Positions 1 through 36,191 of a stretch of DNA of 36,191 bases are shown here, piece after piece. How positions within the stretch are numbered: position 1 is the first letter of the stretch; every line of letters starts with the position of its first letter. The position numbers were made by a program, and so were the translations under genes. Source of the stretch: Spirochaetia bacterium (lineage in GTDB: Bacteria > Spirochaetota > Spirochaetia > Sphaerochaetales > Sphaerochaetaceae); contig SABI01000002.1 in assembly GCA_009929055.1 (NCBI GenBank), positions 1 to 36,191 of the forward strand, written 5' to 3'. A model generated the notes under the pieces. That model had not been told where the DNA came from. It saw only the letters and a list, made by a program, of their open reading frames with translations, and ran no database searches.

Positions 1-24
1 CCCAAGACCCCCAAGACCCCCAAG
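1..24 (+). repeat. 9-nt tandem repeat CCCAAGACC (about 2.7 copies in window)
   Basis: cccaagacc cccaagacc cccaag at the window edge; encodes Pro-Lys-Thr repeats in frame. Confidence 0.85.
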
Positions 25-513
25 ATTGATGGCGAAGTCAGCTTGACTTCATTAACCGAAGCTCTGATGGAAACAAAGGTTGCGATTAAAGTCGTAACTG
101 TAAAGAGTTCACCATCAGCGGGTTCAGGTAAAAACAATCTGAATCGGTTCCCCACTCTGAAACGTTTGCCCAAAGAGCAGTGCACAATCAAACGTTTAGT
201 TGGTGAAAAGCATCGTGAACCTTTGCCAATCGGTGCAAAGATGCCAGTATGTGCCATCCCTGCTCCAGGTGATGCAACTTCAATGTTTGTGGTCTATGCT
301 GTAACTAATGCTGAGCACCGAGTCCCCCAATCAATATTTCGGCTGATTGCTCCAAAAAGTGTAATAGATGGCAAGAAGGTTTACGCTTGCCCGACCGACG
401 CAAACACTTTGGCAGCTTGGTGCAAAGAGGTCGAAAGTTGCGGAATTCGATTGGTGGTGAAATCATTTCCCCCTGTCGAGGCTTTGGTGCACTTATCGAA
501 GCTGAAGGAATAA
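1..513 (+). CDS. Hypothetical protein, 5'-partial (frame open to window start), with PKTPKTPK linker
   Basis: ORF listed from 43, but codons 1-42 (CCC AAG ACC CCC AAG ACC CCC AAG ATT GAT GGC GAA GTC AGC) are in frame without a stop, so the gene probably starts upstream. Followed by a terminator. Confidence 0.7.
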   Translation, partial: PKTPKTPKIDGEVSLTSLTEALMETKVAIKVVTVKSSPSAGSGKNNLNRFPTLKRLPKEQCTIKRLVGEKHREPLPIGAKMPVCAIPAPGDATSMFVVYAVTNAEHRVPQSIFRLIAPKSVIDGKKVYACPTDANTLAAWCKEVESCGIRLVVKSFPPVEALVHLSKLKE

Positions 514-522
514 TCCCTCAAT

Positions 523-548
523 AGCCCCCTTCGGGGGGCTTTTTTTTT
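523..548 (+). terminator. Rho-independent terminator
   Basis: AGCCCCC-TTCG-GGGGGCT stem-loop followed by a T run, directly after the ORF ending at 513. Confidence 0.93.
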
Positions 549-557
549 GGCTTTTTG

Positions 558-609
558 CCAGAACGCCTTAACCCTGTCAACCTTTTCCAGAACGCCTTAC
601 CCCTGTCAA
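558..609. repeat. Tandem 23-bp direct repeats (period 29)
   Basis: ccagaacgccttaaccctgtcaa (558-580) and ccagaacgccttacccctgtcaa (587-609), 1 mismatch. Confidence 0.9.
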
Positions 610-861
610 TAGTTGCCCCCCACACCCCAAGAACGCAAATAGCTGTATGGCGCATCAAACGCTGTATTTAGGGAAAATCTGAAAGAAATCCATAGGAGTA
701 AAAACGCCCATATTTAGGCAACAATAGCAGGTTTATACTTTACCCCAGTAAAAAAGCATACATTTATCTAACACCGCCCAGTTTTTCCCTACTCAAGGCA
801 TAAAAAGTTAAATAACTGCAAACCAACAAGTTAAATAAAACGAAATATGACACAAAGTATA

Positions 862-892
862 GCTAAGTGACACTTTTGTAAAAACACTTACG
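862..892. repeat. 31-nt imperfect palindrome, copy 1
   Basis: GCTAAGTGACACTTTTGTAAAAACACTTACG; 28/31 identical to the copy at 998-1028. Confidence 0.85.
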
Positions 893-970
893 GCATTTTA
901 GGACATTTATAAAACACGGGGATTTTTGCCTACCAAAAAAATTAAGTGGCTGTCTATCAAGGGCTTAGAG

Positions 971-992
971 TATTTAGGGAAATGCCTAAATA
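971..992. repeat. Inverted repeat TATTTAGG-GAAATG-CCTAAATA
   Basis: Perfect 8-bp arms; TATTTAGG also occurs at 665-672 and 711-718. Confidence 0.8.
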
Positions 993-997
993 AGTGG

Positions 998-1028
998 GCT
1001 AAGTGACGTTTTTGCAAAAACACTTACG
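998..1028. repeat. 31-nt imperfect palindrome, copy 2
   Basis: GCTAAGTGACGTTTTTGCAAAAACACTTACG; GTTTTTGCAAAAAC core is a perfect palindrome flanked by TAAGTG/CACTTA. Confidence 0.88.
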
Positions 1029-1078
1029 TGTATTTATATGAACATCATTCAGTAATATTGTGTAACTCCCTATGAAAT

Positions 1079-1114
1079 ATAGTGCTTGACATAAAACTCC
1101 TTTCTATTAAACTG
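1079..1114 (+). promoter_or_regulatory. Sigma70-like promoter P1
   Basis: ATAGTGCTTGACA with TTGACA at 1086-1091, weak -10 TAAACT 16 nt downstream; precedes the first early genes. Confidence 0.55.
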
Positions 1115-1163
1115 ACGCTATATCTAATGATTGCAAAATGTTATTTACATACAGGAGATGATG

Positions 1164-1421
1164 ATGATTTTAGTGGAATTGATAAAGCGGATGGGGTCTA
1201 TAGCTCTTTTAGGTATATTTTTTTATACTTTAAAGATTTTTGTTCCGCCATATCTGGTATTAGGTATAATCTTTCTAAGGGAGATTACGTACTTTTTGTT
1301 TCAGGAAGAGGAACTGTTTGATTATTTAGAAAATCTCCCCATTTTTGCTGTTAGAATATTTATTACCTATATACTATTCTATTCAGTATATATAGTAGTA
1401 ATACTAAAGGAGATTGTATGA
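1164..1421 (+). CDS. Small hydrophobic, probably membrane-associated protein
   Basis: ORF listed from 1131; likely ATG at 1158/1161/1164 after AGGAG. Hydrophobic stretches SIALLGIFFYTLKIFVPPYLVLGIIFL and FAVRIFITYILFYSVYIVVIL. Confidence 0.6.
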   Translation: MILVELIKRMGSIALLGIFFYTLKIFVPPYLVLGIIFLREITYFLFQEEELFDYLENLPIFAVRIFITYILFYSVYIVVILKEIV

Positions 1422-1861
1422 TTCGCTCAAATAATTATAAAAGCAGTAGTCCTTGGTTAGATATAACCGAAAATTTTAATTACTCTAATAACTATACTAT
1501 TACTTTTAGTGAGAGTAACAAGTCTAACCCTAAAGCCGTTTATTTTATCTACTCAGAATATACTCAACAGCTTATAGATGTATTAACTCCTATTAAATCC
1601 GATTCTCCGCTAATATCTCTATTTACTGAAGATGTAGAAATAGACGATTTACGAGAATGGGCTGTAACAATGAAGTTAAATGATATTACTTTTAAGTTAG
1701 ATAAATATATTTCTAACTCTAATAGTACTAAAATTAACAAAAAACACTTTTTAACTTATATTAGACCCCAAATTAGTTCACTAATAAATATTTTAAACGC
1801 AAGTATTCTTACTTGTAGGAGAATGATTAGCGAACCAAAAGATTATTACATAGAGGTATAG
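1418..1861 (+). CDS. Hypothetical early protein, C-terminus ...YYIEV
   Basis: 147 aa ORF; ATG overlaps the stop of the previous gene (ATGA). Confidence 0.7.
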   Translation: MIRSNNYKSSSPWLDITENFNYSNNYTITFSESNKSNPKAVYFIYSEYTQQLIDVLTPIKSDSPLISLFTEDVEIDDLREWAVTMKLNDITFKLDKYISNSNSTKINKKHFLTYIRPQISSLINILNASILTCRRMISEPKDYYIEV

Positions 1862-1863
1862 AG

Positions 1864-1935
1864 ATGCTTTATAAAAATGTTCATATCTGTAAGAATTTAT
1901 TAACTAAGACACCTACTTGTTATATAGAGGTATAA
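1864..1935 (+). CDS. Very small ORF, 23 aa (MLYKNVHICKNLLTKTPTCYIEV)
   Basis: Not in ORF track; starts 2 nt after the previous stop, preceded by AGAGGT, ends TATAGAGGTATAA. Confidence 0.4.
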   Translation: MLYKNVHICKNLLTKTPTCYIEV

Positions 1936-1936
1936 A

Positions 1937-2308
1937 ATGACTATCTATTTTAATAATTCGACCTACTATTACGACCTTGCAGATAAAAAAATACTCTACC
2001 AGCAACCATTAGACTTTTATTTAAAGCTGTATAATGGAAACTCTCATCTTAACGACTATCAAAATGTATTAGAGTTAAGATTTGACGTAACTTTATATAT
2101 GAGATACTTTGAAAGAAAATTAGAGATACTTACACTTGCACTAAGAGGAAATTCAACTGAACAAAATCTTCAATTCCGCCAACAAGTAGAAGCCTATTTT
2201 AAGAAACATTCGGAATTTATAAATTACTCTTTAGAAGAAAGTATAAAACTAATTAAATCTTTCCACAAGAAAGAAACTGAAAGCATTATAGGAATTATAG
2301 AAATATGA
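1937..2308 (+). CDS. Hypothetical early protein, C-terminus ...GIIEI
   Basis: 123 aa ORF preceded by AGAGGT; stop overlaps the next ATG. Confidence 0.7.
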   Translation: MTIYFNNSTYYYDLADKKILYQQPLDFYLKLYNGNSHLNDYQNVLELRFDVTLYMRYFERKLEILTLALRGNSTEQNLQFRQQVEAYFKKHSEFINYSLEESIKLIKSFHKKETESIIGIIEI

Positions 2309-2673
2309 ATACATTTCTTTTAGTTGACAAGGTTTTCCCAACCCTAATATACTTCTCTTTAGAGAAACAGAAATTTACTCTTAACTCACCAGAGGATGAA
2401 AAAAGCTTTTTGCAGTTACAATTCAGCTCTAAAACTGATGAGGTTGTTACATATAACATCTGCCTAATACATGTTGAAGATAAAGTAAAATACGAGACCT
2501 TCTATGGACAATTCGCCGCTTTGAGACCTCTGACTATGGATGAAGAGTTTGTAGAGGTAATTAAACAATCACTAATAGCTAAGAACTTAGTGTGTAAAAT
2601 AATGAGTGAATACTTGCTAACAGAGAGTAGACCTAAGACACCAAAAAATTCCGAATTTCTAATAGAGATATAA
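2305..2673 (+). CDS. Hypothetical early protein, C-terminus ...FLIEI
   Basis: 122 aa ORF, translationally coupled to the preceding ORF (ATGA). Confidence 0.7.
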   Translation: MNTFLLVDKVFPTLIYFSLEKQKFTLNSPEDEKSFLQLQFSSKTDEVVTYNICLIHVEDKVKYETFYGQFAALRPLTMDEEFVEVIKQSLIAKNLVCKIMSEYLLTESRPKTPKNSEFLIEI

Positions 2674-2711
2674 TCTGGAGTTAACTTAAATGACATTGAA
2701 CTTTGTTGATA

Positions 2712-2754
2712 TTTTCCACACTTTATTAACAACTGTGGAATATTTCCACACTTT
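2712..2754. repeat. Direct and inverted DnaA-box-like repeats (TTTCCACACTTT x2, TGTGGAA inverted)
   Basis: TTTCCACACTTT at 2713-2724 and 2743-2754 (30 bp apart); TGTGGAA-TAT-TTCCACA dyad at 2734-2750. Confidence 0.75.
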
Positions 2755-2766
2755 TAGGGCATGAAA

Positions 2767-2802
2767 ATAGTGCTTGACAGAAAACGCTATCTGTGATACA
2801 AT
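2767..2802 (+). promoter_or_regulatory. Strong sigma70-like promoter P2
   Basis: ATAGTGCTTGACA (TTGACA 2774-2779), 17 nt spacer, TACAAT at 2797-2802. Confidence 0.8.
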
Positions 2803-2803
2803 G

Positions 2804-2822
2804 TATCTTATGATATAAGATA
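2804..2822. promoter_or_regulatory. Operator-like dyad TATCTTAT-GAT-ATAAGATA
   Basis: Perfect 8-bp inverted repeat centred a few nt downstream of the P2 -10 box, covering the predicted transcription start. Confidence 0.65.
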
Positions 2823-3102
2823 AATTTGTACTCGCAGACGAGTTCTTAACCACATTGTATGTATTGCCCGCCTAACAGGAATATCTATAATTTCCGCTAT
2901 AGAGAAAAAACTTTAACAAGAAATCTTACGATTTAAAAAAATAAAAAATAAGAAAAAGCGGAATATTTCTTTTAGTGTTCATATTAAACATACTGCCTGC
3001 AACATGTAGTTTAACATAAAACCACTGTTACAAGTTTTAAAAATACTTAGAGATGGTTGGTTGAAATACGCTTAAAATTTAACACCCTAAAAAGGAGTAG
3101 AA
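2809..3102 (+). ncRNA. Candidate long 5' leader or small RNA downstream of P2
   Basis: About 290 nt with no plausible ORF between a strong promoter and the ATG at 3103; contains hairpin ACTCG-CAGA-CGAGT (2830-2843) and a TTCCGC/GCGGAA pairing. Confidence 0.35.
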
Positions 3103-3465
3103 ATGGATTCGCCAAGAGCGGTTACAGATTTAGAGTATAAGATTTCCGTCCCCACTGAATTGATAGGATATTTCTTTATTCAAAGAACTCTCCCACTTAC
3201 TAAGTATGTGGGATATGTTGAAATATGTAAGGATACCCATAGAAAGGTTATAAATATTCGCTTAGTCTTGTTAGATTCAAACTGTCAAAAAATATCTTAT
3301 ACACATTCAATAGGAATTGAAGAATATAGGATAGTTAGAAAATTTCCCAAACTATTTAGACATACTTTGATTCTATTAGAGGACAGCATTATTAAATATA
3401 CTACAGAACATCAAATATCTCTATATCCTGTGTGCGAGGAGGAAACATGTCAGGTAAAACTTTGA
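3103..3465 (+). CDS. Hypothetical early protein
   Basis: 120 aa ORF with AAGGAG ribosome binding site. Confidence 0.75.
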   Translation: MDSPRAVTDLEYKISVPTELIGYFFIQRTLPLTKYVGYVEICKDTHRKVINIRLVLLDSNCQKISYTHSIGIEEYRIVRKFPKLFRHTLILLEDSIIKYTTEHQISLYPVCEEETCQVKL

Positions 3466-3668
3466 GGTCTATAGTTAAAAACGTTCCAGTAGAACTGATT
3501 CTTAGTAAAGCTATCCCAGAGTCTTGTTACCTTTGTAGATTTCTGGAGTGTACCAGTAGTTGTAATCTATTTAATGTAAGACTTGAAAAGAAGGGGCATA
3601 GCCCACTCAGGTGTGAAGAATGTAAAAGTATCTTTAATCTTAAAGAATACAGTACAATGGAAATATAA
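3432..3668 (+). CDS. Small Cys-rich (putative zinc-binding) protein
   Basis: CYLCRFLECTSSC...RCEEC. Listed start 3432; an internal ATG after GAGGAGG at 3449 is more likely. Confidence 0.65.
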   Translation: MRGGNMSGKTLRSIVKNVPVELILSKAIPESCYLCRFLECTSSCNLFNVRLEKKGHSPLRCEECKSIFNLKEYSTMEI

Positions 3669-3676
3669 GGAGAAGT

Positions 3677-3916
3677 ATGTATAAATGTAACCTATGCAAC
3701 AAAGTGCTTCTAAGACAGATTAGGGATAAGGGAGCTTACTTTATTCATCCTGAAACAGGTTGTAAGTCATCGGGTAAAGTACTTAGACTAATAGGGCATG
3801 CGTGGTATGAACTACATGCCTTAAAAAAAGTATACTATTGTGTTTATGGAATTGATGGCTCTGAGGATGAGGGTGTAATTGAATGGTCTGAGAAAAGGTC
3901 TTTGAGGAGAAAGTAA
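3677..3916 (+). CDS. Small protein with N-terminal CxxC zinc-finger-like motif
   Basis: MYKCNLCNKV... with downstream H/C residues; AAGGAG ribosome binding site. Confidence 0.65.
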   Translation: MYKCNLCNKVLLRQIRDKGAYFIHPETGCKSSGKVLRLIGHAWYELHALKKVYYCVYGIDGSEDEGVIEWSEKRSLRRK

Positions 3917-4188
3917 TGTTGTTTAAAGATATGCCTACCTTTATTTGTCCGCTTTGTGGGGAAGAAATGGAGCGTATTAAGGTTTCCAACCCTACTATGC
4001 CCCCGCAAGTTTTTATAAGATGTAATAACAGTAATTGCGCTTTATATCATTTAAAGAATATAAATGCTATAAACTTTTACTATACTGGTTTGAATAGAGA
4101 GATTGCAATTATATTAGTTTTAAATCATATAAAAGAATCTCAAAAACACACAAAAGATTTATTAGATGTCTTATTGGAGCAATTATGA
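3916..4188 (+). CDS. Small zinc-ribbon-like protein
   Basis: ICPLCGEEM...RCNNSNC pattern (CxxC...CxxxxC). Confidence 0.65.
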   Translation: MLFKDMPTFICPLCGEEMERIKVSNPTMPPQVFIRCNNSNCALYHLKNINAINFYYTGLNREIAIILVLNHIKESQKHTKDLLDVLLEQL

Positions 4189-4469
4189 ATACTTTTGAGG
4201 AATTTACAGAGTTGTCTGGCGCATGTTTGCATAACCTTAATACCTTAAGACAGTATAATGAAGAATTTAGAAATATATTTAAAGTCCCTCTAAAGAAGTT
4301 TTGGATAAATAATTTAGTAGGATTTGATATTGTAGCGTTTGATGAATTTTTAGAAACTCCCCAAAACTATTCAATGAGACAGATTATAGAAGAAAAGTAT
4401 GGGGAAAGAGCAGTATATGTTATTCTAAGATTGATAGGAGTACCAGATGAATGTGGGAACATTAACTAA
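4185..4469 (+). CDS. Hypothetical early protein
   Basis: 94 aa ORF overlapping the preceding stop (ATGA). Confidence 0.6.
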   Translation: MNTFEEFTELSGACLHNLNTLRQYNEEFRNIFKVPLKKFWINNLVGFDIVAFDEFLETPQNYSMRQIIEEKYGERAVYVILRLIGVPDECGNIN

Positions 4470-4674
4470 ACAAGATAAGTCTGCAAGCATTACTTTAGGA
4501 ATTAACAATATAACTTTCTGGAAAAATAAAGTCTCTCTTAGATTAAGAAAGTCAAAATACTTTTTTCACTTTAATCTTACTTTCTTTTGGATTACTCTTA
4601 TGGTTCAATATCCTTCATCTTATCAGTTAAATGCTCATTATTTAAATGAGATTGATAGGTTGAAAAATGACTAA
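4447..4674 (+). CDS. Hypothetical small protein
   Basis: 75 aa ORF, 23 nt overlap with the upstream ORF, overlaps the next start. Confidence 0.45.
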   Translation: MNVGTLTKQDKSASITLGINNITFWKNKVSLRLRKSKYFFHFNLTFFWITLMVQYPSSYQLNAHYLNEIDRLKND

Positions 4675-4885
4675 GCTTGTATCAACTTATGGAGAGGTAA
4701 TTACTAAGGATAAGCAATGTGACTCCGAATGTAGATGGCTGGTTGAGGGAACAGTATCTTTTGTAAATATTGTGCAGGCAGTAGGGGTATGCGCCCTCTT
4801 CAAGGACTCCCTTGACCCCAATTTTAGATCAAATGAAGGTAAATTCTTTCGTTGCGCACAGTGCCTAAATCAATTTCCCGATTAA
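4667..4885 (+). CDS. Small Cys-rich protein, possible paralogue of ORF 3432-3668
   Basis: CRWL...CALF...RCAQC resembles CRFL...CNLF...RCEEC. Confidence 0.6.
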   Translation: MTKLVSTYGEVITKDKQCDSECRWLVEGTVSFVNIVQAVGVCALFKDSLDPNFRSNEGKFFRCAQCLNQFPD

Positions 4886-4887
4886 AT

Positions 4888-4922
4888 ATAGTGCTTGACA
4901 CATTCTGATATTCTATTAAAAT
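4888..4922 (+). promoter_or_regulatory. Sigma70-like promoter P3
   Basis: ATAGTGCTTGACA, 16 nt spacer, TAAAAT at 4917-4922. Confidence 0.7.
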
Positions 4923-4969
4923 TGATTCATACTTTGATAAACTAAACGATGAAACACAAAGGAGAAAAC

Positions 4970-5782
4970 ATGAACGAGCATATTGAAAAACTTCAGGAAC
5001 TATGTTTTCCTGTATTCGAAGAGGAAGTATTCTTTGAAACCCTTAACCACTCGTCAGAACATGAAGGGTTAGTTCCTGCTAAAGGTTACAAAGCTATAGT
5101 AGGATATACTAAGCCGTTTACAGTATTGCGGCAGGATAAAACATTATTTAGTATAGTATCCTCATCTTACAGACTAATCCGTAATGAAGAGTTCTTTATT
5201 CCCCTGTACTACGCTATACAAGATTACGCTACTGTAGATACTATTAAAATTGACCATCACAAAGGCTATTTCTTTGTAGAGTATATGTTAGAAGATGTAG
5301 TCTCAAATGTAGGAAAGCTTGGTATCTTAGCTATTAACTCTTATGATGGGACTGCCAGCACTCAACTTAACATGTTTGTTAAAGTGGTGAATGGCACTCG
5401 GAATACTAATCTCTTCTTAGACTTCAGCTTTAAGCACAAACATACGAGATGCAATAACTACCAAGAGCAAGTTAAAATATTGAGAAATAAGGTGGGGATT
5501 ACTGATAGATTGAATACACTCTTTTCTGAGTTGTATAGAGCAGAGATTTCACGAGAGGACTTTGTTAAACTCTCACATAGAGTTAACCTTCCTAAGATGT
5601 ACCAAGATATGATTTTGGGAAGCCTATATTATTCACAGGATAACGTTTCCTGTCTTTCTTTATATATGGGATTCTCTACCATTATAGAAGATATGGAGCT
5701 TATTAGAAGGATTAATTTCCTGAATAATATGCTTAGAGGAATACAGTCTATGAAAAAGGAAGTACATATCTTAGAGATATAG
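4970..5782 (+). CDS. DUF932-like phage/plasmid protein (tentative)
   Basis: ORF listed from 4949; ATG 4970 has AAGGAG upstream. Overall pattern (GYKAIV..., SSYRLIRNEE, mid-protein NSYDGTAS) resembles the DUF932 phage/plasmid-like family. Confidence 0.5.
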   Translation: MNEHIEKLQELCFPVFEEEVFFETLNHSSEHEGLVPAKGYKAIVGYTKPFTVLRQDKTLFSIVSSSYRLIRNEEFFIPLYYAIQDYATVDTIKIDHHKGYFFVEYMLEDVVSNVGKLGILAINSYDGTASTQLNMFVKVVNGTRNTNLFLDFSFKHKHTRCNNYQEQVKILRNKVGITDRLNTLFSELYRAEISREDFVKLSHRVNLPKMYQDMILGSLYYSQDNVSCLSLYMGFSTIIEDMELIRRINFLNNMLRGIQSMKKEVHILEI

Positions 5783-5805
5783 CGACCTTACTAAACTTAT
5801 CTACA

Positions 5806-5833
5806 AGCCCAGTTTAATTGCTGGGCTTTTTTT
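5806..5833 (+). terminator. Rho-independent terminator
   Basis: AGCCCAG-TTTAATTG-CTGGGCT followed by a T run. Confidence 0.9.
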
Positions 5834-5849
5834 GTGTCCAAAATTTTAC

Positions 5850-5879
5850 TTGACAGAAATAGTGTAGTTAAAGTAATTG
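5850..5879 (+). promoter_or_regulatory. Candidate promoter P4 for the modification block
   Basis: CTTGACA with TTGACA at 5850-5855, directly after the terminator; -10 box weak. Confidence 0.45.
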
Positions 5880-5905
5880 TATCTAATATAAACACAGGAG
5901 TAACA

Positions 5906-6526
5906 ATGAGAAGTTTTTTTGATTCAGATATATTGAAAAAGCTTGTTGAAAACGAACTGGACAGTAGTTTAGATAAGCTTACCCCCGAACAAAAGATAGA
6001 GGCATGCGCACAGCAAATTATAAAAGCTCTTGGACTTAATAAGGACAGCGAAGAATTGTTGGAAACCCCTTTTCGCATAGCTAAGATGTACTATAAAGAG
6101 TTATTTAGCTCTATAAATAAAGAGCCTGACGTAAAACTTACCTCGTTCAAGTCTAACTATGAACACTATATTACTATGACAGGTATTCCGTATTACAGTG
6201 TTTGTTCTCATCACTTTATGCCTTTTTTTGGAACGGTAGATATTGCCTATTTCCCCAAAAACGAAGATAGTAAAGTTTTGGGGCTGTCAAAATTTCCACG
6301 ATTAGTAAAATTCTTCTCTCGTAAACCTCAAGTACAGGAAGATTTTACTCAAGAGTTAGCTAAATATATCTATGAGCAGTTAAAACCTGAAGGGGTACTT
6401 ATTAGAGTTACTGGTTATCATACTTGTGTAGCTTCCAGAGGTGCTGAGGTTGAAGCTAAGGTTACTACGGAAGCAATGCTTGGTAACATTGATAAGAATG
6501 AAGTGTTACATCTTTGGAAGGCATAA
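5906..6526 (+). CDS. folE: GTP cyclohydrolase I (FolE-type)
   Basis: YYSVCSHHFMPFFG zinc motif, GLSKFPRLVKFFSRKPQVQEDFTQELA, GYHTCVASRG. Listed from 5834; ATG 5906 follows AGGAG. Confidence 0.88.
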   Translation: MRSFFDSDILKKLVENELDSSLDKLTPEQKIEACAQQIIKALGLNKDSEELLETPFRIAKMYYKELFSSINKEPDVKLTSFKSNYEHYITMTGIPYYSVCSHHFMPFFGTVDIAYFPKNEDSKVLGLSKFPRLVKFFSRKPQVQEDFTQELAKYIYEQLKPEGVLIRVTGYHTCVASRGAEVEAKVTTEAMLGNIDKNEVLHLWKA

Positions 6527-6529
6527 GAG

Positions 6530-7030
6530 ATGCTAAAAGACTCTATCAGACAGAATTTTTATTCATTTTTAAGTCATGAAGAGATTACTTGTCTTAATGT
6601 TTATTTTGAGAAACATAATCTTCTAAGATTAAACAAAGAAATCATTAAACTTGTAGAGGGAAAAGACTTAGAAGTATCTGATAAGACTTTTTATGACATT
6701 TGTCACTTTAATGATGCCTTACATAAAGCTAATAAGACATATTCAGATAAGGTATTTGTAGGCATAACTGAAGAGGCTTACAATTACTATTGTAAGTCTA
6801 AAGGGAAAACTGTATCACATAGAACTTTCTCTTTTGGATACACCTCTTTAGGGGATTGGAAACACTATATTGAATATACCCCTAAAACAGCAGTTGAAAG
6901 AGAGTTATTAAAGGGAAATGTTACTAAGTATTTACCTATAATCTTTCCAAAAGATAGAAACTTTAATGTTTCTGCATTTAATGAATATTGTATATTTTTA
7001 GAGGAGGTAGAAGATGGTCAAGAAAACTAA
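6530..7030 (+). CDS. Unknown protein between FolE and QueC
   Basis: 166 aa ORF, tightly packed in the operon. Confidence 0.75.
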   Translation: MLKDSIRQNFYSFLSHEEITCLNVYFEKHNLLRLNKEIIKLVEGKDLEVSDKTFYDICHFNDALHKANKTYSDKVFVGITEEAYNYYCKSKGKTVSHRTFSFGYTSLGDWKHYIEYTPKTAVERELLKGNVTKYLPIIFPKDRNFNVSAFNEYCIFLEEVEDGQEN

Positions 7031-7211
7031 GGAACAACTTGAGTGGGAAGCTCAGTATGATTTTGATACACTTGCACGAGCTGAGGAAATACGTAAAAAC
7101 AAACTTCGTCTTAGTAAGGCAGTTAAAGCAGGTAAAAAGAGGATAGCGGATCAAGAGAAAGCTTTAAAGGCTGCAAAGGCTGTTACGCACAAAGCGGGTA
7201 AGGGGAAATAG
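7014..7211 (+). CDS. Small lysine-rich basic protein
   Basis: 65 aa, C-terminus AGKKRIADQEKALKAAKAVTHKAGKGK; GGAGG upstream. Confidence 0.65.
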   Translation: MVKKTKEQLEWEAQYDFDTLARAEEIRKNKLRLSKAVKAGKKRIADQEKALKAAKAVTHKAGKGK

Positions 7212-7220
7212 TATTTAATT

Positions 7221-7892
7221 GTGAAGAAATCTCTTTTACTTTTTTCTAATGGAATAGATAGCTACATTGGAAAATATTTTTTGCGCCCCAATCTCTCAGT
7301 GTATTTAGATATGCAAACTAAATACTCTTTAGCGGAAAAACACTATATAAAGAAATTCCATAAGGATGTCATAGTTGATGAAGCTCTAACATTTTTAGGG
7401 GAACATGAAGAGTTATCGGGACACATAGAATATAGAAATTTATTCTTAACAATGTACTCTCTATTGAAGTATAGTCCAAACATAGTATATATTTGTGGGC
7501 TAAAAGATGATAAAGTTTCAGATAAGACCCCTGAAGTATTTGAGATGCTGTCTTCATTAGTTAGCAAAGTCTCTGGTAAAGACATAGTGATTACTTCTCC
7601 ATTTTGGGATAAGACTAAGGCAGATATCTGTAAGGAGTACATACAGGAAAAGCCTGTATCTGATTTGATGTATAAAACCTATTCTTGTTATGAAGGAGGT
7701 TTTACAGAGTGTGGAAGTTGCCCTGCATGTCTTAGAAAACGGGTAGCAATTTATGCAAGTTCGGGAGTGTTTATGCCTTTCTATAATTTGAACTTAGTTC
7801 AGCAATATGAATCCAATATAGGTAATTATGACCTACAAAGACAGAAGAATATGAAGGAGTATTTTTATAAAGTAAGGGAATTGGATAGATGA
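7221..7892 (+). CDS. queC: QueC-like 7-cyano-7-deazaguanine synthase (divergent)
   Basis: GTG start; N-terminal LLLFSNGIDS PP-loop-like motif; SDLMYKTYSCYEGGFTECGSCPACLRKRVAI matches the QueC zinc-cysteine motif. Confidence 0.78.
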   Translation: MKKSLLLFSNGIDSYIGKYFLRPNLSVYLDMQTKYSLAEKHYIKKFHKDVIVDEALTFLGEHEELSGHIEYRNLFLTMYSLLKYSPNIVYICGLKDDKVSDKTPEVFEMLSSLVSKVSGKDIVITSPFWDKTKADICKEYIQEKPVSDLMYKTYSCYEGGFTECGSCPACLRKRVAIYASSGVFMPFYNLNLVQQYESNIGNYDLQRQKNMKEYFYKVRELDR

Positions 7893-9373
7893 AGATAGTG
7901 TTGGCTGGTGCAGAATCTAATGACGCTCTAAAAGTTTTTAGACACAATCCTCCCCCCTCTGTTTTGGTATCTAATCTGTATTTACAGAAGAAATCTCCTT
8001 CAAAGATTAAGGAGATTTTAGAGACTTATAAAAGCTTAGGGTGTTGGGTTATTATAGATTCAGGAGCATTTACATTTCTTTCAAAATATGGAATATTAAG
8101 AACTGATAGAACTATTGAACAGTTTAGAGAGAAGTATAATTTACATAGAGTGGTATTAGAAGATTGGCAATACGATAAAGAAGAGTCCCAAAGAAGATTT
8201 GATAAAGAATTTGGAAAATACTTTGATGTGTGGTTATCTCATCTTGATTTGTATTATGAGTATTCCGATATGATTGCTGAATTAGATTTGGATGCTCTTG
8301 TAGGGATAGAAAGAATGGGGGAATTGAGACAAAAATACGAGGCATATAAAGATAAAATATGCTATACTCCCCATATAGGTATTGAGAAGGAGTTACGTCT
8401 ACAAACTCCAGAAGAGCATCAGTATTTAAAAGACTTACTATCTTCAGGAATTAAGTATTTGGGGTTAGGTAACTCCTCTCACAGCGATGTTGAACAATTT
8501 TTCAGTAGATATAAAGCTATAAAAGAGAATAAGATACGAGTACATGGATGGGCACAAACCAGTGCAGAAGCTATTACTACTCTCCCCTTTTTTAGCATAG
8601 ATAGTACTACTTGGCTATCTGCGGCAAAGTTTGGGGTTACGTTTGAGTATAAAGACGGGTGGGCTAAAATGAAGAGCCATGACCATACTCAAAAAGAAGC
8701 TTTTAGAAGAACTTGCCAAAAAGAGTGTGAAGAGAATGGAATAAATTTTGAAGATTTTTGTAATGATGAACCTTTTTCTGTTTTACAGTGGAGTGCTTTA
8801 CAGTGGATACGCATGGCAAAATATTATGAAAAAGATGTATCTCGTTCTTATTGGCTTACACAAGATGAAGCCTCTTCAGTTATAGAACAACAGAGGGAGG
8901 AGCAGGGATTAAATTCTTTAGTTGTTAGAGAAACTACTAGTGTTAATATCTTTAAAGATAATCGCCTTAAAATTAATAGACTTTGTAATTTGTGTGAGAT
9001 TGCTACTCAGTGTCCTCACTATATTCCAAATAATACGTGCATATTTCCAACTTCGGGGCTTTCTACAGATTTAACTTCTAAAGATTTAATGAAAGCTGTA
9101 ATTGACATGCAAATGGGCAGAGTAAATCAAGCGGTTTTTTCTGAAAGGATGAAGGGTGGAAGTGTAAACAGTAATGTAACTAAGGAAATTCAAACTCTCT
9201 CAAGAATGATAAAGGAATATGATGCTATGAATCAGGATGGTACAGGAATACATATTTCTGCTAAGGGTGAAGAGAGTGTAGGAGTTTTAGAGAGGCTTTT
9301 TGGAGGCAAAAGTGAGCCTAAAACAAAGACGGAAATTCTTCAGGCTGAAGAGGCGGAGATTATAGATGAATGA
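7889..9373 (+). CDS. dpdA: DpdA-like DNA-guanine transglycosylase (TGT superfamily) with C-terminal Cys-cluster/helical extension
   Basis: IIDSGAFT, VGIERMG, YTPHIGIE, YLGLGN, RVHGWAQT, SIDSTTW motifs; C-terminal CNLCEIATQCPHYIPNNTC extension absent from a minimal transglycosylase. Confidence 0.75.
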   Translation: MKIVLAGAESNDALKVFRHNPPPSVLVSNLYLQKKSPSKIKEILETYKSLGCWVIIDSGAFTFLSKYGILRTDRTIEQFREKYNLHRVVLEDWQYDKEESQRRFDKEFGKYFDVWLSHLDLYYEYSDMIAELDLDALVGIERMGELRQKYEAYKDKICYTPHIGIEKELRLQTPEEHQYLKDLLSSGIKYLGLGNSSHSDVEQFFSRYKAIKENKIRVHGWAQTSAEAITTLPFFSIDSTTWLSAAKFGVTFEYKDGWAKMKSHDHTQKEAFRRTCQKECEENGINFEDFCNDEPFSVLQWSALQWIRMAKYYEKDVSRSYWLTQDEASSVIEQQREEQGLNSLVVRETTSVNIFKDNRLKINRLCNLCEIATQCPHYIPNNTCIFPTSGLSTDLTSKDLMKAVIDMQMGRVNQAVFSERMKGGSVNSNVTKEIQTLSRMIKEYDAMNQDGTGIHISAKGEESVGVLERLFGGKSEPKTKTEILQAEEAEIIDE

Positions 9374-10886
9374 CGTTGCCAAAAGGTTCTCTACTCTTGA
9401 TATAATAGATAAGCTCGTCATTTTAGGCGAACAAATGATGGGATGTACGTTGCATGACTATCAAAAGAGATTTCTCATAGCCATTTTAAAGTCCTTCATA
9501 GACAATGATGGGGATACCATTACAGCTCTTATTAGTAGACAGGCGGGTAAGACTCAGGTAAATGCTACAGCTATATGTATCATCTTAGTAGTCATTCCAG
9601 CTATGGCTAGATACTTCCCAAAACTTAAGAAGTTTGAAAGGGGTGTTAAGGTTGGAGCTTACTCTCCTGTTACTGACCAGGTGGAAACACTGCTTTACAG
9701 AGTAAAGTTCGCACTTAGAAGCTATGAAGGGCAACAGGTTTTAAGCGACAAAGACATTAATAGTGAGCTTGTTCCAGGGGAAGGTGACATTAACCTTACC
9801 AACGGGTCATATTTCATTGCTAAGGGTGCAGGCGGAAACTCTAAGCTTGAGTCTAAGACACATGATATTGTATTCATAGATGAAGCTCAATCTATGGATG
9901 ATTCTAAGCTTCTTTACTCCATTAGACCTATGGGGGCTTCTACAAACGCTACTTTCGTGTATACAGGTACTTGTTATACTCACAAATCTGAGTTTTATTA
10001 TGAATGCGAAAGGGGAAAGAAGAAAGGACTAAATAGAACTTTCTTCATGTTTGACTACAATTTTTGTTCTAAAGTTAATGCTTACTACAAAAAGTTTGTA
10101 GATAAAGAGATAGCTAAATTTGGAGCACATTCTGACTACATTAGAATGATGTTTAAACTTGAGTGGATTTTTGAAAGAGGTACTTTTATTTCTGGAGATG
10201 CTTTTGAGCAAGTTTGTATAAAATCTCTGGGCTTTACTAGAAGTACATCAGGCTCACTTAAAAATTCCAGTAAGATTAAAATTGTTGCGGGACTTGACTT
10301 AGGTAAAAAACATGACTCTACAGTACTAACTATAGGTGAGATAGACTTTAGACAGAGAAATGAACATGATTTTGCAATGAAAACAGTGTATAATTGGTTG
10401 ACCTTACTTGGAGATAGCTATGAAGAGCAATATGACCAAATTTGTGATTTTCTTAGGGACTATCCAGACATTCAAGAGATTGTAGTTGACTCTACAGGTC
10501 TTGGGGAGGTTGTGTGCGACTCTTTAGATAAAAGGTTTATGCAGCTTGGCTGGTATATAGATATACATAGAGTTAACTTTGTTAGAGATAAAGCAGAACT
10601 GTATAATAATTTAAATACTCAAATTTTCCAGAGGATGCTTAGATTTCCAGGACATGCTAACGCTCGTAAGACTAAGAGGTGGGAAACTTATGTTCATGAA
10701 ACCACTTCATTAGTAAAAGACTACGATACTAAGGGACGTTTAAGTGTAGGTGCTCCAAATGATAAATATAGTCATGACGACCATCCAACCAGTCTTGCAC
10801 TATTTTCATGGGCAGAAAGATTTACTTATCCTGAAGTAGAAGTTTCAGATTCAAATATATATAAAATGGGGAGACACAATGCCTAA
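9366..10886 (+). CDS. terL: Terminase large subunit
   Basis: Walker A-like SRQAGKT, Walker B IVFIDEAQ, nuclease motifs AGLDLGKKHDSTVL and VVDSTGLGEVVCD. Confidence 0.92.
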   Translation: MNDVAKRFSTLDIIDKLVILGEQMMGCTLHDYQKRFLIAILKSFIDNDGDTITALISRQAGKTQVNATAICIILVVIPAMARYFPKLKKFERGVKVGAYSPVTDQVETLLYRVKFALRSYEGQQVLSDKDINSELVPGEGDINLTNGSYFIAKGAGGNSKLESKTHDIVFIDEAQSMDDSKLLYSIRPMGASTNATFVYTGTCYTHKSEFYYECERGKKKGLNRTFFMFDYNFCSKVNAYYKKFVDKEIAKFGAHSDYIRMMFKLEWIFERGTFISGDAFEQVCIKSLGFTRSTSGSLKNSSKIKIVAGLDLGKKHDSTVLTIGEIDFRQRNEHDFAMKTVYNWLTLLGDSYEEQYDQICDFLRDYPDIQEIVVDSTGLGEVVCDSLDKRFMQLGWYIDIHRVNFVRDKAELYNNLNTQIFQRMLRFPGHANARKTKRWETYVHETTSLVKDYDTKGRLSVGAPNDKYSHDDHPTSLALFSWAERFTYPEVEVSDSNIYKMGRHNA

Positions 10887-12471
10887 ATTTATCGATAGAT
10901 TTAAAAGCTTTTTTTCGTTTGGAAACTCTCTTGTTTCCAGAACTTGGGGTTCAAAAACTTCTGCCTCAAGACAGGTTTTATATAACCTTGCTTGGTATAC
11001 TTATAACTATGACTATATCAAGGGTCAAGGAGGGAAGAATAGTGAAGAGTTAGGCTTTGAACATATTAATTATGTTAGGGATATTTTGGCAAGGATTATT
11101 AACCATTTTACTGCCAGAGGGTTTACTATTATTGCAGAAAGAACAAGTGAAACTTTAAATCTTAAAGAGTTAAAGGCTTTACAAAATCTTGAAATGGAAA
11201 ATATAATCACTGAAGATATTTCGGAGAAGAGATGGTATAAGGAATACATGATAAAAACAAAATATCTTATACCTTATCTTGAAAAGTTTTGGAGATTCAA
11301 TCAAGCTGAAGGAAAAACCTTTAGGTCTTTAGTAGAATACGCTACTGTTAGTGGAGACTTGTTTATATATGTATCCCCCGACGAGGAAGAGAGTAACGTT
11401 AGAATGACTCTATACGATGCGGAACATGTTACTATTATCCCAGATGAATTTAATATACATAAGATAAAGAAGGCTATTGTTGAGTACGAATATGAAGATG
11501 AATTTGGAGAAAAACACTCCTATAAATTGGTGGCGGATAAAGAGCATGTATCAATTACCGAAGATGGAAGAACTACTGTTACAAACCATTCGTTAAATGA
11601 AGTTCCTTTAGTACACATTGCTTTCAATAGAACTGCTAAGAGTATCTATGGCGTTAGTGACGTATTTAAAATTTTGGCAGGTTCTTTGCTCTTTAATTCA
11701 AAGATAAGTGATATTAGTGAGATTATATCTTACCACGCTTCCCCCATTACTATTGTTAAAGGTGCACGTATTGGAAACTTAGAGAAGTCTCCCAATAAAA
11801 TTTGGAGTGGTATTCCTAAAGACGCAGATATATTTAACCTTTCTATGGATGCTGACCTGCAAAACTCTCTTACCCTTATAGATAAAATTGAAAGCTATAT
11901 CTGTACAGCAGCAGCTTATCCAAAAGAGATATTGGCTGGAAATGTTAAGATGATGTCGCATACTGCGGGTGTTAGTATGCAGTATGTCTATAAGCCCCTT
12001 GAAGATTCTCTAATTGATAAAGAGGACGCTGTACGAGAAGGATTTAATAGACTACATAGACTTGTGCTTAAAATGTTAGATGGTATGAATATAATTGATT
12101 TGTCGGACTTTTCAGATATTAATACTACCGTAAAATTCAATCCAAGGCTTCCTAAAGATGAGCTTTACGAAATGCAAATTATTTCTCAAGAACTTATTGC
12201 TGGAATTACTTCTTTACATGAAGCTATGCGTAGAAGGGGTAAGACTAATACAGAGGGAATACTAAAAGAAAGGTGGGAAGAGGCTATCTGGAGTGCAAAA
12301 TTAGAGGATATTACTACTTCTATTGCAGGAGAACCTATTAATTCCAATGTAGATAAAAATAGAAGCTCTGAGCTAAGAGAGAAGTTTACCGAAGCTCTTA
12401 ATAAAAACGTAGGAAATATAAAAGCCCCTACTGAACAGCAGAATCAAGAAGAGAAGAATACGGAAGAATAA
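10879..12471 (+). CDS. Portal protein
   Basis: 530 aa, directly after TerL; portal-like features (YATVSGDLFIYVSPDEE, NEVPLVHIAFNRTAKSIYGVSDV, SGVSMQY-type region). Confidence 0.88.
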   Translation: MPKFIDRFKSFFSFGNSLVSRTWGSKTSASRQVLYNLAWYTYNYDYIKGQGGKNSEELGFEHINYVRDILARIINHFTARGFTIIAERTSETLNLKELKALQNLEMENIITEDISEKRWYKEYMIKTKYLIPYLEKFWRFNQAEGKTFRSLVEYATVSGDLFIYVSPDEEESNVRMTLYDAEHVTIIPDEFNIHKIKKAIVEYEYEDEFGEKHSYKLVADKEHVSITEDGRTTVTNHSLNEVPLVHIAFNRTAKSIYGVSDVFKILAGSLLFNSKISDISEIISYHASPITIVKGARIGNLEKSPNKIWSGIPKDADIFNLSMDADLQNSLTLIDKIESYICTAAAYPKEILAGNVKMMSHTAGVSMQYVYKPLEDSLIDKEDAVREGFNRLHRLVLKMLDGMNIIDLSDFSDINTTVKFNPRLPKDELYEMQIISQELIAGITSLHEAMRRRGKTNTEGILKERWEEAIWSAKLEDITTSIAGEPINSNVDKNRSSELREKFTEALNKNVGNIKAPTEQQNQEEKNTEE

Positions 12472-13134
12472 GTGAGAGTTAATTCTTCTGTCGTATACCA
12501 ATCTTTGCAGGATGTGCGGTCATTAGTTGAAAGTACTATATCTGTATCTAAGGAGAGGTTTGAAGGACTTAGTTGGAATGACTTAAATGATAGAGCAAAC
12601 ATTAAGGATACTCTAAGGGTTATAACCAAGGTCTATGAGAGAGAGTTAAGTGATATTATATATAATGGAGTAGCTCAAGGAGTAAGTAGTTCTTTAAGCA
12701 ATACATTAGTGCAACGAATTAATAAAGACCTACTACTAGAAAGAGTTGTAAGTAAGTTAGAAAGCTCTTTTCATAAACATTCGTTGAACTATAGGATAAA
12801 ACGAGTTTCAAGAGTAATTACTAAAACAGGAGAACTCCTTATAAGTAATGACTATGACCTTGAAACTCAGTGGTTGGGAAGTAAGAATTTAGTAAAATTT
12901 GGCTCTTTGTATAAACAATCTCTTAGATTGACTGTATCTGAAATCTATAGAGCTAATCAAATAGCCGCTGTTGAAGTAGCAAAAATGTTAGGTATTTCGA
13001 AAGTTAGGTGGGAGTTGGATGTGTCTCATCACATTTACGATGTATGTGACCCTTTAGTAGGGGAATATGACTTAGTTGATGTGCCAGATTATCCTCACCC
13101 TTACTGCAAATGTCACATTATTTTAGTAGAGTAA
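12472..13134 (+). CDS. Minor head protein, MuF-like C-terminal region
   Basis: GTG start; ...YRANQIAAVEVAKMLG...W..D...H...DVCDPLVG...DVPDYPHPYCKCHIILVE, a MuF-type head morphogenesis ending. Confidence 0.72.
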   Translation: MRVNSSVVYQSLQDVRSLVESTISVSKERFEGLSWNDLNDRANIKDTLRVITKVYERELSDIIYNGVAQGVSSSLSNTLVQRINKDLLLERVVSKLESSFHKHSLNYRIKRVSRVITKTGELLISNDYDLETQWLGSKNLVKFGSLYKQSLRLTVSEIYRANQIAAVEVAKMLGISKVRWELDVSHHIYDVCDPLVGEYDLVDVPDYPHPYCKCHIILVE

Positions 13135-13144
13135 AATAAATTGC

Positions 13145-13182
13145 TTGACAAAATTTTGAGGCATTTATTATTGGCAATAATA
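13145..13182 (+). promoter_or_regulatory. Candidate promoter/operator in the head operon
   Basis: TTGCTTGACA (TTGACA 13145-13150) followed by perfect dyad TATTATTG-G-CAATAATA at 13166-13182. Confidence 0.5.
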
Positions 13183-13201
13183 TTATACAGGAGGTATTAT
13201 T

Positions 13202-13345
13202 ATGCCGTATTCAAAAGTTAGTCCTTCGAACAAAATGTCTGCTGAGAAGATGCCAATTAACGAAAGTAAAAAAGGTATTGAAACTCAGAAGCATGTTCCG
13301 ATTGTAAAGAAAGGTTCTCGTAACACAGCTAAGGTTAGCAAGTAG
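13202..13345 (+). CDS. Small basic protein, 47 aa
   Basis: MPYSKVSPSNKMSAEKMPINESKKGIETQKHVPIVKKGSRNTAKVSK; AGGAGG ribosome binding site. Not in ORF track. Confidence 0.7.
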   Translation: MPYSKVSPSNKMSAEKMPINESKKGIETQKHVPIVKKGSRNTAKVSK

Positions 13346-13359
13346 TTAGGAGTTAGTAT

Positions 13360-14079
13360 ATGCCAAAGATTGTCAAATTAGAAGATGGTAGCGAGCTAAA
13401 TGTTTGGATGGAAGATGAAGTAACCGCAAAGGTTAATGAAGAAAAAGAAAAAGCACGAAAAGAAGAGAAAGACAAGCTTTACTCTGAAATTAAAACTTTA
13501 AAAGAAAAGACCTCTGACCTGGAAGCAGCCAAAGCTAAGGCAGAAAAAATGATTTCTGAAGCTTCTGCTGAATTAATCACAGCTTCTGCAAATGACGCAA
13601 ATAAAGATAAGGAAAAGGATGTACAAATGAAGGAAGAACTTGTTGTACTCACTCAAGGGTTAGAGAAGAAAATCAGTAATTTAGAAAATGAACTAAAGAC
13701 TGAAAGATTGGCTCGGTATAAAGCCGAAAAAATCGCCCAAGAGGGAACTGATTTAATTATTGAAATGGTGCAGGGAAATTCGGAAGAAGAGATTGATAAT
13801 TCTATCACCTTGGCTAAAGAAGCTTTTGCTAAATATGCCAAACCTAAAGAAGAGAAAAAAGAGACACAGGATAAACCTCCTGTTGACGAAGAAAAAGTAG
13901 AAGATAAAGAAAAAGAGAAGAAAAGCCTCCCACCAAAATCAAAAGAAACCCCTGAAGGGGGAAAAGATGTTTTATCTGCTGAACAAATCAATAAGATGAG
14001 TATTGATGAATACAGAAAATACCGTGACCAGATTAAAAAGCAGGTAAAATATGATTTTGAGAAATATGCAAAAGCCTAA
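13360..14079 (+). CDS. Putative capsid scaffold protein
   Basis: Charged Lys/Glu-rich coiled coil directly upstream of the major capsid gene. Confidence 0.68.
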   Translation: MPKIVKLEDGSELNVWMEDEVTAKVNEEKEKARKEEKDKLYSEIKTLKEKTSDLEAAKAKAEKMISEASAELITASANDANKDKEKDVQMKEELVVLTQGLEKKISNLENELKTERLARYKAEKIAQEGTDLIIEMVQGNSEEEIDNSITLAKEAFAKYAKPKEEKKETQDKPPVDEEKVEDKEKEKKSLPPKSKETPEGGKDVLSAEQINKMSIDEYRKYRDQIKKQVKYDFEKYAKA

Positions 14080-14102
14080 AATAATATTTAGTGGAGGTTA
14101 TT

Positions 14103-15308
14103 ATGGCTATTAATTATACGAACACTAATACTACAGTAGAACTTAGTGATCTTATAAGAGAGGTTTATAGTAAGGAAATTTTACTTACTGCTGAACCTGT
14201 TATGAAGTGGTATCAGTTTGCTCAAAAGCGGACTGAATTGGGAGTTACTCCTGGACATACTATTGAAATGTTGCGTTTAGGAAACCTTAATCCTGGCACT
14301 CGTCTTGGCGAACCTGGGATTGATTCTACTGACGTTGCTAATATCAATGCAGCTTTTAGTACCAAATATGGATACAATCCCAATGTTCTGGAACAGAGTT
14401 CTATTCCTATGAATAAAATGTCTACCAGTAAAATTGGTATTCGTGTACATGAATATGGAAATGGTATTGAGGTATCAGAATTGGAGCTTCGGGCTTCTTT
14501 TGAAGATACTCTTTCCCATGCCTCTATTCTGCTTGGTCGTGACTATGCTAAGGTTGTAGACAATGCTATTCGGGACGAAGTATTTACTCGTACCACTAAT
14601 CGTGTGTACGGCAGTTTGAGAGCCTCTCGTAGTGCTATTCAGTCTGGTGATACTATGGCTTTAGAAGTTCTTCGTGAAACTCATGAGCAGATGGCTATTA
14701 ACAAGGTTGTTCCTTTCGCTATGGGCGGTATGGAAGATTACTTTGCCTTTATCCATCCTCATCACAGTCGTAAGCTTCGTTCGGAATCTGCTACTGGTGG
14801 TTTCCTTGAAGTTACCAAGTATACCACTCCTGAGATTGCTATTCGTGGCGAGATTGGTAAGATGGAAAGTATTCGTTTCATTGAGACTACTGCTCTTCCT
14901 ATTATCAAGGGTGCGGGGGCTGGAAATGACTGGTCTGCCAACAACAAGATTGGCACTACCATGAAGTATTACTCTAGCGTAGAGGGCTTGTATAAGCCTT
15001 ATACTTCTACTCAGTATGATAATAATATTACTGCGTATGCTCCTATTTACGTAGATGGCTTGCTTTATGGGTATGCTGTCCATGCTGAAGTGGTTGAAGG
15101 TTCGTGGGTTGTACATGGTTCGGTTGTTGACATTTATCAAGCCGCTGTTTTTGGTGACTATTCCTTTGCTATGGCTACTGCTCTTCCTGTAGAATTGCGG
15201 GATGGTGGAGTTATGGAACATGGTCGCGTACATCAGTTGGTATGGTACTCTATCCTTGGTGCAGGTGTCTTGAATACAGATTCTATCTTTATTCTCGAAA
15301 CTAATTAA
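14103..15308 (+). CDS. Major capsid protein (N4-gp56-family-like)
   Basis: Position after scaffold; N-terminus and size resemble the N4 gp56 family; ATG 14103 with GGAGG upstream (listed from 14091). Confidence 0.82.
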   Translation: MAINYTNTNTTVELSDLIREVYSKEILLTAEPVMKWYQFAQKRTELGVTPGHTIEMLRLGNLNPGTRLGEPGIDSTDVANINAAFSTKYGYNPNVLEQSSIPMNKMSTSKIGIRVHEYGNGIEVSELELRASFEDTLSHASILLGRDYAKVVDNAIRDEVFTRTTNRVYGSLRASRSAIQSGDTMALEVLRETHEQMAINKVVPFAMGGMEDYFAFIHPHHSRKLRSESATGGFLEVTKYTTPEIAIRGEIGKMESIRFIETTALPIIKGAGAGNDWSANNKIGTTMKYYSSVEGLYKPYTSTQYDNNITAYAPIYVDGLLYGYAVHAEVVEGSWVVHGSVVDIYQAAVFGDYSFAMATALPVELRDGGVMEHGRVHQLVWYSILGAGVLNTDSIFILETN

Positions 15309-15319
15309 GGAGTATAGTC

Positions 15320-15688
15320 ATGACTGAAAAAACGTATCAACCTTTTCCGAAGAAAAATTGGGGGAAGGATGCTATTTGTAATTACATTAAGGAACACTCT
15401 TTAGATATTGACGTAGAAGCGGTTGATTTTGAAGATGAAAAAGCTAAGGCTGAGTTGTTAGATGTAATTAAAAGTGCAGTATCTGAACTCATTGAAGAAT
15501 CACAAAAAAAGAATTCAGTTACTGTAGACCTTACCCAAAAACCCGAAAAATTATATCCAGTTAAACTTCTTACTAAGCACTCGTGTTTTATTGGGGGTAC
15601 TCGTTATGAGTTCTTACCCCACATAGAATACTATGTTTCAAGAGAAGTTCGACAGGTTTTGATTGACGGTAGAATTGTAATGAACTAG
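15320..15688 (+). CDS. Hypothetical head protein
   Basis: 122 aa ORF between major capsid and connector genes. Confidence 0.6.
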   Translation: MTEKTYQPFPKKNWGKDAICNYIKEHSLDIDVEAVDFEDEKAKAELLDVIKSAVSELIEESQKKNSVTVDLTQKPEKLYPVKLLTKHSCFIGGTRYEFLPHIEYYVSREVRQVLIDGRIVMN

Positions 15689-15701
15689 TAGGTGCGGTTA
15701 G

Positions 15702-16652
15702 ATGAGTGCTGTTTTAGTTAAATTTCCACGAGAGACTACAGTTAGTTTTAATACTTCGTGGTCTGAAGAAGATGAGATAATCATAAACTTAGGCTCTACT
15801 TTAATCGAAGAGTCTACTCTCTTAGAGGGGTTTTTGAATATTTCTGTAGATTTAAGTGGGTATATAGAAGGAATATATGTTCTTGATGTGTTTAATAACA
15901 CTACAGGAGAATCTCTAAGTTCTACTATACTGGTGGTAAGCCCTACGGGTATGTACCCCATACTTAAACCCTTAGCGGAATATTTAGAAAGAACGTTTAT
16001 TACAGAGGACAGGAGTATTATTACTTATACCTCTTCTGAGTTTCTCAAATTCGCATATCAAGCATACCTTTCGTGGGGATATGATAGAACTAAAACAGCA
16101 CTCTCTGACCGCTTTATTATAGTGGAAGCTAATATAGCCATACTCTCTTCTATATTAGATAGTGTACTTAATAGGGATGTTCTTGAAACTCCTGAATTAA
16201 AGGTGGATGATTCTAAGCTTACTAGTAGAATACTACAGAGACTTAAAAATCTTCAAGCTGAAAAGGACTCTTTAGTCAATACACTATTCCCAGATATTGC
16301 GGCAGAATTAAATGAACAACCTTCTATTAACGTTAGAGTCTCCAGTACCTATAGAAATAGACTTGGAATTACTGTTCCTGACAATTTGAACCAATTCCCT
16401 GAAGCAGTAAATCTTTCTGTATTGCCTATCTCTGGAGGCTTTGAATTGTCTTGGGATATTTCTTATACAGGAGACTTTATCTGTTATAAGATATACTCTG
16501 TAAAAGATGAATATCGTACATTAGAGAAAACTTTTTACAATAATCTACAGAACCGATATGTCATAGAGAAAACCGACTTGGACGCCATTATTTTAGAGAC
16601 GCATGATTCTGGTGGATTGTACTGCGCTGAAACGTATGTTGTGGAAGAGTAA
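15702..16652 (+). CDS. Putative head-tail connector with C-terminal FN3/Ig-like segment
   Basis: 316 aa; C-terminal GGFELSWDISYTGDFICYKIYSVKDEYRTLEKT resembles a fibronectin III-type domain. Confidence 0.5.
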   Translation: MSAVLVKFPRETTVSFNTSWSEEDEIIINLGSTLIEESTLLEGFLNISVDLSGYIEGIYVLDVFNNTTGESLSSTILVVSPTGMYPILKPLAEYLERTFITEDRSIITYTSSEFLKFAYQAYLSWGYDRTKTALSDRFIIVEANIAILSSILDSVLNRDVLETPELKVDDSKLTSRILQRLKNLQAEKDSLVNTLFPDIAAELNEQPSINVRVSSTYRNRLGITVPDNLNQFPEAVNLSVLPISGGFELSWDISYTGDFICYKIYSVKDEYRTLEKTFYNNLQNRYVIEKTDLDAIILETHDSGGLYCAETYVVEE

Positions 16653-17011
16653 TGTTAGTAAATCGTTTTATTGCTACTTATAGGGAGAAGTATAAAGACG
16701 ATTTTCATACCCTATATAAGGTTTCAAAGATTGTTTCAGTTAACTCTTTAGGAGAGCAAGTTGTTCAAGAATCAGTAAATACCCCTTTCCAAGCCAGAAT
16801 ATTAGTCAACTCTATTGCAGATAGTAACACTTCAGGTTTTGAGCAAAAATCCATTACTTTCCTCTATATAGGAACAGACATCCTTTTTCACACTACAGAT
16901 ACTATTCTCTTTAAGTCCTCTCAATATAGCATAAATAATATACAAGAGAAGTTTGCTATTCAAGGAACTACTGTACTATATGAAATAAAAGCTGTGCAGG
17001 ATATACTCTAA
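16652..17011 (+). CDS. Putative head-tail joining protein
   Basis: 119 aa, position and size; stop/start overlaps on both sides. Confidence 0.5.
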   Translation: MLVNRFIATYREKYKDDFHTLYKVSKIVSVNSLGEQVVQESVNTPFQARILVNSIADSNTSGFEQKSITFLYIGTDILFHTTDTILFKSSQYSINNIQEKFAIQGTTVLYEIKAVQDIL

Positions 17012-17703
17012 TGGCTAAAAGAGCATTAAGACGTAGAAAACTTTCTGTGAAAAACTCTGATTCTCAAAGAACCAGGGGGTCTAAATTACGCACTGAAACA
17101 AATAAGGGATTAACAAGAAAAGAGAAGCTAAATTCTTTGGATTCTTTAGAGATAGATATTGATATGGAGTCAATAAGCACTGTATCTGCTGGACATACAG
17201 TTAGCAAAGTAGTAGAAGATGCAATACTGGTAAAACTCCAGATAATAATAGAATCTTTAGAGCAGATGATACACGATTACATAATCTATTTGGTCAATAA
17301 TCAAGATTCTGAATTACCTGAATTTTCTGGATATAAGCCTCTCTCTTCTCGTACTATGGAGTATGGTGTTCATCCACACGATAAATATTTCTATGACTGG
17401 AGTGGTGACTTAATAGAGAACGGAATAAAAGTTTCAGTTGATAAGGGAGACATCTTTTCTGAGCCAAGAGTTATGCCGTCAATAAGTATAGCTCCTGCTA
17501 ATGGAATTCACTTTTCAGCAGTAAATGGCGCACCTTTAAGCTATGCAACCCTATTTAGATTTTTAGAGTATGGAACTTCAAAAAATCCTCCAAGACCTTT
17601 TTTCGCAGTTATAGAGCCTAAAGTAGCTGATTTTGTTGAAAAACTTATACAGAGAGTATTAGAGGGGAGTGATGTCAATACTAGTAATTTTAGCTGGACT
17701 TAA
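17011..17703 (+). CDS. Tail completion protein, HK97-gp10-like
   Basis: FLEYGTSKNPPRPFFAVIEP is a typical HK97-gp10-like motif. Confidence 0.7.
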   Translation: MAKRALRRRKLSVKNSDSQRTRGSKLRTETNKGLTRKEKLNSLDSLEIDIDMESISTVSAGHTVSKVVEDAILVKLQIIIESLEQMIHDYIIYLVNNQDSELPEFSGYKPLSSRTMEYGVHPHDKYFYDWSGDLIENGIKVSVDKGDIFSEPRVMPSISIAPANGIHFSAVNGAPLSYATLFRFLEYGTSKNPPRPFFAVIEPKVADFVEKLIQRVLEGSDVNTSNFSWT

Positions 17704-18328
17704 ACGTTTTTTAGAGTCTAAGGGCATAGTAACTCAAATTTATGGTGTTCCTGTAGATACCTTCTATCCCGCAGGTGTTATTGAAGTGTTTAAAACTACC
17801 AAAGAGCATATACATTCTGGAACGTATTATGTGTACCAATCTATGCTGGAAAAGGGTTTTGATGTTGACTATGGTGGAGAGTATAAAACAAGACTACGTA
17901 TTAAGCTATACCATACTTCATTAAATACGTTGACAAAATTAAAGCATCAGATTCTTATGGCTTTAGAGAAAGGGATTGAGTTAGACATAAGTGATAGAGT
18001 AGTTGGACATGAAACCATAGAAGATGAACAAGTTCCAATTATTGAAGTTTTTGATGTTGGGTTAAGTTCCGAAGAGTTAGCAGAAGTTATAGAGTGGAAT
18101 CAAATTGATGATAGAGAAAAAGCTAAATTTGAATTTAGAATATCTTCTACAGATTCTTATTCTTACCCCTCTTCAGGAAAAACCGTCTGGGGAGAGATTA
18201 TAAATTTGGATGTATACTACTTAGATAATGATAACATCAAAGCTGAGTATACAGACTTAGTACAGCAAATAAATATAAGTGATATGTTTGTAGTGAAAAC
18301 AGTCCCTTATATAGCAAAAAATGATTAG
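17672..18328 (+). CDS. Putative tail terminator protein
   Basis: 219 aa in the expected position upstream of the sheath gene. Confidence 0.45.
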   Translation: MSILVILAGLKRFLESKGIVTQIYGVPVDTFYPAGVIEVFKTTKEHIHSGTYYVYQSMLEKGFDVDYGGEYKTRLRIKLYHTSLNTLTKLKHQILMALEKGIELDISDRVVGHETIEDEQVPIIEVFDVGLSSEELAEVIEWNQIDDREKAKFEFRISSTDSYSYPSSGKTVWGEIINLDVYYLDNDNIKAEYTDLVQQINISDMFVVKTVPYIAKND

Positions 18329-18339
18329 TGGAGGTATTT

Positions 18340-18582
18340 ATGCCAAAGAAAGATATTATTGTAGAACATGTTGAAAAGGAAGATACTTTACAAACATATT
18401 CTAAAACAGAGCCTGTTAGAAAAATTACAGTGACTAATTTAAAGCAGAGAAACCTTATTTTACCGTATGGCGGAAGCCATGTTGCTTTTAAAGGTTTGGA
18501 GACTCAAGAACTTGTGTATGATGCAGAATCTTTTAAGGTTCTAAAGCAATATGAAAATTTAAAATTTATTATGATTCGATAG
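18340..18582 (+). CDS. Small hypothetical structural-region protein
   Basis: ATG 18340 after GGAGG; precedes sheath. Confidence 0.6.
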   Translation: MPKKDIIVEHVEKEDTLQTYSKTEPVRKITVTNLKQRNLILPYGGSHVAFKGLETQELVYDAESFKVLKQYENLKFIMIR

Positions 18583-18591
18583 GAGGCTGAT

Positions 18592-20322
18592 ATGGCTGAG
18601 TTTACATATCCTGGTCAATACATTACTGAAAAGTCTAGTGGAATTAGACTCCCTCAGTCTGTTTCTACGTCTATAGGGTGCGTTATAGGCATTTTTCCAA
18701 AAGGTGAGGTAGGTTCTCCGCAGCTTGTAACCTCTTACGAAGAGTTTAAAAGCTTGTTTTATGCTCCTCAAGATTTAAATTCCCTTCGACAAGTTAGAGG
18801 ATTCTTTGATGAAGGTGGTGGGAGTTTATATGTAATTAGAGTAGAAAATGATACTCTGGCGGCTGCTACTGTTGCTCTTCGTACAGACGGAGAATATACT
18901 CTTAGTGCCTCTGCAAAATCTAAAGGTGCTTGGGCTAATTCTGTTAGTGTTAAAGTTACAGGACAAGCAGTTGCTTCTTCTGCGTCTATGGAAGCTGTTC
19001 TTATAGAGGGGCTTCATGTTAATGTCCTTACCAGTGATGGTTGGGAAGTGGGACAGAGACTATTCAAAAATGTTTCAGGAACAAGAACTTACTTAGGAAA
19101 GCTTTCTGTAATTACTCGTACTTCTACAGGAGTAAAACTAACATTTGCCGCTCCAAGTGCTGCCGCTATTGGTCAAGGGGATATTATTGAAGCTGCGGGA
19201 GCTTTTGTTGAAGTTATTGATAGCTTAGGTAATGTAGTTGAATCTTATGAAAAAGTTACCTTTGAAGAGGGAACAAAAGGTTACTACAGAGTAAAAATTA
19301 ATGCTGTTTCACAATACATTCAACTTTCTGAAGCAGGTACATTACCTTCTACGACTATCGCTAATTATAGCTATGTACATGCGCAAGGAACTGCTACTTC
19401 TAAGATTTTGGTTTCTGGTTCAGATGGAACATACGATAAGCAAAGTTTCTTAGATGCTGTAGCTAATGTACTTCCTCAAATTACTACTTTAGCCAATGTG
19501 TTTTCTTGTTTAGAAGATTCTTCTTTAGTGGATGCAGACCATCAAGATATCTACAATGCTATTACGGTTCAGTGTGAGTTGTCTAAAAGATACATGAACC
19601 TTGTTCAAGTATCCTTGGCGGCAGAGAATATTAGTAGAGCTGCAACTATGGCTACTGCTGGTGGCATTATTGATTTTAGAAATGGTTTAGTATCTTCCAG
19701 ATTCTCCGTAGTGTATCAGGGCTATGTAGAGGCTTACAATGAAATCTCTAAGACTATGGATATCTGTCCCGCTACTGGGCATATTGCAGGTATCTGGTCT
19801 CGAATTTCGACAAATGTAGGTTACTGGCAAGTTCCTGCTGGAGTGGAAGCTAATTTTAGAACTACTAATAAAGTGTCTTGGTCACTTACTGATAATCAAC
19901 AGGGTGTACTTAATCCGCTTTCAATTAATGCGGTAAGATTCTTTAGCGGATATGGTCTGTTAGTATGGGGTGCAAGAACTCTCTCTAACAACACTGACTT
20001 CAGATATATTTCAGATAGTTTGACCTTCAACTTTGTAGAGCAGACTATTCTAAGTTCTAATCTGTGGGCAGTATTCAAACCCAATAATTCTGCACTTTGG
20101 TCTGAAATTGGGATTAATCTTGACCTGTTCCTTACTTCTCAATGGAGAGCTGGTGCTCTTAGAGGAGACTCTAAGTCTGAAGCTTTCTTTGTAAACTTTG
20201 GAAAAGATGTTACTTCAGAATATGACATTTTGCAGGGAATTGTAAATATTGAAGTGGGACTTGCTACTCAGAAGCCTGGAGAGTTTGTCCACTACACTAT
20301 TAGCCCTAAAGTAAACTTATAA
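18592..20322 (+). CDS. Contractile tail sheath protein
   Basis: N-terminus YPGQYITEKSSGIRLPQSVSTSIGCVIGIFPKGEVGSPQLVTSYEEFKSLF; C-terminal NFVEQTILSSNLWAVFKPNN...; 576 aa. Confidence 0.92.
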   Translation: MAEFTYPGQYITEKSSGIRLPQSVSTSIGCVIGIFPKGEVGSPQLVTSYEEFKSLFYAPQDLNSLRQVRGFFDEGGGSLYVIRVENDTLAAATVALRTDGEYTLSASAKSKGAWANSVSVKVTGQAVASSASMEAVLIEGLHVNVLTSDGWEVGQRLFKNVSGTRTYLGKLSVITRTSTGVKLTFAAPSAAAIGQGDIIEAAGAFVEVIDSLGNVVESYEKVTFEEGTKGYYRVKINAVSQYIQLSEAGTLPSTTIANYSYVHAQGTATSKILVSGSDGTYDKQSFLDAVANVLPQITTLANVFSCLEDSSLVDADHQDIYNAITVQCELSKRYMNLVQVSLAAENISRAATMATAGGIIDFRNGLVSSRFSVVYQGYVEAYNEISKTMDICPATGHIAGIWSRISTNVGYWQVPAGVEANFRTTNKVSWSLTDNQQGVLNPLSINAVRFFSGYGLLVWGARTLSNNTDFRYISDSLTFNFVEQTILSSNLWAVFKPNNSALWSEIGINLDLFLTSQWRAGALRGDSKSEAFFVNFGKDVTSEYDILQGIVNIEVGLATQKPGEFVHYTISPKVNL

Positions 20323-20333
20323 GGAGATAGATT

Positions 20334-20834
20334 ATGAGCGATATTAAAGACCTGCTTAGACGGTATAAATTTGAACTCGTAGATGGAGAATTCAATACTC
20401 TTGGTGGATTTTTGGGTATATCCCCAATTTCATTAGGAATTAGAACTTCTAAATATCGTGAAGGGGATGATGATAACTTAGAGGGGATTACTCTCCCTGG
20501 TCGTAGAATTACTGAACCGATTGAAATTCGTAGAGGATGTTTCGTTATTACTAATCCAGAAGATAGTGAATCTGATAAGATACATTATTGGATTAATAAG
20601 CTTCAGAAAGGTGAGGTTGCAGATGGTGAAATTTCTGAAGAGTTTGGTGGAGAATGGTATATTAGAGTTAAGAAGAAAACTACCAATGAATTTGGAAGAA
20701 TCTATAAGATTCTAAATCCAATCATCACTTTAGTAAGAACTGCTGAATTGGATTCTATGGATTCTGTAGATGATGTTGTTTGGATTGAATCTATTGTTAT
20801 TGAACATTCGGGAATTGATTTAGTTACTTTCTAA
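20334..20834 (+). CDS. Tail tube protein 1 (T4 gp19-like)
   Basis: LLRRYKFELVDGE...LPGRRITEPIEIRRGCF...HYWINKLQKGEV; directly after sheath. Confidence 0.78.
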   Translation: MSDIKDLLRRYKFELVDGEFNTLGGFLGISPISLGIRTSKYREGDDDNLEGITLPGRRITEPIEIRRGCFVITNPEDSESDKIHYWINKLQKGEVADGEISEEFGGEWYIRVKKKTTNEFGRIYKILNPIITLVRTAELDSMDSVDDVVWIESIVIEHSGIDLVTF

Positions 20835-21319
20835 TGAAAGACTATTTAAGAAAATACCGATTTAAAGTGTATATAGGTGGTGTAGCTGGTGCGGGATTTA
20901 ATTCTTGCACTGGCTTATCCGCTGGAAGCAGTTATACTCAAATTAGAGAGGCTGGAGCGTTGTCTCCTGTAAATCTGTTTGATGGATATAAATTCAAACC
21001 TATTATACTTTCAAAAGGATTGACAAGAACCGATAATGACGCTTATTTTTGGTGGGAAACTTCAGGTAGAATGTCTACTCCAGCAGCACTATTTAATATG
21101 CGTAACATAGTTATTGAAGTACATAGTCTTAGTGGTAAATCTATGAAACACCCTTTAATGCCTCCAGTTAAATACATAGTATATGGAGCGCAAGTAGAGG
21201 AAGTCAGATTTGGAGATTTACTTGCTGATGATGATAATGGAGAACTCATTGTAGTTCAAAGTATAGTATTAGTACATAGAGGCATTCAAAGAGTACAGAC
21301 AATGGGCGGATTAATCTAA
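20834..21319 (+). CDS. Tail tube-like protein 2
   Basis: YLRKYRFKVYIGGVAGAGFNSCTGLSAG...REAGALSPVNLFDGYKFKPIILSKGLT; gp19-family pattern. Confidence 0.72.
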   Translation: MKDYLRKYRFKVYIGGVAGAGFNSCTGLSAGSSYTQIREAGALSPVNLFDGYKFKPIILSKGLTRTDNDAYFWWETSGRMSTPAALFNMRNIVIEVHSLSGKSMKHPLMPPVKYIVYGAQVEEVRFGDLLADDDNGELIVVQSIVLVHRGIQRVQTMGGLI

Positions 21320-21333
21320 GGAGATTTAATACC

Positions 21334-22047
21334 ATGACGATTACACTAATAAAACCAGTTGAATTTAAGGGACAGACTATCAGAAGTATTGACCTAAATA
21401 CAGACATCACTGGACATGCAGAAAAAGTTCTTTTGGCAAGAGAGCCAAATAGAGCAAAGATAATGAATAAATTTTTAGCTATGCAAATAGCTCTTACTGA
21501 CCCCAACATTGAAGGATTAAACGAAGTAGAAAAATATTCACTTGTAAAAAGAATGTGTTCTGTGGATATTAAAAGAGCCTTATATGCCCTATACAAAGAT
21601 TTTAGAGATAATAAAATGTATATTGATATCCAATATACTACAAAAGAAGGAATATCAAAAAGTTTTTCTGGAGATGTAGAACTTCCTAATTTGAATTCTA
21701 CTTCTTTTTCCACAGAACCTATAGAGTTTTCTCTTTCTAAACCTCTTAAAATGTTTGAAGGGGAGTATTCTGATTTTATCCTCTATCCTATGACTGGACA
21801 TTTTAGTGAGCTTATTAACCAAGAAGAGAATCTTGCTAACATTAATACTTTGTTCATTAGCGAACTTATCAAAACTAAATGTGGTAAAACCATTCCTTTT
21901 GATATAGCAGAGGGCTTATCACTTAAAGTCAGAAATGAATTTCGTAAAGCGTTAGATAAAATATCTGACTTTTATCCACAAGTAACTGTGGAAGATGGAG
22001 TAGATACTTTTGACTACCCGCTTGATATACTTGATTTTTTTACATAA
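21334..22047 (+). CDS. Tail assembly chaperone (G-like, 0-frame product)
   Basis: 237 aa between tube and tape measure; ends at a frameshift signal. Confidence 0.72.
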   Translation: MTITLIKPVEFKGQTIRSIDLNTDITGHAEKVLLAREPNRAKIMNKFLAMQIALTDPNIEGLNEVEKYSLVKRMCSVDIKRALYALYKDFRDNKMYIDIQYTTKEGISKSFSGDVELPNLNSTSFSTEPIEFSLSKPLKMFEGEYSDFILYPMTGHFSELINQEENLANINTLFISELIKTKCGKTIPFDIAEGLSLKVRNEFRKALDKISDFYPQVTVEDGVDTFDYPLDILDFFT

Positions 22048-22229
22048 CTAAGAAGGGATTAAAAAGTCCCTTCTTAGTGACTACTCAGAAAGAGTTTTAT
22101 AATCAGATGTTATTTCTGAGTAAGAATTACAATATCTCGGTTTCTGATTACCTGAATTTAGGTAGAAAAGAAAAGGAGATTATACTGTCTATGGTTTTAG
22201 AGTCTACAGGAGAATTTGATGGACATTAA
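21334..22229 (+). CDS. Tail assembly chaperone GT-like -1 frameshift fusion (about 298 aa)
   Basis: Slippery TTTTTTT 22035-22041, then -1 frame open for 62 codons: YITKKGLKSPFLVTTQKEFYNQMLFLSKNYNISVSDYLNLGRKEKEIILSMVLESTGEFDGH*, stop 22227-22229. Confidence 0.8.
22035..22077 (+). promoter_or_regulatory. -1 programmed ribosomal frameshift signal
   Basis: T TTT TTT heptamer in correct phase, 6 nt spacer (acataa), perfect 11-bp hairpin CTAAGAAGGGA-ttaaaaag-TCCCTTCTTAG. Confidence 0.85.
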
Positions 22230-25200
22230 TATAAATCTTAAAGCCATTCAAGGTATAGATAGAGTAGGGGAATCCGTAACTGAAGTTATAAAACGACCCG
22301 CACGAAGAGTACCTGTATGGCAACAAGAGCAGAGAACTCTTTATCGTGAAGCTTTGTCCAGAAATAAGGGCTTAAATCCTGTAGAGCAAGCTGCCCTTAA
22401 TATTCGAAATAATTTAGAATATAATACCCCTCCAACTACGTTTGTTCCAAATTACTATCCTCCAAGATATGTTAGCGCATTAAGGGGAGATTATTCCTAT
22501 CAGGCTAATATCGGGGTAAGAAGTATTTATAGACAACCCTATTCACAAACTTCTTATAGAGTACCAAACAACCTTAGAAGGGAGTCTTATGGTATAGGTA
22601 GGGGAGAGGAAGCTGCTTACTTAAATAGAGTTAATCCAGCAAATACAAGTTATATACAAGACTCTGTAGGAAATATGACTTCCTCAAATTCTGGAAACCT
22701 TAAATTTGGTTTTTCCAGAGGGGTGAAAACTCCTTTTAATTTGTTTGAACCTGTTGGAGATACTGGTCGTGCAAGAGATTTTATGAGGGGGATTTTCCAT
22801 AAGGAATCTTCTGCACTATTTGCGGGGTCTGTAGGACTTCACTTTGCAAGTAGTTTATTGCTTTCTCCTGCGAGAGACTATACTCGTAGAGACCTTGACC
22901 CTGCAAAACAATTCCAAATGGAGACCATTTTAGCGGCTAACTCTTTTGGACTGGGAAGAGGCACTATTAACATGGAGCACTTGCCCCACTTCAAAAATGA
23001 AATAAAGAGAATGTCACTACCTTATTCTCAAGACCCTGTTGAAATTATGAAGAGCGCAAGACAACTTGCTCAAGCAGGTTTTAGTGGCAAAGATGTTTTA
23101 GGCTTAATGCCCTCTGCACTTAAATTTTCGGAACTAACTGGTGGTAAAGTAGGTATAATGCAATCTACTGATATTGCCCGTATGTTAGCAAGAAAGTTTA
23201 GAATAAATACCAATGACGAGGCAATGAACAAAGCTCTATCTCAAGTTTTTAGAGCTATTCAAGTTACCTCTTTGGATATTACTGATATAGGTACTGCTCT
23301 AAACTCCTTATCCTCAAGCCCTATAGAGTTCCCCTCTTCTCAGCTTACAGAATACTTGACTACTGTAGGTATGATGCGTAATATGGGTCAGATGCCCGCT
23401 CAAGCTGCCGCTACTACTGCTGGATTTATGAAATCAATTTCTCGTTTAGGGGCAGTAGAAAATCAAGCGGAACAAAGACTTAATTTAATGGAGTTCTTTA
23501 GAGAACAGGGAATACAGAGAAGAACTGTTAGACCTAACTATAGAATGTTTGCTCAAATGCAGTATTTTGGTACTGACTTTACTAAACAATTCTCTGTTAC
23601 CGAAGAAAATCTTTCCCGCTATCAGAACTACGGTAAGAAAGTTGGTGACTTAATTCCTTTACCTGAAATTATTGAAAAGGTTTCTGGACAACTTACTTAT
23701 AAAAGAGATGTACAAGGAAGAGTTGTAAGAGATTCTCAAGGAAAACCCGTTCCTTTCTCTGAATATGAGCGTTCTGCTGTAATGACACAGTTAGGGTTTT
23801 CTAATCAATTTAAAAACGTTGTATTAGGATACCAACAGATGCAGGAAGGGAGGGGTGTAGAGTGGAATGAATCTTTAGGCTCTTGGGTAGAAGAAGGAAA
23901 ACTTTTAGCTCGTGGTTACAATGACATTCTTAGAGAAATCATTAATAGCTCTAAAGCTCTTGATGTAGGCTTTAAGAATATGACAGGAACATTAATCCAA
24001 ACAGAAAATCGTCTTGCCTCTTCAAGAGTGGCTCTTAATACTACTATGGGCGAAGCTCTCTTACCCGCTAAAGTACAGTCTACACAAGTTAAGCTTGGGA
24101 TGCTTAATGCCATGAATGAGCTTGCGATGAAATATCCTACATCTACCGCAGCCGTCTCAGGAGGCATTGAGGGGCTATCTATGGGGCTTACTGGAGCTAA
24201 GGCTATTACCGATATGGCTGGCGGTAGTTTGATGGCTCTTGCTATGATTAAAACCCTTTCTACGAGAAGTGTTACTCTTGAAGAAGTTGAAGCCGCTAAT
24301 TTAGCGGGAAATACTTCAATGAGATTAGGAGACCTTACTTGGAATCGTTCCGCTGTAAAGTTTGGAAGAACTGCTCTGTTTGGTATGGGTTCAATTATAA
24401 AGGGATACTCTACTGGGTATTCTGCTTTTGCTGTAGGAGCAATGCAGGGAACTAATACAAGGGAAAATATTATCCAATCTACAGGTTTAGGCTTATTTAG
24501 TGGAATTACCGCTTTTGGTGGAATGCAAGCCTTAATGCACGGAAAGAAAATTAACATGTTTGGAAAATCCTTTTCCAATAAAAAAGTTGGTGGTGCTCTT
24601 TTAGCAGCTTCCCTTATCCCTGATTTAATGACAGGGGTAAGTGCAGCTCAATCTAATAAATATGTTAGAAATAACATGGAGCTTAGAGGAAAGTACAAAG
24701 ATGAATGGATGGCAAACCTGCTCTCTCAAGGTTACTTTTCTTTAGGAAGTGCTGGACAGGAGACATTAAGTTCGATTTTTGGAATTCCTACTGCTGAATT
24801 AAATAACATGATGGATGGAAAATTAGTAAATCCTAAATATGCAGAAACCACTTCTAATTATTTCAATACCTTGTTTTCAGGCTCTTTAGAAGATAACTTT
24901 GCTACACTCATAGCAAGTACTCCCGAATTTGCTAAAATAGCAAGTATAAGAAGTAGAAAGGCTAATGACTTTAAAAACATTACTCATGGCGGATATTTGA
25001 CTCCCTCTGTAGTGCAAATGATGAAAGAGCATGGTGGTGGAGACATCCGTTTAGGTGCAAAGAATTTCTTAAGGGATGCCAACATTACTGAAATTACAGA
25101 TAAAAGAGCCATTAAAACCTGGTATAAAGGTTTACCTCAAGTAGAAAAAAATCTGGTTACTGGGGAGAGAAGAAGTCTTGCAGGGCTTATGTTTCAAAAC

Positions 25201-25782
25201 TTAGTTTCTCATGCAGGTACAGGGCTTATTTCAGGAGGAGGATTAGGTGCTCTTGTTGGGGGGGCGGTAACTATCCCTGTAGGTGGAATTGGATCAATAC
25301 CTGTAGGTGTTGCTTTAGGTGCAGCAGGGGCAATAGGAGGAGCTGTATTTGGTATGGGAAGAGGAATTTATCAATACGCTAACCAACAAAAATACCCTAA
25401 AGCAATATATGGAATTTCTGGAGGTCAGGGACATTTTATAGGTGGTCAAGATATTGATGTAGCTAAAGTTCAGTATGCTGCGGTTAACGCTATTGATCCG
25501 AAACAGTTAAGTGAGCTTACTTATCAAAACCAACAATTAGCCCTTACACAGAATAGCGTAGATGCTTTAGATACAATTAACAAAAACCTTATTGAGTTTA
25601 TGAAAGCCCTTATGGGCGGAGGCTCTGGAAAAAATCAGGTCACTGTTAATCAAATATTCAAATCTGCTGATAGAGAGCTTCTTAAACAGCAGGCTTATCA
25701 GTTAGGAGATATTGTAATAAAAAATCTTGACAGAATTAACCAGCGCAGCTTTAATGACCTAAAACTTGTCGAGGCGCAATAA
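22219..25782 (+). CDS. Tail tape measure protein
   Basis: About 1187 aa; ATG 22219 after AGGAG (listed TTG 22216); glycine-rich hydrophobic segment near the C-terminus; position after chaperone. Confidence 0.85.
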   Translation: MDININLKAIQGIDRVGESVTEVIKRPARRVPVWQQEQRTLYREALSRNKGLNPVEQAALNIRNNLEYNTPPTTFVPNYYPPRYVSALRGDYSYQANIGVRSIYRQPYSQTSYRVPNNLRRESYGIGRGEEAAYLNRVNPANTSYIQDSVGNMTSSNSGNLKFGFSRGVKTPFNLFEPVGDTGRARDFMRGIFHKESSALFAGSVGLHFASSLLLSPARDYTRRDLDPAKQFQMETILAANSFGLGRGTINMEHLPHFKNEIKRMSLPYSQDPVEIMKSARQLAQAGFSGKDVLGLMPSALKFSELTGGKVGIMQSTDIARMLARKFRINTNDEAMNKALSQVFRAIQVTSLDITDIGTALNSLSSSPIEFPSSQLTEYLTTVGMMRNMGQMPAQAAATTAGFMKSISRLGAVENQAEQRLNLMEFFREQGIQRRTVRPNYRMFAQMQYFGTDFTKQFSVTEENLSRYQNYGKKVGDLIPLPEIIEKVSGQLTYKRDVQGRVVRDSQGKPVPFSEYERSAVMTQLGFSNQFKNVVLGYQQMQEGRGVEWNESLGSWVEEGKLLARGYNDILREIINSSKALDVGFKNMTGTLIQTENRLASSRVALNTTMGEALLPAKVQSTQVKLGMLNAMNELAMKYPTSTAAVSGGIEGLSMGLTGAKAITDMAGGSLMALAMIKTLSTRSVTLEEVEAANLAGNTSMRLGDLTWNRSAVKFGRTALFGMGSIIKGYSTGYSAFAVGAMQGTNTRENIIQSTGLGLFSGITAFGGMQALMHGKKINMFGKSFSNKKVGGALLAASLIPDLMTGVSAAQSNKYVRNNMELRGKYKDEWMANLLSQGYFSLGSAGQETLSSIFGIPTAELNNMMDGKLVNPKYAETTSNYFNTLFSGSLEDNFATLIASTPEFAKIASIRSRKANDFKNITHGGYLTPSVVQMMKEHGGGDIRLGAKNFLRDANITEITDKRAIKTWYKGLPQVEKNLVTGERRSLAGLMFQNLVSHAGTGLISGGGLGALVGGAVTIPVGGIGSIPVGVALGAAGAIGGAVFGMGRGIYQYANQQKYPKAIYGISGGQGHFIGGQDIDVAKVQYAAVNAIDPKQLSELTYQNQQLALTQNSVDALDTINKNLIEFMKALMGGGSGKNQVTVNQIFKSADRELLKQQAYQLGDIVIKNLDRINQRSFNDLKLVEAQ

Positions 25783-26699
25783 TGAGTGAAACAGAAAAAA
25801 TTTGGGGATTGACACAAAGTCTTAAAGTTCCTTTAAAGAAGGATACTGAGACTAATACTAAGTTTAGTAAGCTTTTTAAGGATATCGCTGCTAATCAATA
25901 CACTACTCAAGAGAGCCTTCATTTAGTAAATATGATTACTGGTGGAAGACTTGCTCAGTTATTAACTCAACCTTCTTGGGAAGATAGAATAACTAAAGCA
26001 GGTTTAGGCATGATGTATTCTATAAGTGATTCTGTAGACGATAGTATATTACTGCTCTTTCAATACAACCCTCAGACACTTAATGAAAGATTCTCTGTTT
26101 CGTATGCCTATAGACAAAGTTTTTCAGGAGAGCCTACTATCTCAGAGTTTAAAAGTGTTGAACCTCAAAAAGTATATGTTGAATTTTATCTGGATGCTTA
26201 TTCCGATTATGCAGGATTGGATGAATACTTTAGAACACTTCTTTCTGGGTCAGTGCAATCTGCCATGTTACTGACTGATTCAGGAAGTAGGGGAATGAGT
26301 GAACTTGCGTGGGCAGCACAAACCGCAAGGAATAATGCTCTGTATGAACGAGAGGGGCTAAATAAAGACTCTCGTACTCTAAAACCCGCTTTAGATAACC
26401 TAAAACGTTTTACCAAAAATACTGTGTATAGTATTGATAACCTGTTGTTAGACTATGACTTGGAATTATTAGAAACTACTACTTATTTAGGAGACCCTCC
26501 GCTGTGCGTGTTAAATTGGGGAACATATCAAGATTTCAAATGTGTAGTTAAAGACATGTCTTTTGAACACCTTTTATTTAATCCAAAAACCTTAGACCCT
26601 ATTAGAACTAAGGTTACATTAGAGCTTGAAGAGTTTTATAACCCCTACCTTGAAGCAGCTAAAAAAGCCTTTGATGGTAAAATTGAGGTAAATATATGA
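25782..26699 (+). CDS. CIS_tube-like baseplate/tube adaptor protein
   Basis: LLFQYNPQTLNERFSVSY and PPLCVLNWGTYQDFKCVVKDMSFEHLLFNPKTLDPIRTKVTLELEEF resemble the contractile injection system tube-protein family. Confidence 0.65.
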   Translation: MSETEKIWGLTQSLKVPLKKDTETNTKFSKLFKDIAANQYTTQESLHLVNMITGGRLAQLLTQPSWEDRITKAGLGMMYSISDSVDDSILLLFQYNPQTLNERFSVSYAYRQSFSGEPTISEFKSVEPQKVYVEFYLDAYSDYAGLDEYFRTLLSGSVQSAMLLTDSGSRGMSELAWAAQTARNNALYEREGLNKDSRTLKPALDNLKRFTKNTVYSIDNLLLDYDLELLETTTYLGDPPLCVLNWGTYQDFKCVVKDMSFEHLLFNPKTLDPIRTKVTLELEEFYNPYLEAAKKAFDGKIEVNI

Positions 26700-26941
26700 G
26701 CAGATATAGGAATGTAAAAGAGGGAAACTTCCCCGATAGATATTTAGAAGGTTCTGTAGGTATAAAGGACAAATATCGTTTAACAGGACATCAAAACTTT
26801 CTACCTTACTTAGCCTATAAAGCCTATAATAACTCTCAGTTGTGGCACTTAATTGCGGAAGTTAATGATATTATTGACCCCTTTGATATAGAAGATGGGG
26901 TGCTGTTAATACCTACAGAGGATTTGGCTAATAAAATATGA
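26696..26941 (+). CDS. LysM-like small tail protein
   Basis: 81 aa: YRLTGHQNFLPYLAYKAYNNSQLWHLIAEVNDIIDPFDIEDGVLLIP, LysM-type spacing. Confidence 0.6.
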   Translation: MSRYRNVKEGNFPDRYLEGSVGIKDKYRLTGHQNFLPYLAYKAYNNSQLWHLIAEVNDIIDPFDIEDGVLLIPTEDLANKI

Positions 26942-28608
26942 AACCCTTAGTAGAAATCCTTATATACTCCTTCTTAGAAAAACAGTGGGTAATCTTACGT
27001 AAAGAGTTTTCCTCTATTATAGACTCTGTTAACATAGCCCTACAAGATTTTGATATAGATAACTTCTCTGTTACTATGACCTTTCCTCAGAATTTTTCAC
27101 TATATACAGAGTTCTTAAACTCACCTTATTGGTTAGAGGGAAACCTTATAACTTTTCAAATTGGTTATCTTAACTTTCCTACTAAAAAAACAGTAGTAAT
27201 GAATGGAGTAATTACAGGAAGTAGAGTAAAAGAATCTGTGGAAGAAGTAGTATACACTATTCAAGGAACTGATATGAGTATCTTGTTAAAGGGTAAAGTA
27301 ACTAATGCAGATATTCTTAAAACCCTATCCTCTAACTACATAAAGAATCCAGATACTCGTAATAATGCAGCCGTCTTATTGACTAAAGACATACTTAGAA
27401 AAAATAAGGAAATCCTTTCTGAACTGAATAAAGAAATGCAAGCTATCTATAGTGAAATGCCTGATTTTGGATTAAACTTTACTTCCGACTCTATTCCAGA
27501 TGTATCTGAAGAGGAACTGCGATATAGAAGATTTGTGCATATTAATGACATGAGTAGCTCTGAAAAAATAACTGCTAAGGAAGAGGGGGCAGAATGGGGA
27601 ATAGCAGATAAGCCTGCCAGTCAGCAATTTCTGGAAAGTTTAAAGGCGGGCTCAGGGTATGAAATCTTTACTACCTACATTGAAACTATATCTTCTTTAG
27701 GGGTAATACTCGGAAGAATGTTTTGGTATGATAGTAAATATCAAAAATGCTATTTCAAACGCCCACAAGATATAAATAACAGAAACTCCTTTACGTTTGT
27801 GAAATCTAATCAAATTGGAATAAATCCTTTTGAACGCATCTTAGACTTTGAAGTAGACTATTCTACTCTTGATTCTGTCTGGGCAGTTCAAAGCAGTTTT
27901 GTATCTGTGTATAAAACTTCTGCGGGAGATGTAAGAGTTAAACCTATAATTATTCGTCAGGATTCTGAAAACTTTTCGGAAGAGACTGAAACTAAGGAAA
28001 ATCAGTACACCAACACTGAAATCCCCATCGTTCTTGGTGCTTCGGAATTCTCTTCGTTAATATCTAAAGGATGGGAATTGATACACAGGACATCTCCAGA
28101 CAGTTTTGAGTTAATGAATTCTGCAAACCAGACTTTTTACCTCAAAGAGTTTACTGTAAAAGGTGAACTAAGTATTCAAGGAAACCCCGATATTCGACCA
28201 CATGATATTGTTTGGGTTTTTGGAGTAGGAAACAAATTTGAAGGGGCTTGGTTTGTGTCCTCTGTTATGCACGACCTATCACCAGAAAAGTATATTACTA
28301 CTTTAGAGGTAACTCGAAACATCTTAGCTGTCCCTAAAACTGTAAGTGGAAAATTTATTGAACATGTTAATAAGGTCAAGTTAAACGCACTTGAAAAAAC
28401 AGATGCGTCTGGAGAAGATATCAAGGTAATAGTGCCAAAACAAAACAAAATAAACATTCCAAAAAGTAGACAAGAGAAGTTTTTACAGGATAAATTGAAG
28501 CATAATCCAGAGAAATTTACTGGCACTAAAGAGAAACCATTTTCTCCTATCATTCCAGGAGAACACCCATTTAAGTTAGATTATTTTAACATGCACACCA
28601 ATAATTAG
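26938..28608 (+). CDS. Baseplate hub protein (gpD/XkdQ-like)
   Basis: 556 aa between LysM-like and spike genes; GELSIQGNPDIRPHDIVWVFGVGNKFEGAWFVSSVMHDLSPEKYITTLEVTRN typical of hub proteins. Confidence 0.65.
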   Translation: MKPLVEILIYSFLEKQWVILRKEFSSIIDSVNIALQDFDIDNFSVTMTFPQNFSLYTEFLNSPYWLEGNLITFQIGYLNFPTKKTVVMNGVITGSRVKESVEEVVYTIQGTDMSILLKGKVTNADILKTLSSNYIKNPDTRNNAAVLLTKDILRKNKEILSELNKEMQAIYSEMPDFGLNFTSDSIPDVSEEELRYRRFVHINDMSSSEKITAKEEGAEWGIADKPASQQFLESLKAGSGYEIFTTYIETISSLGVILGRMFWYDSKYQKCYFKRPQDINNRNSFTFVKSNQIGINPFERILDFEVDYSTLDSVWAVQSSFVSVYKTSAGDVRVKPIIIRQDSENFSEETETKENQYTNTEIPIVLGASEFSSLISKGWELIHRTSPDSFELMNSANQTFYLKEFTVKGELSIQGNPDIRPHDIVWVFGVGNKFEGAWFVSSVMHDLSPEKYITTLEVTRNILAVPKTVSGKFIEHVNKVKLNALEKTDASGEDIKVIVPKQNKINIPKSRQEKFLQDKLKHNPEKFTGTKEKPFSPIIPGEHPFKLDYFNMHTNN

Positions 28609-28619
28609 GAGATACTTCA

Positions 28620-29504
28620 ATGCAAACATATTATGGACTTTATAGGGGAATTGTAACAGATAATAGAGATGCTGCAAAAGCGGGAAGGGCTCAAGTTACT
28701 TTACCTGCTTTAGGGACAGAGCCTTTAGTTAACTGGGCAGTTCCACTAAACTCTTATATGATAGGTCTTTCACAAGGGCAAATGATTATCCCTGAAATAG
28801 GCACTAAGGTTTGGATAGAGTTTGAAAACGGGAATATAAACTACCCTGTGTACTCTTTAGCTTCTTGGCTCGGACATGACTGCTACAATGGTTTAGAAGA
28901 TGTTGAAACAGAGCAGGTATATGAAGAAGATTTACCTATTTCTAAGTACATGTTTAGAAGTAAAAACTTATTTGTAAGGCTAAATGAAAGAGATGGGAAT
29001 GTTGAATTTGTTCGTCAAGATATTGATGAAACATCAACATGGTGGCAGAAGGTTAAGAGATATATATCTGTTGTGCTTAATAAAGACTTTTTAGAGATAA
29101 AAAAATTCAATGAAACTTCTTCCAGTTTTCAGGGAGATGAAGAACCTACCCTGTTAGGTAAAATTAGCTTGACAAATAATGCCTTCTCTGTAGATATGTT
29201 TAATGATAATGGAGAACCCTTTGGTAAGGTAATCCTAACACCACAAGGGATAGAGCTTAAGTTTTCTGTTAATGGTGAAGAGAAATCTAAAATACTGCTA
29301 AATGCAGAAGGAGTTAAAATAATGTCCCAAGCTAAGGTTACAGTAGAAGCCAACTCTGAAGTAGCTGTTAATGCTCCAAACGTTAATATATCAGCTCAGA
29401 CTAAAATAAATGGAGCAGGAACAGGTATGCCAGGATTTTGTAAACTACCTTTGTGCGCATTTACAGGGGCTGTTCATACAACTGATACTGTAGGGATGTC
29501 ATAA
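28620..29504 (+). CDS. Baseplate spike protein (gp5/gpV OB-fold type)
   Basis: YYGLYRGIVTDNRDAAKAGRAQVTLPAL...IPEIGTKVWIEFENGNINYPVY; C-terminal beta-helix-like repeats. Confidence 0.8.
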   Translation: MQTYYGLYRGIVTDNRDAAKAGRAQVTLPALGTEPLVNWAVPLNSYMIGLSQGQMIIPEIGTKVWIEFENGNINYPVYSLASWLGHDCYNGLEDVETEQVYEEDLPISKYMFRSKNLFVRLNERDGNVEFVRQDIDETSTWWQKVKRYISVVLNKDFLEIKKFNETSSSFQGDEEPTLLGKISLTNNAFSVDMFNDNGEPFGKVILTPQGIELKFSVNGEEKSKILLNAEGVKIMSQAKVTVEANSEVAVNAPNVNISAQTKINGAGTGMPGFCKLPLCAFTGAVHTTDTVGMS

Positions 29505-29505
29505 A

Positions 29506-30042
29506 ATGATTTCTGCTTTAGGGCTGAAGAATAAAATTGTAGAGGCTTTACACTATGCCACTTATGAGGATAATCCCCAAATGCTGTTCGCACGAGCGGT
29601 AGAGGATTATTTTAGGGATAACTTAAGGATAGAGGGACAATATGTAGGAATGCTTTCTGCGGGTGTCTCTGACCCCCTTAGTGGAATATATATCGTTGGT
29701 GTGCAAGATGTTTCCATAAATGAAAATTCACTACTTTCTGCGGCTAAAAGCTCCGCTGGATTCAGTCAATGGTATATGATATTACAGTACTTCCTTAAAA
29801 ATATAAGAATGACTACCAATATTCAACAGGTGTTGGTTGCCCAATCGTTTTTAGCCCCGTTTTCCTTGCTTTACTCCAGCACCCCTAACATATCAGAAAT
29901 GACAGATTTTTCATCTATAATGGAAACCATATCAGATAAGCTTATGGGAGACATTCTTCAAGCTCCTCCTTTCAATTCACCTATACCTACCTCAAGCATC
30001 TCTGGTGGGGTAGGAACATTTACAATGATGAGGTATGTATAA
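29506..30042 (+). CDS. Hypothetical baseplate-region protein
   Basis: 178 aa between spike and gp25-like genes. Confidence 0.6.
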   Translation: MISALGLKNKIVEALHYATYEDNPQMLFARAVEDYFRDNLRIEGQYVGMLSAGVSDPLSGIYIVGVQDVSINENSLLSAAKSSAGFSQWYMILQYFLKNIRMTTNIQQVLVAQSFLAPFSLLYSSTPNISEMTDFSSIMETISDKLMGDILQAPPFNSPIPTSSISGGVGTFTMMRYV

Positions 30043-30404
30043 TGAGAGGATTTATCTTTCCATTAAGCGTTTCTAATAACTCTCTTCTTGAAAGCTCAGA
30101 AACTAACTCGTCTTTTGAAAGTTCGATTAAAGGCAAAATTAAGATGCTTATTACTACAGGACAGTCTAGCAGACCTTATTGTGGAGATTATGGTCTTGGA
30201 TTAGAAAAAGTATTCTCTATGTTAGGGGGAAATGTTAACTCTTTTAAGCAGGATTTAGTGGATAAAGTAAACAAGTTTATTCCTGAAGTAAAGCTATCTC
30301 TTACAGATGTTACTATTGAGTCAGATTCAGAGGGAAAATTGGGTATAAACATAACTTACCCTGAAAGAGATTTAGACTTAATGATATCGTTTCAATTATT
30401 TTAG
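30042..30404 (+). CDS. Baseplate wedge protein, gp25-like
   Basis: FESSIKGKIKMLITTGQSSRPYCGDYGLGLEKVF matches the gp25/GPW pattern. Confidence 0.78.
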   Translation: MRGFIFPLSVSNNSLLESSETNSSFESSIKGKIKMLITTGQSSRPYCGDYGLGLEKVFSMLGGNVNSFKQDLVDKVNKFIPEVKLSLTDVTIESDSEGKLGINITYPERDLDLMISFQLF

Positions 30405-30412
30405 AGGTTTTT

Positions 30413-31996
30413 GTGAAGAAAGATTTTGAAGCTATCCGCCTTGAAATGTATAAGATTGTTTATGCGTTTCAAAAAGGTTTAGGGGAAAATAGCCAAATAA
30501 CTCAAACAGACCTATTAGACATCTTTATAGATGCTATAGCGGGGGTATACGACCATTTACAATACTTTTTTGATAAGGTAGTAAAAGCAGCAAATCCAGC
30601 CATAGTGTTATATCATAAAAACAGTGAAAACTTTCCTGAATTTCACGAGCTCCTAAAACTTTTTAGGTATAGGGAGTTGGACAACTATACTAAAGCATCG
30701 TTACCACTCTCCTTTTACCGAGAGTTCTATATCGGAAAAGACTTAGAGCTAGGAGTATTAGCAGAATATACAGAAGAGATTGCTCTACTAATAGATAAAG
30801 ACTTGACTGTTTTTAGTAGAGATAAACTATTAAGAGCCTTGTTAGAGGCGTGGCTTTACGTTATTAGAGACATAGATAAATACTTTTTAAGGCTGCTTGA
30901 CGAATTAGATATAGAGGGGGAGAGTTGTGGAAATTCCTCTGGATATGCAGAATTATTTGGATTCCCGCTCTATCAAGAATTGCCTCTTACAGCTAATGTA
31001 ATCTACAGCAAAACTAAGGAAAGCAGTATAGACGCAGGCGATGCTATAGAGATTGAAGGGGAAAAGTGGGTGCCAGTAGAAAGCATAAGTTTTCCTTATC
31101 ATAACAATGTCGCTTTTAGTGAAAAAGTAATGTTTATTGATAGTAATAAAACCTCTATAATCGTTAGACGCAAATGTACAAACAGAGTGGGAGACCTACT
31201 GTTATTAGTGGGGGTTGGATGGAGAAGATATGCTGTAATAACAGGAATCATTAGAACAAGTATATATGCTGAATATGCTATTGAGTATTCAGGAGAACTT
31301 CCTGCTGACCCCGACTACTGTGTAAGAGTATCTAATATAGAACAAAGGGAAAATAAAATAGAGATTTTCTATACTTCAGGCTTCTTAAATCAAATTATCA
31401 AACTACAAGACGTTTGCTTTAAACCTGAAAAAGGTATAAAAAATGCTCTGTTAAAAATAACTGTGGGGTCTATAGAATTAGAGTATACGTATTATTTAGA
31501 AGAAGTAGGAAATTATTATACTTATAGGGTGGATGGAGATGGCAACTGCTACATAGTGTTATTGAATACCTATGATTTTGATTTACCTATTAAAGTAGAA
31601 TATTGGCAGAATTCTGTAAAAAGCATTAGTAGCGGGGTATATTTAGCTGACAAGGTATCCGTAGAGATATTAGAAGATTGCGCTGTTGAAAAAGATAGGC
31701 ATTTTTATGAAATTGATACAAGTTGTTCAGTGTCAAAAGAGGGGTTTGCTAAAAAGTTTCTAAAGGAATATATCATTGATATGCAAGATTGGTATTTCCA
31801 ATCCTCTATGAATAAAGAGTATTGGAATAATGTACTTAATTGGGTCTACCCAGTTGAAATAACTAAGGTAAGTAGCTTAGATATACACATAAAATCTACT
31901 ATCCCTAAAACATACTATCAAAGAAAGTCTATTGCAGCCCTATACTTGTTAATATATGCAGGACAGAAAACGTTTATTCAACAGGATTTAACATGA
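30413..31996 (+). CDS. Baseplate J-like protein (tentative)
   Basis: GTG start; 527 aa in the gpJ/gp6 position directly after gp25. Confidence 0.5.
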   Translation: MKKDFEAIRLEMYKIVYAFQKGLGENSQITQTDLLDIFIDAIAGVYDHLQYFFDKVVKAANPAIVLYHKNSENFPEFHELLKLFRYRELDNYTKASLPLSFYREFYIGKDLELGVLAEYTEEIALLIDKDLTVFSRDKLLRALLEAWLYVIRDIDKYFLRLLDELDIEGESCGNSSGYAELFGFPLYQELPLTANVIYSKTKESSIDAGDAIEIEGEKWVPVESISFPYHNNVAFSEKVMFIDSNKTSIIVRRKCTNRVGDLLLLVGVGWRRYAVITGIIRTSIYAEYAIEYSGELPADPDYCVRVSNIEQRENKIEIFYTSGFLNQIIKLQDVCFKPEKGIKNALLKITVGSIELEYTYYLEEVGNYYTYRVDGDGNCYIVLLNTYDFDLPIKVEYWQNSVKSISSGVYLADKVSVEILEDCAVEKDRHFYEIDTSCSVSKEGFAKKFLKEYIIDMQDWYFQSSMNKEYWNNVLNWVYPVEITKVSSLDIHIKSTIPKTYYQRKSIAALYLLIYAGQKTFIQQDLT

Positions 31997-32529
31997 GATA
32001 CATAGATAATAATTTAGTTTCTGAAGTTGAACCCATAGTAAGTATTCTAAAAGATAAATTTTTTCCTGCCTCTCTAAGATTTACAGAAGATGCTACCCAC
32101 AATTCATTAATTGAGGTATTATTAAATTACTTGCTCCTACCCTTTGCTGAAGAGATATATATAGTTAAGGACGTAATAGGCTTAAAATCCTTAGAAAAAG
32201 AACAGCTAGACCTCTTAGAGCAGTACTTTCAAAATAATTTACATCTTGTAGAGGATTTTAAGAATGTTTTAGAGAGTACAGCAGAAAGCGTTTATGACCC
32301 GTCTTTAGACACCTCAGATGTTTGGAATGAAAAGACGGTTTATTACTTTCAATCTTTATTGCCCACTTTGAATAACTATACTGAAGTTAAAATAGAAGAG
32401 TTTCTAACTTCAGGAAATGTTGAAGAAGATTTTATCTACAATTTAACTATAGGGTGGGAAGGTTTTAATGTTCCAATACTTACACCTTTACCAGAAGATA
32501 TAACTCAAGGAGTATATGATGAATTATGA
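31993..32529 (+). CDS. Putative baseplate/tail protein (gpI-like position)
   Basis: 178 aa after the gpJ-like gene; overlaps the next start. Confidence 0.4.
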   Translation: MRYIDNNLVSEVEPIVSILKDKFFPASLRFTEDATHNSLIEVLLNYLLLPFAEEIYIVKDVIGLKSLEKEQLDLLEQYFQNNLHLVEDFKNVLESTAESVYDPSLDTSDVWNEKTVYYFQSLLPTLNNYTEVKIEEFLTSGNVEEDFIYNLTIGWEGFNVPILTPLPEDITQGVYDEL

Positions 32530-34429
32530 TTTACCAGAAGTCCCTAATACAAAAGATATAAAAGCAGTTATTGGGAATAGAGTACCCTTTTTAAGCAAAA
32601 ATCTTTCTACTTTATTAGAGATACGGAGACGTAATGCAAATAAAGGTTTTTTGGCTTTATTAGGTAAAGACTCTGAGTTTAAAGGAGTCCATGTTACTGA
32701 TAACTTATTCAAAGTTACAGGGGTAGCTTCTAACGGAGCAGTGACAGTTGAAAAGAGCGCAGGACATTTGTTCTTAAATGGTGAAGCAGTTTATGTAGAT
32801 ACCAGCAGTTTAATTATAGATGAGTTTAATAACAGCGAAGATACTTTCTCGATTTTCTTAGACTATGAAACTGAATTTTATCACAACGTTGAAGATGATT
32901 CTCCCGTTGTTGGTTTGGAGGAGACTGTTGCTCGTCAACGCCTTGTATGGACATTAAGTCAAGAAACAGGGGTTGGAGTTCAAGATACAATAAAGTGGGA
33001 CAGCACTAAAGAGGAACAGCATGGAAAAATTCTTTTATGCCAAGTGACTAATTTTACAACTTCTCCAACCTATACAGATAAGAGATATTTTGTAGGGATT
33101 CCCTATTTTAATACAAGAAGATTTACCAATCTCTATAACATCTTAGACTCGCTTAAATACTTGGATGAAGATGGTATTACTGAGAGGACTTTTGTTACTG
33201 AAGAAATTCCACAAACTCCAAAAGGAATAACAGTATACAGCGTTAATATCCTAAAAGACAGCTTAAAAGAATACAACATTCTTAGAGATAAGGTTCTTTT
33301 AAGAGATGCAGCCAATATCTCTGTAAACAACTCCTCTGTCTCTATAGTAGCTTTAGAGAGCTTAAATACTTTAGCTACCCTAATAGGTTCTGGAGGCTTT
33401 ACTGAAGCTAAAGCTAAAATAGAGGGAATTAATGTATCTACAGACCCCCTTCAAATTGAAGATGCGGGACAGGATTTTGTGGCTTTGGGGGTGGAAAGTG
33501 GAGATACTATTTATAACGTTATTACCCGTTCTGTTGGAAGCATCTCATCTGTTGACGAACATAGATTAGGCGTAGAGGGTATTACATTCAATACTGATGA
33601 TAAATACGCTATACCTAAAGGCGACATAAGTGAGAGCATTGAAGCACACTATTTTATTGGAAAGCTCTCTATGGAAGAGTATGAGGCTTTATATAATGCT
33701 TCCTCGTTAGGGGGTTTTAATGAAACTATAGGTAACAATACTTCTGGGTTAATTGGCGCACGAATTTCTGATAGAGAACAAAGCAATATTAGAATAAGCC
33801 AACTTGAAGCAGATATTAGAGAAGAGTTTAGTATCAGTTCTGCGGATGTAAAATATTTCTTAAGATTATCTTGGGAAGAGCCTACTCTACAGTCTGATAA
33901 TTCAACTCCTCTAACACAGGATATCGTTTCTGCCGCTATTAGGGTTGTGAAGGTTAATAAACTTTCGGAAGGGGAAAAGAACACTGTATTAGGAAAAGAT
34001 ACTATAGACTCTGCTATTGTCGAAGCGCGTAGGCTTGTTGATGATACTTATGAAGTGGCTACTAAACTTAAAAAGTATTCCCCAGCCTTACAGAAGAGCT
34101 TTTATGAAGAAATCCCTGTAGGGAAAATATTTACTTTCCCTGTTAAGTGGAATGACTCTTATTTAATCTATATAGCCCCCATTACTGAATATGGAATTAT
34201 CGGGGCTTGGAAACCTATATATGTTGATGTCTCAGCAGAAACTATTCAAGGAAGAAGTATATTAGATGATTTCAAAGAAGATATGCAACTTGAAAGAAAG
34301 AAAGATGAAGTACTATTCTCTGCTTATGCAAGAAGCATTGATGAGCAACAATTCCAACTTAATAGGGTACTGGCTACAGTTCCTACTACCCTTCAAGTAA
34401 AAACAATGATTGATAATAGTGCAACATGA
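32519..34429 (+). CDS. Tail fibre or baseplate-associated protein
   Basis: About 636 aa; position upstream of fibre genes. Confidence 0.5.
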   Translation: MNYDLPEVPNTKDIKAVIGNRVPFLSKNLSTLLEIRRRNANKGFLALLGKDSEFKGVHVTDNLFKVTGVASNGAVTVEKSAGHLFLNGEAVYVDTSSLIIDEFNNSEDTFSIFLDYETEFYHNVEDDSPVVGLEETVARQRLVWTLSQETGVGVQDTIKWDSTKEEQHGKILLCQVTNFTTSPTYTDKRYFVGIPYFNTRRFTNLYNILDSLKYLDEDGITERTFVTEEIPQTPKGITVYSVNILKDSLKEYNILRDKVLLRDAANISVNNSSVSIVALESLNTLATLIGSGGFTEAKAKIEGINVSTDPLQIEDAGQDFVALGVESGDTIYNVITRSVGSISSVDEHRLGVEGITFNTDDKYAIPKGDISESIEAHYFIGKLSMEEYEALYNASSLGGFNETIGNNTSGLIGARISDREQSNIRISQLEADIREEFSISSADVKYFLRLSWEEPTLQSDNSTPLTQDIVSAAIRVVKVNKLSEGEKNTVLGKDTIDSAIVEARRLVDDTYEVATKLKKYSPALQKSFYEEIPVGKIFTFPVKWNDSYLIYIAPITEYGIIGAWKPIYVDVSAETIQGRSILDDFKEDMQLERKKDEVLFSAYARSIDEQQFQLNRVLATVPTTLQVKTMIDNSAT

Positions 34430-35310
34430 GAGTAGTTTGGTTTTTCGGTAAAGAATATTCTGGAAAAATAGGTACAATTATTAATACCTATTCAGGAGAA
34501 ACTATGCCTTCTATCTGTAAGGTAGACATGTATGGTAATGGGGAATTTTACGTTAATAAAGATGGTCTTTATAAAGTAATATTCTCTCAAGGGTCTCCGT
34601 TTGAAGTGCCTGTAGGAAATCCCTCTAATTGGAGTTTATCAGAGGTAGGAAATGTATTAGCTACTCCTGAACTATTCGTAGTATATAAACACAGTGATAC
34701 TGTACTATATTTTGAACTTATCTGGTTAGACGATAATTCTACTTCTGTAGATTATGAGCTTCAAGAAAAAATTGATGATGCGGTATTCCTCCCTTTACAA
34801 ATAGAGGCTAAAAGCCATTCAGTTATCTTAAGTAAGCCTCTTGACTCTATCTATACTTATAGAGTCAGAGCTAAAACCAAAACTGCGCAAAGTAATTGGT
34901 CTAATTTAGTTGAAGTATATACTTGTTTACAAGCATTTCCTTACACGTATGTAGCGTATTCGGCAGATGCTTTAGGAAATAATTTTAGTTTGGAATATAA
35001 TTCTGAGATACATACTTATGTTGGTATTAGAATTACTAATGAAATCATAGAGAATTTAGAGGCTCACCATTTTGCAGGGTTGTGGAAACGCATAGGAGAA
35101 GAGCAGCCTCAACAGTGGTATACTTACGTGGCTTATGCCTCTGATGATGCAGGAGCAGATTTCTCTCTTTCCTACGATTCTGCTGTACACACATTTTTAG
35201 CTACAAAAAGCACTTCTGTATACATTGCCAATCCTACGGTGAATGATTTTATCGGACTCTGGCGAACTATTGGTACAGGTGAAGAGGTTTGGGATGGTGG
35301 AATATGGTAG
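34426..35310 (+). CDS. Tail fibre protein with FN3-like segment and two C-terminal repeats
   Basis: YELQEKIDDAVFLP...YRVRAKTKTAQSNWSNLVEVYT FN3-like; repeats TYVAYSADALGNNFSLEYNSEIHTYVG.../TYVAYASDDAGADFSLSYDSAVHTFLA.... Confidence 0.6.
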   Translation: MRVVWFFGKEYSGKIGTIINTYSGETMPSICKVDMYGNGEFYVNKDGLYKVIFSQGSPFEVPVGNPSNWSLSEVGNVLATPELFVVYKHSDTVLYFELIWLDDNSTSVDYELQEKIDDAVFLPLQIEAKSHSVILSKPLDSIYTYRVRAKTKTAQSNWSNLVEVYTCLQAFPYTYVAYSADALGNNFSLEYNSEIHTYVGIRITNEIIENLEAHHFAGLWKRIGEEQPQQWYTYVAYASDDAGADFSLSYDSAVHTFLATKSTSVYIANPTVNDFIGLWRTIGTGEEVWDGGIW

Positions 35311-35477
35311 GGGATATATCGGAAGTGGAAGAGCGTCTGGGCACACTGGAGGATATGATGCAAGCATTGCAAAATAATGGGAAAGTAACGGGGGGAGATA
35401 TCTATATTCAGGACACTCCGCCCACAACGCCAAATGAAAATGACATTTGGTTTGATTTAAGTCAGATTACTAGATGA
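35304..35477 (+). CDS. Small tail-fibre-associated protein
   Basis: MVGDISEVEERLGTLEDMMQALQNNGKVTGGDIYIQDTPPTTPNENDIWFDLSQITR; ATG 35304 overlaps the previous stop. Confidence 0.5.
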   Translation: MVGDISEVEERLGTLEDMMQALQNNGKVTGGDIYIQDTPPTTPNENDIWFDLSQITR

Positions 35478-35487
35478 GTAAAATAGA

Positions 35488-35610
35488 ATGGGAATCAAGA
35501 AAATAGAAGTTTACTCGCAAATTTATCTGTACACGAAAGAATATGTTGACTTCTTTCTTAGCTCACAGGTAAGCGAGCCTGAAGTAGAGGCGGGTGCTGG
35601 TGCAGATTAG
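35488..35610 (+). CDS. Small ORF, 40 aa
   Basis: MGIKKIEVYSQIYLYTKEYVDFFLSSQVSEPEVEAGAGAD; weak ribosome binding site. Confidence 0.35.
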   Translation: MGIKKIEVYSQIYLYTKEYVDFFLSSQVSEPEVEAGAGAD

Positions 35611-35695
35611 TACTGAAGGACTAATAGGTGAAGACCCATTGAATTATGAACAAATATCAATTTACAAGGCTCTCCTGGATTGTGGAGAGTGGTAA
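35594..35695 (+). CDS. Small ORF, 33 aa, GTG start
   Basis: VLVQISTEGLIGEDPLNYEQISIYKALLDCGEW; overlaps the preceding small ORF in another frame. Confidence 0.3.
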   Translation: MLVQISTEGLIGEDPLNYEQISIYKALLDCGEW

Positions 35696-35704
35696 GGAGT
35701 AAAA

Positions 35705-36191
35705 ATGGCAATTATTAAAATTAAAAGAGGCTTAAAGGCTAACATCCCAACTTTACAGGTTGGGGAGCCAGGATTTTGCACAGACACTAAAGAGTTGTTT
35801 GTTGGTTCGGCAGATGGGAATAAACTTGTTGGAGAGGGGACTTTCCTAAAACTTTCAGGCGGTACGCTTACAGGCGCACTGACTCTGCCTTCAACAGCCC
35901 CCACCAGTGCAACCCATGCAGTAACAAAAGCGTATGTGGATAATGTCGCTTCGGGTTTAGATGTGAAAGCATCTGTCAAATGTGTAGCAACAGTACACCA
36001 ATTGCTTTCGACGGGGGGAGACCATCGTGAATACGAGTACACTAACAATAACGCTGTAATTATTGATGGATACACAGTGGAAGAGGGCGATAGAATTCTA
36101 CTTGTGGGTCAATCCAACCACCTACAAAACGGCATATTTGTTGTGACTAAAGTTGGTGATGGCACAAACCCCTGTTCGATTGAAAGACCCG
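35705..36191 (+). CDS. Tail fibre protein, 3'-truncated by window end
   Basis: ATG 35705 after AAGGAG; MAIIKIKRGLKANIPTLQVGEPGFCTDTKELFVGSADG...LSGGTLTGALTLPSTAPTSATHAVTKAYVDN; open to 36191, so absent from the ORF track. Confidence 0.85.
   Translation, partial: MAIIKIKRGLKANIPTLQVGEPGFCTDTKELFVGSADGNKLVGEGTFLKLSGGTLTGALTLPSTAPTSATHAVTKAYVDNVASGLDVKASVKCVATVHQLLSTGGDHREYEYTNNNAVIIDGYTVEEGDRILLVGQSNHLQNGIFVVTKVGDGTNPCSIERP

Follow-up and report, generated by a model that had tools for sequence, protein, structure and literature searches.

The window analyzed here, a 36,191-nucleotide stretch of DNA corresponding to contig C734 of an 831-contig MAG, carries a contractile-tailed phage encoding a terminase, a portal, a major capsid protein (MCP), a tail sheath, two gp19-like tube proteins, a tape-measure protein, a CIS_tube-like protein, and a baseplate wedge. 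On the forward strand, the tail sheath gene (18592–20322; PHROG 23, 1.8e-47) is followed by two gp19-like tube genes (20334–20834, Pfam PF06841, 2.1e-6, just under the cut-off; and 20834–21319, PF06841, 3.3e-12), by an ORF of 237 amino acids (21334–22047), and by the tape-measure gene (22219–25782; PHROG 28 tail length tape measure, 4.4e-8). Given its location between the tube and tape-measure genes and profile comparison with its counterparts in relatives, the 237-aa ORF is predicted to encode G (TAC-N), the short form of the tail assembly chaperone. The gene order is therefore sheath, tube, G, gap, and tape measure, and the 171 nt between G and the tape-measure start form by far the largest gap in the tail module, where all other gaps are 14 nt or less. 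The two tube genes adjoin each other, while most IMG/VR relatives seem to have a single tube-sized ORF, and a very strong stem (z = -6.6) is located within the start of the second tube gene (20876–20923). Beside the terminase, at 5834–9373, the window also carries queuosine/preQ0-type genes (GTP cyclohydrolase, a QueC-like gene, and tRNA-guanine transglycosylase).

The 3' end of G reads GAT TTT TTT ACA TAA, with the stop codon at 22045–22047, and contains a slippery heptamer, T TTT TTT (22035–22041, forward strand), that is in phase for tandem -1 slippage, with the end of the stop codon 12 nt farther on. In-phase X_XXY_YYZ motifs occur at 65 of 10,236 codons and T TTT TTT at three; the two further T TTT TTT runs, at 5914 and 6223, are both in the GTP cyclohydrolase ORF. 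Downstream of the heptamer is a predicted stimulatory stem-loop (22047–22078, forward strand) with 12 uninterrupted Watson-Crick pairs (22047–22058 with 22067–22078) or, as RNA, 14 pairs (22047–22060/22065–22078) including one G.U and closed by an AAAA loop. The original prediction described the end of the ORF and the heptamer with its phase exactly as we find them. Its 11-bp hairpin (22048–22058/22067–22077) has both arms in place but is in reality 12 bp long; the stem begins one base earlier, at 22047, and the spacer is therefore 5 nt (22042–22046), the 6 nt originally given being correct only if 11 pairs are counted. Perfect stems of at least 11 bp appear 0.1 times per 36 kb in first-order Markov sequences of the contig, and folding downstream of the heptamer is far stronger than in dinucleotide shuffles, with z values of -5.9 (50 nt) and -6.7 (90 nt). 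The site has the dnaX-type combination of a heptamer and a stem-loop approximately 5–8 nt downstream. A second stem of 10 bp (22082–22091/22113–22122, spanning 22082–22122 on the forward strand) is found close downstream and has a putative role. Inspection by eye of 22015–22034 showed no Shine-Dalgarno-like stimulator approximately 10 nt upstream, and neither an Rfam family nor a tRNA was found at the locus. We also considered the stem as a terminator and rejected it, as there is no terminator-like T run after the stem and no terminator-like site there.

As originally predicted, the -1 frame stays open over 22035–22229 (62 codons) and runs over the tape-measure ATG at 22219. This frame would provide a T extension (22041–22229, forward strand) of 62 amino acids and a stop, YITKKGLKSPFLV...GEFDGH, whose end overlaps the tape-measure start by 11 nt, and the predicted GT fusion is 298 aa long. 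A frame stays open for 62 codons at 0.4% of random-sequence positions; for the -1 frame of real ORFs, the count is 23 of 7,994 positions. By codon log-likelihood, the -1 frame scores +0.15 per codon, compared with 0.20 +/- 0.07 for true ORFs and -1.02 +/- 0.42 out of frame; the T extension is written in the phage's own codon usage. It had also been suggested that the extension has no start codon, which is only loosely true: GTG 22077, within the stem, and ATG 22107 are both in frame, but both are located past the slip site. The structural model of the extension has three helices (pLDDT 73), and a PDB fold search with this model gave no match.

Direct searches of phages, IMG/VR, and 199 related genomes revealed no homologue of either protein. 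Single-sequence scans of IMG/VR with the portal and the MCP gave no match, nor did tape-measure and CIS_tube searches in phages, and a sheath scan of genome contigs returned distant loci only. None of the 80 loci from a scan with an MCP alignment had a sheath match in its fetched stretch, and these were therefore of no use for comparing tail loci. Relatives were instead obtained via a sheath alignment, which led to a broad IMG/VR family, and MCP similarity added the Streptomyces phages LuckySocke, pSt2308, and BRock, the Bacteroides phage BS162P1, and the gut contig MT835482. All relatives with callable G and tape-measure ORFs share the order of sheath, tube, G, gap, and tape measure, and in all of them the gap is open in another frame. 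Conservation was judged on distant relatives only, and the frame is -1 in part of them but +1 in the rest. The original prediction had called for a check on conservation of the heptamer and the -1 frame; the alternate frame proved open in the syntenic relatives, and every distinct locus of the -1 group carries a canonical heptamer. In the nearest -1 group this is A AAT TTT (L134, L135-L139, L140, L141, and L221), where the window has T TTT TTT; it is AAATTTTTTA in L172, and T TTT TTC in L004, L005, L006, L010, L041, L043, and L239. L134, L135-L139, L140, L141, L172, and L221 share with the window the 12-nt distance between the heptamer and the end of the stop codon.

The second group of relatives, which includes the Streptomyces phages, has the T domain in the +1 frame and no heptamer. 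In LuckySocke, pSt2308, and BRock (L042:6614-7721, L044:6460-7534, and L045 on the reverse strand), the site is near CTC TGA or CTC TAA, and the T domain has no start codon at its beginning and is therefore unannotated or mis-started. In the gut phages BS162P1 (L041:16311-16610) and MT835482 (L043:16062-16364), T TTT TTC is located 15 nt before the end of the G stop codon, the junction has an ATGA overlap, and a stem of 9–12 bp that differs in sequence between the two lies approximately 40 nt downstream. Long stems follow the heptamer directly in L134 (z = -8.1) and L140 (z = -3.5, both over 90 nt), downstream folding is weaker in L172 and L135, and no downstream structure was found over 90 nt in L141, L004, and L010. 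In an ungapped comparison of L134 with L140, 19 pairs are kept, of which five carry changes in both partners (column-shuffle z = -2.7), which is no more than suggestive. The +1 relatives have no consistent downstream structure.

The G proteins of nine of ten relatives tested match the Pfam family T4_baseplate (PF12322; T4 gp26/gp51) at 1e-22 to 3e-4, and L041 matches at 0.018. Window G has no zinc-ribbon cysteines and no Pfam match up to an E value of 0.1, the PF12322 cut-off not being reached, and a PF12322 scan of its own genome gave no match at the window G locus. When compared with the profile of the relatives' G proteins, window G aligns with an hhalign E of 0.002, a score reached by none of 4,000 shuffles, and the alignment runs up to the slip codons (lDFF ~ vNFL). 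The similarity of window T to the relatives' T is weak (E = 0.0064), with 11 of 4,000 shuffles scoring as high and a rank of 2 among approximately 414 natural fragments. Together, these comparisons indicate that both halves of the window locus have a weak yet significant relationship to the syntenic family. Among the relatives, T matches DUF6760 (PF20546) in L140 (2.5e-6, over the cut-off) and in L134 (0.0011, below it); window T gave no match to this family. The model of window G has a pLDDT of 68, with a C-terminal domain at 82–95, and its match in BFVD is to T4-like baseplate-hub assembly proteins (2.6e-5). This match is not independent because the alignment behind the model included PF12322 relatives. 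Alignment rows from annotated records were left out of the modeling. In the PDB, the top match was the HK97 tail assembly chaperone, which is weak (prob 0.60, E 0.6). Placement of the window in a tree of G proteins was not supported, and its branch is very long.

With this, we consider it very probable that the window contains a G/GT tail-assembly-chaperone locus of a contractile-tailed phage that uses a -1 ribosomal frameshift, slippage being what we infer from the sequence. Most ribosomes would terminate at the TAA and release G, while a minority would pause on TTT TTT against the stem, the base of which is 5–6 nt downstream, slip back by one base from TTT to TTT in both the P and A sites, and read 62 further codons to produce the GT fusion. 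The slip would set the ratio of G to GT, with GT being the rarer form, and both proteins may coat the tape-measure protein while T recruits the tube subunit, as in lambda (PMC5009743).

The main rival to this reading is transcriptional slippage, in which RNA polymerase would add a U on the T7 run and thereby yield the same fusion protein. The T7 run is a possible slippage site, and E. coli genes contain fewer UUUUUUU runs than expected, perhaps owing to this very process (PMC4066793). However, the nearest -1 relatives carry A AAT TTT, which contains no long homopolymer, and a strong stem 5–6 nt downstream fits ribosomal frameshifting, so that we regard transcriptional slippage as improbable. 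It is very improbable that T is translated alone by reinitiation or coupling from an internal start, without any fusion. In-frame starts are present, and the two gut phages have their ATGA overlap at the same junction, but GTG 22077 is buried in the stem, ATG 22107, preceded at 12 nt by nothing better than a weak AAGAG, would cost the protein 22 residues, and the gut phages also retain T TTT TTC 15 nt before the stop codon. Lower yet stands the proposal that G and T were once a single gene, split by a mutation in the T run or by a misassembly there. Homopolymers do invite errors, and the source is a MAG of 831 contigs, but numerous independent relatives have the same break at the corresponding position, in other sequences and in both directions, and the stop codon, stem, and heptamer are spaced like a frameshift signal. 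That the gap is non-coding, its open frame fortuitous, and its admittedly strong stem a terminator or processing signal can practically be dismissed, as the -1 frame has the codon likelihood of real genes, window T is related to the relatives' T, and the stem lacks the T run of a terminator.

The frameshift in tail-chaperone genes, of which lambda gpG/gpGT is an example, is conserved (Xu, Hendrix and Duda 2004; reviewed in PMC5009743). The window locus shares with lambda its position between tube and tape-measure genes, a -1 slip site near the end of G, a T domain that would be made only in the fusion, and an overlap of T with the tape-measure start. The lambda-like reading of the original prediction is upheld by this synteny, by the alternate-frame extension in relatives, and by the relatedness of T. 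However, window G is remotely related to the T4 gp26/gp51 family and is not lambda-like, its heptamer T TTT TTT is not that of lambda, and a strong stem-loop is located 5 nt downstream. A -1 shift in a tail chaperone gene is also found in the siphophage SPP1, the chaperone of which belongs to a different family. In SPP1, the shift occurs at UUUUUUC in gp17.5/17.5* (PMC6316719). The original prediction had regarded the strong downstream stem as a departure from the known class, which cannot be maintained; downstream structures at such phage sites have been described (PMC3483164), and a conserved hairpin has been predicted in three of five phage clusters (PMC4066793).

The T4-like tail assembly chaperones are gp26/gp51 (Vladimirov, Gautam and Davidson 2022, as cited in PMC12846349 and PMC10885494), and T4 has been named as the exception among long-tailed phages with regard to tail-chaperone frameshifting (PMC5009743). 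In some T4-like phages, frameshifting is replaced by two genes, a short one and a separate one for the long fusion (PMC10885494). The relatives' G proteins score as PF12322 and window G aligns remotely with them, while differing from gp26/gp51 in the absent zinc-ribbon cysteines and in escaping detection by PF12322. The TAC locus of Pakpunavirus Adele and the Vandenendeviridae also combines a contractile tail with a poly-T slippery motif, and its -1 frame is conserved and routinely mis-annotated; the motif there is GTTTTT, and the passages of PMC12846349 that describe it mention no stem-loop. The E. coli dnaX signal likewise combines a heptamer with a stem-loop of approximately 11 bp closely downstream, but its A_AAA_AAG heptamer and upstream Shine-Dalgarno stimulator are both absent from the window, and dnaX frameshifting, which is very efficient, serves a different use (PMC5009743). 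As the G/GT class, poly-T -1 sites, and downstream stems are all known, the window represents a divergent addition to the G/GT class, and what is new here is a divergent G/GT locus with a dnaX-like stem as its putative stimulator.

What looks like a comparable arrangement was found outside the window, in loci resembling those of contractile injection systems (CIS), bacterial injection machines that derive from phage tails. DUF6760 is present in 14 of 15 searched genomes of the MAG's class with sheath matches, mostly on the sheath-bearing contig, and a Pfam check of two of these loci identified CIS_tube, LysM, and an AAA ATPase in one (L263) and a sheath in the other (L264). In all 14 loci of this class examined, an upstream ORF overlaps DUF6760, which is in its -1 frame, and the sequence at their junction is (C)NGGGGGA[A/G]nnnTA[A/G]GCC, followed by a stem of approximately 12 pairs. 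In two loci the upstream ORF matches PF12322, above the cut-off in G315 (8.3e-8 and 2.6e-8) and below it in G242 (0.002), and that of L264 also has a weak match to Mu gp41. Covariation in the stem is 0.273 compared with 0.168 +/- 0.022, above all 500 shuffles and with much lower values in slid controls, and cells with double changes number 12 where 5.2 are expected. Three further loci, found elsewhere in the phylum, repeat this geometry with stems of another sequence, so that across the MAG loci (L246-L259 and L267-L269) a -1 DUF6760 follows a near-invariant G5 run in 17 of 17, mostly with a stem downstream.

On plasmids, a run of at least five G precedes DUF6760 in the -1 frame in eight of nine loci (L270-L276 and L278), which belong to Actinomycetota, Cyanobacteriota, and Pseudomonadota; the ninth, from the archaeon Haloferax, has no such G run. 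Of these eight, most have a clear stem directly downstream; it is weak in Streptomyces YIM 121038, while in an Embleya plasmid the G run is farther upstream of the stop codon and a stem directly downstream could not be made out. In two of the nine plasmid records the upstream ORF is labeled 'phage tail assembly protein' beside a separate DUF6760; a third record uses this label but has no entry for DUF6760, and three others annotate nothing at this position. These loci look like a programmed frameshift cassette. We think it likely that an alternate-frame T is a shared module of contractile tails, and that bacterial CIS also make G/GT by -1 frameshifting. In the CIS-like loci of the MAG's class and phylum and of the Actinomycetota, Cyanobacteriota, and Pseudomonadota plasmids, the overlapping zinc-ribbon 'phage tail assembly protein' would then gain DUF6760 as its C-terminal domain through a frameshift, with the slip on the near-invariant G5 (CNGGGGGA), in most cases followed by a stem of varying sequence with compensatory changes. 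Although earlier work is possible, the literature searched contained no mention of DUF6760 and no report of frameshifting in contractile injection systems, and this lead is more novel than the finding in the window itself.

If this reading of the CIS loci is true, DUF6760 is currently either overlooked in annotations or listed as a gene of its own, and heterologous expression of CIS or recoding of their genes must keep the slip site. Moreover, if CIS need a chaperone ratio set by frameshifting, the arrangement bears on how their length is set. For the uncultured phage family, the annotation can be corrected to G and GT in place of one gene and a gap. A chaperone lineage related to T4 gp26/gp51 apparently uses frameshifting, in contrast with the naming of T4 as the exception (PMC5009743), and the occurrence of -1 and +1 directions within this one lineage offers a natural series on the replacement of slip sites.
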